Below, in pieces: positions 1-64,000 of a stretch of 64,000 bases of DNA (within the stretch, counting starts at the first letter, position 1; every line of letters begins with the position of its first letter). Position numbers and translations under genes: made by a program. The stretch spans positions 372,001 to 436,000 of the forward strand of contig CAJTEY010000001.1 in the NCBI GenBank assembly GCA_910575775.1, given 5' to 3'. The stretch comes from Lachnospiraceae bacterium. Its GTDB lineage: Bacteria; Bacillota; Clostridia; Lachnospirales; Lachnospiraceae. The notes under the pieces were generated by a model, which had not been told where the DNA came from, ran no database searches, and saw only the letters and a program-made list of their open reading frames with translations.

Positions 1-1594
1 TTTTGTCCCCCGCCGCATATTTATAGACATGGGGAATCCGATAGGAAAAGTCCATCACATCCGGGTCAAGAATCGGGCATCTCGCCTCCAGTGAGTATTT
101 CATGGACGCGCGGTCCATCTTGCAGAGAATGTCCCCCGGCAGATAGGTGTCCATATCCAGAAGCATCCGGCAGATCTGCCAGTCGCTGACAGGATATGCG
201 CTCTCCATGGGATAATGCACCGGCAGGACACGCTGCACCTGGGACACCCCGCCCACCATAGCTCGCGCCATCCCCGGATAATTTCCCGCACCGAACTGTG
301 TCTTTGTCTCCCGGTTCCTGTTTCCAGCAATCACGCGCACCCTGAAGGGCAGCTTTTCCTCCAGGCAAAGCCGCCTTACCCCCGGCAGACCGCACAAACC
401 ATGCACCATGCCGCCCAGCATATCCAGCTTCTGCGCCTGGGCAACCTTCTCGTAAATATTGTAGCCGCAGTAAAACTCATCTCCACCGTCGCCGGAAAGA
501 GCCACCGTCACCTGCTCTCTGGCCAGTTTGCAGACCAGCATCGTCGGTATCTGGGACGGATCCGCAAATGGCTCATCATAATATTGGGGAATGCTCTCCA
601 CCATACGAAGCATGTCCGTCTCGTCAATCATCAGCTCCGTGTGAGACGTTCCCAGATAGTCAGCCACCGCTCTCGCATAAGGCGCCTCATTGTAATTATC
701 CTCGAAAAAGCCGATAGAAAATGTCTTTACAGACTCCGCAGAATGGGCCTGCGCCATCGCCGTCACCAGAGAGGAGTCATAGCCGCCGCTCAAAAAAGTC
801 CCAAGCGGCACATCCGCAATCATACGAAGAGACACCGCGCGCTGCAAAAGAGCTTTCAGCCGCTCCTTCGCCTCCCCGTAGCTTTTTACAGGCCGCTTCG
901 CCGCTTCCCCGTAAGCCTCCCGCACGCTCCAGTAATTCCATGTGCTGATCTGTCCATTCCGAAATCTGAGTATCGCGCCCGGCGCAAGCTTATAGACATT
1001 CTCATAGATGCTCTCCGGCGCATTGATATACTGCTGGTATAAGTAGCGCGAAAGCACGCCCCTGTCTATCCTTCCCCGGAAATCCGGGCAGGCCATAATC
1101 GGCTTCAGCTCCGACGCAAACACAAGCTCTTCCTGCTCATACCAATAATAGAGCGGTTTCTTGCCGATACGGTCACGGACCAGGTAAACCGCCTCCTCCT
1201 CTCTGTCAAAAAGAGCGATAGCAAACATACCGTTAAACCGGTTCACACAGGAAATGCCCCATTTTAAATAGGCGGCTATGATAACCTCCGTGTCGCAGTC
1301 CGACAGGAAGGGATAGTCCGCCAATTCCTCTCTCAGTTCTCTGAAATTATAAATTTCCCCATTAAAGACCGCAACAACCCGGTCATCCGCCGAGTGCATG
1401 GGCTGATGCCCCAAAGCAGAAAGATCCATAATGGAAAGCCTTCTCTGCGCAAACCCTGCCCGGTAACCGCCGGCCAGCTCGTAAACCTCTTCCCCGCTGT
1501 CGTTGGGGCCCCTGTGATACATCGTATCATTCATCTTTTTCAGCTGCCCAGGTGTGACCTCCCGTCTTCTGATGTATCCGCATATCCCACACAT
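1..1594 (-). CDS. asnB: Asparagine synthase (glutamine-hydrolysing) family amidotransferase, 3' end cut by window
   Basis: The protein starts MCGICGY, the N-terminal Cys nucleophile of class II glutamine amidotransferases, followed by the HRGPNDSG and FNGEIYN motifs of AsnB. TTGGAG lies 6 nt before the ATG. About 531 residues are in the window, covering the glutaminase domain and most of the synthetase domain; the family is usually 610-630 residues, so only the C-terminus is missing. Known chemistry is glutamine-dependent, ATP-driven amidation of a carboxylate. It is the last visible gene of an operon that also makes UDP-GalNAcA (wbpO, wbpP). By analogy with WbpS of Pseudomonas O-antigen clusters, I infer that it amidates a uronic acid rather than aspartate. 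A housekeeping asparagine synthetase is the alternative. Confidence 0.9.
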   Translation of the reverse strand, partial: MCGICGYIRRREVTPGQLKKMNDTMYHRGPNDSGEEVYELAGGYRAGFAQRRLSIMDLSALGHQPMHSADDRVVAVFNGEIYNFRELREELADYPFLSDCDTEVIIAAYLKWGISCVNRFNGMFAIALFDREEEAVYLVRDRIGKKPLYYWYEQEELVFASELKPIMACPDFRGRIDRGVLSRYLYQQYINAPESIYENVYKLAPGAILRFRNGQISTWNYWSVREAYGEAAKRPVKSYGEAKERLKALLQRAVSLRMIADVPLGTFLSGGYDSSLVTAMAQAHSAESVKTFSIGFFEDNYNEAPYARAVADYLGTSHTELMIDETDMLRMVESIPQYYDEPFADPSQIPTMLVCKLAREQVTVALSGDGGDEFYCGYNIYEKVAQAQKLDMLGGMVHGLCGLPGVRRLCLEEKLPFRVRVIAGNRNRETKTQFGAGNYPGMARAMVGGVSQVQRVLPVHYPMESAYPVSDWQICRMLLDMDTYLPGDILCKMDRASMKYSLEARCPILDPDVMDFSYRIPHVYKYAAGDK

Positions 1595-1667
1595 TACAAA
1601 CTCCAATCTGGAAAATGCCTGCTTTGTGCATTCTCCCACGCAAAATTCAGAGGTTCCTTTCGCGCCG

Positions 1668-2426
1668 TTATCTCACATTCTTGTTCATAAAGTATTCCCT
1701 GTATTCTCCAAAATCCTTACACTCATTGTCCACGGACTCCACCAGCTCTATATATTTCTCCTGCATCAGCGCCCGATAATTGTCGAAATTATCATACCCT
1801 TCTTTACACCATGCAAACGGATGCGTCAAAATCTGCACCTTGTCATGGCCCGTGATATTAGCCTCGTCCGGGTAACCGTAACGCCAGATATGGTTGGCGT
1901 CCGACATATATTTCACGTTCAATTTAGTATCGCTCGTTATTTTATCTGCATAGGTAAAAAATTCATCCTGATACGCATTGAGCAGACCATCCAGCTTGAT
2001 ATTCTCCCTTAGCACATCATTGGAAGGTCTGTGCACCGAAAATTCTGTGATGGCAAAGCCAAACATCTCGCTTAAAATATCAATTTCCATGCGGATGCGC
2101 TTCTTGATCTGTTCCATGTCTGTCATGCCATTTAAAGCAAAATGCAGACCGATCTGCTGGCCTCTCTCATGCATGTCCTTGATGATATCCATATTTTTAC
2201 GGGAAAGAATATTGTAAGAATTGTTTGTCCACTGGAAAAAGAAAGTAGAGGTAAAGTCCATGCTCTGCTCCACTTTGGCAAGCTGCCACGCTCTCTCCAC
2301 ACTGTACTCCACGTCATGGCGCATGATAATAAACGAATCCCGGCCGAACGCCTCCGCATAGCCGCACTGACGGCCTGTTGTCTTTATAATTCTGATGATT
2401 TCCCTGTAATCTTCAAATGAAAACAT
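1668..2426 (-). CDS. Polysaccharide-deacetylase-like (NodB/WbmS-type) protein
   Basis: 252 residues. I chose the ATG at 2426 because GGAGGG lies 4 nt before it; the frame stays open further upstream, but that part overlaps the preceding gene and reads as nonsense. RHDVE at residues 36-40 matches the RHDVD metal/catalytic motif of WbmS-like deacetylase homologues, and QIGLHF with His95 matches the second metal motif. Known members of the fold remove N- or O-acetyl groups from polysaccharide or act on nucleotide-linked precursors. There is no signal peptide, so a cytoplasmic substrate is more likely. It sits between a multipass membrane protein and the AsnB-like gene. The exact substrate cannot be read from sequence. 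Confidence 0.7.
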   Translation of the reverse strand: MFSFEDYREIIRIIKTTGRQCGYAEAFGRDSFIIMRHDVEYSVERAWQLAKVEQSMDFTSTFFFQWTNNSYNILSRKNMDIIKDMHERGQQIGLHFALNGMTDMEQIKKRIRMEIDILSEMFGFAITEFSVHRPSNDVLRENIKLDGLLNAYQDEFFTYADKITSDTKLNVKYMSDANHIWRYGYPDEANITGHDKVQILTHPFAWCKEGYDNFDNYRALMQEKYIELVESVDNECKDFGEYREYFMNKNVR

Positions 2427-2470
2427 ATTTCCCTCCGCTCTGAGGCATATGTACCCCTCTGCTTTTAGTA

Positions 2471-2479
2471 AGTTTACCA
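2471..2479 (-). promoter_or_regulatory. Possible extended -10 promoter element before the deacetylase-like gene
   Basis: On the minus strand the sequence reads TGTGGTAAACT, with TGG directly before a TAAACT hexamer, about 45 nt before the deacetylase-like start. The same TGTGGTAnACT pattern appears before three other transcription units in this window. No convincing -35 box is present at the right distance. It would allow internal initiation within the long operon. Confidence 0.3.
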
Positions 2480-2496
2480 CAATTTTTTTAAAACCG

Positions 2497-3957
2497 CTAC
2501 TGCGCACGCCGCACGGACTTTTTCCCGTAATATGCGGCAATGCCCTGATTGACCCAGCCTTTCTCGTCCTCGTCAATGTAAAAGCACTCAAAATCCTCGA
2601 TATATTCCGGCATTTCCAGCTCCACATCCTCCTCCGGGCAGGTAGCCAGATAGTCGTAGATCGCCGTACATTTTTCATAGTAGTCCCTGTAGCTTCCGTT
2701 ATGCACATAGCGGGCCACACGATAGAGAGGCAGTTCCTCCACGGTCAGCGGCGTAACGATGAGCGCCGTCAGACAAATGTAGAGCAATACCGTGACCGTG
2801 TGTCCATCCGACGACAGACCCCAAAGTCTGTGACAACAGACGCCAAGAAACAGCGCCAGATTCAGAAACGAAATCACCAGGGCCGTGTCTATTATAAAAT
2901 AACATCTGTTTGGCACATAATACCCGCCATAGCCGAGCGCCACCGGAAAGTATGCCACAAGTCCCGCAGGAAGCGCAAACACCGCAGCAACACCATATTC
3001 CCGCAATGCGATCCGGCATCTTCCCGACAAATACACGCCAGCCGCTATCATCACAAGAAATACCAGTCCGAGCATGGTCTCCCGAAACAGTCTTCCCGAC
3101 TCCTCCGCAAACATGCGCGCAGTATAAGCTATCGCCTGTCCGAAATGCAGGCCGGCTCCCGCCGTTCCGTCATGTCTGGAAAAATTGCCAGGTGCAGCCG
3201 CATTGATCAGCGCACCGGCAAAGCCTGCCGCAAAGACAGCGAGATGATATCGTGAAACTTTTCCCGTGGAAAGGAAAAACACCGCCGTCAGCATCAGCGC
3301 CATATAACAGCCAAGCCCCGCAACCGCCAGCGATCCGCCGGATGACAGAAACAGGAGAACCGCCGCAATTCCCACGCAGACTTTTTTCCCACGGGAACTG
3401 CTCTCCTTCTTACTTATAAAAAGAAACAGCGTCAAGGCAATGAGCATAAGCGAAAAAGGCATACTGTACGCCACCGCCCCCGAAAACCAGAAATAGATCT
3501 CCGCATAGACGTCCGCATTCACCACTGACAAAAAGAAAAGCGTGAGAATCACCGCTTTAAACGGCATAAGGTTCTTCGCCGCGTCTGCCGTCTGGAAAAA
3601 GGAAAGCCCGGCCCACAAAAGAACCGCCAGCGAAACAAGAAACAGCAATGCGTTTCCCACCATAACAGCCCTAAGCTGCGGCAGACCAAAATTGTTGATC
3701 GGCGAGAGAAACGCCTGCAAAAACATGGAAAACCACGTGCCCTGCCAGTCCATGTACAGATCCTGCACATACAGAAGAGACGCCGCAAAATACTGCGGCA
3801 GCGAGACATGAAACGCTCCCACCCGCACGCCGTGGGTAAAATCATCCCCGCTGAAAACGGTGTAACCCGCCCCCACAGAAAAAACAACTATAACAACCGT
3901 TATTACAATAGCACACGCTATTGTAAGCAGAATTTCCGCCGCTCTTTTTCCTCTCAC
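2497..3957 (-). CDS. Multipass membrane protein, DUF6056-like / GT-C-like
   Basis: About 486 residues with roughly ten hydrophobic segments, then a soluble C-terminal tail of about 70 residues. I prefer the GTG start at 3957 because GGAGGA lies 5 nt before it; an in-frame ATG at 3987 has no ribosome site. After the first membrane segment comes SGDDFTHG (Asp38-Asp39). An acidic pair in the first extracytoplasmic loop is typical of GT-C polyprenyl-phosphosugar transferases. The segment around DWQGTWFSMF resembles DUF6056 proteins. I infer a membrane glycosyltransferase or a related polysaccharide-modifying protein acting outside the membrane; no activity has been shown for the family as far as I know. 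Confidence 0.6.
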   Translation of the reverse strand: MRGKRAAEILLTIACAIVITVVIVVFSVGAGYTVFSGDDFTHGVRVGAFHVSLPQYFAASLLYVQDLYMDWQGTWFSMFLQAFLSPINNFGLPQLRAVMVGNALLFLVSLAVLLWAGLSFFQTADAAKNLMPFKAVILTLFFLSVVNADVYAEIYFWFSGAVAYSMPFSLMLIALTLFLFISKKESSSRGKKVCVGIAAVLLFLSSGGSLAVAGLGCYMALMLTAVFFLSTGKVSRYHLAVFAAGFAGALINAAAPGNFSRHDGTAGAGLHFGQAIAYTARMFAEESGRLFRETMLGLVFLVMIAAGVYLSGRCRIALREYGVAAVFALPAGLVAYFPVALGYGGYYVPNRCYFIIDTALVISFLNLALFLGVCCHRLWGLSSDGHTVTVLLYICLTALIVTPLTVEELPLYRVARYVHNGSYRDYYEKCTAIYDYLATCPEEDVELEMPEYIEDFECFYIDEDEKGWVNQGIAAYYGKKSVRRAQ

Positions 3958-3999
3958 GCGAGTCCTCCATTCTCCCGGGAATCCCAAAAGGCGCCCACA

Positions 4000-5580
4000 C
4001 TAGAAGCTTTGATACAAAAAAGCTGCCGTGTCATAACTTCCTCCATAAATCCCCGTAATCAATAAAAGCAGCACCACACCGTAATAACAACACCATCTCA
4101 GCACCATCGGACTTTCCGTCAGCATGCGCCGCACATCCTTACCCCGTTCCTCGCATACCGAAACTGCCAGCCACAGCAGGCAGGCTGCCGCCAACAGCAA
4201 AAACCCGTACTTGCTGATTCCGCAGGACGTCACCTGCAGGATTCCTTCTTTCAACCGAAAATCCATGAAAAGCGCCCGATAAATCTCCCCTGCCTGAGAA
4301 AGGCTTTCCGAACGGATCAGCACATCCGCCACAAACACGATGAGCCACGTCCTTGCCATGGCAAAGAAGCCGTAACCTTTTCCTTCCTTTATATGGAGTT
4401 TTTCCTTCCATACACCGTACTGTGCTTCCAATACGAGGGACACACACATAATCACGCCGTAATAGACGCCCCAGAGAAGATAACTCGCAGTTCTGCCGTG
4501 CCACATACCCGTCAGCAGCCAGACCAGCATTGTCCCGATGATACCCGTCACATGCTTTCCAGACCCGGGCCATCTCTTTTTCGCGTTTTTGGCAATTTTC
4601 CGCCCCGTCCCGGACATGACAAAGGAGAACATCACATAATCCTTAAACCAGGTTCCGAGCGTAATGTGCCATCTGCGCCAAAATTCCGCCACAGACTTTG
4701 AGAAATAGGGCCTTTTGAAGTTCTCCGGCAAAGAAATGTCAAAGGTTTCACTGACTCCCAGCGCCATGTCCATATACCCCGAAAAATCCGCGTAGAGCTG
4801 TAACATATAAAGAACCACCGCCAGCGCATAAATGCTTCCCGGGAATCCACCTCCGGCGCCCCCGAACACATTTCCCACAAAGAGATTGATCCGATCCGCA
4901 ATCACCAGCTTTTTGAACGCGCCCCAGACAAACCGCTGCACGCCGGAGAGCATGCGTTCAAAGTCAAATTTGTGCTCCCGTTCCAATTCTCCCTGCAATT
5001 TCCCATAGCGGTTAAAAGGCCCCTGCGTGATCGCCGGAAAATAAGCCAGAAACAGGAAGAATCTGATCGGATTTTCCTGTGCCGGACACTGTTCCCGTCC
5101 CACATCCACCACATAGCCGATTGCCGTCAGCGTATAGAAGGAGATCCCCAAAGGCATCACTACCCGGGAAAAAAATGCATCACCCAAGGGCGTAATCAGC
5201 CCCATCTCCTGCAAAAAAGGCAAAATCACCACCATATATTTCGTGCAGAGCAAAGTGCCAAGGCCCAACACAAAATAAAGGATTTGAACGCGTTTTCTGC
5301 GCCTCTCAAATCCCACCTTCACTGCCTTTTTGCGCTCTTTGTCCGCAAGAACCGAAAGCGCCGTTTTCTGTGCCTCCAGACTGCGCTTTAAATACAGGCC
5401 ACACGCATACGCGCCTGCCCCCGTGAGTAAAAGCCCGATCGGCAGCCCGCCCGTGCCGGCCACGTAAAACAGGCCGCTTGCCACGGCCAGAATCACCCAC
5501 TGGCGCTTTTTCGGCACCAGATAGTAGAGGGCAAAGGAAATCACCCACAATATTACAAAATTGGCTGACAAAAACTGCAT
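4000..5580 (-). CDS. MBOAT family O-acyltransferase (DltB/AlgI-like)
   Basis: 526 residues, multipass. It carries the MBOAT signature: LYADFSGYMDMALG, then ENFKRPYF and FWRRWHITLGTWF, and later MWHG with the invariant His (near residue 365). GGAGGAG precedes the ATG. DltB and AlgI proteins take an acyl group from a cytoplasmic carrier and pass it across the membrane to a polymer. Here the gene lies directly after a carrier protein, a formyltransferase, an adenylation enzyme and an SGNH protein, which together mirror the DltA-B-C-D set. I infer that it transfers the acyl group loaded on the neighbouring carrier protein to a surface glycan, with the SGNH protein as partner. Confidence 0.9.
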   Translation of the reverse strand: MQFLSANFVILWVISFALYYLVPKKRQWVILAVASGLFYVAGTGGLPIGLLLTGAGAYACGLYLKRSLEAQKTALSVLADKERKKAVKVGFERRRKRVQILYFVLGLGTLLCTKYMVVILPFLQEMGLITPLGDAFFSRVVMPLGISFYTLTAIGYVVDVGREQCPAQENPIRFFLFLAYFPAITQGPFNRYGKLQGELEREHKFDFERMLSGVQRFVWGAFKKLVIADRINLFVGNVFGGAGGGFPGSIYALAVVLYMLQLYADFSGYMDMALGVSETFDISLPENFKRPYFSKSVAEFWRRWHITLGTWFKDYVMFSFVMSGTGRKIAKNAKKRWPGSGKHVTGIIGTMLVWLLTGMWHGRTASYLLWGVYYGVIMCVSLVLEAQYGVWKEKLHIKEGKGYGFFAMARTWLIVFVADVLIRSESLSQAGEIYRALFMDFRLKEGILQVTSCGISKYGFLLLAAACLLWLAVSVCEERGKDVRRMLTESPMVLRWCCYYGVVLLLLITGIYGGSYDTAAFLYQSF

Positions 5581-5625
5581 ATACTCCTCCGCGCAGAAAA
5601 TACCGCCATTCAGGCATTCTCCTTG

Positions 5626-5856
5626 CTACTCTTCTACCAACCGTGCCACCAGCTCTATGATCGCTTCTTTGTTTCTGAAGTTCTCCGCCACTACATATTT
5701 CGCATCGATTTCAATATCAAAGGCGTCCTCCAGTTCACTCACAACATTGATCACCGTAAAGGAGTCAATCACGCCCTCCTCCATCATATTGTCGCCCGCA
5801 TAACTGAGAGCTTCCTCGCAGTACTCTTCCAATATTTCCAATACCTTTTCTTCCAT
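5626..5856 (-). CDS. Acyl/peptidyl carrier protein (DltC-like)
   Basis: 76 residues starting MEEKVLEIL, preceded by AGGAAAGG at good spacing; an in-frame ATG 27 nt upstream lacks a ribosome site. The protein is acidic, and GVIDSF places the phosphopantetheine-accepting serine at Ser32, with the usual helix after it. Size and acidity fit DltC or a stand-alone PCP. It sits between the MBOAT and the formyltransferase/adenylation pair, so it is most likely loaded by the adenylation enzyme and serves as donor for the MBOAT. A fatty-acid carrier is possible but less likely given this neighbourhood. Confidence 0.88.
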   Translation of the reverse strand: MEEKVLEILEEYCEEALSYAGDNMMEEGVIDSFTVINVVSELEDAFDIEIDAKYVVAENFRNKEAIIELVARLVEE

Positions 5857-5918
5857 AATTGCTATCCTTTCCTGATCGATCATAAACCTCTTATATCGCG
5901 TCCATATACATCCCGGAA

Positions 5919-6776
5919 CTATAACGGTCGATATTTTATTTTCAGCAAATCCCCGTCCGGCAGCGGCAGATAAAGCAGCCCCGCCCCCTCTTGTCTTTTC
6001 TCCGGGACAATCTTCCGATACCGCAAAACTTCCGCGCGCACGCCTCCTATTTCCATCTGCAGCGGCGGAAAGATCCCGCTTTTCCCGTAATCCACGCTGC
6101 GCAGCAGGCGGTACACCTTCTCTTCCGGCTCACTCAAATCCAGAAACCCGTCCCCCGGTATCTCAAAAGAGCGGTACATCCGCCTATCCGGCGAAAACCT
6201 CTGCGGCCTCGCTGCGGCATTTTTCTGCAAAACGGAATCGAAGCACTCGTAAAATCCCTCGCACGCCAGATCCATCAACGCTTCCGTCAGTTCGTAAGCT
6301 TTCATATCCGGGCCGATCTCACAGCTTTTCTGGATAATGATACCGCCTTCGTCCACCCCTGCCGTCACATAATGCCAGGTGATGCCCGTCCGCTCTTCGC
6401 CCCGATAAATGACCCAGCTCGGCGCATTTCTTCCGGGATATTCCGGCAGCAGCGCATTGTGAAAGTTGATGATTGTAATATTCTCCCGTTCCACCAACGC
6501 CGCCGGAAACAGGAAATTGTTACTGGCGGAGACAATCAGTGTTTTCTCCTGTATTTCTGCGAGATAAGCGCCAAGCGCCCGCTTATCCGGCATGGACGCG
6601 AAGGGAATGCCCCTCTCTTCGCAGATCTGCCTCGTGACACCCAGCGCATGCGGCTCATGCTCGATAAATTCGAGTTCATAGCCATAATCCGTCCGTCGAA
6701 CGTCCGTATATTTCAGTATTTCCCCGGTGGCTTTCCCGTAACCGATCACCACGACTTTCTCAAAATCCGTTCTCAT
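5919..6776 (-). CDS. Formyltransferase family protein (N10-formyl-THF dependent), embedded in a Dlt-like set
   Basis: 285 residues. INFHNALLPEYPGRNAPSW followed by GVDEGG gives the full formyltransferase triad: Asn104, His106 and Asp142. The C-terminal 90 residues look like the OB-fold Formyl_trans_C domain. The start overlaps the stop of the adenylation enzyme by ATGA, so the two are translated together. Known relatives are methionyl-tRNA formyltransferase, sugar N-formyltransferases (ArnA_N, VioF) and the F domain of the gramicidin synthetase LgrA, which formylates an aminoacyl-PCP. Position next to adenylation enzyme and carrier protein favours the LgrA-like role. A nucleotide-sugar substrate remains possible. 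Confidence 0.82.
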   Translation of the reverse strand: MRTDFEKVVVIGYGKATGEILKYTDVRRTDYGYELEFIEHEPHALGVTRQICEERGIPFASMPDKRALGAYLAEIQEKTLIVSASNNFLFPAALVERENITIINFHNALLPEYPGRNAPSWVIYRGEERTGITWHYVTAGVDEGGIIIQKSCEIGPDMKAYELTEALMDLACEGFYECFDSVLQKNAAARPQRFSPDRRMYRSFEIPGDGFLDLSEPEEKVYRLLRSVDYGKSGIFPPLQMEIGGVRAEVLRYRKIVPEKRQEGAGLLYLPLPDGDLLKIKYRPL

Positions 6777-8284
6777 TTCGCGATATATTCCTTCAATTTC
6801 ACCCGGTCAATTTTTCCGTTGGCATTGATCGGCATTTTCTCCACACGGACCACCTTATTCGGCAGCATGTATTCCGGCAGCAGGTGAGAAATTTTTTCGT
6901 TGATATACGCTTTCTCCAGCTCCTCCTCGATAAAAAGCACGATCTTTTGCCGCTTCTCGTCATAGAGACAGCAATTCAAAGAAATCTCCGGCAGCGAAGA
7001 CACCGCCGTCTCAATCTCTCCCAGCTCGATCCTGTGCCCCATATGCTTGATCTGGAAATCTTTTCGTGAGAGATAAATGATCTCCCCGCGCTCGTTATAT
7101 TTCACAACATCCCCCGTCCGATAAATCAGTTCCGGCACCGCCTGATTCAGAGGATTCTGCACAAACGCCTCCTTCGTTTTCTCCGGGTTCTTATAGTATC
7201 CCATGGACAGGGATGTGCCTCTGACACAGAGTTCCCCCGGCTCCTCCCCTGTCACCGGTTCATTCTCCTCATTCAAAACGAGAATATCCGTGTTCGGCAT
7301 GGGAAATCCGATCGGAAGCGGCTCCTCGTCTGAAAATTCACGGTCTACTATATAATAGGTGCAAGCGTCCGTGATCTCCGTTGGCCCGTACAGATTGGCG
7401 TACTGCACATCCGGCAGGAATCTGCGCCACACGTTGAGCTGCTTATTCGGCATCACCTCGCCGCAGAACAGCACGCGCCGCAGCGTGTCCGACAAATCCA
7501 CGTTCTTAAATGCCTTGAGCTTCGCCACCACAATGAGCGCCGAGGGAACCCAGAAAATGGTATTGATTTTCTTTTCCTTCAAGTATTCCAGAAGCAAAAC
7601 CGGCTGGGCAAAAAGCGTTTTCGGGATAATATAAGTCGTCGCACCCGTTTTCAGGGTACTGTAAATGTCTAAAATGGAATTGTCAAAATAAAACGGCGCC
7701 TGGTTGCCAAGGCTGTCCTTCTCCGTGATGTCAAAAGTTTCCGTCACCCAGTCAATGTAGTCGATCACCGCCCGGTGGTTGATCGTCACGCCCTTTGGCA
7801 CACCCGTGGACCCAGACGTGAACAGCACATACAGAAGATCAGTGTCAATGCCCTTCCCTCTCGCCGCTTCCAAGGCATCATCCTGCACATCGGACACCAA
7901 AACCTCCTCCAACAGCAGAAACTCCCCCTTGTAATCATACGCCGAAAAGACTTCACGCAAGGTTCCTGTGGTGATCACCACGGCTGGCTCCAGCACTTCC
8001 AGAATCTTGTTGACACGACTTCCCGGCATATCCACATCAATGGGGGAATAAAAATTACAGCTATAGGCCGCCCCCATAAAGGAGACAAGCACATCCACAC
8101 CCTTTTCCAAAAAAATGGCAACAGGTTTCTTAAAGAGTCCTCTCTGCGTCAGCTCACTGGCAATAGCCCTGGCCTGCGCCCGCAATTCGCTGAAAGTAAT
8201 TTCCTTATTCTCATCCGCATAGGCCGTTTTATCGGGGAAACGCGCCGCCGTCTCATCCAGCCAGTAGGTAACGTTCGCTTTCAT
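6773..8284 (-). CDS. Amino-acid adenylation enzyme (DltA/NRPS A-domain-like AMP ligase)
   Basis: 503 residues, the normal length of a stand-alone A domain. Core motifs are intact: LFTSGSTGVPKG (A3, about 154-165), NLYGPTE (A5, about 297-303), YRTGD (A7) and NANGKIDR with the catalytic Lys near the C-terminus (A10). FYFDNS in core A4 carries Asp201, the residue that binds the alpha-amino group in amino-acid-activating domains, so an amino acid is the likely substrate. GAGAGGATAAA precedes the ATG. It should activate its substrate as an acyl-adenylate and load the carrier protein at 5626-5856. It is coupled by ATGA overlap to the formyltransferase. The exact amino acid cannot be told reliably by eye. 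Confidence 0.9.
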   Translation of the reverse strand: MKANVTYWLDETAARFPDKTAYADENKEITFSELRAQARAIASELTQRGLFKKPVAIFLEKGVDVLVSFMGAAYSCNFYSPIDVDMPGSRVNKILEVLEPAVVITTGTLREVFSAYDYKGEFLLLEEVLVSDVQDDALEAARGKGIDTDLLYVLFTSGSTGVPKGVTINHRAVIDYIDWVTETFDITEKDSLGNQAPFYFDNSILDIYSTLKTGATTYIIPKTLFAQPVLLLEYLKEKKINTIFWVPSALIVVAKLKAFKNVDLSDTLRRVLFCGEVMPNKQLNVWRRFLPDVQYANLYGPTEITDACTYYIVDREFSDEEPLPIGFPMPNTDILVLNEENEPVTGEEPGELCVRGTSLSMGYYKNPEKTKEAFVQNPLNQAVPELIYRTGDVVKYNERGEIIYLSRKDFQIKHMGHRIELGEIETAVSSLPEISLNCCLYDEKRQKIVLFIEEELEKAYINEKISHLLPEYMLPNKVVRVEKMPINANGKIDRVKLKEYIAK

Positions 8285-8293
8285 TTTATCCTC

Positions 8294-9370
8294 TCATCTC
8301 GCCGGAATCACGGGATAATAAGTATCCGCCGTCTTTTCCGTCTTTACATGATACACATCATACAGATCAGCCATTTCCAGACCGCATCCCTCTGGATCGT
8401 AGGAGCCGTAGAGCGCAATCCCTTTCTCTGCCGCCAGGTTTTTCACCTTCTCCTCCACATCCAGCGTGATCTGAAAAGCGTCCTCAGATTCTATGTAATT
8501 ATACATCATGGGCGAATAGGGTGGCAAGTATAAAATAACCTCCACGCCCGCGTCCAGCAGATAGTCAATCATCCGCGAAAACCGCCGGAAATGATGCCCG
8601 TCTATCTCCTCGTAATCGGTCATGCGATAGACCACATGCTCTTCCATGGCCTGTCTCGTCATCTCCTCCACGTCCGCAGGACTTACCTCTCGAAGCTCAC
8701 GCTGATAGCTGACACTTCCGTCAGAATGTTTGAGATAGCCTTCCGTCTCCCATTCATCCGTGTAGGAAACGGCAAACCGCTTTCGTTCGGGAAGCAGGGT
8801 GACGTTATAGCGGAAATAATCGAAAGAGAGCGCTTTGCTAAACTCCCTTCCGGTATTTTTATCTGGATTTGCCTGATCTGGAGACAGTTTGCCGTCCAGG
8901 GTCAGCATCATATAATTGGCATGGCTTTCCAATTCTTTCCACTTCTCGTTGTCGTGGCTTTTGTTAAAGAGAAAGGCGTCCACACCGATCACCGCAGTCT
9001 CCGGCAGTTTCCCCTCCGAGACCAGAATGCCCGCCACCGCCAGAAGATCGTAAATCGTTGCTTCGGACAGTCCCGCATTGTAGAAAGAATCCGTGTCAAA
9101 CATCGTTCTCTCGAAGGTGTACACACGGCTGGAGCCAAGCGCCATAATCTGCGGCGCCTTCTCCATCCCGGTTAATCGCGCCGCCAGAAGATTCCTGTCA
9201 TTGTAATCGGATTCCTCCAGACCTTCCACGTTCTTCCCCGCCGCCATCTGTGCGGCGATCTCGTCGTAAGTGACACGCAGGAGCGCGTAGGAATCCACAT
9301 ACCAGTTAACCCATCCTATGAAAAGAAACAGCGGCAAAAGAAAGAGAACCGCTTTCAACCATTTTTTCAT
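8294..9370 (-). CDS. Membrane-anchored SGNH-like (DltD/AlgJ-type) protein
   Basis: 358 residues with an N-terminal membrane segment (about 5-25) that would anchor the rest outside the cell. MALGSSRVYTF puts the nucleophile serine of SGNH hydrolases at about 80-81, and DLYDVYHVK near the C-terminus supplies the Asp-x-x-His pair. DltD, AlgJ and AlgX-type proteins with this fold work with an MBOAT to deliver or transfer acyl groups. The start overlaps the DUF6020-like stop by ATGA, and the gene sits 9 nt before the adenylation gene, completing a Dlt-like four-component set. Overall identity to DltD is not obvious, so the family name is a fold-level call. Confidence 0.7.
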   Translation of the reverse strand: MKKWLKAVLFLLPLFLFIGWVNWYVDSYALLRVTYDEIAAQMAAGKNVEGLEESDYNDRNLLAARLTGMEKAPQIMALGSSRVYTFERTMFDTDSFYNAGLSEATIYDLLAVAGILVSEGKLPETAVIGVDAFLFNKSHDNEKWKELESHANYMMLTLDGKLSPDQANPDKNTGREFSKALSFDYFRYNVTLLPERKRFAVSYTDEWETEGYLKHSDGSVSYQRELREVSPADVEEMTRQAMEEHVVYRMTDYEEIDGHHFRRFSRMIDYLLDAGVEVILYLPPYSPMMYNYIESEDAFQITLDVEEKVKNLAAEKGIALYGSYDPEGCGLEMADLYDVYHVKTEKTADTYYPVIPAR

Positions 9371-11172
9371 CGTTCGCAGCCCCTCCCAAAAGCAACGCTG
9401 AACAAAAACGGCAGCGCCACAAACACCCCATAGGCATAACGGAACTCATTGTAAACCGGAGTCGCCAGAAGCAGGCTCCCCAGCAACATCACACAGGGCG
9501 CGAATGAGATCGCCCGCCGTCTTCTGTAAAACGTGCACGCAAGCGCAAACAGCAGCAGCCATGTATTCATCCCCAGACTCCAGACCTTGTTGTAAAATGT
9601 CTGAAACCACTGCAAAAATTCACCCATGGACAGACTTACGTCATAACTGAAAACCTTTCTCTCGTTCTCGATGCCGAAAGGATTGTCCACCATGAAATAC
9701 TCGCTGTAAAGAATCTGGTCGTGAGGAATATGTAAAGCGTAATACCCCGCCGTCTGTCTGATATGAGCCTCCACATAAAGCATGGGATTGCGAAGTCCCA
9801 CTTTCAGCCAGAGCCTGGCGTACGCCCACTTGTTTTCCGCGATCACGCGCTGGTCGCCGTACTGACGTATATAATTTTTCGTCATGTCAAACAAATAAGG
9901 GTTGTAGTAATCGTCGATCTCTTCTAACGGAACAACCGCCTCCAGCATCGCCACTTCCTCCGGCTCAAGATTCCCGCCCCGCACATAGGCACAGAGAAGA
10001 TGCTGTACCGGCATGGTCAGACTCTCAATCGTGTCCGGGGGCTCCACCTGCAGTGCATGAAGAACCGGCCCCTGCCAGAGCAGATAGCAAATCAGCACCG
10101 CCGACACAGAAGCGTACATGAACCGTCTCTCCTGCCCGCAAAACTGCCGCCCTCCGCCCTCTTTTTCAGTCCGCGCACCGTCCTTCTCTTTCTGCAGACT
10201 CTGTCTTTTCATTCTGCGGCCGCTCTGCCCACGGGCTCCGTCCCTCCCTCTCCCATGGAAAAGCTGCGGCACAATGAGCACAACCGACGTCCCCAGAAAG
10301 ACGAAAATGCCGTTGCTTCTGAGCAGGCAGACCGACACTCCCGTCAGGAAAAACCAGAGCCACCGCCTGCTGCCGGACACCCCGGCCATTTTCTCCTGCC
10401 CGTCTGCGCCGGAAGAGACTTCCGCCTCTTTGACACAATGGTTTACCACCCACAGGAACAGGAGAAACGCCGCCGTAAACCATGCGTCCTTGCCCATGCA
10501 GATACTGAACATCCCGTTGACGGGTAAAAGGGCATAGAAAAATACCGCAAGGGCAAGCCAGAGGAGTCTTGTGCCCCGTCGGTACAAAAGATACAGATAA
10601 AACCCGAATACCGCTGCCGTCAGCGCCATCTGGCAAAAAGTGTACAGCGCCACCGCCGCCGTGTAATCGCCAAAAAGACCACAGCCCACCGTCAGAAATA
10701 CTTTGATGATGAGCGTATGAAAGTAGGGGTGATGATTGGATTTCGCCGCCATGCCAAGCGCCTGTTCCATCTGCCACACCGCATCGTTGTTAAACCACGT
10801 CGGATAATACATAAGATAGTAAGGGAGATAGCAGATCAGACACAGCAGGGAAAAAAGAAGCCAGATCCACCAATGTCCCTTTCGTCCCTTCCTCGGCGGA
10901 AAAAGTCTGTGATAAAACTCCAGTACACCCGAAGGAAGACGGCCAGACAGAGCCGCTGTGTTCTCCAGAAGAAACCCCGCCGCAAGCATTACAGCGAAGC
11001 TTCCCGCCGCCCAGAGCACAAGCCGTCCCAGATTCTGCGCATTGCTGTAGTCCACCGAGCCCTGCCAGTCCCCCAGCACGACGAAACAGGCATAACAGAG
11101 AGCAATGGGAACCAGAGGCAGGAGCTTACGTCCCGTAGGGCGCTGTATTTTCATATCCCTTTCTGATCCCAT
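9367..11172 (-). CDS. Multipass membrane protein, DUF6020-like (GT-C-like)
   Basis: About 601 residues. I chose ATG 11172 because GGAGG lies 7 nt upstream; the ATG at 11193 overlaps the previous stop but has no ribosome site. There are many membrane segments, with a charged cytoplasmic insert rich in Arg, Lys and Gly around residues 310-345. YPTWFNNDAVWQ (Asp near 130) and then NHHPYFHT match the pattern of DUF6020 proteins, with LLRSNGIF further on. It is a paralogue of 36071-37711, which shares these blocks plus a KVGLRNP/RVGLKKP block. The acidic residue in the first outer loop suggests a GT-C-type transferase. Activity is inferred only. Confidence 0.65.
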   Translation of the reverse strand: MGSERDMKIQRPTGRKLLPLVPIALCYACFVVLGDWQGSVDYSNAQNLGRLVLWAAGSFAVMLAAGFLLENTAALSGRLPSGVLEFYHRLFPPRKGRKGHWWIWLLFSLLCLICYLPYYLMYYPTWFNNDAVWQMEQALGMAAKSNHHPYFHTLIIKVFLTVGCGLFGDYTAAVALYTFCQMALTAAVFGFYLYLLYRRGTRLLWLALAVFFYALLPVNGMFSICMGKDAWFTAAFLLFLWVVNHCVKEAEVSSGADGQEKMAGVSGSRRWLWFFLTGVSVCLLRSNGIFVFLGTSVVLIVPQLFHGRGRDGARGQSGRRMKRQSLQKEKDGARTEKEGGGRQFCGQERRFMYASVSAVLICYLLWQGPVLHALQVEPPDTIESLTMPVQHLLCAYVRGGNLEPEEVAMLEAVVPLEEIDDYYNPYLFDMTKNYIRQYGDQRVIAENKWAYARLWLKVGLRNPMLYVEAHIRQTAGYYALHIPHDQILYSEYFMVDNPFGIENERKVFSYDVSLSMGEFLQWFQTFYNKVWSLGMNTWLLLFALACTFYRRRRAISFAPCVMLLGSLLLATPVYNEFRYAYGVFVALPFLFSVAFGRGCER

Positions 11173-11192
11173 GCAATTTCCTCCGTACTCCA

Positions 11193-12317
11193 TCAGCTTT
11201 TATGCTTTCTGCGGTATGCCCCGCACACTTCCTCTATATAGTCCCGCCACTGTCCGTAAATCGCCTCATCATTAGCTCTCAGCGCGATCTTTCTCGCCTC
11301 CCGGCCAAGCCTTTCGGCCAGCGCCGGATCCTCGATCAGCCGGTTGATGCCGTCCTCCATCGCCTTTTGGTTCTTGATCGGAATGAGCAGACCGTCCACC
11401 TCGTTTTTCATAATCGTGCGCGGGCCGCCGCAGGGACAGTCCGTCGCCACAATGGGCAGTCCAAGCGCCATCGCCTCCATCAGAGCGTTCGGCAGCCCTT
11501 CCCAATCCGAGCTGAACGCAAAGAGCGCCGCATCCGGGAGCTGCTTTTCCAGACTGTCACTGGCGCCCATCAGATGCACATAATCCTGGGCCTTAAGTTC
11601 TTCTATCGTCCTCTCCAGAAGCGCCTTCGTGCCGTCCTCCGTGTCCCTGCCGTATATTTTCAGATCGTAATCCGGGTGCTTCTTATGCACCTCGCAAAAA
11701 GCCCGGATCAGCATCACCTGATTTTTGAAATCCACAAGCCGCCCGGACTGCACCACCGTCTTCGTGCGCTTCTCCGGCTCCGGCACGCCGATATACTTGG
11801 GATTCAGCGGATTTAAGATAATGCGCGAATTTTTCTGCAATCTGGGCGCAAAGAACTCTCTCGCCCCTTCCGTCTGAAAGACGCAGCCGTCCGCTCTCGG
11901 AAACAAAAAAGGAATCTGCACCTTATCAAAAGGCCTGTCATAATGCCCCACCGGGTCTGTCCGTATGGAAATCAGCACCGGGATCTTCATAAAATAAGCC
12001 GCCGTCAGCCCCCGGTACAGAGCCTTTCTCGCAAATGGGATCAGAATGTCCGGCTTTTCTTTTTTCAGAAATTCTTTCAGATAACGGATGCGCAGAAAAA
12101 ACTGGGTCAGACGGCTTTTCTTCTCATCCCCCGGCCTGAGCCCCACATGCACGCGCCGCACTCTCTCGTCGATCCAAAATTCATCCTCACCCTGCCACTC
12201 TGTAGCGACAAGCACCTCATAGCCGTTCTGCACAAAACGGTTGGACAGATTGGAAACCACCCGCTCTGCTCCGCCCTGTTCCAGACAATTCAAGTGAAAC
12301 GCAATCTTTCGTGCCAT
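11193..12317 (-). CDS. Glycosyltransferase family 4 protein (first of three adjacent)
   Basis: About 374 residues. ATG 12317 follows GGAGGAG; a TTG 12 nt upstream is in frame but less likely. The N-terminus has the GGAER phosphate-binding loop of GT4 enzymes (HLNCLEQGGAERVV), and the C-terminal Rossmann domain has the EX7E motif in WEGLPNALMEAMALG. These retaining transferases use nucleotide-sugar donors on the cytoplasmic face to extend a lipid-linked glycan. It is the lowest-coordinate member of three consecutive GT4 genes. Sugar specificity cannot be read. Confidence 0.9.
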   Translation of the reverse strand: MARKIAFHLNCLEQGGAERVVSNLSNRFVQNGYEVLVATEWQGEDEFWIDERVRRVHVGLRPGDEKKSRLTQFFLRIRYLKEFLKKEKPDILIPFARKALYRGLTAAYFMKIPVLISIRTDPVGHYDRPFDKVQIPFLFPRADGCVFQTEGAREFFAPRLQKNSRIILNPLNPKYIGVPEPEKRTKTVVQSGRLVDFKNQVMLIRAFCEVHKKHPDYDLKIYGRDTEDGTKALLERTIEELKAQDYVHLMGASDSLEKQLPDAALFAFSSDWEGLPNALMEAMALGLPIVATDCPCGGPRTIMKNEVDGLLIPIKNQKAMEDGINRLIEDPALAERLGREARKIALRANDEAIYGQWRDYIEEVCGAYRRKHKS

Positions 12318-12340
12318 AACTCCTCCCAAACGTTACCTTT

Positions 12341-13459
12341 TTAGTCAAGCGACCATTCCCTGATCCTGCGGATATATTCCTCCTTGGAGAAAACGCCTGC
12401 CCGTTCCACGGAGAGTCTGCTGTAGCGCGCCATCTCCTCCTCATTCTCCAGAAGGGAAATCACCCGGGCCGCTGTGCTTTTTTCTTCCTCCGCTATGTGG
12501 GATGCATCCATATCCGGCTCTTTTCCCATATTCGGCACCAGTACCCCGTATTTCCCGTCAAAAATCTCCGCCGGCCCGGTCATACAGTCCGTCGCCACCG
12601 CCGGAAGCCCCATCGCCATCGCCTCCACCAGCGCATTGGGGAAACCCTCCCAGTAGGAGGTCAGCAGATAGAGACTCCCCTTCTTCAAATACGGATACGG
12701 ATTTTTCTGAAGCCCGGCAAAATGCACCACATCTGCAACGCCCAGATCATCCGCCAGTTTTCGGTACTCCTCAAATTCTCCCTTGCCGATGATGAGCAGC
12801 TTCGTATCCGGCAGCTTGCCGTGCACCAGGGAGAATATCTTGATCAGATGCCAGAAGCCCTTGACCACATCCTCACGCCCCATGGAGACAATAATCCGGC
12901 CGTCCTGCCATGGAAGGGAGGCTTCCTCTTCCTCCGCCCGCGCCCGAATATGCGGAATATCAAAAAATCCCGTCAACGTGTACGCACAGCCGCACGCATA
13001 TTTTTCCGCAATCATCCCCCGCAGCGTCTCCGAACAGCATAAAAGCCTGTCCGCCTTTTTGCAGAAAAGTCCAAGCCAGGAGCTGTCCATATCCATATAA
13101 CTCATGATTCCCAGCCAGCACTTTGCCCCTTTTCCTGAAAAAAGACGTCCCGCAAAAACATTTGCCAGATTGGCCGTAGGGCCAAAACTGTAAGCTATGT
13201 CAATCTGTTCTTTCTTTTTCAGACGCTTAAGTCTGTATCCGCGCCGCAAAACATTGAGCACTTTGGCGGCCTTTCCCGGCCGGCTCGGCAGTCCCAGATC
13301 CACCACTGGAATATCTTCCACATCAAAATCTATATTCGCGGAATCAAATATGGCAATCTGCACATCAAAGTACGGTTTTAAGGCAAGTGCTGTCGCCGCA
13401 CAGACTTTTTCCGCCCCGCCCTGATGCAGGGAAGGCACAATCAATAACAATTTTTTCAT
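12341..13459 (-). CDS. Glycosyltransferase family 4 protein (second of three adjacent)
   Basis: 372 residues. GGAEKVCAATALAL near residue 15 and EGFPNALVEAMAMG in the C-terminal half are the two GT4 hallmarks. The N-terminus (MKKLLLIVPSLHQGG) is cytosolic, with no membrane segment. It lies 23 nt before the neighbouring GT4 start and 45 nt after the third GT4 stop. Together the three would add successive sugars of the repeat unit whose first sugar is set by the priming transferase at 21480-22124. Linkage and donor are unknown. Confidence 0.9.
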   Translation of the reverse strand: MKKLLLIVPSLHQGGAEKVCAATALALKPYFDVQIAIFDSANIDFDVEDIPVVDLGLPSRPGKAAKVLNVLRRGYRLKRLKKKEQIDIAYSFGPTANLANVFAGRLFSGKGAKCWLGIMSYMDMDSSWLGLFCKKADRLLCCSETLRGMIAEKYACGCAYTLTGFFDIPHIRARAEEEEASLPWQDGRIIVSMGREDVVKGFWHLIKIFSLVHGKLPDTKLLIIGKGEFEEYRKLADDLGVADVVHFAGLQKNPYPYLKKGSLYLLTSYWEGFPNALVEAMAMGLPAVATDCMTGPAEIFDGKYGVLVPNMGKEPDMDASHIAEEEKSTAARVISLLENEEEMARYSRLSVERAGVFSKEEYIRRIREWSLD

Positions 13460-13504
13460 ATACTTGCAAACTCCATTTCAGGCCTCCAAACGGCCTCTGC
13501 CGTC

Positions 13505-14704
13505 CTAAAGAACCGTACTTTCACCGAGGTAAAACCGACGATACCCTTGCGCCTGCGTCCGCACGTCGAAGCCTGCCGTGCGCAGCTCCTGCGCCGTATT
13601 CCTGCGGCCATAGTCCGCCTGCTTTATGATTTCCGCCGCCCAGCGCGCGGGAGACTCCCCGATACTCAGGTAGGTGACCAGATCCGTGGCCTGCGCTTCT
13701 CTTGTGACAGTGTCTGACACCATACAGCGAAGTCCCGCTGCCTGCGCCTCCACCAGCACACCCGGCAGTCCCTCGAAGAAAGAGGGCAGAAGAAACAGAT
13801 CCATCGCCTGATAAAACCGCTCCGCATCCCTGCGGTTTCCCAGAAAGCGCACCCGGTCAGCGATACCGAGCTGCCTGCATTTCTCCTCCATGGCGGGCCT
13901 GTCCTCACCCTCTCCCAGAAGCAGCAGAAGCGCATCCTGCCTTTCCCTGCACACCGCCGCAAAAACATCCAGCAGATATGGGTGGTTTTTCTGGTATTCA
14001 AAACGGCCTACGTGGCCCAGCACAAGCCCGCCGGAGATCCCGAGCTGTGCCCGCACCTCCTGCCGCACTTTCTCATCGTAGGTGAATCTTTCCACGTTGA
14101 TTGCATTGTGGATGATTTTCACCTTTCCTGTATTCATGGCCTCCCCGCCAAACACATCCTGTCCCGCAAGCGCCGAGCAGGCAAAACAGTAATCCGCTTT
14201 CCCGGCAAGTCCCCGCCTGAAAAAGCGGGTCGCAAGCCCCTTTAATCCCTTCACCACACCTGCGTTTCTGGCATGGGCAGCCACGACAGGCACGCCGGCT
14301 TTCTTCGCGATGGGCAGATAAATGCCAGCTGTGCTGGTCATATGCCCCTGCACCACCCGAAATTCCCTGTGTGCCGCAAAAAAATCCCTGACAGCTCTTC
14401 TGTAAGAAAAATAATTGTATCCTTTAAATTTCGGGAGCACATAGATATGTCCTCCCATAGCCTGTATCTCTTCGTCGTAAAACTGCGGTTTTCTGACACG
14501 TTCGTCTGTTTTTCCGCGCTGCTTTTCTGTACTTTCATCCCGCCGTGCTTCCCGAAAACCACTTCTCACCGTGGAATCATGCACCAAAAAGTCAAACTGA
14601 ATCTCCTCCCGGTCCATCTGCCGGTAGAGATCCATAATGCGGCTTTCCGCACCGCCCAGCCCTACGCCGCCAAGCACGTGCAGCACATGTATCGGTTTTT
14701 CCAT
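13505..14704 (-). CDS. Glycosyltransferase family 4 protein (EpsF-like, third of three adjacent)
   Basis: 399 residues. The start MEKPIHVLHVLGGVGLGGAE and the block QGHMTSTAGIYL followed by AAHARNAG match EpsF/CapM-like GT4 enzymes of Gram-positive exopolysaccharide clusters. The catalytic-domain motif is FEGLPGVLVEAQAAGL. A basic insert of about 25 residues lies near position 52-75, between two N-domain strands. It is cytoplasmic, using a nucleotide-sugar donor and a polyprenyl-linked acceptor. It comes just after the second formyltransferase gene, 13 nt from its stop. Confidence 0.9.
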   Translation of the reverse strand: MEKPIHVLHVLGGVGLGGAESRIMDLYRQMDREEIQFDFLVHDSTVRSGFREARRDESTEKQRGKTDERVRKPQFYDEEIQAMGGHIYVLPKFKGYNYFSYRRAVRDFFAAHREFRVVQGHMTSTAGIYLPIAKKAGVPVVAAHARNAGVVKGLKGLATRFFRRGLAGKADYCFACSALAGQDVFGGEAMNTGKVKIIHNAINVERFTYDEKVRQEVRAQLGISGGLVLGHVGRFEYQKNHPYLLDVFAAVCRERQDALLLLLGEGEDRPAMEEKCRQLGIADRVRFLGNRRDAERFYQAMDLFLLPSFFEGLPGVLVEAQAAGLRCMVSDTVTREAQATDLVTYLSIGESPARWAAEIIKQADYGRRNTAQELRTAGFDVRTQAQGYRRFYLGESTVL

Positions 14705-14717
14705 ATTCTCATGCCCC

Positions 14718-15638
14718 TTATTCTAATATGTCCCCCGCTTTCAGCTCCAGACTGCTCTCGTAACGGTCGATCAAAAGCGACCCGTCCACTGTGCGCACTA
14801 CGGGCTTTTTGTCAAACACGTCGATCACCTCACCCGGCGCATACGCCGAGAAATCAATCATCTCGTCAAAGGGATGAGCCGTCCAGACGCGCACCTCTTC
14901 TCCTCTGCAAACCGCAAAGGCTCCCGGAAAAGGGGCCGCCACGCCACGGATCAGATTGTAAATATCACGTGTCCTGTTATGAAAGTCAATTTTTCCGTCC
15001 GCCGCTGTGCGCTTCTCATACCAGGAATCAAAATCCCTGGAATCTGTACGGATCTCGATATGCCCGCTCTCATAGGCGCTCAAAAGCTTTCGGATCAGCC
15101 GTTTGGAACAGATCATATTCTTGTACTGGGCCGTGCGGATATCGTCGTGGGGCGTGATCGAGAACATCTCCGTGGCAAACACATTGGGACTGTCCGCCCT
15201 CTCGTCATAGCGGAACAGATTCAGGTTAAACCGGGTGTCCCCCAGAATCACAGACCAGTTTAAGGGCGAGCGTCCTCTGCCGAAGGGAAGGTACCCGCTG
15301 TTGCCGTGAAACCCGTAAATACCGTGCTTAAAGCAGTCCAGCACACTGGCCGGGATCAGCCGCTGCCAGCCCATGGAAATGCCGATGTCAAACTCGTTCT
15401 CCCGCATCAGCTTCCGCGTCTTTTCGTCCGTCAGGAAATAGCTGTCCGCCTCGTGCACGGGAATCCCGTACTTTTCCGTCAGCACAGACAGTCCTCTATA
15501 ACCCGAAACCTGGTTTTTTTTCGTCACCTCCGGGCTGATCGTGATGACCAGATCTACCGGGCAGATTTCCTTCTGAATGAAATTTACGATATTTTCCGAA
15601 GTATCCTTCACACCGAAAACAACGACCCTATATCTCAT
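14718..15638 (-). CDS. Second formyltransferase family protein, probably a sugar N-formyltransferase
   Basis: About 306 residues from the ATG at 15638, which has GAGAGG just upstream. GFHGNSGYLPFGRGRSPLNW carries the catalytic His111, and the Asp is likely Asp149 in ERADSPN. The position of the usual triad Asn holds Gly109, as in a subset of formyltransferase-like proteins that begin this motif G-x-H. The C-terminal half includes IDFHNRTRDIYNLIRGV and PFPGAF, like the region of sugar formyltransferases after the catalytic domain. It lies between GT4 genes and wbpP rather than in the Dlt-like set, so a 4-amino sugar nucleotide, for instance the PglF/PglE product, is a reasonable substrate guess. 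That is inference. Confidence 0.75.
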   Translation of the reverse strand: MRYRVVVFGVKDTSENIVNFIQKEICPVDLVITISPEVTKKNQVSGYRGLSVLTEKYGIPVHEADSYFLTDEKTRKLMRENEFDIGISMGWQRLIPASVLDCFKHGIYGFHGNSGYLPFGRGRSPLNWSVILGDTRFNLNLFRYDERADSPNVFATEMFSITPHDDIRTAQYKNMICSKRLIRKLLSAYESGHIEIRTDSRDFDSWYEKRTAADGKIDFHNRTRDIYNLIRGVAAPFPGAFAVCRGEEVRVWTAHPFDEMIDFSAYAPGEVIDVFDKKPVVRTVDGSLLIDRYESSLELKAGDILE

Positions 15639-15713
15639 GTGCCTCTCTTTCCCTTCTCTTTTCTGCAGGTTTATCCCGGTCATGGCGAAACGCTTACCGC
15701 ATCCCGCCTTCCA

Positions 15714-16691
15714 CTATTTCAAATATTCCCTGTACCAGTCAATGGCCAGCCCGATCCCCTTCTCAAAATCAAAGGAAGGATCATACCCCAAAAGCTTGCG
15801 CGCCTTGCTGATATCCGCATTGGAATCCCGCACGTCGCCCGCACGCGGCGGTCCGAATTTCGGCTCCACCGCAACGCCCAGCGCCTTGCAGAGCTGTTCG
15901 TACATATCTATCAGAAAAAGACGCCCGCCCGCGCCGATATTGAAGGCCTCCCCGGCCGCGCTGCTTTCCGCTTTGCAGGCGCGCAGATTCGCCTCAATCA
16001 CATTGTCAATATAGGTAAAATCGCGGGACTGTCTGCCGTCACCATTGATGGTGGGCGTCTCCCCGTGGAGAAGCTGCTTGATAAATTTCGGAATGACAGC
16101 CGCATAGGCGCCGTCCGAATCCTGTCTGCGACCAAACACGTTAAAATAGCGAAGACCGTAGGTGTCAAGCCCGTACAGCTCTTTGTAAAGCCGCCCATAC
16201 TCTTCATCCGTCTTCTTGGTCAAGGCATAGGGCGAGATCACACGCCCCTCCTGTCCCTCCCTCTTCGGAAGCTCTGTGGAATCCCCATACACGGAGGAGC
16301 TTGAAGCGTAGACAAACTTTTTCACACCGCACTGTGTCGCTGCCTCCATCATGTTCAAGGTGCCCCGGATATTGATCTCCTCGTAGACAATCGGCATCTC
16401 CATGCTCCTGGGCACGCTTCCCCAGGCCGCCTGATGCAGCACATAATCTACGCCCTCACAGGCCGATTCGCATGTCTCAAAATTACGGATATCCCCCTCT
16501 ATGAAGGTAAATCCCTCTTTTCCCATAAAGTGTTCGATGTTTTCATACTTTCCCGTAGACAGATCGTCCAGGCAGCGCACGCTGCAGCCCATGTCAAGCA
16601 GCGCCTCACAGAGATTCGAACCGATAAATCCCGCGCCTCCTGTCACCAAAAATACAGTGTCCTTCTCGAATTTGATGTCCTGATAGCTCAT
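15714..16691 (-). CDS. wbpP: UDP-N-acetylglucosamine(uronic acid) 4-epimerase, WbpP/TviC type
   Basis: 325 residues, extended SDR. TGGAGFIG (17-24) binds NAD; SPYALTKK gives Tyr155 and Lys159. AAWGSVPRSMEMP, RYFNVFGRRQDSDGAYAAVIP and INGDGRQSRDFTYIDNV are diagnostic for the WbpP/TviC subgroup, which interconverts UDP-GlcNAc(A) and UDP-GalNAc(A). GGGAGGT precedes the ATG. The start overlaps the preceding membrane-protein stop by ATGA, and the WbpO-type dehydrogenase is one gene further upstream. The pair should supply UDP-GalNAcA. Confidence 0.93.
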   Translation of the reverse strand: MSYQDIKFEKDTVFLVTGGAGFIGSNLCEALLDMGCSVRCLDDLSTGKYENIEHFMGKEGFTFIEGDIRNFETCESACEGVDYVLHQAAWGSVPRSMEMPIVYEEINIRGTLNMMEAATQCGVKKFVYASSSSVYGDSTELPKREGQEGRVISPYALTKKTDEEYGRLYKELYGLDTYGLRYFNVFGRRQDSDGAYAAVIPKFIKQLLHGETPTINGDGRQSRDFTYIDNVIEANLRACKAESSAAGEAFNIGAGGRLFLIDMYEQLCKALGVAVEPKFGPPRAGDVRDSNADISKARKLLGYDPSFDFEKGIGLAIDWYREYLK

Positions 16692-18049
16692 TTTTTACCT
16701 CCCTGATTCTTCCAAAACATTTTGTTCTCACACACTTCTCTAACCAGCAGATATAACGCAGTATAAAACAGCGAAAACCCATATATCATATAGCGCGACA
16801 GACACATAATCGTAATCGACGTCGCGCATACATTCGCCGCGATAAACAATAACGCCGCTCCCATAACGACCGCCGCCTGAAACCGCCTTTTGACAAGCAT
16901 CTGCCACAACAGCAGCCCCGCCGCCAGAAGATACAGAAAAAATGCGGCGAAATTGATGAGCGGATGCACCACTGCTATGCTCCTGACAAATCCGTTACGG
17001 CACAACAGAAAATAATCATAGAGCCACTGTCCAAAGCAGGACGGCAAAAGTTTTTTGATCATCTTTCCCGCCATCTCGTCGGACATGCTGCTCTGCTCAT
17101 AGTAGTCCACCTCTCCCAGACCGAAATAGTAAGCTGACAGTTCCGCTTCCAGAATCTGGAATTTCAGTATATCATGGTTTTCCTCCAGATATGCCGCCCG
17201 CTCATCAAATTTATCACCGGCATACACATGATTCAGCCTCTGCTCCATCGCCTTACGGTAAAAGCTGTCAAAAAAGGCCTGCTCCAGATCCCCTTCCTCA
17301 AAAACCTCTCTGTCCTCCTCGTCACAGGCATAGATCACATTGGTCAGCGTATTCACCTTGCCATAGGTATTGCCCATAAAATACCCGGTAACACCGTAAT
17401 TATACACATGTACCGTCAGATCCCGCAAAAGAAAGACAAGTATCACAGCCGATGCGCACATAAATAGCATTTGATATTTTTTGTTTAATAAAATACGGAT
17501 CCCCAGAAGAAGCGCCCACAGAAGAATCGTAGTCATCATCTGTCCTCTGGTCATGGACAGCAGATAGGCAAAAAAGAGCGCAAGCACCGCGTCGCGCACC
17601 TTCCCTTCAAAGAGCATCCGCAGAAGAAAATATACAAATATGGTAAAGAGCGGAATGCACAGCCCTTCACTCATCACCGAATTTTCCAAAAAAATGTGCA
17701 GTGCGGACACATACCTCGTAATCAGATGCGGCAGAAGCTGCATCGCCACAAGTAACAGTTCTTCCCAAAACCGCAGGCCGAACCGCCTTGCCAGATACTC
17801 AGAGAGTGCCGTGATCCCCACCGCCGTGAGTATCCCCTGCCCTGCCATGGCCGCCGTCAGATACCACTCCCCGCAGACGGCCCGGAAGGCCGCCAGATAG
17901 AGCGGATAGAGCGGCTCCCTGTGAATATGCATCGTGATGTACTGTTCGGAATCATTATAAACCCCGACCCCGCCGACTGCAAGCAGCCCCAGAAAAAAGG
18001 CGAGAAGCCCTGCGAAAAGACACAGAGCTTTCTTTTTATCTTTATTCAC
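16688..18049 (-). CDS. Multipass membrane protein, GT-C-like, unknown function
   Basis: About 453 residues. I prefer the GTG at 18049, which follows GGAG at 8-9 nt and begins 2 nt after the wbpO stop; a TTG 15 nt upstream is the alternative. There are ten or so hydrophobic segments. After the first comes YNDSEQY (Asp near 33) and then REPLYPLYL, a layout seen in ArnT/PMT-like GT-C proteins. LSMTRGQMMTT lies in a middle loop. It is wedged between wbpO and wbpP with overlapping ends, so it is co-translated with the GalNAcA genes. Whether it is a transferase, polymerase or accessory protein is open. Confidence 0.6.
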   Translation of the reverse strand: MNKDKKKALCLFAGLLAFFLGLLAVGGVGVYNDSEQYITMHIHREPLYPLYLAAFRAVCGEWYLTAAMAGQGILTAVGITALSEYLARRFGLRFWEELLLVAMQLLPHLITRYVSALHIFLENSVMSEGLCIPLFTIFVYFLLRMLFEGKVRDAVLALFFAYLLSMTRGQMMTTILLWALLLGIRILLNKKYQMLFMCASAVILVFLLRDLTVHVYNYGVTGYFMGNTYGKVNTLTNVIYACDEEDREVFEEGDLEQAFFDSFYRKAMEQRLNHVYAGDKFDERAAYLEENHDILKFQILEAELSAYYFGLGEVDYYEQSSMSDEMAGKMIKKLLPSCFGQWLYDYFLLCRNGFVRSIAVVHPLINFAAFFLYLLAAGLLLWQMLVKRRFQAAVVMGAALLFIAANVCATSITIMCLSRYMIYGFSLFYTALYLLVREVCENKMFWKNQGGKK

Positions 18050-18051
18050 CC

Positions 18052-19368
18052 CTACAATCTCCAATACCGATAATCCTCTGTCAAATATTCGCTGCGGTTT
18101 AATATGCCCTTCAAATCTAACAGCACCTTTCTCTTATGCGCCGGATGATAGAAAGAAGATATTTTCTCTTTGTCGAGACTCAGGAACTGCTCATGCGCCA
18201 CGGCAATAATGAGTGCGTCCACGTCCTTGATCTCATCCATCGTCTGGAACGTAATCCCGTAAAGCCGCTCCGCCTCAGCAGCGTCCGCCTCAGGGTCAAC
18301 CACTGCGGGGACAATTCCGTACTCCCCAAGCTCCCTGTAAATATCGATCACTTTCGTGTTTCTCGTATCCGGGCAGTTCTCCTTGAAGGTAAAGCCCAGA
18401 ATCGCCACTTTAGCGTGTTTGACGGCAATATTCGCCTTAATCAGCGCTTTCACCAGGCTCTCCGCCACATATTTGCCCATGTCGTCATTGATCCGCCTGC
18501 CGGAGAGGATGATCTGGGAGTGATACCCGAGCTGCTCCGCCTTGTAGGTCAGATAATAAGGGTCTACGCCGATACAATGGCCGCCCACAAGTCCCGGCAT
18601 AAAGGGCAGGAAATTCCATTTCGTGCCCGCCGCTTCCAGCACGGATTTGGTGTCAATTCCCATTTTATGAAAAATGATGGAAAGTTCATTCATGAACGCA
18701 ATATTGATGTCTCTCTGGCTGTTCTCAATCACCTTGGCCGCCTCCGCCACCTTGATGGATTCCGCGCGGTAGACGCCCACTTCCACCACAAGCTCATAGA
18801 CCTTCGCGACCGTATCGAGCGTCTCCTCGTCCATGCCCGACACGATCTTCGTGATCGTCTCCAGTCTGTGCACTTTGTCGCCCGGGTTGATACGCTCGGG
18901 GGAGTATCCGATTTTGAAATCCACACCACATGTCAGGCCCGACTCTTTTTCCAGAATCGGCACACATATGTCTTCCGTCACGCCGGGGTACACAGTAGAC
19001 TCAAACACCACCACAGAGCCCTTCGTCAGGTTCTGCCCCAGGATGCGGCTGGCCCCTTCCACCGGGGAAAGATCCGGCGTATGGTCTTCGTTGACAGGTG
19101 TGGGCACCGCCACAATATGAAACTTTGCCTCTTTAAGCTTTGCGGGATCAGCCGTAAATTCCACCTTCGTATTGCGGATCACCTCGTCTCCCACCTCGTT
19201 AGTGGGGTCAACGCCGTTTTTGTACAGGTCGATCTTCGCCTCGTTCAAGTCAAACCCAACCACCTTGATCTTCTTGGCAAAAGCCACCGCGATCGGCATA
19301 CCCACATAACCAAGTCCTAGCAGAGAGAGCTTTTCCTCCCCGCTCACCAGTTTTTCATATAAGTCCAT
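18052..19368 (-). CDS. wbpO: UDP-N-acetyl-hexosamine 6-dehydrogenase, WbpO/TviB type
   Basis: 438 residues. LGLGYVGMPIAVAF is the NAD-binding start; YSPERINPGDKVH, AEAAKVIENSQRDINIAFMN and GGHCIGVDPYYLT (catalytic Cys265) are the block pattern of the WbpO/TviB branch of the UDP-glucose/GDP-mannose dehydrogenase family. AGGAGGAGACAG precedes the ATG. The enzyme oxidises UDP-GlcNAc or UDP-GalNAc at C6 to the uronic acid with two NAD. With WbpP it forms the known route to UDP-GalNAcA. No residue is obviously missing. Confidence 0.94.
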   Translation of the reverse strand: MDLYEKLVSGEEKLSLLGLGYVGMPIAVAFAKKIKVVGFDLNEAKIDLYKNGVDPTNEVGDEVIRNTKVEFTADPAKLKEAKFHIVAVPTPVNEDHTPDLSPVEGASRILGQNLTKGSVVVFESTVYPGVTEDICVPILEKESGLTCGVDFKIGYSPERINPGDKVHRLETITKIVSGMDEETLDTVAKVYELVVEVGVYRAESIKVAEAAKVIENSQRDINIAFMNELSIIFHKMGIDTKSVLEAAGTKWNFLPFMPGLVGGHCIGVDPYYLTYKAEQLGYHSQIILSGRRINDDMGKYVAESLVKALIKANIAVKHAKVAILGFTFKENCPDTRNTKVIDIYRELGEYGIVPAVVDPEADAAEAERLYGITFQTMDEIKDVDALIIAVAHEQFLSLDKEKISSFYHPAHKRKVLLDLKGILNRSEYLTEDYRYWRL

Positions 19369-19399
19369 CTGTCTCCTCCTTTTCCTGACAGCCAGTTCC

Positions 19400-20503
19400 C
19401 TATTTCAGACTGCCCTGCACCTCGCCCAGAATCAATCCGGCCTCTTCCATATAAGCTGCCGTCACCAGCTTTCGGTCAAATTCCCGCTCCATTTTTTCTC
19501 TGCCGCGCTGTCCCATAGCCGCCCGCTCCTCCGTGGAAAGGGCGAGAAATCTCTCCATCGCCGCAATCAGCTCCTCCGGCTTACCCGGCGTAAATCCGAA
19601 ACCCGTCACGCCCTCCTCAAAAGCCTCCTTGCAGCCGCTGATATCCGATGCAATGACCGGCCTGCCTGTGGCTGCGCCCTCGATCAGCGCATTGGACATG
19701 CCCTCGTGGAAGGAAGCCACCACAATGGCGTCTGCCGCCGCCAGATACCTGTGTACCTGCGTGTGGAAGCCGATCTGCCGGATCACTCCCTCCTTCTCCA
19801 GATCATCCAGGATCTCCTGATAATCCTCATCACAGTAACCCATGATATCAAAAAATACCCGGTCGCTATGTAATCTCCGCGCCGCCTCTATATATTCGAG
19901 AATGCCCCGTTCCTTCATCACCCTGCCCACAAAGAGGAAATATGTCTTTTCCCTCTCGGGGTAAGGCTCAAACTTATGCTTTTCCAGATTGACCCCGGAG
20001 CCCATGACCATCCGTGTCTTCTTTGCCGTGATACCCATATCCTGAAAAATACCTTTGTTCTCCGCATTCTGAAAGAACACACAGGCCGCCTTCTTTAAGC
20101 CCGCACGGTACATCCCGACGATCAGCTTAAGAAGCGGTCCCGTCCTGTCAAAAGCGCCCCCAAGCCCCGTGATCGTGGCGATATAAGGAATCCTTTTCAT
20201 GCCTGCGGCAAATCCGCCGTATATATTGGGCTTGATCGTGTAAGTTATCACCAGATCCGGCTTAAGTTCCTTCATCATTTTAGCGTAAGCGCGGTACAAC
20301 TTCAAGTCCTCCAACGGATTGATTCCCCGACGGTTGATCGGCGTCTCTATGATGTGGCATCCAGCCGCCTCAAGCTCCATGCCTTTCACGTCATCCGGCA
20401 TGCTCACCCACACTTCATACGACGCACCAAGCGCCTCTATAAACTCGCCCCGGAAGTCGTACAGGCCGCCGGAAGAGTTTGTCAGAACCAAAACCTTTTT
20501 CAC
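19400..20503 (-). CDS. Glycosyltransferase family 4 protein (PglA/WbpT/CapM-like)
   Basis: 367 residues from a GTG that overlaps the ATP-grasp stop (GTGA). PDLVITYTIKPNIYGG and TITGLGGAF match the GT4 group that includes PglA and other enzymes adding the second sugar to a polyprenyl-diphosphate HexNAc. The EX7E motif is in HEGMSNALIEGAATG. It follows the priming transferase and the ATP-grasp gene and precedes wbpO, so it is a fair candidate for transfer of GalNAc or GalNAcA to the first sugar. Substrate assignment is inference. Confidence 0.88.
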   Translation of the reverse strand: MKKVLVLTNSSGGLYDFRGEFIEALGASYEVWVSMPDDVKGMELEAAGCHIIETPINRRGINPLEDLKLYRAYAKMMKELKPDLVITYTIKPNIYGGFAAGMKRIPYIATITGLGGAFDRTGPLLKLIVGMYRAGLKKAACVFFQNAENKGIFQDMGITAKKTRMVMGSGVNLEKHKFEPYPEREKTYFLFVGRVMKERGILEYIEAARRLHSDRVFFDIMGYCDEDYQEILDDLEKEGVIRQIGFHTQVHRYLAAADAIVVASFHEGMSNALIEGAATGRPVIASDISGCKEAFEEGVTGFGFTPGKPEELIAAMERFLALSTEERAAMGQRGREKMEREFDRKLVTAAYMEEAGLILGEVQGSLK

Positions 20504-21483
20504 GGCACAATCTCCTCCCCCGCCATATCCCGTATCATCACTTCATTAAACTTCATCATGCAGATTCCCTCTTTATATTCGCCGATCCGCACCTCGTTCT
20601 CCTCTCCGGAGAGGTTTCGAACTACCGCCGCAGCCATATTCACACCGCAGCCGTAAGCGTGGGGATAGCCGCCGCCGAAGCGGGGATTCACCTCAGAAAG
20701 ATAATAAACGCCGTCAATCTCAAAAATATCGATATCTATCATACCCCGGAAACCGCACTTTTCTGCGAAATCACATATTACATCAAATAGTTTTCCGTCT
20801 TTAAAAGACACAGACTTATCGGTCTCTCCCGCTCGCATCTTGATCTTTTTTTTCACAAAAATATCCGTGCATTTTCCGGATATCATATCCACATACACGT
20901 CCGCACCGAACTCTGTACCATCCATGTACTCCTGAATCATCAGATCCTCATAGAGGTCGAAAAGCACTTCCATTTCCTTTTTGCTCTCCACCTTATTGAT
21001 GTGTATGCTGGCACTGCCCCGTACCGGCTTTACAAAAACCGGGTAAGAAATCTCCCCGGCTTCCTCTGCCCGGCAAAAGGACTCCTGATCCGTATAACAC
21101 CTCGCCGTAGGAATCTGCATTTTCTGAAGCAGTTCAAACATCCTGTACTTGTCAAAGCAGGTCTCCACCAGCTCATAGTCGGAGACAATGGGTGTTGTCC
21201 CCACCGCCAGAAACCGCTCCCGCTCCTTCGCCAAAAGGGAAAGTTCCGGGTCAATCAAAGAAAAAACGCCCGTTATTTTTTCTTTCCTGCAAATTTCCAG
21301 CACCCGGTCCAGATAATCCGGCGCCGTGATCCTTGGTACCAGATAAAAGGCGTCCGCCTCGTATACTGCGGGCGCCAGATTGGAACAGTCTGTCGCGATC
21401 ACCCTGCCCTTGCCTGCAAGTTCCTTCTTAAAATACTGCACCACCTTATCGCGGGTGCCCGCGCTCAAAATCAAGATATTCAT
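20500..21483 (-). CDS. ATP-grasp ligase, carbamoyl-phosphate-synthase-large-chain-like fold
   Basis: 327 residues. FVKPVRGSASIHINKV is the glycine-rich ATP-grasp loop, and SEVNPRFGGGYPHAYGCGVN carries the Mg-binding Glu/Asn and the conserved NPR block. A small pre-ATP-grasp Rossmann domain starts MNILILSAGTRDKVV. Such enzymes join a carboxylate to an amine or thiol through an acyl-phosphate. The gene overlaps both neighbours by 4 nt (ATGA and GTGA), coupling it to the priming transferase and a GT4. It may attach an amino acid or other acyl group to a sugar or its carboxylate. The substrates are unknown. Confidence 0.8.
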   Translation of the reverse strand: MNILILSAGTRDKVVQYFKKELAGKGRVIATDCSNLAPAVYEADAFYLVPRITAPDYLDRVLEICRKEKITGVFSLIDPELSLLAKERERFLAVGTTPIVSDYELVETCFDKYRMFELLQKMQIPTARCYTDQESFCRAEEAGEISYPVFVKPVRGSASIHINKVESKKEMEVLFDLYEDLMIQEYMDGTEFGADVYVDMISGKCTDIFVKKKIKMRAGETDKSVSFKDGKLFDVICDFAEKCGFRGMIDIDIFEIDGVYYLSEVNPRFGGGYPHAYGCGVNMAAAVVRNLSGEENEVRIGEYKEGICMMKFNEVMIRDMAGEEIVP

Positions 21484-22124
21484 ACTTCCAGACTCCCCGT
21501 CTCTTCCAGTCTCCGCTTTCTGATCTCGGCAAAGTTCCCTTCTGCCGCGCTGGTATCCTCCGCCACTTCATCGGTGTGCCCGAGCACCGTCTGCACCGTC
21601 ATCCAGAGCACCTTCAGATCCATGCCAAAGGTCAGATGCTCCACATATTCCACATCCTTCTGAAACCGCCTGTCCCAGTCAAGGAAATTGCGCCCGCTGA
21701 CCTGCGCAAGTCCCGTCAGCCCTGGCCGCACGCTGTGTCTTAAGCGTTCGCGCTCCGTATAGTAGGGCAGATAGGAGACGAGCAGGGGCCTTGGGCCGAT
21801 CACACTCATGTCACCCTTTACAATATTAAAAAGCTCCGGCAGCTCGTCCAGACTGGTGGCCCGCAGGAATTTCCCGAACTTCGTAAGCCGCACTGCGTCC
21901 GGCAGAAGCTCCCCCTTCTCATCCCGCGCGTCCGTCATTGTGCGGAACTTACAGAGGGTAAAAATTTTTTCGTCCTTCCCCGGCCTCTCCTGCTTAAACA
22001 GCACCGGGCTCCCCAGCTTCACCCGCACTAAAACCGCCAGTACGGCCAGTACGGGGCCGAGCACGATAATGCCGCACAGGGACAACAGAAAATCCAGGCA
22101 TCTTTTGATACATTTCTTATACAT
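21480..22124 (-). CDS. Priming sugar-1-phosphate transferase (PglC/EpsL-type monotopic phosphoglycosyltransferase)
   Basis: 214 residues from ATG 22124, with GAGAGG 8 nt before it; the frame is open upstream, but that stretch holds the promoter. One N-terminal reentrant hydrophobic segment (about 10-35) is followed by KFRTM, SLDELPELFNIVKGDMSVIGPRP with the catalytic Asp-Glu, and RPGLTGLAQVSGRN. This is the small monotopic PGT fold, which moves a sugar-1-phosphate from UDP-sugar to undecaprenyl phosphate. It is the first gene of the 22 kb operon and would start the repeat unit. A UDP-HexNAc or 4-amino derivative as donor is plausible, since pglF/pglE are in the window. Confidence 0.92.
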   Translation of the reverse strand: MYKKCIKRCLDFLLSLCGIIVLGPVLAVLAVLVRVKLGSPVLFKQERPGKDEKIFTLCKFRTMTDARDEKGELLPDAVRLTKFGKFLRATSLDELPELFNIVKGDMSVIGPRPLLVSYLPYYTERERLRHSVRPGLTGLAQVSGRNFLDWDRRFQKDVEYVEHLTFGMDLKVLWMTVQTVLGHTDEVAEDTSAAEGNFAEIRKRRLEETGSLEV

Positions 22125-22147
22125 ATACTGTACCTCTCTGAGGATAT

Positions 22148-22176
22148 AGTATATCATAATTGTTCCCACGCCTCAA
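22148..22176 (-). promoter_or_regulatory. Sigma-A-type promoter of the 22 kb polysaccharide operon
   Basis: On the minus strand TTGAGG (22171-22176) and TATACT (22148-22153) are separated by exactly 17 nt. The expected start point is about 17 nt before the priming transferase ATG, with its ribosome site GAGAGG in between. The promoter follows directly after the terminator of the giant-protein gene. Confidence 0.72.
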
Positions 22177-22224
22177 TTAAATTATGTTATCCGCATCGGC
22201 TTTGCCGGCATTCTTCTATAATAA

Positions 22225-22265
22225 AGCGGGACAGCGTGGAAATGATATCTCCACGCTGTCCCGCT
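22225..22265 (-). terminator. Intrinsic terminator of the giant secreted-protein gene
   Basis: A perfect 16-bp inverted repeat (22225-22240 with 22250-22265) with a 9-nt loop lies 21 nt past the giant-protein stop. On the minus strand the stem is followed by TTTATTAT, a moderate U tract. On the plus strand no U tract follows, so it works in one direction. Confidence 0.85.
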
Positions 22266-22286
22266 CATTACTCAATTACTCTGCCA

Positions 22287-25200
22287 TCAATCACGCAGAT
22301 TTTCATTCTCGCCATAGAACCGCTGATAATTATAAGCGTCTCCCACAGTCTTTACATCAATCCAGTATCTTGCAATTACCTTCTTGGTCAGCTTGGATCT
22401 CACCTCAATCTTGGTTCTTCCATCCTTCAACGCCTTGAACGTGGCAGAATAGCTGCCGGTATTCGCCTTGATGGTGGCAACCTTCGGGTTGGAGCTGGAC
22501 CAGATCAGCGTATCGGTCATCGCATATTGCGCGCCTTTGTTGTGCCCATCGGGAACCAGCGTATAGGTATTCCCAGATACGAAAGTTTCTTGATTGATAT
22601 ATCTCCGATTATCTCTTATCCGAAGCTGTATCCCATTGTACCCGCTGCTCAGACCATACTCACCCAGATCCGACTCGCTGGCCGGAAGAAGGGTCGTCGT
22701 GAACGCTTTTGACGCCGGTTTGGATTCCACTCCCTCATATGCCGCATTCCCGGAAGACACCTGGTCAAACAGGGCTGTCACGGTCACTTCGTACTTTGAC
22801 TTCTGTGTCAGGCCATCCAGAGAATAATTCCAGAACTCTTTATACTTCTTATCCGCCTCACCGTTGTTCTCATACCACCAGCCGTTACCTGACCAGCTGC
22901 CATCATAATTGCCATCCCAGTATCTGTCCAGTGTCGCGTAGTCTTTCACGTACACACTCCTGATCAGAGTTTTTCTGGAGCTTCCGTCACGAACCTCGAT
23001 TCGATACGCCGTAGCGTAGGGGTTCTTCTCAAACTGAACCACGCCGCTGTTGTCATACAGATCCTTCAGGGTAAGCCCCTTGACAGGCGCAAGCTCTGTA
23101 GATTTCAGATTAACCTCAACTTCCTGGTCCAGGAACTTATCTTTCAGCTTCAGTTTCACACTGTCTTTCCCGTAAGCGGTCACATAACCGTCATCCGACA
23201 GTTTGAAGCTGGCATTGTTCTTTAACTGCTCCGCTACCGCTTCCCGGCTGATCCTGTCGCTTACCCGGTAGCAGCTCTGGTCTAAGACTTTACCCTTCTG
23301 CCTGTAGTCCACCATGCTCTCCAGCTTGATTCTCTGGCCCACAGATAAGGTTACGGACCTTGCCTTCATCTCATCCGCCTCGGCAGTGATGTTAATATAG
23401 AGGAATTCCATTCCAGTATCAGTTTCTTTGTTATAATAATTGGAAGTCACTCCGGTATTGGTATCCATCGCCATAATCCGGACCATGCCCGGCTGTTTTA
23501 CCGTAATCTTGCCATTCTTGGCAATGCTTGCACGACTGCATGTGGTTGTACAGCCCCAATCACCGGCAGCTACATAATCCCCAAAAGCATCACGTCCGTC
23601 AGAAGAAAACCGTTCATAAAAATAGTAGGAAATCTTCGGTTCTACATAAGTCTTCTTCGCATCCGCATCCTTGAGCGGCAATGCGTATTCCTTGGAGTCA
23701 TAGCGCTCCGCTTCGCCTGCCGTATCCGGGAAAATACCTGTCAGATTGATTTCCGGCTTGTCGGCCGCCAGTGAAATCTCATACAGATCCCCATATACTT
23801 CATCATAATTCGCTTCATCGTAAAAATAGGTATCCGTATGCAGTTTCGTGTATGTGCCCTCTTTCAGGGAGATTTCCAGTCCTTCTACCTGAGGCTTCGT
23901 CATCACAAAACCCCTGGCACTGCCCGCGAAGCTGTTCTGCACCTTGCATCCGTCCTCAAGCGTGCGCACCGCGCTGACATTTCTCACATATACGGTATAC
24001 TCCTTTTCAGGTTTCAGGCCCGAGAAGGAACACTGCGCAGCCACGTACGCTTTCTTCTTGGAATCCCAGACACCGTTAAGGCTGCTATCCTTCTCACTTT
24101 CGGGAGAAATGAAGTTCGGCTTCTGTGCAAAAATACCCTGCCACTTTCCGTTCTTCATCTTGCCGATCGCTGCGGTGAAGTCCGCTTCTTTCAGATTCTT
24201 CCCTTCCATCACATAGACTTCCCTGCGGTAGCCGTCATTTACGAGAGAATACTGCACATTCATCCACGCATCCGTCATCGTCACCTTCGTAATCTTCGGC
24301 GCGGTAACTTTCTTCACCGTGATGGTAACGGTCGCTTTCACTTTGGTATCCAGTTTTTCTTTCTTTCCGTTTACTTCGCGCATCGGGTATACGGTAACTG
24401 TCGCCTTTCCTTCTCCCAATGCTGTAACCTTGCCGTACTCATCCACATGCAGGAACTTGCCGTGTGCGTCCTGGTCAACCTCATAGCCCAGGCAGATCAC
24501 GTCCGCATTCTGTTCCTTTGTGATTTTGACATCCAGCTTCTGTGTCTCGCCCACTGTCATCGTCTTAACCGGTGCATTAAAGGAAAGAGACTTCGGCGCT
24601 ACCGCCTCCTCCAGATTCCCCATGCACACAGCGTCACTAAACTTCAGACAGAACTGCTCGATATCTCCGTCCTTCCAACGGATATTAAAGTTCGCATCTT
24701 TCTGCTTTGCCGCATCGAACAGCACCGTCATTGCTGCGCGGTATTTCCCATCAAGCTCAGCATAGCCCTCTCTTGTAACGATCATTCCTCCCGCACTTCT
24801 GACCGCCGCCTCATAAACTGCGGTGTTCCAGATGTCCTGGCCCGCTCCATATGCCATAGGTGCGAAGATCTTTACCGCCACCCAGTTTCCTTTTATTTCC
24901 TTATATTCATAATCAACGTAAGCGAAACATTTAGTGAACGGAACCGCATTCAGCGCCACAACCGTATGTTTATAGGAATCCTGTTCCACAGTCGTAATTC
25001 TGTCTGAAACCGCGGTCCTGGCTATTTCGTTATATGATGTCCCCTGCACGACGGAGCTTCCTCTTGTAACCGTAATTGATGCAGCCTCTCCGGGAACACC
25101 TGTATAATTGTTCGCACAGATACCGTCCTCTCCCCACAGTGAGCCGTCCCCTGTCAGCCTCAGATGATAGCTCTTGTTTCCTACACTGGTCAGAAGATCG

Positions 25201-28200
25201 GAGTCCTCAAGCAAATTTCCCTTCTCATCGTATATTTCAAACTCAGGACAGAAAAAGCTCTCGCCCTCTATCCACGCCGGATATACTTTCTGGCCCGCCT
25301 GTTTCGTGAAATACGCCTCATCCTCAGGCACATATCCTTCTACATCCGCACGGTCGGGTGCAAAAAACGCCTTCCTCACTCCCTGCAGCTGCCACCAATC
25401 GTCTTCTTCATCGGGGCCATAGATTGCAGTATATACGTCCGTTCCTGCCTCCACCGTCAGCTCAGGTGCATGAATCTTTAATTCTTTCTGCGCAACACTA
25501 ATATTTTCCAATATTGTGTCAGCCATCGGCCCGTAAGTTCCATTTCCTCTGAAGGATACATGAATCTCATAAGTGCCCGCGTTTACGGCATCCGCCCAGG
25601 CTTCGGCCTCCAGTGGAAGCCTGCCCTGGTAAGTCCTGCTCCACTCCTCCATGCCAAAAACGTAATCCTGATATCTTACTTCGTAAGTCAGCTCTGCGTC
25701 ACTGACGGGCGTCTTGGTGCCATCGGCCTTTACACTCACCAGCTTGAAAGCGCCTGCTGCAGGGTCTGCAAGGCTTGTAAGATCTGCCTTAATCCCGGCA
25801 TCATTTATAATGGATTTACCGTTATACTCAACTGTCCGGCCAAGCGGCGTCCATTCCCCGTTGTCCGCCTTGACTATGGCAAGCTCCGCCTCGCCCATAG
25901 CTGTAATCTTGATCTCGTCTGTGGCTGTCTCGCCGGCAACTGCCTTGAAGTTTCTGCCTTTGGAACCGTCGAGATAAAAATCGCCAAGCGCAATCCGATA
26001 AGTGGAGTCTTTATCCAGCGTTTCATAGCTGGCTTCCTCAACCCAGATCTGCTTTCCATCCGCATCGGTCTGCGGTGTACCGTCAGCATTCTTCTGCAGT
26101 ACTTCTACTTTCCAATCCGGGATGTAGAGATACTCATATCTGGACCAGTCTTCGTCCTCACCAAACCCTGCGGCATTCTTCCAGTCCTCCGCCTTGGAAG
26201 GCTTCTCCCCTGCGGGTGTCACCGTGAAGGCCACATCTGCGTCCTCCAGGAACTGTTCCACGTAGATACCGGAAAACTCCTGATATCCGCCTTCCTTCTT
26301 CACAAGGTTTATTTTTACTTCCTGCTGTCTGATGACAAAGTACACATCCGCCGGTTCGGCTTTCACCTTGCCTGCCGGATCGGTGTACTCGATATGCAGC
26401 TTGTAAATACCCGCATCCGAGGGGCTGATAAAAGTACGCCAAAACCATCTGGACGAGTCATTAAAATCAGCCTTTGTCACAAGCTTGCCGTCCGCATCGG
26501 TTTCTGTAGCATCCTCCACCGTATCATAAGCACTTTCATACCAGGTATAGACATAATTGTCTTTGTTGGAGGTCTTACCGTCTTTCAGCTCCGCCTTCTT
26601 GTAATCAGCTCTGTTTACAAAGATTTTGTCGCCGTCATACGTCTTGGTGAGCGCATTGTAGAGTACTTCCGTTTTCTCCGTGATGGAAGCGCCAATCTTG
26701 GAAGTATCAATCACAGCCAGCTCACCGGCTGCCAGTGTGATGGCCGCCACATATTTCCGAAGGGTTTCCCCATCATCTTTTACCCGATAGGAAGTGTCTG
26801 TGGAATCCGTGTAATCAGCATTGATTTCCACTTCATCCGCCCGGCCGTAGGTGTCATAGACCGCCTTATATCCGCTGAATCTCACCTCATAGGTTACCTT
26901 GTCAGTAGAAGCATCCGGCAGCTCGTAGCTGAGATTGTCCTCATCTCCCAGCTCCTCTTCACTGATCAGCGCACCGGCCGCATCCTTGATGACCCGCACT
27001 ACCCTGAACGTAGGTTCATAGGACTGTGTCACACCCGAATCGGCGTAACTGGTACCCCAGAAACGATCCTTTAAATCCGCAGGAATCGTGAATGCGCTCT
27101 CGTCTTTGGCATTCAGCACTTCCGCCTGCACCTTCTCAAGAACATCCTGCACCTTCTGCCCGGAGAAAAACTCGGTCGCTTCAAGCTTCGGTCTGATGAC
27201 CAGCTCCACTGCGCCGATCTCCACTACCATATCCGCATAAGCGCTGCCGTATTTCTCCTGGTCACCCGTATATGTAACTCTGAACACATATGTACCTGCC
27301 GTCTTCGGCTCATCTATCTGGTCGCTTTCAATTACATACAGATACCCAATATCCTGCGCACCGTCATTCTCAGAGCTGAACTCCGCCTCAAACCATACGC
27401 CTTTCCATTCCTCATCCTTGACGGTAAGCTTCTGTTCCGTCACTTTATCACCCGACTCCGTAGTCTGGGTGATCAGCGCAACAGCCTCCTTCGTCAGTTT
27501 GCTGTCAAGCTCCTTCACACCTGCAGGAACTTTCCCTGCCCCTTCATAGGGAACTGTTACTTTCGTAATTTTTTTGCTGCTGTCATCGCCGTCGACAAAC
27601 TCTTTCTTGCCGTAGGTTGTGGCATACGTCCCGTCCAGAGTCAGCTTGACCGCAGTTTTTTGCAGTTCGCCTACCGTCACCGCCGCACTGACACATACGA
27701 ACTCATAGTTGGCCGCATATTTCGCCGCGTTGGCCCCTGCAAATTCAGCCTGCATGGTCACGATATAATCCTGTCCCTTGACAATCGCTTCTTCCGCCCC
27801 GACCACTTCGTCCGTGTCCGCTTTTTTGACTATTGTGGTCAGTTCAATATCCTTGCCAGTCTCACCCTTCTTTCCAGCGGTAAAGGACATGCCGTCGCTC
27901 ACATCCACAAAATAGGTGGGCATGGGCATATCTTTCCCCAGGGTTCCGGGTACAACCTCTACTGGATTAAGCTCTACTCTGACGACCGCTTTGATGATCT
28001 CGAAATCGATCGTAATATCCGCCGCCTGCCACTGACCTGCTTTTGCAGGCAGATTGACAGCAAGCTTATACTTGCCCGCATCCTTAGGGGAAATGCCTTC
28101 GCCAAGCGCCGTGCCGTCCTCCTTCTGCCACGCGTAAGTCACTGTCTGCACTGCCGGATCACTGGTATCAGCCAGACTGACTTCACCCATGTTCCCCTTA

Positions 28201-28823
28201 TGCAGTGTAATGCCTGCAAGAATCTCCCCGTCCAGCGTCATGGTTTTCTTGCCGTCCGTCTCCGATTCACTCGCAAAAAGTGCCTGTCCCTGAGAATATT
28301 CTCTGTGGCAGACATCGGAAGAAAGCTCTGCTTCGAAGTTATATTTCGCGTCTTCTCTCTGCACTCCGTCCGCCATCACGTCCACCGTGTGGTTTCCGTC
28401 CTCTTCCGTACCCTCTGCACTGTTTTCCGCATTCTGATCCGCCTGTACAGAGTCTTGTTCCTTTCCATCCGCAAGCCCGGTTTCATCATCCACCGTGTCA
28501 TCCGCTTCCGGCTGGTCCGTGTCACTGGATCCATCCGGGTTCCCTGAAGGGTCTGTGGTTTCTGCCTCTTCAGCCGGATCCTGCTCCGATTCCCCGTCTG
28601 CTGCCTCCGGCTTGTCCGTTTCCGGCGAAGCCGCCGTTTCCTCCGTGGAACCATCGTCTTCCGGCTGCTGCCCGGAATCCTGCTCCACGCTCTGCTCCGT
28701 GCCATCCTCTGTGCTGTCCGGAGCTGCCAATGCCGTGGCGGGCAGAGCTGTCACGGTTATGGCAACTGCCAATACCATGGCCAGCATCCTGTTGAGCCGC
28801 CAAAGCTTTTTTCGTTTACCCAT
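22287..28823 (-). CDS. Giant secreted surface protein with Ig-like and fibronectin-III-like regions (2178 aa)
   Basis: It begins MGKRKKLWRLNRMLAMVLA, a Sec signal peptide ending near ALAAPDS. Residues of about 35-165 are acidic and rich in Glu, Asp, Ser, Thr and Pro. The middle (about 190-1400) is a string of beta-rich units with recurrent phrases such as DAGKYKLAV, DAGIYKLHIEY and NAGTYEIHVSF, typical of MBG/Ig-like repeats. Big_2-like domains are visible near 1415-1510 (MTVGETQKLDVKIT) and 2070-2165 (TLIWSSSNPKVATIK), with an FnIII-like region near 1505-1600. No LPXTG, SLH or C-terminal hydrophobic anchor is present, so how it is held at the surface is unclear. It is monocistronic, with its own poly-G promoter and terminator. 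An adhesin or scaffold role is inferred. Confidence 0.85.
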   Translation of the reverse strand: MGKRKKLWRLNRMLAMVLAVAITVTALPATALAAPDSTEDGTEQSVEQDSGQQPEDDGSTEETAASPETDKPEAADGESEQDPAEEAETTDPSGNPDGSSDTDQPEADDTVDDETGLADGKEQDSVQADQNAENSAEGTEEDGNHTVDVMADGVQREDAKYNFEAELSSDVCHREYSQGQALFASESETDGKKTMTLDGEILAGITLHKGNMGEVSLADTSDPAVQTVTYAWQKEDGTALGEGISPKDAGKYKLAVNLPAKAGQWQAADITIDFEIIKAVVRVELNPVEVVPGTLGKDMPMPTYFVDVSDGMSFTAGKKGETGKDIELTTIVKKADTDEVVGAEEAIVKGQDYIVTMQAEFAGANAAKYAANYEFVCVSAAVTVGELQKTAVKLTLDGTYATTYGKKEFVDGDDSSKKITKVTVPYEGAGKVPAGVKELDSKLTKEAVALITQTTESGDKVTEQKLTVKDEEWKGVWFEAEFSSENDGAQDIGYLYVIESDQIDEPKTAGTYVFRVTYTGDQEKYGSAYADMVVEIGAVELVIRPKLEATEFFSGQKVQDVLEKVQAEVLNAKDESAFTIPADLKDRFWGTSYADSGVTQSYEPTFRVVRVIKDAAGALISEEELGDEDNLSYELPDASTDKVTYEVRFSGYKAVYDTYGRADEVEINADYTDSTDTSYRVKDDGETLRKYVAAITLAAGELAVIDTSKIGASITEKTEVLYNALTKTYDGDKIFVNRADYKKAELKDGKTSNKDNYVYTWYESAYDTVEDATETDADGKLVTKADFNDSSRWFWRTFISPSDAGIYKLHIEYTDPAGKVKAEPADVYFVIRQQEVKINLVKKEGGYQEFSGIYVEQFLEDADVAFTVTPAGEKPSKAEDWKNAAGFGEDEDWSRYEYLYIPDWKVEVLQKNADGTPQTDADGKQIWVEEASYETLDKDSTYRIALGDFYLDGSKGRNFKAVAGETATDEIKITAMGEAELAIVKADNGEWTPLGRTVEYNGKSIINDAGIKADLTSLADPAAGAFKLVSVKADGTKTPVSDAELTYEVRYQDYVFGMEEWSRTYQGRLPLEAEAWADAVNAGTYEIHVSFRGNGTYGPMADTILENISVAQKELKIHAPELTVEAGTDVYTAIYGPDEEDDWWQLQGVRKAFFAPDRADVEGYVPEDEAYFTKQAGQKVYPAWIEGESFFCPEFEIYDEKGNLLEDSDLLTSVGNKSYHLRLTGDGSLWGEDGICANNYTGVPGEAASITVTRGSSVVQGTSYNEIARTAVSDRITTVEQDSYKHTVVALNAVPFTKCFAYVDYEYKEIKGNWVAVKIFAPMAYGAGQDIWNTAVYEAAVRSAGGMIVTREGYAELDGKYRAAMTVLFDAAKQKDANFNIRWKDGDIEQFCLKFSDAVCMGNLEEAVAPKSLSFNAPVKTMTVGETQKLDVKITKEQNADVICLGYEVDQDAHGKFLHVDEYGKVTALGEGKATVTVYPMREVNGKKEKLDTKVKATVTITVKKVTAPKITKVTMTDAWMNVQYSLVNDGYRREVYVMEGKNLKEADFTAAIGKMKNGKWQGIFAQKPNFISPESEKDSSLNGVWDSKKKAYVAAQCSFSGLKPEKEYTVYVRNVSAVRTLEDGCKVQNSFAGSARGFVMTKPQVEGLEISLKEGTYTKLHTDTYFYDEANYDEVYGDLYEISLAADKPEINLTGIFPDTAGEAERYDSKEYALPLKDADAKKTYVEPKISYYFYERFSSDGRDAFGDYVAAGDWGCTTTCSRASIAKNGKITVKQPGMVRIMAMDTNTGVTSNYYNKETDTGMEFLYINITAEADEMKARSVTLSVGQRIKLESMVDYRQKGKVLDQSCYRVSDRISREAVAEQLKNNASFKLSDDGYVTAYGKDSVKLKLKDKFLDQEVEVNLKSTELAPVKGLTLKDLYDNSGVVQFEKNPYATAYRIEVRDGSSRKTLIRSVYVKDYATLDRYWDGNYDGSWSGNGWWYENNGEADKKYKEFWNYSLDGLTQKSKYEVTVTALFDQVSSGNAAYEGVESKPASKAFTTTLLPASESDLGEYGLSSGYNGIQLRIRDNRRYINQETFVSGNTYTLVPDGHNKGAQYAMTDTLIWSSSNPKVATIKANTGSYSATFKALKDGRTKIEVRSKLTKKVIARYWIDVKTVGDAYNYQRFYGENENLRD

Positions 28824-28869
28824 GCTTTCTTCTCCTCCTGTCTCGCATAATTATTGTATACTCAAATTT

Positions 28870-28900
28870 ATCTTACCCCCCCCCCGTATAAGTTTGTCAA
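28870..28900 (-). promoter_or_regulatory. Promoter of the giant protein with a G10 tract in the spacer (possible phase-variable switch)
   Basis: On the minus strand a perfect -35 TTGACA (28895-28900) and a -10-like TAAGAT (28870-28875) are separated by 19 nt, of which ten are an uninterrupted G run (28876-28885). Loss of two G would give the optimal 17-nt spacer. The predicted start lies about 40 nt before the ATG, and AGGAGGAG precedes the start codon. Spacer homopolymers of this kind are known to switch promoters in Neisseria porA and fetA. Confidence 0.6.
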
Positions 28901-28902
28901 TC

Positions 28903-28932
28903 AAAAAAGCGTCTGAGTTTTCACCCAGACGC
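28903..28932 (-). terminator. Intrinsic terminator after the lipoprotein gene
   Basis: On the minus strand a 10-bp stem (28923-28932 with 28909-28918, one G-U pair) closes a GAAA tetraloop and is followed by six T (28903-28908). It lies 46 nt after the lipoprotein stop and ends only 2 nt from the -35 box of the giant-protein promoter. Confidence 0.92.
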
Positions 28933-28978
28933 CATTTTGTTGATTTGCACGGCTCTTATTTTTTGATCATTTATCTCT

Positions 28979-29362
28979 TTATTCCCGGAGACCGGCCGTC
29001 TCCTCCACGCTGTCACTGCTGTAGCAGTACACCACATCCGTACCGCTCACCAGATTGTATTTCTTATAATTCTGCGTATAATATGTTACGATTTCATCCA
29101 TGTCATCCGCCGACGGTACATGATAGCAGATGTCCAGATAGTCGTCCCCGTTGACCGCCTTTATTCTGGTCGTCTCAATGTCAAGCCCCTCAAACACCTC
29201 GGAACGCTCCATTTCAAATCCGGCGCTTTCCAGACTCTCCGCCACCGCATCCGGCTCTGGATAAGTCTTCTCCTCCGCGACAATTTCCACGGTAGGCCGT
29301 GCCCCGCACCCCGCAGGCACAGTCAGCAAAACCAATAAAACAGCTACCATCCATTTTCTCAT
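28979..29362 (-). CDS. Small lipoprotein of unknown function
   Basis: 127 residues from ATG 29362. Further in-frame codons upstream are excluded because the promoter -10 box overlaps them. The N-terminus MRKWMVAVLLVLLTVPAGC is a lipoprotein signal with lipobox VPAGC, so the mature protein would be lipidated at Cys19. The rest is short and acidic, with DDYLDICYHVPSADDMDEIVTYYTQNY and little else that I recognise. It has its own promoter and a strong terminator, so it is a single-gene unit between the pglE operon and the giant protein. An exported partner of the envelope polysaccharide or of the giant protein is only a guess. Confidence 0.75.
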   Translation of the reverse strand: MRKWMVAVLLVLLTVPAGCGARPTVEIVAEEKTYPEPDAVAESLESAGFEMERSEVFEGLDIETTRIKAVNGDDYLDICYHVPSADDMDEIVTYYTQNYKKYNLVSGTDVVYCYSSDSVEETAGLRE

Positions 29363-29414
29363 TTTCCAAGCAATGCTCCTTTCCTGTCCGGCATCCTGCG
29401 TCGAAACAGTCTCC

Positions 29415-29443
29415 ATTCTACTACAGGAAAATTAATTTTGCAA
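29415..29443 (-). promoter_or_regulatory. Promoter of the small lipoprotein gene
   Basis: TTGCAA (29438-29443) and TAGAAT (29415-29420) on the minus strand are separated by exactly 17 nt. The promoter lies between the pglE stop at 29461 and the lipoprotein start at 29362. An AAAGGAG sequence sits 12 nt before that start. Confidence 0.68.
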
Positions 29444-29460
29444 TCCGGGAATTTAAAAAT

Positions 29461-30591
29461 TTAGAACAGCTCTCTCACCGTGCGGATAATCGCATCCATC
29501 TCCTCCTCGCTGTTTTTGACGTCGCTGGGCAGGCACAGGCCCCTTGCGAAGACATCTTCTCCCACGCTGCTGCCGTCCTCATTGTGGGCAAAGAAGTCGC
29601 ACGCCTCAAAGACAGGCTGCATATGCATCGGTTTCCAGATCGGTCTGCATTCCGCATTCAGCTTCTCTTCCAACGCATCCATAACCATATCCGGCGTCAC
29701 CTTACAGTCCGCAGCGATCGCCATGCCGGAGAGCCAGTTGTTCGCATCCCCCTCTGGATTCATCGGATTCATCTGTATCTCGGCAATATCCGCAAATGCC
29801 TCGCAGTAGCGCTTATAAATCTCCTTCTTTCTCGCCTTGTGCTCCTCCAGATGTATAAGCTGGCCCCTGCCGATTCCGGCCGTCACATTGCTCATGCGGT
29901 AATTATAACCGATCTGGGAATGCTGGTAATGTCTGGCCGGATCTCTCGCCTGCGTCGCTAAAAAGGTCACTTTCTTCGCCGCTTCCTCATCGGCTGACAC
30001 AAACATACCGCCCCCCGAAGTGGTAATGATCTTATTGCCGTTGAAAGAATAAATACCATATTTGCCGAAAGTACCCGTATGTTTTCCCCTGTAAGTACTG
30101 CCGAGAGACTCCGCCGCATCCTCTATGAGCGGTGTGCCATGCGCCTCGCAGATTTCCATGATCTCGTCAAGCTTCGCCGGCGTGCCGTACAGGTGCACGC
30201 AGATCACCGCCTTGGGATTCGGATATTTTTCGTAGGCCCTCTTCAAAGCTTCCGGAGACATGTTCCAGGTATCCGGCTCCGCATCTATAAACACAGGTGT
30301 GCCATTCTCGTAAGCAATCGGGTTACAGGACGCGGAAAACGTCAGATCAGAAACAAACACCACATCCCCCTGTTTTACGTCAAGAAGCCGCAGAGCCATG
30401 TGAATGGCCGCTGTTCCTGCAGACAGCGCCGCTGCGTGGCCGCAGCCGGTATATGCTGCAATCTCCTTCTCAAACGCGGTTACGTTCGGTCCCAGAGGCG
30501 CCACCCAGTTCGTGTCGAAAGCCTCCTGCACAAATCTCTGCTCATCCCCATGCATGGTGGGAGAGGAAAGGTAAATTCTCTTTTTCTCCAT
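29461..30591 (-). CDS. pglE: DegT/DnrJ/EryC1 aminotransferase, PglE/EpsN type
   Basis: 376 residues. SAGTAAIHMALRL, EDAAESLGSTYRGKHTG and YSFNGNKIITTSGGG (PLP Lys187) match PglE/EpsN, which converts the 4-keto sugar from PglF into UDP-4-amino-4,6-dideoxy-GlcNAc using glutamate. The start lies 3 nt after the pglF stop, with GGGGTG as the ribosome site inside the pglF end. No PglD-type acetyltransferase follows in the window, so the fate of the 4-amino sugar is open: acetylation elsewhere, formylation by 14718-15638, or direct use. Confidence 0.9.
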   Translation of the reverse strand: MEKKRIYLSSPTMHGDEQRFVQEAFDTNWVAPLGPNVTAFEKEIAAYTGCGHAAALSAGTAAIHMALRLLDVKQGDVVFVSDLTFSASCNPIAYENGTPVFIDAEPDTWNMSPEALKRAYEKYPNPKAVICVHLYGTPAKLDEIMEICEAHGTPLIEDAAESLGSTYRGKHTGTFGKYGIYSFNGNKIITTSGGGMFVSADEEAAKKVTFLATQARDPARHYQHSQIGYNYRMSNVTAGIGRGQLIHLEEHKARKKEIYKRYCEAFADIAEIQMNPMNPEGDANNWLSGMAIAADCKVTPDMVMDALEEKLNAECRPIWKPMHMQPVFEACDFFAHNEDGSSVGEDVFARGLCLPSDVKNSEEEMDAIIRTVRELF

Positions 30592-30594
30592 GAT

Positions 30595-32475
30595 TTACAC
30601 CCCTTTTCTGTCCGCGTAGTGATACGTCGGTACAATCTTTTTGATCAATGGCCTGATATCAGAATTTTCAATCTGACACTCATCCTTCAGTTCTTTGAGC
30701 TGCGCAAAAAATCTATGCTCATCCACTTCGATCGGCTTGCCGATATGAATCATACGGTTTGCGGTATCTTTCATTCCCTCCTCATCCATCAGAAGCTCCT
30801 CGTAAAGCTTTTCTCCGGGGCGCAGGCCGGTAAACTCGATCTTGATGTCCTCGCCCACGCGATACCCCGAAAGCTTGATCAGATTTTGCGCAAGGGAAAG
30901 AATTTTAACCGGCTCACCCATATCCAGGACAAAGATTTCTCCGCCCTTTGCGTATGCACCCGCCTGCAGAACCAGCGACACCGCCTCAGGTATGGTCATA
31001 AAATAACGGATGATATCCGGGTGGGTGACCGTGACCGGCCCGCCCGCCGCGATCTGCTTTCTGAAAAGCGGAATCACACTGCCGTTGCTGCCCAGCACAT
31101 TGCCAAAGCGCACCGCCACAAACTCCGTCTCGTAGTGCTTGTCAAAAGTCTGGATGATCATCTCACAAATCCGCTTACTGGCTCCCATGATATTCGTAGG
31201 GTTGACCGCCTTGTCCGTGGAGATCATAACAAACCGCTGCACACCGCTCATGGCCGCCGCCTGCGCGGTCTTAAAGGTACCGAAAACATTGTTCTTAATC
31301 GCCTCCGTCGGGCTGTCCTCCATCAGCGGCACATGCTTATGGGCCGCCGCATGATAAACGATATCCGGCTTGTATTTTGAGAAAATACAGTTCATCCGAT
31401 TGGCGTTTCGCACGGAGGCAATAAGTACCATCAGATTCAGTTCCGGGTATTTCTGTATCAGTTCCTGCTGCACATCATAGACCGAATTTTCATAAATATC
31501 CACGATCACAAGCTGTTTCGGCCGGTGGGTCGCGATCTGTCTGCAAAGCTCGCTGCCTATGGAGCCGCCGCCGCCGGTGACAAGCACCACCTTCCCCTGC
31601 ACATAGCCGAGAATGGAATCCATATCGACACTGACCGGGTCCCTGCCGAGCAGATCTTCCACCTCCACATCCCGGAGCTTACTCACATTGACCTCACCGT
31701 TTACGAGCTGGTACATACCGGGAAGGGATCGCAGCTTACAGTTCGTGTCCTTACAGATTTCCAGAATTTCCCGGATCTCCGTCCTGGGAGCGGAGGGCAT
31801 CGCCACAATGATCTCATCCACATCATAGATATCCGCGCACTCCACAATCTTGTCACGTCCGCCTGCGACTTTGATTCCCTGAATATATTTCCCCCATTTT
31901 CCCTTGTCGTCATCAATGATGCACTTGATGACCATCGTAGAAAAATTGCTGTTGACGATCTCTTTGATAATCAGGTTCGCCGCCTCGCCCGCACCGATCA
32001 CCATAACCGTAATCATGTTCTTTTTGTTCTGCTGCTTATGCTTTAATCCGCGGAAAAAACGATAGGAAAAGCGGCTTGCAAAAATGCAGACTACCAGCAC
32101 TGCCATATAAGCGGGATAATAACTTCGCGGCACCGCCCGGGTCGTGACTTTAAAAAACTGCAGGCCGACAGCATCCGCCAGCATAGACAGCACACAGGCC
32201 ACCACGATGTTCTGAAGCTCTGTCTCCCCCGCAAAAGCCCACAGACTGCTGTAGAGACGCATCACATAAAATATGACCAGCGTCAAAAGAATATTGAGCA
32301 GCAGAAATCGTTCGATTGGCTGCATAAAATGCTTCGGTATTTCGTCTAAATGAAAATCATAACGCCACAAAATCGCCACATAGCTTGCCAGGACAATGCT
32401 GATAATATCATATATAATCAGGCATGTCCGTCTGTAAAACAATTTTGCGTTAAAAGGTTTTCTCGTTTTTTCCAT
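30595..32475 (-). CDS. pglF: Membrane-bound UDP-GlcNAc 4,6-dehydratase, PglF/CapD type
   Basis: About 626 residues from ATG 32475. Four N-terminal membrane segments precede a cytosolic region with a CoA-binding-like Rossmann domain (VMVIGAGEAANLI), then the SDR domain: LVTGGGGSIGSELCRQI near residue 300 and ISTDKAVNPTNIMGASKR near 420. The Thr-Asp-Lys triad and Met in place of the SDR tyrosine are the hallmarks of this retaining dehydratase group. It feeds PglE. The start follows the polymerase-like stop by 16 nt and lacks a strong ribosome site, suggesting translational coupling. Confidence 0.93.
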   Translation of the reverse strand: MEKTRKPFNAKLFYRRTCLIIYDIISIVLASYVAILWRYDFHLDEIPKHFMQPIERFLLLNILLTLVIFYVMRLYSSLWAFAGETELQNIVVACVLSMLADAVGLQFFKVTTRAVPRSYYPAYMAVLVVCIFASRFSYRFFRGLKHKQQNKKNMITVMVIGAGEAANLIIKEIVNSNFSTMVIKCIIDDDKGKWGKYIQGIKVAGGRDKIVECADIYDVDEIIVAMPSAPRTEIREILEICKDTNCKLRSLPGMYQLVNGEVNVSKLRDVEVEDLLGRDPVSVDMDSILGYVQGKVVLVTGGGGSIGSELCRQIATHRPKQLVIVDIYENSVYDVQQELIQKYPELNLMVLIASVRNANRMNCIFSKYKPDIVYHAAAHKHVPLMEDSPTEAIKNNVFGTFKTAQAAAMSGVQRFVMISTDKAVNPTNIMGASKRICEMIIQTFDKHYETEFVAVRFGNVLGSNGSVIPLFRKQIAAGGPVTVTHPDIIRYFMTIPEAVSLVLQAGAYAKGGEIFVLDMGEPVKILSLAQNLIKLSGYRVGEDIKIEFTGLRPGEKLYEELLMDEEGMKDTANRMIHIGKPIEVDEHRFFAQLKELKDECQIENSDIRPLIKKIVPTYHYADRKGV

Positions 32476-32491
32476 ATTGGTATCCGTTTTT

Positions 32492-35020
32492 CTATCCTTC
32501 TTCCTTTCGTGTATCCGCAAGTAGCGGCGCCATCACGAGAAGCAGGCAGTGCGCGATAGGACAGCACGGATGGAAGATCCACTCCGTCAGACCTGCCACC
32601 GCAAAGAGAAGTAAAAGCGCCAGTGGAAACAGCGCACATTCCCTGTCCTCCCGATGTCTCCGATAATAGAAAACTGCCTGAACAAGCGTCCCGATCCCCA
32701 GCAGAAGGAACACGCCGCCCACAAAAATACCGTGGTCATATGCCACCTGTAAGTAAATATTGTGTGCGTGGGCAAGATAGTTGCCATCCGGCTCCATAAC
32801 GCCCATATCTTCATGCCCCGCCTTGTTTAGCCTCTCGTAATAACGTTCAAATATATATAATCTGCCATTTGTATATGACTCTTCTTCAGCCTCTGCGGCT
32901 GCCGCCATATCCTCCGCAGAGGCGAGCAGTATCCTGCCTCCGTTTTCCAGATAAGGGCTCCTGTACGCCGGCTCACCGTCCGCTTTGCTGAAATAGAGAA
33001 ACGCATTCAGACATTTTTCCTGCGGGATACCCAGCACCTTCATCTGAAAGGTCTGGATCAAACGTTCCACCGTGATATAGTAATAGGAGTCCATATCCCT
33101 GCCATGCACAAGTTCCGAGGGAAATTCCTCGATCTCATGCGCCCGGATATCGGCCGTCACTGCTGGTATCGTTCTCTGTGCCGTAAACATCACAGGAAGG
33201 CTTATGACAACGGAGAGTATCATCAGCCCCATTCCCCGCAAAAAGCGCATCCATTTCTCGCGAAGAGGAAGCGCCTTCCCGGCAAAAAAGGCCACCGGAA
33301 TCACCACAACCGCCGTCACCAGAATGGCGAGATATCCTGTTCTCGACAGAGTAAACAGCAGATACATGGCGGATGTGCCAAGCACCGCCAGTTCCTTATA
33401 GGTTCCCGCCAAAGACGGCTTCCGGCCGTAAGCATCCAGAAATTTGACAAGTGCCGCACACACCGCCAGCGCCAGATATACGGCGGAAATCGTCACGGTA
33501 TGGAAATGGAAAGGGTAGCGGTAATACTGAAAATACATATACGGCCTGTGCAGCAGACAGTATCCCACTGTCAGCACAAAATGCAGCAGAATGCCGTTTA
33601 CTATATTGTGCAGCAAAACTGCCCGTTTTACGCCTGAAGCCATCCGCAGATAGTAAAGCGTAAAACAGCAGACGAGAAAAATGGGCCATCCTCTCGTATT
33701 CCGATAAAGGATAATAAGCGCAAAAAACACCCCGACAAGCAGGCCGTATGGCACGGAAATCCCTCTGATTTTCCTTGTAAAAAGCAGTTTCAGGGTATTC
33801 AGAATCACAATACCTGCAAGGACAGCCGCCCAGACCGTAAGCTTCAGCGCCTTTATTTCCAGCTCACCCGGCTCCTCCAGTCCCGCCTGCGCGCTCTTCT
33901 CCACAAGAGCAGCCAGCGCATCCCGGTAATACAGGGGCGCAATCAGCACCGCTACTGCACCGTAGATGAATTGATACCAGCAGAAGATTTCCTTCTTCCT
34001 GTAAGACACAATCAGTGCAAGTGCAAAGAAAATGAGCACCTGTCGGTACGCCACCGTATGATGAATTTCGTACAGCGCGTTCATATAATTACAACAGCCC
34101 CAGATCGCCCCGGCAAACATCAGAGACTGCAGATCGTCCTGCCATCTCTCCCTGATCACCGCAAAGAGCGTCCTGTCCGAGGCAATCCCGGTTCTGTCAT
34201 GGTTCACCGCATAAAGCGCCGCCGCTGCCGCAAAAACCACCCCGGTCTCATAAAACAGGATGGAATATATGTCTGTCGTAAACAGATGGCACGGTCCGAT
34301 CGCCACTGCCGCCGCCACTGCCGCCGCCGCGATAAGCGGATTCAGGGTAAAGCGCATGGCACGCTCCACCGTGAGCAGCGTGTTACGCTCTGGATATTTC
34401 TTGTAATAGTGTGTCGTAAGACAGGAGACGAGCGCACCCGCAAGCAGAAAAGCCGCAAACAGAGCGAGCGTCTTCCCCTTCCTCAACGGTACCTCGTACA
34501 CGTAGTCCGCGATCATGCACCGCTCCGTATCTTCCACATCATCATAATAGAGCGCGCCTATATAAATGTTGATATTTTCTCCCGTGTTATCGGCATAGGC
34601 AACACGAAAGGCGGATTCCACGCCCTGCAGCAAAAAGTAATAATCCCGTCCCACTTCCGTGTCGATGTTCACCTGTACCTTAAGATAACCGGGAATCGTC
34701 TTCATATCCCCGGTATCAATCACCTGCTGCATCAGCGTCTGCATGGAAGCGTCCCGCACCGCAAAATTAAGCTTCTCGCCCTCCACTCTGTCCGCCAGAT
34801 AGATTTCTATTTCCTTCAGCCTGTCATACTGGGCGATAAATCTCTGCTGCACCACATAATCTGCGGTAACTTCTTCGGAAACCACCAACTGCTGCCTGCT
34901 GCTCACAGCCCGCACTTCCTCCTGAATCAGACGAAGCGGCCAGAGAACAAGCGCCGCGCATACCGCCAATATCCAGACTGTGCCGCAAATGGCCTGTTTT
35001 CTATTTAAAATTCGGTTCAT
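32492..35020 (-). CDS. O-antigen ligase/Wzy-like multipass polymerase with long N-terminal extracytoplasmic region
   Basis: 842 residues. One membrane segment is followed by about 150 extracytoplasmic residues, then 14 or so hydrophobic segments. Late in the protein LLFTLSRTGYLAI and AHAHNIYLQVAYDHG (near 748) match the Wzy_C/WaaL pattern, in which Arg and His contact the lipid-linked glycan. It would polymerise repeat units or ligate the glycan to an acceptor outside the membrane. It begins a transcript with pglF and pglE, and a promoter lies at 35041-35069. The N-terminal domain is unusual for WaaL and may bind the acceptor. Confidence 0.8.
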   Translation of the reverse strand: MNRILNRKQAICGTVWILAVCAALVLWPLRLIQEEVRAVSSRQQLVVSEEVTADYVVQQRFIAQYDRLKEIEIYLADRVEGEKLNFAVRDASMQTLMQQVIDTGDMKTIPGYLKVQVNIDTEVGRDYYFLLQGVESAFRVAYADNTGENINIYIGALYYDDVEDTERCMIADYVYEVPLRKGKTLALFAAFLLAGALVSCLTTHYYKKYPERNTLLTVERAMRFTLNPLIAAAAVAAAVAIGPCHLFTTDIYSILFYETGVVFAAAAALYAVNHDRTGIASDRTLFAVIRERWQDDLQSLMFAGAIWGCCNYMNALYEIHHTVAYRQVLIFFALALIVSYRKKEIFCWYQFIYGAVAVLIAPLYYRDALAALVEKSAQAGLEEPGELEIKALKLTVWAAVLAGIVILNTLKLLFTRKIRGISVPYGLLVGVFFALIILYRNTRGWPIFLVCCFTLYYLRMASGVKRAVLLHNIVNGILLHFVLTVGYCLLHRPYMYFQYYRYPFHFHTVTISAVYLALAVCAALVKFLDAYGRKPSLAGTYKELAVLGTSAMYLLFTLSRTGYLAILVTAVVVIPVAFFAGKALPLREKWMRFLRGMGLMILSVVISLPVMFTAQRTIPAVTADIRAHEIEEFPSELVHGRDMDSYYYITVERLIQTFQMKVLGIPQEKCLNAFLYFSKADGEPAYRSPYLENGGRILLASAEDMAAAAEAEEESYTNGRLYIFERYYERLNKAGHEDMGVMEPDGNYLAHAHNIYLQVAYDHGIFVGGVFLLLGIGTLVQAVFYYRRHREDRECALFPLALLLLFAVAGLTEWIFHPCCPIAHCLLLVMAPLLADTRKEEG

Positions 35021-35040
35021 AAATGCTCTCTCCCGGAGTT

Positions 35041-35069
35041 AGTGTACCACGTTTGGGATGTTTTTACAA
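35041..35069 (-). promoter_or_regulatory. Promoter of the polymerase-pglF-pglE operon
   Basis: TTGTAA (35064-35069) and TACACT (35041-35046) are 17 nt apart on the minus strand, and TGG directly precedes the -10 hexamer, giving the extended form TGGTACACT. The -35 box overlaps the argC stop codon. This is one of four TGTGGTAnACT-like sites in the window. Confidence 0.65.
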
Positions 35070-36011
35070 ATCAAGTCCCTTTGACTCGTCACACCCCAAA
35101 ATGATATTCATGCACTGGATGGCTGCTCCAGACGCGCCTTTTCCCAAATTGTCAAACTGGGAGGACACAACCATGCGATCCGCGTTCCCTGTCACATAAA
35201 TTTTCAGCCCGTCCCAGCCGGATAAACTGTTTCCTGCCAGAAATCCGCCTGCCGCAGTCTCGTCATCTGCAGCGCTCACCTTGATGAACTGTCTGTTTTT
35301 ATAATAGTCTGCGTAAAAATCCAGCAGTGATTCCGGCAGCTCCTTCCTGGACAGCATATCCGCATAAAGCTGTACGGAGACCACCATGCCGCTGTAATAG
35401 TCGTCTATAATCGGTGAAAACAGAGGCGTGCGCGCAAGCCCGGTTATTTTCTTCATCTCCTTCAGATGCTTATGCTGCTGTGTCAGTGCGTACTCTCTTC
35501 CGGCAGACAGCTCCTTCGGCCGGTCCGCGCTCTCATAAGCCGCTATGGTTTTCTTCCCCGCTCCGCTGTATCCCGAAATCGCAAAGCTGCTGACCGGGTA
35601 GTCTTTCGGAAGAATCCCCCCCGCGATCAGCGGGTACACCAGCGAAATAAACCCGGTGGCATAGCATCCAGGCACCGCGATCCGCGTTCCCTCCTTAATC
35701 GCTGTTCTATGGGCATCAGACAGCTCCGGGAACCCATATGCCCACCCTTCCTCTGTCCGATGGGCCGTGGAGGTGTCAATAATTACCACATCTTCCCCTT
35801 CCGCCAGTGCGGCCGATTCCCTTGCCGCCTCATCAGGCAGACAGAGAAACGTGATATCCGACGCGCGGATCATTTTCTTTCTCTCCTCCGGGTCTTTTCT
35901 CAGCTCCGGGTTGATGTGCAGCAGCTCTATATCGTCACGTCTCCGAAAACGTTCGTCAATTCTCAGTCCCGTCGTTCCCTCACTTCCGTCGATAAACACC
36001 TTTTTTTTCAT
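35064..36011 (-). CDS. argC: N-acetyl-gamma-glutamyl-phosphate reductase, type 2
   Basis: 315 residues. FIDGSEGTTGLRI is the NADP-binding start; VPGCYATGF carries the catalytic Cys; QQHKHLKEM and DNLGKGASGAAIQ are ArgC blocks. The short length and FIDG-GTTG pattern fit the type 2 subgroup. It reduces N-acetylglutamyl phosphate in arginine synthesis. No other arg gene is near, and it sits between two polysaccharide transcripts with its own promoter, so it is probably a metabolic gene caught inside the locus. A new role in modifying glycan precursors is possible but unsupported. Confidence 0.93.
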   Translation of the reverse strand: MKKKVFIDGSEGTTGLRIDERFRRRDDIELLHINPELRKDPEERKKMIRASDITFLCLPDEAARESAALAEGEDVVIIDTSTAHRTEEGWAYGFPELSDAHRTAIKEGTRIAVPGCYATGFISLVYPLIAGGILPKDYPVSSFAISGYSGAGKKTIAAYESADRPKELSAGREYALTQQHKHLKEMKKITGLARTPLFSPIIDDYYSGMVVSVQLYADMLSRKELPESLLDFYADYYKNRQFIKVSAADDETAAGGFLAGNSLSGWDGLKIYVTGNADRMVVSSQFDNLGKGASGAAIQCMNIILGCDESKGLDL

Positions 36012-36045
36012 AAACTTTGTACGTCCTTTCTGTGTGTTTCAGTAA

Positions 36046-36074
36046 ATTGTACACCCTGTCTGCCTAGAAATCAA
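36046..36074 (-). promoter_or_regulatory. Promoter of argC
   Basis: TTGATT (36069-36074) and TACAAT (36046-36051) lie 17 nt apart on the minus strand, overlapping the stop of the DUF6020-like gene. The start point would be about 29 nt before the argC ATG, with AAAGGA between them. Confidence 0.68.
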
Positions 36075-37711
36075 TGCGGTCGCATCCCCATCTGGGCGAC
36101 TGCCAGAAACAGCGGCAGGGCATACCAGAAAAACAGCACATACCTGGGCAGATAAGTCGGCCCGAGAAGTACCGTCAGCCATATAAGGAATATTGGCAAA
36201 AATGGATAAAGCAATTCATATCGTCCCCTGCTTAACAGCCACGCGAACAAAAAGGCGTACAGCCAGAACATGGCTCCCGGAGAAAACAGCCACGAAACCA
36301 CCGGCACTTTCTCCTTCCATACTTCCAGGGACAGCTTGCGGTACACCTCGTCAATCCACGGGATTTTACTCTCCCTGACACCTGGCTGCTCCACTTCATA
36401 GCCGAAATAAGAGTTATCTTTATAGGTAAAAGTAAAAACCGTATTCCCCCCGTACACATTAATCACCGTGTCGGGATACCAGAATCCGTATGAAGTCATC
36501 CACCATGCGTTCAGATAGATCAAGGGCTTTTTCAAGCCGACACGCAGCCAGAGTTTCGCATATTTCCCCTTATCCCGCGCAAAAGTCTCGTTGGCAAAAC
36601 GGTATTTTACCGGGTCGGAAAGCCTTGGCGTATACAGGGAAAGCGCCTCCTCATCCAGTATCTCGTAGAGAACTTCCCGGTCCTCCCCCGAAAACACCTC
36701 CGGCGCATACTTGTAAGTTCTTGCGAGCTGCTGGATCGGCACTGTCAAAAGCTCCTGATATTCAGAATCATCCGCGTGGAGCGCTGCTTTCAGCCCGCCG
36801 TTGACCAGCATACACCCCGCCACCGCGCAGACCGCCAGGAAAAGCAGACGCCACCGCCTTTTTTTCTGCAATAAAAGCAGCACCGGGATCATCACCAGAA
36901 AGGCGTAGAACCCATTGTTCCGCAGAAGCATCATCCCCATCCCGCTGACCACAAAGAGAGACTGCCATCCCTTCGACTCAAAAAACGCCGCCTCTGTGCC
37001 CATCTCCAGAAGGCAGACGAGCAAAAGCAGCAGGGCGAGTGTAAACAGCGCATCCTTCGCGGAACAGAGGGTAAACATCACCACTGTGGGAAACAGCCCC
37101 AGCCAGACAACGCCGATTATCCGCAGGACACGGGTCACCCCCTTTTTTCGAAGGTAAGAGAAAAGGAATGTGAAAATACCCGCCGCAAGAACCATCTGAA
37201 AGACCATATAGCAGGCGATACCGAGATTGTAGGAATCCGTCAGCTTATGGACGCCGCAGATCATTCCTCCAAGAAGCAGTACATGCACGAGCGGATGATG
37301 TGTGGAAAATACCCTTGTCGCCACCTGTATATATTCATCCTGCGCATCATATACAAAAAAGCCCGGATATACCGCCAAAAACACGGGAAGCCAGCACAAA
37401 AGAAGAAAAAGAAAGGAAAGGATGTCCTCATATCCGCCTATTTTTTCAGCAACAGCCGTTATTATTTGAGAAATTCTCCTCTCTCCCTTTGGACGTCTCT
37501 TCACGGAAGAATCAAGCAGCCTCCACAAAAGGCACACCATTCCCGTAAACAGGACAGCAAACGTCACCAGTTGAATCCAGAGCGCTGCATCCCCTACATC
37601 CACATTCTCCACACTGTCCAGCCGTGCGCCAAACAGAATCGCCGCCGAAAACAAAAGGGAAAAAACGCCCGCAATCAGACGGCTCCTAAATTGTTTTTCG
37701 TCTTTTCCCAT
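36071..37711 (-). CDS. Multipass membrane protein, DUF6020-like (paralogue of 9367-11172)
   Basis: 546 residues with about a dozen hydrophobic segments. YPGFFVYDAQDEYIQ (Asp122) and then THHPLVH, LLRNNGFY and LWLRVGLKKPLIY line up with YPTWFNNDAVWQ, NHHPYFHT, LLRSNGIF and LWLKVGLRNPMLY in the paralogue. The first 37 nt overlap the GNAT gene. The ATG at 37711 has no clear ribosome site, so translation probably depends on coupling, and a slightly later start after AGGAG is possible. A GT-C-like role on the outer face is inferred from the acidic first loop. Confidence 0.65.
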   Translation of the reverse strand: MGKDEKQFRSRLIAGVFSLLFSAAILFGARLDSVENVDVGDAALWIQLVTFAVLFTGMVCLLWRLLDSSVKRRPKGERRISQIITAVAEKIGGYEDILSFLFLLLCWLPVFLAVYPGFFVYDAQDEYIQVATRVFSTHHPLVHVLLLGGMICGVHKLTDSYNLGIACYMVFQMVLAAGIFTFLFSYLRKKGVTRVLRIIGVVWLGLFPTVVMFTLCSAKDALFTLALLLLLVCLLEMGTEAAFFESKGWQSLFVVSGMGMMLLRNNGFYAFLVMIPVLLLLQKKRRWRLLFLAVCAVAGCMLVNGGLKAALHADDSEYQELLTVPIQQLARTYKYAPEVFSGEDREVLYEILDEEALSLYTPRLSDPVKYRFANETFARDKGKYAKLWLRVGLKKPLIYLNAWWMTSYGFWYPDTVINVYGGNTVFTFTYKDNSYFGYEVEQPGVRESKIPWIDEVYRKLSLEVWKEKVPVVSWLFSPGAMFWLYAFLFAWLLSRGRYELLYPFLPIFLIWLTVLLGPTYLPRYVLFFWYALPLFLAVAQMGMRPH

Positions 37712-38277
37712 GTACTGCGTTTAACCTCCATAAATAGAACATACCTTACGCCCTGTTCCAGCTGCACACTTTCCCGCCTGTTCTCTATTCGCTGAAATCC
37801 CGCTTTTTCGTAGCTTTTTCGCGCGCCCGCATTATCCTCCAGAACGCGCAGAAATATGCTTTCCAGATGAAGCGCTTCAAATCCGTACTGCAGCATAAGT
37901 TTTGCCGCCTGCACACCGTAACCGCACCCCAGCGCATCCTCTTCCCCGATAAAAACGCCATACTCGGCCGTCTCTCTCTCCCGGTCTATATCCCGCAGAT
38001 ATACGCTGCCGATTTCTCTGTCACCGGTTTCCGTACTTGTTTTTATCCCACCCGACGAACAGCCGTCACCTCGCCGCTGCCCGTTCTCCACGCAGATGAT
38101 AAACTGCGCTACATGCCCCGGTTCCACCTGTTTCCGAAGCCATTCCATATGTCCTTCTGCCGTGAAAAGCTTCTGGTAAATAAAATTTCCCCGCACAAAA
38201 TCCTTGTTCCGCCAGACCACAATCTTCGACGTGTCCGCTGCCGTGATCGGCCTCAGATACACTTTCCCTGCACTCAT
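37675..38277 (-). CDS. GNAT family N-acetyltransferase (PseH/RimJ-like)
   Basis: About 200 residues from ATG 38277, which has GGAGAG at 6 nt; the upstream ATG at 38304 has none. YLRPITAADTSKIVVWRN is a typical GNAT N-terminus; GYGVQAAKLMLQYGFE is the acetyl-CoA loop, and NAGARKSYEKAGFQ the conserved C-terminal segment. Members near sugar aminotransferases acetylate 4-amino nucleotide sugars (WecD, PseH). It lies two genes after wecE, so dTDP-Fuc4N is the likely substrate. A role in the nonulosonate pathway as PseH is the alternative. A non-conserved Gly/Ser/Thr-rich insert lies near residues 65-80. Confidence 0.82.
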   Translation of the reverse strand: MSAGKVYLRPITAADTSKIVVWRNKDFVRGNFIYQKLFTAEGHMEWLRKQVEPGHVAQFIICVENGQRRGDGCSSGGIKTSTETGDREIGSVYLRDIDRERETAEYGVFIGEEDALGCGYGVQAAKLMLQYGFEALHLESIFLRVLEDNAGARKSYEKAGFQRIENRRESVQLEQGVRYVLFMEVKRSTWEKTKNNLGAV

Positions 38278-38314
38278 CCATCTCTCTCCATAAAATCGAC
38301 TCATCTATTTCTGT

Positions 38315-40222
38315 TTACTGTTCCCATTTCATTTCCCGCAGATACTGTCCGTCCGCCGAAACAGGAATCACCTGATATACACCGTAATCTTCTCCGATCC
38401 TGTCATATTCCTCAATCAATACATCCATCCCGTTCTCGGCATAGAAAGCGGCAAGCCATAAAAGTCCCCGCAGACCTTCCTCCTCATCGGACATGATAAA
38501 ATCCGCCTTCCCCAGCGCCAGTGCCTCTCCCGCTTCCTCTATGTCAAAAGCCGCAAGCTTCTCCCGGTATAAAGGGCTCTTGCACATCCAGCCGCCGGCA
38601 ATGTCGTAATTCGCAAGCGTATTCTCCCTGCGCTCCAGAAGTTTCCCTGAAAAAGCCACCGTGGAATAGACATCCTCCAAATAAAAAGTGTCCGGGTGCG
38701 CCCTGCAGTAAGCATCTATGGCTTCCCAGTCCCTGTTCCGTTCCTGCCGCTTTGTCTGGTCAGCCCGCACCGCAGGAAACCCCTTCCACAGCCCCCAGAA
38801 AGAAAGCAGCAGGAGAACAGCCGCCGCACCGCACAAAAGCCTCCTTGCCTCAGTGGACGCTCTGCTATGCCGCAGCTGCCACCAGAACATTCCCATCAGC
38901 AGACTAAACTCCACCAGATACAGGGGATGGGTAATCCGCTCGGGATCGCGCCCCCGCATTAAGACAAACAGCCACAGCGCACTTCTCACTGCAAGTATCA
39001 GAAAAAGCTGTGCCCCTGCGGCGGCCAGGTTCCGAATATCCCGCCTTGATAAAATGACTGCTGCTATTAAATTTGTTCCATAGCCGAAAATCACCAGAAA
39101 ATTATAGGGCGCATCGCCGCTGTGAAAACTTCTATAACGGTAGTGCAGCAGTTTTTCCTTAAAATCTGCGCTCCAATCCCGCGTTCCATCCACGTGCTCC
39201 TTCGCATAAGCCGCCACATCCGAAAGCATCTGCGCGTCGATTCTCTCATCAAGTCCGAAATTATAGTTGTCCAAAAGAATCTGCGCCCCATAAGAAACAC
39301 CCAGCGCTTCCAGCTCCGCATCTGACGATTGTTTCGAAATCACTTCGGGATAAAAGTCATAAATCGTTGTCCTGTCGTCAAAAAACTGGCGGAATGTCCT
39401 CCACTCTCCGCCATAGGCAAGGCTGTCCGCCCCTATAGAAAGGCCCATGCCTGCAAGGAGAAGAAACAGCAGGCCGCCGTATTTCCGCAGATTGTTTCCT
39501 TCAGAGACAGGTCTGTCCGTCCACCAGCCTAAAAGTCCGGCAAGCCCCAAAAACGGCAGTGTTAAAAGCGCCATCTCCGACCGCAGATGAAAGGCCAGCA
39601 AAAACAGGAGCAAAGACGGCAGACTGCCAAGGAGAAAAACTTTCACGGGAAGCGTCTTGTACCCTTTCCCGGAAACCTCCCCCCCCTGCATGGTCAAAAA
39701 AAGAAAAACGGCCGCACCCACAAGCATGCCGCTGGTAATAGTGTACTGAACGTTGACTGTGTGGATCAGCCATATGCCCCACTGAAAAAACGTCATCGAC
39801 AGAAGACAGAGCAGTTTTCCCGCAAATCGCCGATATATTATGCCGCCCCCTGTGCTGTCCCCTGCCAAAACCGCCTGTTTCTGATCGAAAAAGGTGTCCG
39901 CCAGCGTACAAAGTCTGACGCCCACCAGAAAAAAACAGCCGAACTGGCACAAAAACAGGAATGCCCCATACCACGGAAACGCGCCATATATCCGATAGCA
40001 CAGCGCAATCAAAGCCCCCAGCGGGTAGAGCGTCTGCATATTGTGCCCGTCCGGCGTGCCGCTGTAAATCCCCGACATGATGTCCCGCATCATGGTATCG
40101 TCGTTCATGTCAAAGTAAAAATCAAAGAAAAAGCCCATCAAAAGCGCACCGGCTCCCATGACAGCGAACGCCAGTATGCAGTTTTCATATCCCCGCGTCT
40201 CTCTCTGTCCCATCAACTGCAT
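38315..40222 (-). CDS. Multipass membrane protein, GT-C-like, unknown family
   Basis: 635 residues. After the first membrane segment comes DMNDDTMMRDIMSGIYSG, with the acidic pair Asp41-Asp42 in the first outer loop, then many hydrophobic segments and a soluble C-terminal domain of about 130 residues. This layout matches GT-C transferases such as ArnT and PMT in broad outline, but I do not recognise the family. It starts 4 nt after the wecE stop and precedes the GNAT gene. Transfer of a polyprenyl-linked sugar such as Fuc4NAc, or repeat-unit polymerisation, would fit. Function is unproven. Confidence 0.6.
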   Translation of the reverse strand: MQLMGQRETRGYENCILAFAVMGAGALLMGFFFDFYFDMNDDTMMRDIMSGIYSGTPDGHNMQTLYPLGALIALCYRIYGAFPWYGAFLFLCQFGCFFLVGVRLCTLADTFFDQKQAVLAGDSTGGGIIYRRFAGKLLCLLSMTFFQWGIWLIHTVNVQYTITSGMLVGAAVFLFLTMQGGEVSGKGYKTLPVKVFLLGSLPSLLLFLLAFHLRSEMALLTLPFLGLAGLLGWWTDRPVSEGNNLRKYGGLLFLLLAGMGLSIGADSLAYGGEWRTFRQFFDDRTTIYDFYPEVISKQSSDAELEALGVSYGAQILLDNYNFGLDERIDAQMLSDVAAYAKEHVDGTRDWSADFKEKLLHYRYRSFHSGDAPYNFLVIFGYGTNLIAAVILSRRDIRNLAAAGAQLFLILAVRSALWLFVLMRGRDPERITHPLYLVEFSLLMGMFWWQLRHSRASTEARRLLCGAAAVLLLLSFWGLWKGFPAVRADQTKRQERNRDWEAIDAYCRAHPDTFYLEDVYSTVAFSGKLLERRENTLANYDIAGGWMCKSPLYREKLAAFDIEEAGEALALGKADFIMSDEEEGLRGLLWLAAFYAENGMDVLIEEYDRIGEDYGVYQVIPVSADGQYLREMKWEQ

Positions 40223-40226
40223 ACCG

Positions 40227-41360
40227 TCAATCTGCCGCGTAAAACGCCTTCACCTGCTCCGCAATATAAGCTGTCTCATCCGCCGTCAGCTTATAAAACA
40301 GCGGCAGGCGCAGCAGTCTCTCGCTCTCCTTTGTCGTATATCTGTCCTCTCCATGGAGTCTGCCGTACTTTTTACCCGCAGGGGCAGAGTGCAGCGGTAC
40401 ATAGTGGAACACCGACAAAATGCCTTTTTCCTTCAAATAGGCAATCAGACGGCTTCTTTCCTCCATATCCTTCGTCTTGATATAAAACATATGGGCATTG
40501 TGCGTACAGTGCTCGGGAATATAGGGCAGTTCAATCCTTCCATCCTCCGCCAGAGGTGTCAGCAGCTCCAGATACTGATTCCATCTGTCCATCCTGGCCT
40601 GCGTGATCTCCTCCGCCTGCTCTAACTGCGCATACAGATAGGCTGCATTCATATCGCTGGGCAGATAGGAAGAACCATACTCCTGCCAGCGGTACTTGTC
40701 CACCTGTCCTCTGAAATAGCGGCTTCTGTCTGTCCCTTTTTCCCGGAAGATCTCCGCCATCTCAATATTTTCCTTATCCCGGATCAGCAGCGCACCGCCT
40801 TCGCCCATGCTGAGATTTTTCGTCTCATGGAAGCTAAAGCAGCCAAACTCGCCGAAGGTTCCCAGCGGCTTCCCTTTGTAAGAAGCCATGATCCCCTGCG
40901 CCGCGTCTTCCACCACCATCAGATTATGCCGCCTGGCAATATCCATGATGACATCCATCTCACATCCCACGCCCGCGTAATGAACCGGCGCGATCACTTT
41001 TGTTCGCTCCGTAACAGCGTCTTCAATCAATTTTTCATCTATATTCATGGTGTCCGGCCGTATATCTACAAACACTGCCGTAGCGCCCCGCAGCACAAAT
41101 GCGTCCGCCGTGGACACAAACGTGTAAGAGGGAAGGATGACCTCATCCCCCGGCTTAATGTCCGCCAGAAGCGCTGCCAGCTCCGTGGCGTGTGTGCAGG
41201 AAGTGGTGAGAAGACACTTGGCTGTGCCGGTCTGCGCCTCAATCCATTCATCGCATTTTTTTGTAAAGGGGCCGTCGCCGCAGATCTTCTGATTCTCCAC
41301 AGCCTCTTTCATATATTCAAATTCTTTCCCTGTAAAAGGGGGGATATTAAAATTAATCAT
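40227..41360 (-). CDS. wecE: dTDP-4-amino-4,6-dideoxygalactose transaminase
   Basis: 377 residues. The blocks CGDGPFTKKC, LLTTSCTHATELAALL, PSYTFVSTADAFVLRGA, VHYAGVGCEMD and FSFHETKNLSMGEGG (PLP Lys181) are diagnostic for WecE/RffA. It converts dTDP-4-keto-6-deoxyglucose to dTDP-Fuc4N with glutamate. RmlA and RmlB, which make its substrate, are not in the window. GAGGAAAGAGC precedes the ATG and an extended -10 promoter lies about 50 nt upstream. With the GNAT at 37675-38277 it should give dTDP-Fuc4NAc. Confidence 0.94.
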   Translation of the reverse strand: MINFNIPPFTGKEFEYMKEAVENQKICGDGPFTKKCDEWIEAQTGTAKCLLTTSCTHATELAALLADIKPGDEVILPSYTFVSTADAFVLRGATAVFVDIRPDTMNIDEKLIEDAVTERTKVIAPVHYAGVGCEMDVIMDIARRHNLMVVEDAAQGIMASYKGKPLGTFGEFGCFSFHETKNLSMGEGGALLIRDKENIEMAEIFREKGTDRSRYFRGQVDKYRWQEYGSSYLPSDMNAAYLYAQLEQAEEITQARMDRWNQYLELLTPLAEDGRIELPYIPEHCTHNAHMFYIKTKDMEERSRLIAYLKEKGILSVFHYVPLHSAPAGKKYGRLHGEDRYTTKESERLLRLPLFYKLTADETAYIAEQVKAFYAAD

Positions 41361-41410
41361 GCTCTTTCCTCACTTCCTCGGTCGTTCCGCCACACGATGC
41401 CTACGCGCAT

Positions 41411-41419
41411 AGTATACCA
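41411..41419 (-). promoter_or_regulatory. Extended -10 promoter before wecE
   Basis: TGGTATACT on the minus strand (TATACT at 41411-41416) lies in the 100-nt gap before wecE. It is part of TTGTGGTATACT, identical over 12 nt to the element before the ABC flippase gene. No good -35 box is found at 17 nt, which is tolerated with an extended -10. Confidence 0.55.
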
Positions 41420-41460
41420 CAATGTGAAGCAAATTCCTACAACAGCTTCTTTTCTGTTTC

Positions 41461-43455
41461 TTATTTCCTATACACCACATACCTCGCATTCCCAAATGCT
41501 TCCGTATATCCGTGATCCCTCACAAAAGCACCCAGAATCCGCTGTTTTTCATCCATTGCCATCTTTTCCACATCCACGCCGAACCAGTTGATCGCCTCTC
41601 CGTCGTCACTCCAGTAAGCTGCCACCCCCGAGGAGACAATAATAATCGGAAGGTCCTTTCCCGCCTTGTTTTCTGCCTCCACAACCGCCAGATCCCGTGT
41701 GTACTCTGCCATACGATAGGATTCCAGATCAGGCCAGCCCGTGGAAAGCGCCGGGGGCATATCCAGCAGATAATGGAGGCCCGGCAGTTCGCCGTAGGTA
41801 ATCGCCTGCCTGCCTGTCAGCCCCTCCTCTTTTGTAAAGTCGGACAGTTCTTCCAAAAGCGCGCCGTTTTCCAGATTCGTGTAAACCCCCGCCGCCTTTT
41901 CCGGCGTTTTTACACACATCTCCCGGGCCTCCCCGTAAATACCGTCCTGAAAGACAAAGCATGCATGGGAGCCGATGCTCTGCACCGTCACAAAGAGAAC
42001 AAGGAACACTGCCGGAACGCGCCAGACAAAGTCATAAGCCACACCGTTTCGTGGCCGCCCGCCATACATCACCCACAGCAGAAAGGGCGCCGCCAAAAAG
42101 AGATTATTGATAATCGGATATAAATCGTTGTTGCTGCCAAGAGGCGTCAGAAAAATCTGCAAAAGCACAAACACCGCCAGGATCTTCTGCTCTGCGCACA
42201 CTTTTTTCCCAGTCAGACAAAGCGCCGCTGCTGCGATCGTCACCAGAAGCAGCAGTACAGCAGGGTAATAAATGCTGCCGTTTCCATACTGATAATACCG
42301 AAAATGAAACATGCCCCTGCCCCAGTAAAAGCGGAGCAGCGCCAGCAAAAGCAATACATACGCCACCTTTATAATTACGTCAGTTATTTTATAGGCGCCC
42401 GGCTTATCCGAAACACTTTCCGCCCGGCCTTTGACCTGCACATCCAGTTTCCCGCTTTCCCGCAGCCCGGTGTTTTCCCCCGCGCCGTACAGCCGCTCCC
42501 GCACCCAGAACGCAAAGCATGCCGCCGCCGCGCAGACACCGGCAAACGCCAGCCAGTACAGTCCCTTCCCGTAATCGCCAAACATCCCTGTGAGCATGGA
42601 AGTCGGTTTATAATCCACCGCCTGCTCCGTCATGGCAAACATGGTCTGCACCATATCCGGGTATGCCGATACACCGTATCTGGCGCAAATTGCCGCCAGA
42701 GGCACGCCAAATCCGGCTGTATAGCCCAGCAGGCACCAGCCGGTCGTCTCTGCAAACCGCCGCCATGGCAGAGACTGTTTTCCCGCCTTTCCCTGTGCCG
42801 CATTCCGCTCCCCCGCAGCCCCCCAGGCCGCCCTAACCTCTCCCGTCGATGCGTATTCACCCCGCCTGCAAGTCAGCGCAATCCCGTACCAGACCGCCAG
42901 AATCAAGGCCGCCTGCACCACATTAGGCATCCGCACCGCCACATTGGCTCCAAGGCAGATGCCCGCCACGGCGAAGCAGAGCCGCCGTCTTTTCTCGGAC
43001 ATGACACCGCCACCCGTCAACGCCCGGTAAAGGAGCAGAACTGCCGCCGTCATTAAAAAATACGTCACATAGTTGTACAGAATCGTGGATGGGCACCAGC
43101 AAAGCCCCAGCGCAAGAAATTCCCCAAAAAACAGGAGCGGCGCAGCGATCCGTTTTCTCAATCCGAAATAGACCATAAGTGCCGTCGCCGACTGCACAAG
43201 CGTTGTATAGCATTTCATGCCGAGCATCGTTTCCCCAAAAGGAAGCTGCATAAGCAGCCACCCTGCTGCATTGGAGAGAAAAGTCGCGACCATCCATGTC
43301 CCCTTCATAGAGTCAAAATACTGAAAATTAGTCAGACTGTATGTCGAGTCCGCCACGTCAAGCCCCTGATTGACAGCCAGGAACGGATAAAGCAGAAGAA
43401 CTGCCGGAAGCAGATATTTCTCTATGAAATTTTGACATTTTCGATACATTCCCAT
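41461..43455 (-). CDS. Multipass membrane protein, GT-C-like, unknown family
   Basis: 664 residues from ATG 43455, preceded by GGAGGAG at 7 nt. The open frame extends upstream but only as a shadow of the acyltransferase gene. After the first hydrophobic segment comes GLDVADSTYSL (Asp33, Asp36), then about twelve membrane segments, and a charged cytoplasmic insert near residues 190-225 that differs from the rest. The C-terminal 120 residues are soluble, with YGELPGLHYLLDMPPALSTGW. It lies between acyltransferase 3 and wecE. I infer a membrane glycosyltransferase; no family name is certain. Confidence 0.6.
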   Translation of the reverse strand: MGMYRKCQNFIEKYLLPAVLLLYPFLAVNQGLDVADSTYSLTNFQYFDSMKGTWMVATFLSNAAGWLLMQLPFGETMLGMKCYTTLVQSATALMVYFGLRKRIAAPLLFFGEFLALGLCWCPSTILYNYVTYFLMTAAVLLLYRALTGGGVMSEKRRRLCFAVAGICLGANVAVRMPNVVQAALILAVWYGIALTCRRGEYASTGEVRAAWGAAGERNAAQGKAGKQSLPWRRFAETTGWCLLGYTAGFGVPLAAICARYGVSAYPDMVQTMFAMTEQAVDYKPTSMLTGMFGDYGKGLYWLAFAGVCAAAACFAFWVRERLYGAGENTGLRESGKLDVQVKGRAESVSDKPGAYKITDVIIKVAYVLLLLALLRFYWGRGMFHFRYYQYGNGSIYYPAVLLLLVTIAAAALCLTGKKVCAEQKILAVFVLLQIFLTPLGSNNDLYPIINNLFLAAPFLLWVMYGGRPRNGVAYDFVWRVPAVFLVLFVTVQSIGSHACFVFQDGIYGEAREMCVKTPEKAAGVYTNLENGALLEELSDFTKEEGLTGRQAITYGELPGLHYLLDMPPALSTGWPDLESYRMAEYTRDLAVVEAENKAGKDLPIIIVSSGVAAYWSDDGEAINWFGVDVEKMAMDEKQRILGAFVRDHGYTEAFGNARYVVYRK

Positions 43456-43525
43456 GTTTCCGCTCCTCCGAAGCACCCCCGGTAAAAGGCGGTGTGCAAA
43501 AGCCGGCGACAGGCCGCTTTCCGGA

Positions 43526-44608
43526 TCACCTGCCCGGTCTGCGCCGAGCCAAAGCTGCCATCCTCTCAAACACCCACACCCGCACAAAATCCACTGCCGT
43601 GCCGGCCGCATAAACCGCCAGCACGCACAAAACCATATGCGGCAAAAAGAGAAAGCTATCTGCCACCTTCTCCACACCGAGCCACTTCATCCACTCATAC
43701 CGCACCAGTATATGCTCATGCAAAAGATATACCCCGAACGTGCAGGGCGCAAGCCTTCTCACGGCCCCTGCAAAGCGTCCTTCCCTGAGATGCAGATTCT
43801 TAAACACATAGAAAAGGGAAACCGCTCCCGCAAGACACAGCAGATGATTATAAGTATAGAGCAAATCCGCATAATAGGTAAACACTTCACGCCCTCCGAG
43901 TCCAAAGGCGTTTGAGAAAAGTGCCAGCACCCATATCCCCAGACAGGAGACGGCATAACCCGCCACCGCATGAGACTGCTTTTCCAGCCACCTGATGCCA
44001 TATTTCCTTATATAGCCTGCCACCGCAAACAGACACATAAACCACCCGAAATCATAACCGTAGCGATCCGTGACAAGAGGCAGCGGAAGAATGGTCTTTT
44101 CCAGGGAAAAAAACGCAAGCAGAAGCGCCAGCACAGTCTGCAGCTCCTTTCTGCTCATTTTATCTATACCCGCCGCCAGAAACGGGGCAAACAGATACAT
44201 CAAGAGATAAGCCGTCGCAAACCAGTAATGCTCCGTTCCCAGCGGGAAGAGGAAGCCGAACCAGTCATAAACGCCAAGCTGCGAAGCGGACACCGTTCCA
44301 GCCGCCAAAAGAAAGACAGGAATCAGCAGGGAATAAAAAAGAACCTGTAAAAGCAGGGAGACCACCCTCCCCGGCTTCCACGCAGATTCCACAAGAAAAT
44401 AGCCGCTGATGAGCACATAACAGTTCACCGCCACAATACAGAATGCCTCCGCCAGCCACGCTAAACCACCGACAGGGTTCTCCATTACATCAAAAGGAAA
44501 TGACACGGCAATCCCGCCCTTCACCAGATAATGAAGCGAGATTATCATAAGCATCGCCACGATGCGCAACAGCTCGAAATTAGCCTGTCTCTTACTTCCA
44601 GATCCCAT
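43526..44608 (-). CDS. Acyltransferase 3 family membrane O-acetyltransferase
   Basis: About 360 residues. FELLRIVAMLMIISLHY is the Acyl_transf_3 N-terminal signature with the conserved Arg and His, followed by about ten membrane segments and the late LLHEHIL motif. I prefer ATG 44608 (AGGCAGGG upstream) over ATG 44662. OafA/WcaH-like members O-acetylate sugars of surface polymers or lipid-linked precursors using cytoplasmic acetyl-CoA. It sits between GtrA and a GT-C-like protein, so the same glycan is the likely target. Confidence 0.85.
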   Translation of the reverse strand: MGSGSKRQANFELLRIVAMLMIISLHYLVKGGIAVSFPFDVMENPVGGLAWLAEAFCIVAVNCYVLISGYFLVESAWKPGRVVSLLLQVLFYSLLIPVFLLAAGTVSASQLGVYDWFGFLFPLGTEHYWFATAYLLMYLFAPFLAAGIDKMSRKELQTVLALLLAFFSLEKTILPLPLVTDRYGYDFGWFMCLFAVAGYIRKYGIRWLEKQSHAVAGYAVSCLGIWVLALFSNAFGLGGREVFTYYADLLYTYNHLLCLAGAVSLFYVFKNLHLREGRFAGAVRRLAPCTFGVYLLHEHILVRYEWMKWLGVEKVADSFLFLPHMVLCVLAVYAAGTAVDFVRVWVFERMAALARRRPGR

Positions 44609-44681
44609 ACGCCCTGCCTTTTCTTCACCCGGACTTTTGCCGCCATTTACAACACTCTGCATTGTTACCGATGGATTTACA

Positions 44682-45125
44682 TCACATTTCCTTCTTCGTT
44701 GTATCCTTGAATATCCAGATTTTACTCAGTACATAATTCGCCAGTATCACCAGCACCTGGCAGACCAGTTTGGAAATCTTATCATTGATCGAGCAAAGAT
44801 CTACCATCACATACATCAGTACCAGTTCCAGCACCTCAGTAGCCACCCGTGCCCCGATAAAAGAAATGAACTCCTTCAAAACAGAAGTTTTTTCCTTATT
44901 CTGGCTCTTAAATACGAAATTTCTGTTCGTCCAGTAGGCAAACACTACCGTCAGTACCCAGGACACCCCGGTAGCCGCCATGTAATGCATGGCAATGGCG
45001 TCCGCAAAGATAAAATACAGAATATAGTTCAGAACAAAAGCAAGAAATCCGAAGATCAGATAGTTGATCCCCTCCTCATGCTTCCTATACATTCCCCATC
45101 CGAAATCCCACAGTTTTTTTATCAT
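44682..45125 (-). CDS. GtrA-like membrane protein
   Basis: 147 residues with four hydrophobic segments in the GtrA pattern: NYLIFGFLAFVLNYILYF, then FAYWTNRNFVF and ANYVLSKIWIF. GtrA proteins are thought to flip or help flip polyprenyl-phosphate sugars made by a GtrB-type transferase. No GtrB/DPM-like gene is in the window, but several GT-C-like proteins that would use such donors are. It begins 6 nt after the ABC flippase stop. Confidence 0.9.
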   Translation of the reverse strand: MIKKLWDFGWGMYRKHEEGINYLIFGFLAFVLNYILYFIFADAIAMHYMAATGVSWVLTVVFAYWTNRNFVFKSQNKEKTSVLKEFISFIGARVATEVLELVLMYVMVDLCSINDKISKLVCQVLVILANYVLSKIWIFKDTTKKEM

Positions 45126-45131
45126 ACGCTC

Positions 45132-46886
45132 CTACCTCTCCCTGGAAATGGCACCTGCCTGTACGCGGTACACCATATCGCATTTTTCAATCGTCTGCAG
45201 CCTGTGCGCTATAATCACGAGCGTCTTTCTCCCATGCAGCCTGTTGATCGAATCCATAATCGCCGCCTCCGTCTCATTGTCCAGCGCGGAAGTCGCCTCA
45301 TCCAGCACAAGCACTTCCGGATCCTCGTAGAGCGCCCTGGCAATGCTGATCCGCTGCCTCTGCCCGCCGGAAATGCGGATCCCCCGCTCGCCGATTCCGG
45401 TCTCCACGCCTTCCGGCAGACTCTTTACGAAATCATCCAGAGCCGCCTCCTTCAAGGCACGCCACACCTTCTCGTCGTCAATCTCCTCCTCCGGCACACC
45501 AAAAGCCACGTTCTTGCGGATCGAATCGTCTATCATAAAGATCGTCTGGGGAATATAGCCGATGTTCTTAAGCCACCCTTCATACTGCCCGCTGACATCC
45601 GTGCCATCCGCCAGAATCCGGCCGCTCTCCATCTGTAACAGCCCCAACAGAATATCTACAATCGTTGTTTTCCCCGCGCCTGTAACGCCCACGATACCAA
45701 CGGAGGATCCGATCGGGATCTCCATATCCGCATGATCAAAAATCAGCGTCTCCGTGTTCGGATATTTATATGTGATATCCTCCAGCCGAATCAGCTTTTC
45801 TAAAGGCAGCTTTTCTACACTCTGCCTCTGTTTATAGGCCTCCGCGTCATACGTCACGCTGCCGTCGTGTATTTCCTCCTGCAGATTGTCACTGACTCCC
45901 ATAAAGAAAGGCTCAAAGTAAGAAATCGAAGTCTGATAGTTATTGATGCGGTTCACGCTGGGAAGCAGACGCATGGCTGCCGCCGCCAGGGCCGAGAGCT
46001 GCGGAAGCAGTTCTTTCATCTGCGTCCCCTGCCCAATGGACAGGACAAAATATCCGACCATGCCCGCAATACATACCGTCTCAATCAAAAGCCTGGGGGT
46101 CGCATTAAACAGATTATATTTCTGTACGGAACTGACATAGCCCGCCCCGCACTTCGCGTATTCATTGATAAAGTAATTCTCCTTACAGCCGATCTTGATT
46201 TCCTTAATTCCCATGACCGACTGTTCGATCCATTTGTAAAGCCCGCTATAGTAATCCTGGTTGTCCTGTCCGGCCTTGATCATAATGGGCTTCAACACCT
46301 TCTTAATCACAAACAGAAGCGCAACCATAAGCGCTGCCACCGTCACAATCATCATGGCGTCGGAATAGAGAAACAGCGCCACCACCAGGCAGGTAAAAAC
46401 AATGCACTCGCTGAAAAGCTGCAGACAGCTCAAAATCAAGCCGTACATGTTGTTTACGTCAGACGTGATGTTCCGCTGAATGACAGACGTGTCGGCATTC
46501 AGATAATACTCATAGGGACGCTGCATAAAATTAATCATCATACGTCTGGAAGTCGCAAACTGGTTCGTATAGACAAACTTAAGCTGCGCTTTCTGCTGAA
46601 AGAAAAGGTAAATATTTTTTATCACCGTCATTCCCACAAAGGAAAGCAGTAAAAACATGGCAAATTCGGCGTTGCTCTCCATCCCCAGCGTCTCGTATAC
46701 CGAAGAGAGAAGCTCGCTTTCCCCCACCGCCTCCGGATCCATCACCACTGTCACAATGGGCACCAGCATGGAAACACCCAGACTTTCCAGCACACCGCCG
46801 ATCAGCATCATGATGATAAGCGCAATCATGGCGCGCTTCTGCCTGCCATCCAGCAGGACATTCATTTTCCTTAAAATCTTAACCAT
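45132..46886 (-). CDS. ABC-type lipid-linked glycan flippase (PglK/Wzk/MsbA-like)
   Basis: 584 residues from ATG 46886, with AAGGA 8 nt upstream. The N-terminal half is a six-helix ABC membrane domain; RLLPSVNRINNYQTS (about 306-320) matches the PglK segment RLMPSANRI closely. The ATPase domain has Walker A GVTGAGKTT (400-408), signature ISGGQRQR (505-512) and Walker B VLVLDE (525-530). PglK-like proteins flip undecaprenyl-diphosphate oligosaccharides. This fits a pathway with PglF, PglE and a PglC-like primer. There is no Wzx in the window, so this is the main flippase candidate. Confidence 0.9.
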   Translation of the reverse strand: MVKILRKMNVLLDGRQKRAMIALIIMMLIGGVLESLGVSMLVPIVTVVMDPEAVGESELLSSVYETLGMESNAEFAMFLLLSFVGMTVIKNIYLFFQQKAQLKFVYTNQFATSRRMMINFMQRPYEYYLNADTSVIQRNITSDVNNMYGLILSCLQLFSECIVFTCLVVALFLYSDAMMIVTVAALMVALLFVIKKVLKPIMIKAGQDNQDYYSGLYKWIEQSVMGIKEIKIGCKENYFINEYAKCGAGYVSSVQKYNLFNATPRLLIETVCIAGMVGYFVLSIGQGTQMKELLPQLSALAAAAMRLLPSVNRINNYQTSISYFEPFFMGVSDNLQEEIHDGSVTYDAEAYKQRQSVEKLPLEKLIRLEDITYKYPNTETLIFDHADMEIPIGSSVGIVGVTGAGKTTIVDILLGLLQMESGRILADGTDVSGQYEGWLKNIGYIPQTIFMIDDSIRKNVAFGVPEEEIDDEKVWRALKEAALDDFVKSLPEGVETGIGERGIRISGGQRQRISIARALYEDPEVLVLDEATSALDNETEAAIMDSINRLHGRKTLVIIAHRLQTIEKCDMVYRVQAGAISRER

Positions 46887-46947
46887 TGTCAGGTTCCTTC
46901 TAAAACCAGGCGGCGATACTGCCCGCGTCTTTGCTAAACTGTTATCG

Positions 46948-46976
46948 AGTATACCACAAGCGCATCCATCGCGCAA
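46948..46976 (-). promoter_or_regulatory. Promoter of the ABC flippase operon
   Basis: TTGCGC (46971-46976) and TATACT (46948-46953) are 17 nt apart on the minus strand, with TGG before the -10 (extended form). TTGTGGTATACT here is identical to the element before wecE. It lies in the 121-nt gap after the sialyltransferase-like gene. Confidence 0.7.
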
Positions 46977-47007
46977 ATCTGCACTCTGTGGCCGCATTGC
47001 GCAGACT

Positions 47008-48078
47008 CTAAATCTCTTCATTCTGCCGGTGCAGCTTCGGATCCTCGTACTTGTCCATAAAATCTTCTCCCAGATAGACGATCTCCTGTGCGAAGCGGAT
47101 GTTGTGCACCACCGTAAAGACGGAAATCACCCGGCTGAAAGTCAGCCCTTCGATATAATTTAGCACTTCCATCGGAAATTTCCGATCGAGCACGATATGG
47201 TCTGCAAATTTTTCTTCATAATCTAAGAGGTCTCTTGGATGTGGTTTGATCAGAATCACCGACTCCGCCCCTTCCTTCTGCCCATATAAGGCAATGCAGT
47301 CCCTGAAAATCTGCTCCCGCACCGAAAGCTCACACAGGGGTTCCGTCAAAAGAAGAATCTTATCCTTTCCCACCGACAGCTTCTCCTGTATCTCCCCTAT
47401 ATTGGCGATAAACAGCCGCACCAGAAGCGCCTTATCCTCCTTTGTCAGGGAATCGGCCAGCTCCTGCCTTGACTTTTCGATATATTTGGGGCAAGGATAG
47501 GGCAGGACGGAGATATCGTTGACTTCCATATCGATACAGTACTTTCCCCAGCCGTTCTGAATGAATATCAAATTCAGGGAAGCGAGAAACGCTTTCAATT
47601 TAAAGTGCCCCCTGTTGTCGTAGCGGGCGGTATCGTAAGTGCTGATACAGTCCAGACCGTCCTCCAGCGCATGATACTGTATTTTCTTATAGCTTAAATA
47701 GTAGCCGATCGGGTCGGAATCGCAGAACACATAAATATCTTTGTACGCTTTAAAGTCCACCGGCACATAAGGCTCCTGCGCCTTTCCCAAAAGCTTCGTG
47801 TAGCGCATGCGGGTCAGCAGATTCAGGAAAAGATTTCCCCTGTCCACATGGTATTTCATAATCTCCGGGAAATTGACGTCCTCCTTCTCTTCAAACATAT
47901 ACACCGCCTCGAAGAGTCCACAGGCTTTTGCCCTCTCCTCAAGATCCCCGAAATCGTTGGACATGGTGCTCATAACGAGGGTTGCCCCACCCCGTTTTTC
48001 CCGTTCCAGATTCAGCTCCTTTAAACATGCCACATACACATGATAATACGTGTGGCAGACATAAATTCTATCTTTCAT
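47008..48078 (-). CDS. Sialyltransferase-like glycosyltransferase (GT52-like)
   Basis: About 356 residues from ATG 48078, with GGAG 7 nt before it; the start overlaps the ATP-grasp stop by 11 nt. YVCHTYYHVYVA is a typical N-terminus of the GT52/Lst group. Two short motifs shared by bacterial sialyltransferases are present: Asp/Glu-Asp/Glu-Gly as LEDGL (139-141) and His-Pro as IKPHPRD (280-281). Such enzymes move a CMP-activated nonulosonic acid to a glycan. Together with pseI and pseF just upstream it probably transfers the CMP-nonulosonate made by them. The acceptor is unknown. Confidence 0.75.
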   Translation of the reverse strand: MKDRIYVCHTYYHVYVACLKELNLEREKRGGATLVMSTMSNDFGDLEERAKACGLFEAVYMFEEKEDVNFPEIMKYHVDRGNLFLNLLTRMRYTKLLGKAQEPYVPVDFKAYKDIYVFCDSDPIGYYLSYKKIQYHALEDGLDCISTYDTARYDNRGHFKLKAFLASLNLIFIQNGWGKYCIDMEVNDISVLPYPCPKYIEKSRQELADSLTKEDKALLVRLFIANIGEIQEKLSVGKDKILLLTEPLCELSVREQIFRDCIALYGQKEGAESVILIKPHPRDLLDYEEKFADHIVLDRKFPMEVLNYIEGLTFSRVISVFTVVHNIRFAQEIVYLGEDFMDKYEDPKLHRQNEEI

Positions 48079-49402
48079 ACCGTATCTCCACGCCAATCTG
48101 CGCCAGCACCTGTTTCCCGAGCTCCATGGCCTGCTCCGGCGTCTCTCCCGTCGTGATCACATGCCCAAGCCTGTCGTTGCTCGACCGAGTCCCCTGCACA
48201 TGGTCTCCGGGCTTTTTGTAGAGACTGATCTCCTCCACACCCTCCAGTCCGTAAAGAGCGTCCGGCACGGTGATCCGGGTAATCACGCCCGCCTGCGCCG
48301 CCTCCTGCTGCCCGCTTGACGCTGTCTCACTGTCTTCGCTGCCGCTTGGCCCGTTGCTCACGGAGATAAAATGGATCGCCGCACCGCGCTTCCACTTCGG
48401 GGTAAGGTCCGGCACTTCCCCTGTCGCCAAAAGCACCGACGCTCCCACCATGTCAATACCTGTAGAAAGCGGCACCAGCCTGGAAGTAATAAAGTCACCG
48501 CCAAGCCTTGCCGCCAGTTCTACGATTTTCGGCCCATCCTCCGTCACCTTGATCTCCACATGGGCGGGCGCATTTTCAATACCGATGGCCCTGACCGCCT
48601 GCACCGCTACTTCCCGTATCCGCCCCTGCGTTTCCTCATCCAGCCTGCTCGGCTCACAGTGTGCCAGCTCCACAAAATAGGGCGGCGGCGTGATAAACTT
48701 GTCCGTAATCGTGAGGATATGCGGTTCGCCCTCTATCACCATCATTTCCACGCTGACCTCCGGGCCGTGCATGTATTCCTCCACCATAACCGTGCCATTT
48801 CGGGCATTTCCCCTGCTGTAGTGGTATATCGCCCTATAATATGCCGCCATTCTTTCCGCACTCTCTTTGCGTGCAAGCGTCTCATACTCCAGCTGCTCCC
48901 CCTGATGCACTTTATAATCCATATGCACCACGCCACGGCTCCCCGCATTGTCCGCCGGCTTCACGATGCAATCCCCTTCCAGCTTGTCCACCGCCTCGGA
49001 AAACGCCTCGTAATCCGCAGCCGCATAGTATTCCGGTATCGGCACCCCGCATTCCTTTAAACGGTCTCTCATTTTACTTTTTATGGTGGCGCAGAGCGCG
49101 TTCTCATAGGACAGATCCGGCCGCTTTCCCAGCTTTTCATTGACGTAAGCCGCCGTCCGCACGGGGCCGTCGCTGGTGGAAGTCATCACCACGTCGGGTC
49201 GGTAAATGAGCGCCTGCCGGTAAACCTCGTCCTGATCTAACGTACTCACCACCAGCTTTACATCCGCCAGCGCAAAACCCACCGCATTCTCGTCATAATC
49301 CACCAGAATAATCTGATAACCCAGCTCTTTCGCTTCTTTTATTGCCGGAACCTGCAGCGCACTCGCGCCTAAAATCATCATTTTTTTCTGCTTTTCTTCC
49401 AC
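48068..49402 (-). CDS. ATP-grasp carboxylate-amine ligase in the nonulosonate block
   Basis: About 444 residues. The N-terminal Rossmann-like domain starts MMILGASALQVPAIKEAKELG; ATP-grasp blocks are CIVKPADNAGSRGV, VEEYMHGPEVSVE and PKIVELAARLGGDF. A C-terminal domain of about 130 residues follows, as in carboxylate-amine ligases of the PurK/BtrJ type. Start options are GTG 49402 (GGAG 9 nt upstream) or ATG 49381, which overlaps the stop of a possible small ORF. It lies between pseI and the sialyltransferase-like gene. A role in acylating a nonulosonic acid or joining it to an amino acid is inferred. A Ser/Glu/Gln-rich insert lies near residue 350. Confidence 0.8.
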   Translation of the reverse strand: MEEKQKKMMILGASALQVPAIKEAKELGYQIILVDYDENAVGFALADVKLVVSTLDQDEVYRQALIYRPDVVMTSTSDGPVRTAAYVNEKLGKRPDLSYENALCATIKSKMRDRLKECGVPIPEYYAAADYEAFSEAVDKLEGDCIVKPADNAGSRGVVHMDYKVHQGEQLEYETLARKESAERMAAYYRAIYHYSRGNARNGTVMVEEYMHGPEVSVEMMVIEGEPHILTITDKFITPPPYFVELAHCEPSRLDEETQGRIREVAVQAVRAIGIENAPAHVEIKVTEDGPKIVELAARLGGDFITSRLVPLSTGIDMVGASVLLATGEVPDLTPKWKRGAAIHFISVSNGPSGSEDSETASSGQQEAAQAGVITRITVPDALYGLEGVEEISLYKKPGDHVQGTRSSNDRLGHVITTGETPEQAMELGKQVLAQIGVEIRYER

Positions 49403-49530
49403 TTCGCTTTTCTCCACCCAAACGCACCCACACCATAATCTACCGGCATAAGTCCAATATTTTCCCGCGTAAATCCGTCCCCGCCTGACAGCTGATCCCC
49501 ATCGTCTTTCCCGGCCTCATGAATCGGCAT
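49378..49530 (-). CDS. Possible 50-residue small ORF between pseI and the ATP-grasp gene
   Basis: The ATG immediately follows the pseI stop, so GGAGTAAATG has a ribosome-like GGAG. The 50-codon frame fills the gap exactly, and its TGA overlaps an in-frame ATG of the ATP-grasp gene (ATGA). The N-terminal half is acidic and Gly-rich, the last ten residues strongly basic (ending KWKKSRKK). I recognise no family. It may be a real coupled small gene or chance; position is the only support. Confidence 0.25.
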   Translation of the reverse strand: MPIHEAGKDDGDQLSGGDGFTRENIGLMPVDYGVGAFGWRKAKWKKSRKK

Positions 49531-50586
49531 TTACTCCACAAACTTCCAGTCCATCGGCGTCCCCCGGGAAATATCGCAGCGCGCCTTTTTGCCCAGCACC
49601 TCCTCATAATACATCGGAGCCATACCGAACGCCGGACGGATAGAACGCAGATTTTTTTCCGTGAAAGTCTCTCCCTTTTTGATATCTTCCGTAATAAAGA
49701 GGGAGCGTCCCTCCTCCCGGCTTCTCTCCTGCTTTTCCGTCAATTTGTAAGTCACCCTGCCGAGCGCTTTCTCTACAATACGGATTTCGTCCACCATCTG
49801 CTTAAACTCCGCAGGCTCCATGGAAAAGGCTCCGTCAGGCCCGCCGTCCGCCCTTGAGAGCGTAAAGTGCTTCTCCACCATCCGCGCACCGAGCGCCACT
49901 GAGGCAACCGCCACCGCGGAACCCATACTGTGGTCGGAAAGCCCCGTCAGACAATCAAACGTCTCCGCCATATGGGGAATCACCCTGACATTCATGTCCT
50001 CGTAGGGCGTTGGATAAGTAGCCGTGCATTTCAGAAGTATGATCTGCTCATTTCCTTCCTCCCTGCACGTTTTCACCGCCCTCTCAATATCCTCCAGGTA
50101 GGCAAGTCCCGTAGCCATGATGACAGGCTTTCCCAGTCTTGCAATCTTACGAATCAGGGGAATATCCCAAATTTCAGGAGAAGCGATCTTGTAGGCCGGC
50201 ATGTTCATCTCCTCCATAAAATCCACTGCGGTGAAATCAAAGGGTGAGGAAAAACAATCCATTCCCAAATCATTGGCCAGCTTCATAAGCTTCGGCTGCC
50301 ATTCCCACGGCGTATGCGCTTCCTGAAATAATTCATAACAGGTCATGCCGTCCCAGATCGTTCCCTGCGTGATCCGAAAGTATTCGTTATCGCAGTCCAT
50401 CGTAATGGTGTCCGCCGTGTAGGTCTGCAGCTTCACCGCATCCGCGCCCGCCTCTTTCGCAGCCCGTATAATCGCTTCGGCCCTGTCATAATCCTGCAGA
50501 TGATTGGCAGACATCTCCGCCACGATGTAGGTCGGCTCGCCTTCCCCGATCATGTGGCTGCCGATTTTTATTTTATCTTGTTTCAT
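49531..50586 (-). CDS. pseI: Pseudaminic acid synthase
   Basis: 351 residues from ATG 50586 with GGGGAGAG upstream. The frame is open for another 46 codons back into pseF, but PseI proteins begin at about this point. IVAEMSANH, CFSSPFD, LKCTATYPTP, GLSDHSMGSAVAVA and EKHFTLSRADGGPDGAFS are the TIM-barrel blocks of PseI; the C-terminal SAF-type domain (about 285-345, RSLFITEDIKKGE, RPAFGMAP) is present. It condenses a 2,4-diacetamido-6-deoxyhexose with PEP. The GGPDGAFSM and TEKQERSR patterns favour PseI over NeuB or LegI. Confidence 0.92.
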   Translation of the reverse strand: MKQDKIKIGSHMIGEGEPTYIVAEMSANHLQDYDRAEAIIRAAKEAGADAVKLQTYTADTITMDCDNEYFRITQGTIWDGMTCYELFQEAHTPWEWQPKLMKLANDLGMDCFSSPFDFTAVDFMEEMNMPAYKIASPEIWDIPLIRKIARLGKPVIMATGLAYLEDIERAVKTCREEGNEQIILLKCTATYPTPYEDMNVRVIPHMAETFDCLTGLSDHSMGSAVAVASVALGARMVEKHFTLSRADGGPDGAFSMEPAEFKQMVDEIRIVEKALGRVTYKLTEKQERSREEGRSLFITEDIKKGETFTEKNLRSIRPAFGMAPMYYEEVLGKKARCDISRGTPMDWKFVE

Positions 50587-50713
50587 TTTCTCTCCCCGCC
50601 AACCAGGCGTCTCTATTCCTTCCCAAATATATCGACATTTTTTAACCACGCCCTGCCTGCAGCGCATGTCGTCACTCACAAAATGCACATCCGCTTGCCG
50701 CAATGCATTTCTC

Positions 50714-51424
50714 TCACCGCTCACGATTCTCCCGCATCATTCGGAATTTCATCTCCGCAAGCGCCAGATCGGACGGATTGTCAATATCCTGCACCTCCGT
50801 CTCCGGCACGATAATGGGCAGATATCCGTCCGGCAGATCGCCCCCGCATGCCAGATACCGCTTCACATGATAACAGTAAAACTGTCCGCTGTCATGGTAC
50901 ACAGGCTCCAGATCCTGCGACCGTTTCATCGCGTTTTCGGGATAGCAGTACACAAGTTTTCCATCCCGGACCGCCATGCCACGCTGAGGCGGAAACGAGT
51001 AGCGCACCACCGGCATCACCCCGGAAGCCCCCTGCTCCACCAGAAGTTCCATTGCCTCTCTCAGCTTTTCCGCTGTCACAAAAGGGGCCGTCGGATAAAT
51101 GCACGCCATATAGTCAAACGTCTCACCCCGCTCCTCAAAGTTACGAAGCACTTCCATCAGCACATCGTCCGTGGTGGCAAAATCGCCCGACGTCTCCTCG
51201 CTTCTCATAAAAGGAACCGCTGCTCCCGCATCCCGCGCAATCCGCGCAATCTCCTCATCGTCGGTAGAGACCATGATTTCACGAAATATGCCCGATTGCA
51301 GCGCCGCTTCGATGCCGTATACCAGCATTGGTTTCCCCATAAACTCCCTGATATTTTTCCCCGGAATGCGCTTGCTGCCGCCCCGGGCCGTGATGATTGC
51401 GACTGCATTTAACTCTGCTCCCAT
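50714..51424 (-). CDS. pseF: CMP-pseudaminate/nonulosonate cytidylyltransferase
   Basis: 236 residues. ITARGGSKRIPGKNIREF is the CTP-binding loop of the NeuA/PseF family; YPTAPFVTAEKL and a late EVQDIDNPSDLALAE match PseF. It makes the CMP-activated nonulosonic acid from CTP. It is directly upstream of pseI, and the products would be used by the sialyltransferase-like protein at 47008-48078. AAA gene 51496-53082 precedes it, 71 nt away. PseB, PseC and clear PseH genes are not seen, so earlier steps must come from pglF/pglE, the GNAT, or genes outside the window. Confidence 0.9.
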   Translation of the reverse strand: MGAELNAVAIITARGGSKRIPGKNIREFMGKPMLVYGIEAALQSGIFREIMVSTDDEEIARIARDAGAAVPFMRSEETSGDFATTDDVLMEVLRNFEERGETFDYMACIYPTAPFVTAEKLREAMELLVEQGASGVMPVVRYSFPPQRGMAVRDGKLVYCYPENAMKRSQDLEPVYHDSGQFYCYHVKRYLACGGDLPDGYLPIIVPETEVQDIDNPSDLALAEMKFRMMRENRER

Positions 51425-51495
51425 TTCACACTCTCTTTCCCTGTATACAATATCAACATCTCAAATCGCTGTGGAGAATGCCGCTTTCGCGTTGC

Positions 51496-53082
51496 TCACA
51501 CGACACCCTCCACGATTGTCTTATCGCCTGCTTCTATTCTCTTTACTCCAATTTCCTTGTTCCTATTGAAATTGAAGCTCAGCATATAGCCCTTGTCTTT
51601 ATGGTAATAGTCAAGATACTCGGCAAGCTGCTTTTCTCCCCTCTCATTGTACTCGTTCCCGTGCCAGATTTTTAACTCTAAAATAAACTGCTCACCCTTA
51701 TAATCCACAATGACGTCCGTCCTCCTCTCATCCCGCGTCTCGGCCTCGATGTAATAATTTCCCGTGCCGTTTATGATCGGTTTTAAATAAATAAGGAAAA
51801 TCTTCCGCCCCTGTTTTTCGATGAATCTCTCATCCTTATCCCCGCAGATTTCCGTAAAATATTCCACAAATTTTTTGAGGACAAGCTCCATGTCGAGCAT
51901 TCCGTCTCTGATAAAACCAATCCTGTCGCTGCCGCCCCGGGCGTAGACATCGCCTCTCGATTCCTCCGCCATAAACAGATTGAGCAGACACATTTCAAAC
52001 ATCCTGTTGGCTATTGTCACATGACCGTTTTCCTCTTTCAAATACCCAAACATAAGCCCAAGATTTATGGATTTTTGCTCAGGGCTGAACGTTATTTTTC
52101 TCCCGCAGTATATGATGTCTTCTATCATATCTCGAAGTTCTTTATAAATATCGAGCTGCTTGACAAGACTTTCAAACAGCGGCGAGCTTTCTTTCAGTAT
52201 CATTTCTACCGCCTTCGCCACGCCGTCCTTGGTCCACGCGGACGCCGCGTTCCCAAACGCATCATCCTCGGGAAGCTCCTCATCGATACATTTGCATATG
52301 GCGGAAACGAGCACCGGATATCCCGAAGTATACTGATAAATTTCATCCGCTATCGCAGGGATATCCATACCCGTATGCTGATCCTCCTCATATTCCGCCA
52401 GCATGGACGATATCTGTTTCACCGAAAAGCTCATGTCAATATTAAATTTCGCGGCCACATTCCATGGGCTGTTATACTGATGCTCCGAATCCGGGCGAAG
52501 CTTCAGCTTCAAATTTTTGATATCATATACGCCCGCAAGGATTACCGAATGGAAGATCGGAGTCTTATCTCGCTTTAAATAATAGCTCCGCAACTGTGCC
52601 AGAAACTCAATAAACACCTGATTGTTTGACGCGCTGTCTACCTCATCAATCATCAGTACAATCGGCTTTCTGCTGTTTCCGCAAACGCCGCTGAGAGTCA
52701 TAAACATCACCTTTAAACCATATCCGTTTCCCCGGGCAAGCTCTCTTAACGGTTTTAACAGTTCATCCGCGCCGTCAATGCTGCCAAGTTCACACTCCCT
52801 GATGAACACATCCAAAAAAGCAGACGAAAACCTTGCCTCATCCGCGAAGTCCTCAGTTCCAAGCATCTGAAAATCAAGAGAAACAACAATGTATTCTTCG
52901 GACAAATAGTCCTCCAGCGCTTTCAGTGTTGTCGTCTTGCCGTACTGGCGTCCCCTGTTGATGACAAAGTAGCTGCCATAATCAACAAAATTTTGCTTAA
53001 TCTTTTTCAGCCTGTCATCAAGCCTTACCATGTAATGTCTCTGCGGAGTGCAGGAACCTGTCACGTTGAATCTGCGTTTCAT
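51496..53082 (-). CDS. AAA-like ATPase with C-terminal PD-(D/E)XK-type region
   Basis: 528 residues; GGAGGT precedes the ATG. Walker A is GRQYGKTT (44-51), followed by a Walker B-like IVLMIDEVD (near 145). The last 90 residues hold RRTDVIVDYKGEQFILELKIW, a PD-(D/E)XK pattern (Asp then ELK). This two-part layout is common in stand-alone AAA proteins (AAA_35/AAA-ATPase_like with PDDEXK-type tails) spread in Clostridia and Bacteroidetes genomes. Function is not established; mobile-element or defence links have been suggested for such genes. It has its own promoters and is unrelated to glycan synthesis by sequence. Confidence 0.82.
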   Translation of the reverse strand: MKRRFNVTGSCTPQRHYMVRLDDRLKKIKQNFVDYGSYFVINRGRQYGKTTTLKALEDYLSEEYIVVSLDFQMLGTEDFADEARFSSAFLDVFIRECELGSIDGADELLKPLRELARGNGYGLKVMFMTLSGVCGNSRKPIVLMIDEVDSASNNQVFIEFLAQLRSYYLKRDKTPIFHSVILAGVYDIKNLKLKLRPDSEHQYNSPWNVAAKFNIDMSFSVKQISSMLAEYEEDQHTGMDIPAIADEIYQYTSGYPVLVSAICKCIDEELPEDDAFGNAASAWTKDGVAKAVEMILKESSPLFESLVKQLDIYKELRDMIEDIIYCGRKITFSPEQKSINLGLMFGYLKEENGHVTIANRMFEMCLLNLFMAEESRGDVYARGGSDRIGFIRDGMLDMELVLKKFVEYFTEICGDKDERFIEKQGRKIFLIYLKPIINGTGNYYIEAETRDERRTDVIVDYKGEQFILELKIWHGNEYNERGEKQLAEYLDYYHKDKGYMLSFNFNRNKEIGVKRIEAGDKTIVEGVV

Positions 53083-53124
53083 ACCGTTACCTCCGTTGTT
53101 TCTTCCCCAGCCTATGTTAAAATT

Positions 53125-53153
53125 ATTTTAGCATTGCGGCAAAAATATGTAAA
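53125..53153 (-). promoter_or_regulatory. Proximal promoter of the AAA-ATPase gene
   Basis: TTTACA (53148-53153) and TAAAAT (53125-53130) are separated by exactly 17 nt on the minus strand, giving a leader of about 36 nt before the ATG at 53082. A second pairing (TTGCCG with TAACAT, also 17 nt) overlaps it. Confidence 0.62.
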
Positions 53154-53331
53154 TGCTCCCTGCATTGCATGATAGCATCCACCTCTTGATCTGTCCAAGC
53201 GCCATATGCATTCAAAAGGGGCACGTCTCAGTTCCTGCCGTATCTTCTGTTGTCAGTATAATAGAAAAATCCGACAGAAACTGTCCTGAACGTGCGGAAT
53301 GCACCTCTGTTAGAATTTCTCTGATGGGTTT

Positions 53332-53360
53332 ATTGTATAGAAATTATTTGGAAAAGTCAA
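53332..53360 (-). promoter_or_regulatory. Distal promoter upstream of the AAA-ATPase gene
   Basis: TTGACT (53355-53360) and TACAAT (53332-53337) are 17 nt apart on the minus strand, one of the best promoter matches in the window. Transcription would begin near 53325 and run about 240 nt before the AAA start codon. It lies 26 nt after the stop of the DUF4422 gene. Confidence 0.6.
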
Positions 53361-53385
53361 CGATGATTTTGAACGGAATAACGTT

Positions 53386-54477
53386 TTATGTCCGCAGTCT
53401 GCACGCCCCATGCACCACATTCAGCCGCCCCGCATTCTTCATAAAATAGAGCGTCTCCAGTGTCTCCCCCATATATCCCAGATACCTGTCGCTCCTCTCA
53501 CACCCCTTCGGGGCGCTCAGCTCCTCCGTCCGCATCAGAATCGGAAACAGCCACGCACAGTAATCCCGCAGCACACTCTTCTTTGCGAGAATCACATTGT
53601 AATTATACAGATACCGCTGCGAAAGTATTTCAGGGAAATCCGCCGCGTACTCAGGCTGTAATTCAGAAAGCGCCCGAAGCAATGCCTGCCAGTCCGCTTC
53701 CTTTATGTACCTTTCGTGGTGGGCATGGATGTCCGGCTCATAGGGGAGCGGGTATGGCAGCACCACATCCACGTCATTGTCCGAAAGCCGCAAAAGATCG
53801 TCCTCCGCAAGCTCGAACCCCCGCCGGTACTGGCACAGCCCGTAATACTGTCCCTCCTCACCGTCCGCACAGCCGCCTGTGTCCATTTTGTTCTTCCATA
53901 TCCAGTAAAGCGCCGTCAGCTCGCAGTAATTTCCGTTTCTGTCCGAGATATGCTCTCCGGTGTTGTCCGTAAGGTCGGCCACCCGCCCATCGCAGCAGGC
54001 CGCCCCCGCCTGGATCGGAAACACATAATCCGGCAGACTGCCGCTGTCCCTTAAGGGCCTGTCCACGTGGGATTTTGCCATGTACATTCTGATAAAAGGC
54101 ATACGGCACCCTACCGGCAGCGCGGAGAGAGGCAGGAACCTCCCAAGTCTCGCATGGAACAGCTTCATCAGTTCCGCATGGCGGGCAAAAGTGAGCCGCC
54201 TGTGGTGGCGGAACCCGTAGTTTTCCAGTGTCTCCTCGATGACCGGCTGTACCTGTTCCGGGGTGGCGATGAGGACTTCCACCTGCCGCTTCCCTTCCCC
54301 GGAAAGCGCCGCCGCATAGTCTGCCACTGTCTTCACGGGAATGCCGCCCAGGACAGGGGCATTGCCTTCCATGTGTGTCACAAGGAAGCAGGATATCTCC
54401 CGCTTCGGGTATAAAGTTGTGACTGCTTCGTACACGGCGAGGGCGTAGCCCTGGGCGCCGTAGATTGCTAAATTCAT
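53386..54477 (-). CDS. PglD_N-like domain fused to DUF4422-like glycosyltransferase
   Basis: 363 residues. The first 110 form a Rossmann-like domain starting LAIYGAQGYALAVYEAV, close to the N-terminal UDP-sugar-binding domain of PglD. The rest is DUF4422: DNTGEHISDRNGNYCELTAL, then YYGLCQYRRGFEL, DVDVVLPYPLPY and YNYNVILAKK. DUF4422 proteins occur in capsule and flagellin glycan clusters and are thought to be glycosyltransferases. The ATG has AGGAG at 12 nt. It is the last of seven adjacent genes with an added Rossmann domain and keeps a higher G+C than the six upstream. Confidence 0.78.
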   Translation of the reverse strand: MNLAIYGAQGYALAVYEAVTTLYPKREISCFLVTHMEGNAPVLGGIPVKTVADYAAALSGEGKRQVEVLIATPEQVQPVIEETLENYGFRHHRRLTFARHAELMKLFHARLGRFLPLSALPVGCRMPFIRMYMAKSHVDRPLRDSGSLPDYVFPIQAGAACCDGRVADLTDNTGEHISDRNGNYCELTALYWIWKNKMDTGGCADGEEGQYYGLCQYRRGFELAEDDLLRLSDNDVDVVLPYPLPYEPDIHAHHERYIKEADWQALLRALSELQPEYAADFPEILSQRYLYNYNVILAKKSVLRDYCAWLFPILMRTEELSAPKGCERSDRYLGYMGETLETLYFMKNAGRLNVVHGACRLRT

Positions 54478-54514
54478 TATTTTATATCACTCCTGTATCA
54501 TTTTCTTCAATACA

Positions 54515-55891
54515 TCATAAAACGCGCTCCACAACCTGTCTTACATTTGCTTCAAACACATCCATTGAAAAGTTCTCTTCATAGACTCTCCGTGCTTCTC
54601 CACCCATCTGTGCCAGTCTGCTTCGATTTTCTATACACCATCTGAGCTTTTTCACCAATTCCCAAACGTCGCCATTAGGAAAAACGAACCCGTTTTCACC
54701 CTCGGTTATGTACGCTGCAGTCCCTGCTGCATTCGATAGAATACAGGGCACACTGTACATCATTGCCTCTGCCGCCACAGTGGGCATGGGATCCTCTCTT
54801 GACGGGCAGACCATTACGTCCGCACAATCTAAAATTTCTGCAACCTTCTCTCTTCCTACAGGCCCTGTTATTACAATCTCCGGCATACACACTGCCTTCT
54901 CTTTGACCTGCCCCGCCAGAAGCGAGGTATCCTGTCCTACAAGATAAAACACCGCCTTCTGCCGCTCCTCTTTCTTCAGCAGGCTGACTGCCTGCAGGAG
55001 TATATCCTGCCCTTTCCGTTCTTCTATATGGCCGATTGTCACAAAACAGATTTTGCCCTGTGTATTCCTCCTCTCTGCATGTGTCCTCTGCGAACTGCCC
55101 TCTCTTCCCACTATGTCTTCCACTCCGTACAAAAGTTGTCCCACGGGCAGCTTTGGTACAATTAGGTGAATAGATTTCTCGGGAATCGGTCCGACCGCAA
55201 GAACCGTGAGGTTTTCCGTAGATATCTTCTGCAGAATTTCCTTGTCCACGCCATCATAAAAAAAAGAAGAGTCATGAAGCCACCAGACCATAGGAATGCC
55301 CAGATCACGTTCCGATAAAAACAAATAATAATTAACAGCATTGCATATGATAAGGCGAAAATCGGACAGCCACTCTATCTCCCGCATTGTTGCAAGCTGC
55401 AGATTAGGATCTATGATAACCGGAATCCCACACTCTTCCAGCCACTCTTTGAGCGGTCCATCCATCATAGAAGCAAAGACAATTGGATATCCTATCTGTT
55501 TCAAAACTTTTGCCATCTGAAACAGTGCAATAGCAGTTCCTCCCAATGCCAGATCTGTTGATAAAAGCGCAATATTTCCATAAAACTGCACTTTCTGTTT
55601 GTTTCTCTTCAAGTCAATCAGCTTACGCAGATCATAAAAATGATAAATGCTTTCCGATGAAACACCCAGCTCGATCAGTTGCTTTCTCATCGCCTTGATA
55701 TAAAAACTCATGACAATCACCGCATCGTACTCTCTCTCAATTCCATCTTTAGGTGAAAGCACTTCATGTCCATCTATAACGGTATTTTGTTTTGCTGGCG
55801 AATTATCAAGCAGCGCCACAATGTCCTCTTTCACAAGCCATTTCTTAAACCGCTGGTAATACTCTCCTGTACCAAACACAAGCAGTTTCAT
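54515..55891 (-). CDS. PglD_N-like domain fused to GT4 glycosyltransferase
   Basis: 458 residues from ATG 55891 (GTGGGGAA upstream). Residues 1-100 start MKLLVFGTGEYYQRF and contain IVALLDNSPAKQ and DAVIVMSFYIKAMRKQL, the pattern of the fused Rossmann domain. A GT4 fold follows, with ALGGTAIALFQMAKVL as its N-domain loop and EDPMPTVAAEAMMYS as its donor-site motif. The same two-part layout recurs at 60540-61901, with alignable N-terminal blocks. It is cytoplasmic with no membrane segment. The donor is unknown. Base composition is visibly A+T-rich. Confidence 0.85.
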   Translation of the reverse strand: MKLLVFGTGEYYQRFKKWLVKEDIVALLDNSPAKQNTVIDGHEVLSPKDGIEREYDAVIVMSFYIKAMRKQLIELGVSSESIYHFYDLRKLIDLKRNKQKVQFYGNIALLSTDLALGGTAIALFQMAKVLKQIGYPIVFASMMDGPLKEWLEECGIPVIIDPNLQLATMREIEWLSDFRLIICNAVNYYLFLSERDLGIPMVWWLHDSSFFYDGVDKEILQKISTENLTVLAVGPIPEKSIHLIVPKLPVGQLLYGVEDIVGREGSSQRTHAERRNTQGKICFVTIGHIEERKGQDILLQAVSLLKKEERQKAVFYLVGQDTSLLAGQVKEKAVCMPEIVITGPVGREKVAEILDCADVMVCPSREDPMPTVAAEAMMYSVPCILSNAAGTAAYITEGENGFVFPNGDVWELVKKLRWCIENRSRLAQMGGEARRVYEENFSMDVFEANVRQVVERVL

Positions 55892-55984
55892 TTCCCCACT
55901 ATCCCCCTTCCCAAATTCAGTCCGCATGCGGCAGCTGAATTTTATTGCTGCATTTCCCTCCTGCCAGCCAAACACCAATCCCTT

Positions 55985-57127
55985 TTAGTCTTCTTCTCTT
56001 ATTTCTGCCAAAAGTTCAACTATGCTGCAAATCTTTTCTTCAGTCAACATCTTAAGTTCCTTTGTAATATCTTTTATGCTTTCTACCAGCGAAATAAGAA
56101 TCAGATCCACAGACGGCAGCCCTTCCCGGAGCGGATATACAGGAATGTCCTCTTTCAAATATGACGCGTTTCTGTCAATAAAGTAACGTACCTCCACGCC
56201 GTTATTCCGCAAACTATGACACAGTCTTTTTCCGATATAGCTATCCCCATAGATGGCAACACTGCCTACCCCGATTCTTTTCAAATATGTGTGTATATAC
56301 CGGCCCTGTTCCTGCAGCCTCATCCAGTCATCATAGATAAAAAACATTTTCTGAAACTTAGTCAGCAGTCTGATGTGGCTTTCTGCCGCCGACTGTATAG
56401 CCTTCCTCAACTTTTCAATCTCCTCTGAAGAAAAAATATCAGCCGCTATAGCCACGTCATAAATTTCTTGTTCTGACGCTATCATATGTGCCACATTGAT
56501 GGATTCATTTCCTCCCTCCACCACATGTTCAAACAAAATCTCAGGATTGCATGCAAACACCGAATCTGTTCCCAGCATACATAACCACAGCAGCCAGTCG
56601 TCTGCACCATTATTTCTTAGTCTGGATTCTTTCCAAACCACCGGAACTTTATTTTTTCTGATTAAGACCTGTCCGGGAGATATGATGGGATTCCTGACAG
56701 AAATGATAAATTCCCTTGTAATAACCTGCTCAAAAGGCATCCTCATGTCATAAAACTGTCTGCCCTCATGAAGCAGTTTACAGACTGCAGCATCTGCATC
56801 TCCTAAATGCGCCAGCTGACTCACAAAATACTCCCTCGCAATCCTGTCGTCCTGATCCAAAAACAGCACATAATCTCCTGTGCACCGCTCCAGTCCCCGT
56901 ACTCTGGCTCCGTGAATCCCTCTGTTTACGTCCGTCTCAATTACCTTTATTTCAACTTTTTCCGAAGCCCTGGCTCCAATAGGTTCATCTGGATCATCAT
57001 TGACGAAAAGCAGCTCCAGGCTGTACCCGCCACAACACATTACCGCACATTTCTCTATCTGTGCAATCATACTGTCTATGTATTTTCTGCCATGAAAGAC
57101 AGGCACTATAACGCTGATCCGCTCCAT
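55985..57127 (-). CDS. GT2 glycosyltransferase with C-terminal Rossmann domain
   Basis: 380 residues. RISVIVPVFHGRKYIDSMI, LLFVNDDPDEP and VLFLDQDDRIAREYF are the GT-A fold motifs, with DQDD as the metal-binding DXD. After about 290 residues comes VAIYGDSYIGKRLCHSL, then VRYFIDRNASY and DLILISLVESI, the same Rossmann domain that its neighbours carry at the N-terminus. It lies 6 nt after the LicD stop. It should transfer a sugar from a nucleotide donor to an inner-face acceptor. The role of the C-terminal domain is unknown. Confidence 0.86.
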   Translation of the reverse strand: MERISVIVPVFHGRKYIDSMIAQIEKCAVMCCGGYSLELLFVNDDPDEPIGARASEKVEIKVIETDVNRGIHGARVRGLERCTGDYVLFLDQDDRIAREYFVSQLAHLGDADAAVCKLLHEGRQFYDMRMPFEQVITREFIISVRNPIISPGQVLIRKNKVPVVWKESRLRNNGADDWLLWLCMLGTDSVFACNPEILFEHVVEGGNESINVAHMIASEQEIYDVAIAADIFSSEEIEKLRKAIQSAAESHIRLLTKFQKMFFIYDDWMRLQEQGRYIHTYLKRIGVGSVAIYGDSYIGKRLCHSLRNNGVEVRYFIDRNASYLKEDIPVYPLREGLPSVDLILISLVESIKDITKELKMLTEEKICSIVELLAEIREED

Positions 57128-57133
57128 TTTGTT

Positions 57134-58342
57134 CTATTCATCCTCCCCAATTGTCTTATAATGCAGAGGAATCCCTACATCATCTGGAAAGTCCCAGGGG
57201 GCTGCATACTCATAAGACAAAAACTCCTCCGGGTCATTAGGCACCCAGAAATGCGCCCCCTCCCATAAAACTTTCCGCAAAGGAAATACCACCTCACGTG
57301 GTATATACTGTTCTCTATAATAGGGATTCTTTATTTCCATATTGTCAAGTCCAAAATAGATCTGCTTACTCTCTTTCGTGACGTTTTCCCTGTTCTTTAT
57401 AAGAACATTTTCAACATATCGTATTTTTTCTCCTTCCGTATTCATGGAAATCAAATCTGAGCTGAGCTTCTCAGACAGTTTCTTTAATTCTGTCAGACTA
57501 TAGTGGTCAGCGTAATATTCCAGGCAGAAGAAATCCATACCAGCCCTGGAACCATCTTCCAATACCTCTACAATGCAAAAATGGTCATGCCATAAAATCC
57601 AGTAATAAAATTCCATCGCCTCATCCGGCACGTTTCCTTCTCCAGCTTCCTTTTCATTCCACTCCTTTTGTGTGAGAAGATGAATTCTGCAATATTCTTT
57701 CAACTTTTCATATTCATCCCGGATCAACATAAAATCCATATCGTCATCCCAGGGAATAAACCCATTATGTCTGACATATCCAAGCAGATTACCAGAGCAC
57801 AAAAACGGTTTGATCTCCAGTCCGCTTATTTTCTCAAAAAACACAGTCGCTCTCTTCACACATGTCAGTTGTTTTTTCCTTAGCTCTCCCCTTGCCGGTT
57901 TCATATCTCTTATATCCACATGGGACTTAAAATACGCCACCTGCCGTTCCAGTTCTTTTATTTTCTCCAGATAAATATCCTTTCTGACACCCATCCTGTT
58001 TTGTGAATTATCTATAAATGCAAGCATATCTTCTCTGTTGTAATCGGGAAACTGCTTCCGCAAAAATGTGTAGACCAGATAGTCCGATATCCCATCATCC
58101 TCACACTGTCTGGCAATTATGTAAGCATTATGCCCGGCCACTGCGATCACAACAACTGTATCTCTGTATTCTGTTTTTAACTCCTCAAACGAGATAACCG
58201 GCTTGCCGTACTTCTCTGTTCCTGACAAAGCGCGATTATTGTCACAGAAAACGTCTATATTTTCACTCCCCAAAAACAGGAGCGCATCATACCCATATTG
58301 ACCACTTCCAAATATGATGATTCTTTTATTGATGGTTCCCAT
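57134..58342 (-). CDS. PglD_N-like domain fused to LicD-family phosphotransferase
   Basis: About 402 residues. GGGAG lies 11 nt before ATG 58342; ATG 58351 is an alternative. Residues 1-110 form a Rossmann domain (KRIIIFGSGQYGYDALLFL, IDVFCDNNRAL, TVVVIAVAGHNAYI). A short helical linker (KIKELERQVAYFKS) leads to LicD: FLCSGNLLGYVRHNGFIPWDDDMDF, the nucleotidyltransferase-like core with the DDD metal site. LicD proteins move phosphocholine or related groups from CDP-linked donors to glycans. No choline genes are in the window, so the transferred group is unclear. Confidence 0.85.
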   Translation of the reverse strand: MGTINKRIIIFGSGQYGYDALLFLGSENIDVFCDNNRALSGTEKYGKPVISFEELKTEYRDTVVVIAVAGHNAYIIARQCEDDGISDYLVYTFLRKQFPDYNREDMLAFIDNSQNRMGVRKDIYLEKIKELERQVAYFKSHVDIRDMKPARGELRKKQLTCVKRATVFFEKISGLEIKPFLCSGNLLGYVRHNGFIPWDDDMDFMLIRDEYEKLKEYCRIHLLTQKEWNEKEAGEGNVPDEAMEFYYWILWHDHFCIVEVLEDGSRAGMDFFCLEYYADHYSLTELKKLSEKLSSDLISMNTEGEKIRYVENVLIKNRENVTKESKQIYFGLDNMEIKNPYYREQYIPREVVFPLRKVLWEGAHFWVPNDPEEFLSYEYAAPWDFPDDVGIPLHYKTIGEDE

Positions 58343-58409
58343 CGCTTCCATGTCTCCCTTAGCATCCTTTATTCTATTTTTCCTGCAAATGAAAAAGCAA
58401 TCTGACAGA

Positions 58410-59525
58410 TCATAGATTAGGAAATAAAAGCTGTTCCTCTTTACATTTGTTTTGAAGATACGCCTGTATCTCCATGCACATCTGTCTCTTTCCGACTGCA
58501 ACTACGATTCCGTCGTCTGCTTCTATCTGTGCCTGTTCAAACGGAATAGCCTGCCCGTCTTTTTCAGTCGTGCTTGTTACCAGAAAACCTTCTGTCTCCC
58601 AACCTCTGTATTGAAAGTAAAGTCCAAGATTTTTTCCGTAAGTGCCAAAACCATAGATAAAAATGCGCCGGTGTGTCTTTTGAAACTTCTCCAGCACTTC
58701 AAAATCAATCCAGCCTTTTTCGGATTTACTTTTTCGCATAATATGTTTCTCTATGTATTCTGTGGAGTAAAGGTTGTTTTCCTGTATAAACCGAACAGCC
58801 TTTAAGGCACCAGCGTAACCACTGTTTCCAAAAAACAAAGCCTTATACTTCAATATGGGTATCCTACAATCACGGATCAGTTGCAGCGGATACTCCATAT
58901 ACGGATTCTCATTTTTCCGGGCTGTCAAAACACTGCTATACAAATCTGACAAGGCTGCATCGCGGAACCCATTTCTCTTTAGACATTTGTTAATCCCCAG
59001 TTCAAAATCCTTGATTGCTTCATCCATTGTATGTGGATATGTAAGCAGCTCCCAAAAAGTGCGGAAAGCACCGCTTCTGATCACCGCTTTGCGAAATACC
59101 AGAAAATAACTCTGAATGTGCGCCTCATACCGCATGCCTTCCGGCATCATCCCCGCCTGTGAACGTGTCAGTCCCCAAAAATCCGCTATTACGGCGTCCA
59201 TCGTTTGAAAAATCCGCTGCAGGGGATAAAATGGTCCGTAAAAAGAATCATTTAACAAGATTAGTTCATCGTATGCATCAAGACTGCTCCAGCCGGTGTA
59301 AATACAAAGGGCGTCCTTATATCCGCCGGCATCATATCCTACATTTTCTCTGTATACCACCTGATCTGCATAGAGGGATATATCTTCTCCCTGCCAGTCA
59401 GACTTTGCATTACACACCACAAGCAGATATGTGCAGCATGTCTTCACCTCTTTGAGCATGTGGATAATGTAACTGTCTATGATATTTTCCTGGTCATAGA
59501 TGACACAAATGCACAGCCTTTTCAT
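58410..59525 (-). CDS. RgpF-like (rhamnan synthesis F) glycosyltransferase with C-terminal Rossmann domain
   Basis: 371 residues; GGAGG precedes the ATG at 10 nt. RENVGYDAGGYKDAL, ELILLNDSFYGPFYPL and FWGLTRSQAGMM are the conserved blocks of the RgpF family (PF05045), found in rhamnose-glucose polysaccharide and other cell-wall glycan clusters. From about residue 285 comes RRIFIYGFGTYGKNLGLYF and DDGIVVAVGKRQM, the fused Rossmann domain. It lies in the middle of the seven-gene run and is A+T-rich like its neighbours. Donor and acceptor are unknown; rhamnose genes are not present here. Confidence 0.84.
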   Translation of the reverse strand: MKRLCICVIYDQENIIDSYIIHMLKEVKTCCTYLLVVCNAKSDWQGEDISLYADQVVYRENVGYDAGGYKDALCIYTGWSSLDAYDELILLNDSFYGPFYPLQRIFQTMDAVIADFWGLTRSQAGMMPEGMRYEAHIQSYFLVFRKAVIRSGAFRTFWELLTYPHTMDEAIKDFELGINKCLKRNGFRDAALSDLYSSVLTARKNENPYMEYPLQLIRDCRIPILKYKALFFGNSGYAGALKAVRFIQENNLYSTEYIEKHIMRKSKSEKGWIDFEVLEKFQKTHRRIFIYGFGTYGKNLGLYFQYRGWETEGFLVTSTTEKDGQAIPFEQAQIEADDGIVVAVGKRQMCMEIQAYLQNKCKEEQLLFPNL

Positions 59526-59567
59526 GGCAGTGTATTCCTCCGTTTTATGTCTTACCGTCCCTTGGAT

Positions 59568-60509
59568 TTACACTTTCCCCGGCTTTGGATATTCCGTCGA
59601 TTTCACTACATCTGAGAGAGTAACGCTGTTCCAGGACAGCTCGTCCACTTCTCTTATTTTTTGACCCAGATATTCAGAGTGACAATATAGTCCGCGTACT
59701 TTTTGCCCCGCCAGATATGCTGAAGCACATGTTGAAAACTGTCCCTCAATCAAATCATCCACACTCTTTTTGATGCACTGCATTCCAAATTTCTCAGGAA
59801 ACAAAACATCCAGGGCATTTTCGCTGAACTGAAAAAAGTGCCAGGGTCTTTCATGACTGCTGTAAGAGTAATGTGTTTCTATGAAAACGAATCCCCCCGG
59901 TTTCAAAAGCTTAATAATTTCTGCTGATGCTTTCCATGGCATTGCCAGATGTTCAAAAACTGCACTGCTGAAAATCAGATCAAACTGATGATCAAAATAG
60001 GAACTCAATTCATGTGCATCTCCCACAACATCCACGTTTTCTCCAGCATAGTAATCAAACCCTGTATAGTGTGCTTTTGAAAAATGGTCACGAAGATTTC
60101 CTCCCGTCACACACCTTGAACCGACTTCCAATATTTCCATCCCCTGTTTATTAAACCGCTCTGAAAGGTAAGTAACCCAGTTCGTATGTCTGATGTCCAG
60201 ATCCACATTTGCATCTTTATCATGCAGAACCTCTGCATGTACAATCTTGAAATTTGTTATGCCATGTGATTTTAGCTGCTCTTCCACCTCTGAAGAATCA
60301 GCTATCGCAATTAAAATGTCATAATCGCTGTATGACGCCATATATTCATCGATTCCGATCAAAGGTACTTTTCCCTCAAACAGTTTTGTCCCTTCCCTTT
60401 GCAAATCCGCATTGTTATCCAATACGGCAATAATTTCAAATTTTTTCCAGGGATTATAAAAACAATTTCTGCCGTTCTTCCCGGCTCCAAACATCACTAC
60501 CTTGTCCAT
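59568..60509 (-). CDS. PglD_N-like domain fused to SAM-dependent methyltransferase
   Basis: 313 residues. Residues 1-105 begin MDKVVMFGAGKNGRNCFYN and include IIAVLDNNADLQ and DYDILIAIADSSEVE, the fused Rossmann domain. The class I methyltransferase core follows: MEILEVGSRCVTGGNL (motif I), FDLIFSSAVFEHLAMPW (motif IV) and LLKPGGFVFIETH. It would methylate a sugar or lipid-linked glycan with SAM. AAAGGAG precedes the start. It sits between the RgpF-like and GT4 genes of the same run. Confidence 0.84.
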   Translation of the reverse strand: MDKVVMFGAGKNGRNCFYNPWKKFEIIAVLDNNADLQREGTKLFEGKVPLIGIDEYMASYSDYDILIAIADSSEVEEQLKSHGITNFKIVHAEVLHDKDANVDLDIRHTNWVTYLSERFNKQGMEILEVGSRCVTGGNLRDHFSKAHYTGFDYYAGENVDVVGDAHELSSYFDHQFDLIFSSAVFEHLAMPWKASAEIIKLLKPGGFVFIETHYSYSSHERPWHFFQFSENALDVLFPEKFGMQCIKKSVDDLIEGQFSTCASAYLAGQKVRGLYCHSEYLGQKIREVDELSWNSVTLSDVVKSTEYPKPGKV

Positions 60510-60539
60510 AAAACCGATTTGCTCCTTTCTCCATACGTC

Positions 60540-61901
60540 CTATGGCAGCTGCACCAGTCTGTCCCCCATTTTTTTCATCGTAAAATTGGCTTCATACACC
60601 TTACGCGCATTCTCTCCAATCTCCCGCAGTTTGTCTCTGTGCTCGATGCACCACACAATTTTCTCCGACAGATCCTCCTGGTCACCATTTCGAAACACGA
60701 ATCCGTTTTCCCCCGGAGTGATAAATCCTGCGTTTCCCGTGTTATCGCTTATCACACATATCTTCCCGTTCATCATTGCCTCTGTCGCAACAATGGACAG
60801 TGCTTCATAAATTGAGGGAATCACTACCACATCAATCTGCCGATATACCATATCCATCTCTCTGCGTTGAAGCTCTCCTGCCACTTGAACCCGTTCCATG
60901 GCATCTGCCATCGCACAGACCCGCTGTGCGTATTCTGCGTCTTCAGCTCTTCCGATTATGATAAACTCGGCCTTGTCCATTTTTTCTTCTGCCATTGCAG
61001 CAAGCGTTTGAAGAAGAAATAGCTGCTGCTTTATGGGGTGGATACTCCCGATTACAGCAAATCTAAGAATTTCACCCTTTCCTTTCGCACACTCTCCCGT
61101 GTCAGGAATTCCATAGGGTAAAATTTCGATATCGCAGGCTGTGACATTATTTATAAAATTCTGCCTTGCATTGTTGCTCACCGCATAAAGTTTTATGTTC
61201 TTCTCAAAAACACCCTCTCTGATACGTTCTATCCAGTACTGCATTGTCGGATAAATATTATCGCTCTCGTGCAGCCACAGAGAAACTGGTCTGTGCCTGC
61301 CGATCTCCAGCGCGCACAATACCATTGGATAAGTATTGACAATGATTTTTTCAAATGTTGCAGCCCATTCTAACTGATTCCACTTCAGATACGGCAGATC
61401 CCGGTTCACGATAAATTTGATTCCTGTTTTTCGAAATTCTTCAATAAACAACGCATTGCCATCAGGTGCTGCTATTGTAACCTTATAACCTCTCTGTATC
61501 AGCTCACGGGCTGCATAGACTGCAACCATAGCTCCCCCATGATACCCCAGCGTGAAGGTAATGATCAGACAGCTTTTCTCACCCTCTGCACAGACAAAGT
61601 CTTTAGGAACAACCGCTTTTATCTTCCCGCTAAAATACTCCCGGTAATGAATGAGGGTATCAGACTCGCACCCAAGCGCCAAAAGCTGTCTGCGCATCTC
61701 CACTGCAAAGTCGCTCATGATTATTATTTTTTCATAATCCAGATTACTTATGTTTTCCGGCGGATGAACTGCAATATGATCCAGAAAGCCACCCTGCTTC
61801 TTCTGGTCATTATCAAGAAATGCTACAATTTCATCCTCTCCATCAAATCTATCCCTGTTTTCTCTGTATGCTTTTCCTGTCCCAAAAACAACAATTCTCA
61901 C
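60540..61901 (-). CDS. PglD_N-like domain fused to GT4 glycosyltransferase (paralogue of 54515-55891)
   Basis: 453 residues from a GTG preceded by GGGAGACAG. The first 100 residues (MRIVVFGTGKAYRENRDRF, EIVAFLDNDQKKQ, KIIIMSDFAVEMRRQLLALG) align well with those of 54515-55891. The GT4 region has GYHGGAMVAVYAARELIQRG and YEALSIVATEAMMNGK. The C-terminal ITPGENGFVFRNGD is also matched in the paralogue (ITEGENGFVFPNGD). Duplication of one ancestral two-domain gene is likely. It starts 45 nt after the SpsG-like stop. Confidence 0.86.
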   Translation of the reverse strand: MRIVVFGTGKAYRENRDRFDGEDEIVAFLDNDQKKQGGFLDHIAVHPPENISNLDYEKIIIMSDFAVEMRRQLLALGCESDTLIHYREYFSGKIKAVVPKDFVCAEGEKSCLIITFTLGYHGGAMVAVYAARELIQRGYKVTIAAPDGNALFIEEFRKTGIKFIVNRDLPYLKWNQLEWAATFEKIIVNTYPMVLCALEIGRHRPVSLWLHESDNIYPTMQYWIERIREGVFEKNIKLYAVSNNARQNFINNVTACDIEILPYGIPDTGECAKGKGEILRFAVIGSIHPIKQQLFLLQTLAAMAEEKMDKAEFIIIGRAEDAEYAQRVCAMADAMERVQVAGELQRREMDMVYRQIDVVVIPSIYEALSIVATEAMMNGKICVISDNTGNAGFITPGENGFVFRNGDQEDLSEKIVWCIEHRDKLREIGENARKVYEANFTMKKMGDRLVQLP

Positions 61902-61946
61902 TTAACTGTCTCCCGCTTCTGCAAACGGCCCATTCGTTTTCCTGTT

Positions 61947-62957
61947 CTAGCCAGACACCGACTCCATAATCTCAAGCATGCGCTGCGCTCCCATTCCATC
62001 TATCATTCTTTTCCCCGCATCTGATATTTCTTTTCTTACATTTTTGTCTTCCATCTCTGACAGGCTATTTATGATTTCAAATTCCACCGCGCGTTTTGCA
62101 CATATTTTTCTTCCAAATCCTTTTCCGATAAACATGTCTGCATTTCGGACTTCATGCCCAGCGCCTGGAAAAATAAGAGCCGGCGTACCGATTGCAGCTG
62201 TTTCATGTAAGGTATTGCCCCCGGCACAAAAAACCAGATCCGCCTCATAGATCAGCCGGTACAGGAAGGGAATATTGTGATATACATTGACGTTTGCATA
62301 TTTCTTTAAAACAGATTTTATTTCCTCCGTTTTTTGAAATCCCCCGCCTAATACAAAATCAAAGTCCCAGTCTTTATAACGCTCCGGCAGCCATTTGGCC
62401 AATATAAGCGAATATCCATACGGATCAACGCCGCCCATAGTGATTACAATCTTTCTTATTTCTGAATGCACCGTCTTTTCTCTTTTGTGATAGTCCGCCA
62501 GTTCTGGAAATAAAACCAGATACTTTTCCCCAAAATATTTTTGTGCACAAGAATCAGGGTATTTCCAATAGTAAGGATCAATCATAGGATTTACTATCAC
62601 ACTGCAGTCCAGCTTCCTGTGTCCCCATTCATCAACACATATCACCTTACAGTCAGGTATTTCTCTCTTGAATTTCCCAAGAAAAGCATTTTCTATTTTT
62701 CTTAAGTTAAAAAGATAATTGCCACAGACGTGTAATTTGCACTTTTCGATAAGATCCGACGCATCTCCAACCCTTCCTTCATATTCCAAATAGGGAACGG
62801 GAATCCGCTCCTTCAAAGGAGCCGCCGCTTCTTTATTTATGTAGAATAATACCTCATAACCTGCGCTCAAAAAGGTGTCTGCGCACACAATGCATTCCAT
62901 CAAATGTCCGCTTGCCACCCGCTCGTCAGCCTCCGTAACAATCGCTATTCTCTTCAT
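61947..62957 (-). CDS. PseG/SpsG-like nucleotide-sugar hydrolase or glycosyltransferase
   Basis: 336 residues. The N-terminus has ADERVASGHLMEC, where PseG holds its catalytic His (here His18). VDEWGHRK, VITMGGVDPYGYS and CAGGNTLHETAAIGTPALIFPGAGHE give the GT28-like second domain. PseG removes UDP from UDP-2,4-diacetamido-trideoxy-altrose in pseudaminate synthesis; SpsG occurs beside NeuB-like and cytidylyltransferase genes in spore-coat glycan operons. The start overlaps the NeuB-like stop by ATGA. Either role fits. It is the only hydrolase candidate for the PseI pathway in the window. Confidence 0.8.
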   Translation of the reverse strand: MKRIAIVTEADERVASGHLMECIVCADTFLSAGYEVLFYINKEAAAPLKERIPVPYLEYEGRVGDASDLIEKCKLHVCGNYLFNLRKIENAFLGKFKREIPDCKVICVDEWGHRKLDCSVIVNPMIDPYYWKYPDSCAQKYFGEKYLVLFPELADYHKREKTVHSEIRKIVITMGGVDPYGYSLILAKWLPERYKDWDFDFVLGGGFQKTEEIKSVLKKYANVNVYHNIPFLYRLIYEADLVFCAGGNTLHETAAIGTPALIFPGAGHEVRNADMFIGKGFGRKICAKRAVEFEIINSLSEMEDKNVRKEISDAGKRMIDGMGAQRMLEIMESVSG

Positions 62958-63826
62958 CTCTCCTGATATCTTCCTCTCAAGAAATCCCTAAGTACCATTT
63001 CCCCCTCTGTCCGTTTCCACTCTTTCTCACCGCGAATCTCTTCCATCCTCCTGATCTGCCGTACCATCTCGCACAGTTTTTTCGGCTCTATCGACAGCAC
63101 GTGATCGGTTCCCATATATACATCTCCATCGTGGAAATGCTTGATTGGCTCCTCTCTGTCCATGGTAATGTGCTTCTCTATTATTTCCGCTCCCATTGCT
63201 GCCGCCAGAACTGGAACAAAAATGTCATCCGTATGATCCGAATATCCAATCGTCATATTCGGAAATTCTTCCTTAAGAATACTTATCATAGCCAGATGGG
63301 CATCCTTCTCCTGCAGCGCAGTAAGTCCTCTTTGTTCCAGCAAAGGGCCTGTCGGATATTCTGATATACAGTGCAGTATCTTTATTTTTCTGGGACTCTC
63401 CAGCAATTCCACTGCCTGCCTTACCTCTTCAAGCTCCGCCATGCCCGTTGACAAATATACTTCCTCAAAATGTGTATTTATATATTCCAAAAGCTCCTGT
63501 TTTCTGACAAAGCTGCTTGCTATCTTTACCTTTTTCTGTCCGCATTTGTAAATGTCCGCAGCCGTCGCAATAGATACGGGCGTAAAGAGAATATCGATAT
63601 CACATTTCTCCGCCTGTGCAATGAGCCGTTCCATTCTGGGTTGTGGAAGACTGAGGCGGCTGAACCAGTCGTATTCCGGATCGTCTTGTGCAACCTCTGC
63701 CATATCGAGAAGCTGGAACTTCACTACATCACATCCGGCATCCGCCGCCACACAAACCATATCTATCGCCGTATCAAAATTCCCGTTAAAGCATTCTCCT
63801 ACTTCCGCGATCACCTGTGTTCTCAT
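62954..63826 (-). CDS. Short NeuB/SpsE-like nonulosonate synthase without a SAF domain
   Basis: About 290 residues from ATG 63826. VIAEVGECFNGNFDTAIDM, VVKFQLLD, LFTPVSI, LHCISEYPTGP, IGYSDHTDD and EIIEKHITMD are TIM-barrel blocks of the NeuB family. After about residue 280 the protein stops, so the C-terminal SAF/antifreeze-like domain of normal NeuB and PseI (340-350 residues) is absent. The start overlaps the cytidylyltransferase stop by ATGA, and its stop overlaps the SpsG-like start. This gene order (cytidylyltransferase, synthase, SpsG) recalls Bacillus sps operons. Confidence 0.85.
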   Translation of the reverse strand: MRTQVIAEVGECFNGNFDTAIDMVCVAADAGCDVVKFQLLDMAEVAQDDPEYDWFSRLSLPQPRMERLIAQAEKCDIDILFTPVSIATAADIYKCGQKKVKIASSFVRKQELLEYINTHFEEVYLSTGMAELEEVRQAVELLESPRKIKILHCISEYPTGPLLEQRGLTALQEKDAHLAMISILKEEFPNMTIGYSDHTDDIFVPVLAAAMGAEIIEKHITMDREEPIKHFHDGDVYMGTDHVLSIEPKKLCEMVRQIRRMEEIRGEKEWKRTEGEMVLRDFLRGRYQER

Positions 63827-64000
63827 TCCAAACCCTCTGTCATCTGTTTTTCCAAAATTTTTTCCAACAGCCAAAAATCAAATTTGTCATCTATTTCCAT
63901 ATTTTCATATCTGCTGATATACTTATGCCCGATTTTCGTTCCGTAGCGGTCTCCTTTAAGGATGTTTTCCGCTTTGATCACGTAAACATTCCCGTCGTCA
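63823..64000 (-). CDS. Cytidylyltransferase (NeuA/SpsF-like), C-terminal 58 residues only
   Basis: The gene enters from the window edge and ends with a TGA that overlaps the next ATG (ATGA). The visible part runs DDGNVYVIKAENILKGDRYG and then RYENMEIDDKFDFWLLEKIL. This resembles the end of NeuA/PseF-type cytidylyltransferases, where a tyrosine is followed by an IDxxxDF block. It would activate the product of the adjacent NeuB-like enzyme with CTP. The catalytic N-terminus is outside the window, so the call rests on the tail and on context. Confidence 0.65.
   Translation of the reverse strand, partial: DDGNVYVIKAENILKGDRYGTKIGHKYISRYENMEIDDKFDFWLLEKILEKQMTEGLE

Follow-up and report, generated by a model that had tools for sequence, protein, structure and literature searches.

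A Dlt-like gene set with a carrier-linked formyltransferase: probable delivery of an N-formylated amino acid to a surface glycan in Lachnospiraceae

Gene set and genomic setting

What might a formyltransferase do in the middle of a Dlt-like gene set? The question is raised by the window, the 64,000-nucleotide stretch of a 4.9 Mb Lachnospiraceae genome analysed here, in which an initial annotation had recognized five genes and proposed that they decorate a glycan with an N-formyl-aminoacyl ester. D-alanylation confers positive charge on Gram-positive envelopes and resistance to cationic peptides; because a formyl cap would remove the positive charge of a D-alanyl-type ester, the effect of such a modification should differ from that of classical D-alanylation. 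We consider it likely that a Dlt-like relay here delivers an N-formylated amino acid to a surface glycan, with the substrate, the order of formylation, the acceptor and the linkage as we infer them below. The observations on which this reading is based are gene order, family membership, motifs, co-occurrence, fusions and phylogeny.

The five genes are tightly packed on the reverse strand (bases 4000-9370), in the order SGNH, adenylation enzyme (A), formyltransferase (FT), carrier and MBOAT. The A and FT genes overlap by 4 bases, and the remaining intergenic gaps measure 9-45 bases. The set and its relevant neighbors are as follows.

9367..11193, - strand: DUF6020 membrane protein, directly upstream in most window-type loci
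8294..9370, - strand: SGNH-family extracytoplasmic transferase with an N-terminal membrane anchor, DltD/PatB role (motifs, predicted fold)
6773..8284, - strand: stand-alone amino-acid adenylation enzyme, DltA role (AMP-binding, TIGR01733, pocket code DNLFLCLDAK)
5919..6776, - strand: N-formyltransferase of the 10-formyl-THF type, carrier-linked clade (Formyl_trans_N, N104/H106/D142, W134, AlphaFold2 model)
5626..5883, - strand: carrier protein, DltC role (PP-binding, DltC-like, Ser41 in IDSF)
4000..5580, - strand: MBOAT, DltB role (MBOAT/DltB-like, His361, C-terminal FLYQSF at 521-526)
2497..3987, - strand: DUF6056 membrane protein, downstream neighbor in many window-type loci
14718..15683, - strand: second FT, of the sugar type (ArnA/PRK06988-like, with Formyl_trans_C), outside the module and an internal control for the module FT

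The description of five contiguous genes, with the F, A and PCP activities on separate proteins, was borne out: all open reading frames lie where they had been placed, and Pfam and NCBIfam agree on their families. Pfam matches were obtained for AMP-binding (1.3e-70), Formyl_trans_N (5.7e-20), PP-binding (2e-4) and MBOAT (5.2e-12), and NCBIfam matches for amino-acid adenylation (TIGR01733, 345 bits, over the cut-off), DltC-like (2.4e-10) and DltB-like (1.6e-46) models. The amino-binding Asp of the A enzyme and the intact Asn-His-Asp triad of the FT, as first noted, were likewise confirmed.

The surrounding cluster is of the surface polysaccharide kind, with glycosyltransferases, a UDP-GlcNAc dehydrogenase (TviB kind), a TviC-like epimerase, the amino-sugar genes for a LegC-like aminotransferase and a PseB-like dehydratase, and an asparagine-synthase-like amidotransferase (L162). 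The DUF6020 protein possibly has a role in glycan assembly or export. Farther downstream, positions 1668-2426 encode a polysaccharide-deacetylase-like protein (a weak match, below the cut-off). ArnD is the deformylase partner of ArnA, and this protein could act in the same way with the sugar-type FT (14718-15683).

Adenylation enzyme, carrier and acyl transfer proteins

The A enzyme carries the amino-anchoring Asp201 (PheA D235) and the catalytic Lys491. Pocket codes, read against a PheA fragment, gave DNLFLCLDAK with almost no exception in window-type loci, DVKIMSLCNK in a second large group (type II), and other codes in loci with KASIII genes, a distribution that suggests one substrate per pocket-code group. 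For the window type, the substrate may be a small amino acid, with alanine as a guess: bulky residues make up most of the pocket, and a Cys occupies position 301 (PheA numbering), as in DltA. The carrier has its phosphopantetheine-accepting Ser41 in an IDSF motif, and D-S-x is present in 74 of 76 carriers of the FT loci (best 80 of 123 FT relatives).

No further A enzyme related to this one was found in the genome, which thus appears to have a single Dlt-like loading system, the one described here. This fact, together with the presence of DltA, DltB and DltC among the nearest curated models and the Cys at position 301, would fit a set that is simply the DltABCD system of the organism, in which D-alanyl esters are formed and the FT is inactive or has an accessory role. 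However, the proteins score far under the cut-offs of the DltA (TIGR01734, 328 bits versus 560), DltB (TIGR04091, 159 versus 375) and DltC (NF003464, 40 versus 68) equivalogs, the FT triad is intact and invariant, and the genes lie within a polysaccharide cluster. We therefore regard a plain Dlt system as very improbable.

The MBOAT shows the conserved His361 and the C-terminal FLYQSF. Of 57 MBOATs in the loci, 55 terminate in FxYxxF, and the remaining two are cut by contig ends. According to PMC12148441, the tyrosine of FxYxxF bears the acyl group, in PatA itself and, for the Dlt pathway, in DltX, a separate protein; the built-in motif is linked there to acyl-CoA-fed MBOATs and carriers to DltX. 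A carrier-type set whose MBOAT has the built-in motif is a combination that was not found in the passages of that paper considered here. As the window MBOAT bears the shuttle motif itself, DltX would not be needed.

The SGNH protein is weakly recognized by sequence (DUF1574, below the cut-off), and its assignment is backed by motifs and predicted fold. GSSR (79-82) and DxxH (D338-x-x-H341) are invariant in 20 orthologs. The model is of modest confidence (mean pLDDT 56 overall), and its predicted core matches SGNH/GDSL enzymes, with hits to DltD (6o93, Foldseek E 9.6e-4; VIA Z 9.2-9.6) and PatB (Z 8.6). The pair thus combines an MBOAT with C-terminal FxYxxF and conserved His with a partner SGNH protein containing Ser and DxxH, as in MBOAT-SGNH relays.

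Phylogeny of the formyltransferase

The FT belongs to the folate-dependent N-formyltransferase superfamily, with a Formyl_trans_N domain and a triad (N104, H106 and D142) that is invariant in 49 relatives. Its AlphaFold2 model (pLDDT 96) has the fold of folate-dependent formyltransferases. Sugar and tRNA FTs share this fold, and the model is equally near sugar enzymes, including the GDP-perosamine FT WbkC (TM 0.8); a second structural comparison had no LgrA among its 50 listed matches. Such neighbors, together with the LegC/PseB-like amino-sugar genes of the cluster, which mean that a sugar amine may be the substrate, speak for an ordinary nucleotide-sugar FT sharing the operon by chance, while A, carrier, MBOAT and SGNH attach a plain amino acid.

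Sequence relationships point elsewhere. A tree was built from 69 formyltransferases, of which 51 are carrier-linked and three are NRPS F domains (L106, L107 and L166), after long-branched rows had been dropped. The 51 carrier-linked FTs occupy one side of a branch (SH-aLRT 99), apart from ArnA-type sugar enzymes, in a tree built without FdtF, QdtF, WlaRD and WbkC. They form one side with the three F domains (54 rows, support 95), a grouping that rests on these three sampled domains, with LgrA not in the tree. ArnA, the second FT of the window, Fmt, PurN and PurU all fall outside. In an earlier tree with a single NRPS F domain, that domain was unplaced; it was placed once two more had been added and the long-branched rows dropped. 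The alignment agrees: T-W-H (containing W134) and LRxxD(Y/F)G are common to carrier-linked FTs and NRPS F domains and were not found in ArnA, Fmt, PurN or the other FTs aligned.

Conservation across genomes

Scanning about 85,000 species genomes from Bacteria and Archaea with an alignment of the FT yielded 123 relatives, mostly from Lachnospiraceae, of which the best 80 were taken with their flanks. Because the scan was seeded with A-linked FTs, these 80 lean toward an A context, and the following proportions hold for this FT clade only: the FT lies directly beside an A gene in 68, is fused to it in 3, has one nearby in 2, is cut off by a contig end in 4 and has none near in 3. Of the best 80 of 123, 71 thus have A beside the FT or fused to it; a carrier is nearby in 66 and an MBOAT in 56. 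The initially noted order, SGNH-A-FT-ACP-MBOAT, was found contiguous in 28 of the 80, and A-FT-ACP-MBOAT-SGNH in 10 more, which argues that the arrangement is not due to chance. In three species A and FT form a single protein, in that order, of 792, 804 and at least 716 aa (L051, L057 and L072); carrier, MBOAT and SGNH follow the fusion in the first two. These fusions comprise A and FT only and the window genes are separate, neither being part of a fused A-PCP-C assembly line.

Two of the three FT loci with no A near (L037 and L046) have a close A homolog elsewhere in the genome; that of the L046 genome lies in its own A-carrier-MBOAT-SGNH set and has the matching type-II pocket code. At L019 (5300-9048), where no MBOAT is present, an FT of the clade has an AMP-ligase and a carrier as neighbors, together with an unrelated tRNA-synthetase-like gene that looks like an amino-acid:carrier ligase. 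In the converse direction, 102 of 250 family genomes contain A relatives and 10 contain the FT, which rules out that the A enzyme is always accompanied by an FT; Dlt-like A/carrier/MBOAT sets far more often lack an FT than have one.

These data speak against the nucleotide-sugar reading. Dozens of species have the FT gene inserted between those for A and carrier, ArnA and the second FT of the window fall outside its clade, and this co-conserved second enzyme already provides the cluster with a sugar FT. As a control, none of these A enzymes was found beside other accessory FTs in Lachnospiraceae family genomes. Tree, motif and neighborhood thus all stand against a sugar FT: the grouping with nucleotide-sugar enzymes and sugar genes that would have contradicted the initial annotation was not seen, and we judge the chance association unlikely.

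Proposed pathway

In the delivery of an N-formylated amino acid that we favor, the A enzyme would activate a small amino acid and load it onto the Ser41 phosphopantetheine of the carrier, where the FT would formylate the amino group with 10-formyl-tetrahydrofolate as the presumed donor. The MBOAT would then take the formyl-aminoacyl group from the carrier onto its own Tyr523 (FLYQSF), by analogy with PatA and DltX, and the SGNH protein may move it to a hydroxyl of a capsule-like polysaccharide from the surrounding cluster, forming an ester. As far as sequence goes, the clade, its neighbors and the three A-FT fusions support the N-formyl-aminoacyl ester first proposed.

The A-FT-carrier core also occurs without MBOAT, with KASIII genes (L040, L052, L063, L096 and L103) or in a Pse/Leg-type cluster (L065). 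Ester transfer to a glycan would therefore be one among several uses, the capped aminoacyl-carrier probably being a shared intermediate that feeds more than one product. Such loci, and the N-formyl-L-alanyl group reported in the O-antigen of Vibrio anguillarum O2 (PMC10059132), also lend some weight to a different fate in the window, in which the formyl-aminoacyl group would pass as an amide to an amino sugar in the cell, or into a secreted small molecule, while MBOAT and SGNH serve another acyl group. Yet in window-type loci the MBOAT and SGNH genes directly adjoin the module, no other acyl source lies inside it, and the genome has this one A enzyme only, so that we consider such a diversion improbable. 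Adjoining the A-FT-carrier set of L065 is a NeuB/PseI-like synthase with a fused C-terminal formyltransferase domain (L065:10181-11836).

At two loci (L197 and L069), the FT position between the carrier and an A enzyme with the same pocket code as in FT sets is taken by a GNAT-like acetyltransferase, with an MBOAT alongside; the GNAT match of L069 is weak, and the two proteins are related (E about 6e-11). If this enzyme acetylates the amino acid, the place between A and carrier would, on the basis of these two loci, be a capping slot. We are evenly divided on a still broader proposal of general N-capping in Dlt-like pathways, in which an FT or GNAT in the same slot would cap carrier-bound amino acids, an MBOAT with a built-in acyl-tyrosine shuttle would place neutral capped aminoacyl esters on glycans, KASIII and sugar pathways would draw on the same A-FT-carrier core, and the FT would be a free-standing relative of NRPS F domains.

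Most FT-less sets inspected differ in pocket code; SMLYLALDIK, for example, has no amino-anchoring Asp. In the Dlt-like A-carrier-MBOAT-SGNH sets of L201, L203, L204, L207 and L209, a pocket Ser replaces that Asp (SMLYLALDIK-like), and, judging by the code, these enzymes likely load an acid without an alpha-amino group. Antibiotic_NAT proteins (aminoglycoside 3-N-acetyltransferase-like) adjoin a carrier and an A enzyme with the same pocket code as in FT sets at L198 6783-7637, L200 9839-10639 and L212 6848-7639. We do not rely on them as capping enzymes: the loci are polysaccharide clusters with no MBOAT within the stretch seen, and the proteins may acylate sugars instead.

Many type-II (DVKIMSLCNK) formyl sets are accompanied by a WbuX-like PP-loop amidotransferase (TIGR03573, below the cut-off), found at L015 5837-6850, L017 9824-10861 and L018 11508-12521 and also in L030, L036, L045, L047, L054, L057 and L059. 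It might convert the formamide to a formamidine.

Discussion

The window set resembles the Dlt system (DltA, DltB, DltC, DltD and DltX) in its stand-alone A enzyme, separate carrier, carrier-fed MBOAT and acceptor-side SGNH protein, but it adds an FT, adjoins a capsule-like cluster and falls under the Dlt cut-offs. With PatA/PatB, and also AlgI/AlgJ/AlgX, it shares the C-terminal FxYxxF acyl-tyrosine motif of the MBOAT and a separate SGNH protein, as set out in PMC12148441; that type uses acetyl-CoA, whereas the window set would receive an amino acid from a carrier protein. The initiation module of linear gramicidin synthetase (LgrA) likewise unites F, A and PCP activities, presumably with formylation of the aminoacyl-carrier. 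Unlike LgrA, window-type sets consist of separate proteins or A-F fusions without condensation domains, and their product would pass to a membrane acyltransferase rather than into a peptide. Sugar N-formyltransferases of the ArnA/WbkC type have the same fold, folate-type motif and Asn-His-Asp triad; the window FT differs from ArnA in its separate clade, in T-W-H instead of T-L-H, and in its A and carrier neighbors.

No description of an FT with MBOAT/SGNH or with adenylation/carrier proteins was found in openly licensed literature, and the gene set appears undescribed; the chemistry, however, has a precedent in the N-formyl-L-alanyl group of the O-antigen (PMC10059132), a paper whose text, when searched, names neither a formyltransferase nor an acyl carrier or adenylation enzyme. 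This capped variant of Dlt decoration appears to be both widespread and previously undescribed.

If the proposed delivery is correct, Dlt-like systems would be a general route by which surface glycans receive groups derived from amino acids, here with a masked amino group. The set occurs in many Lachnospiraceae, including several that come from animal guts, and their surface glycans face the host. Carrier-linked FTs also link NRPS F domains to stand-alone enzymes, and the free-standing FT (about 285 aa) and carrier (about 85 aa) suit the study of how F domains recognize carrier-bound substrates. Plasmid pMAH135 of M. avium carries a gene labeled "methionyl-tRNA formyltransferase" (L167 4857-5795); it adjoins a DHA2 exporter and a large NRPS and is probably a misnamed NRPS formyltransferase.
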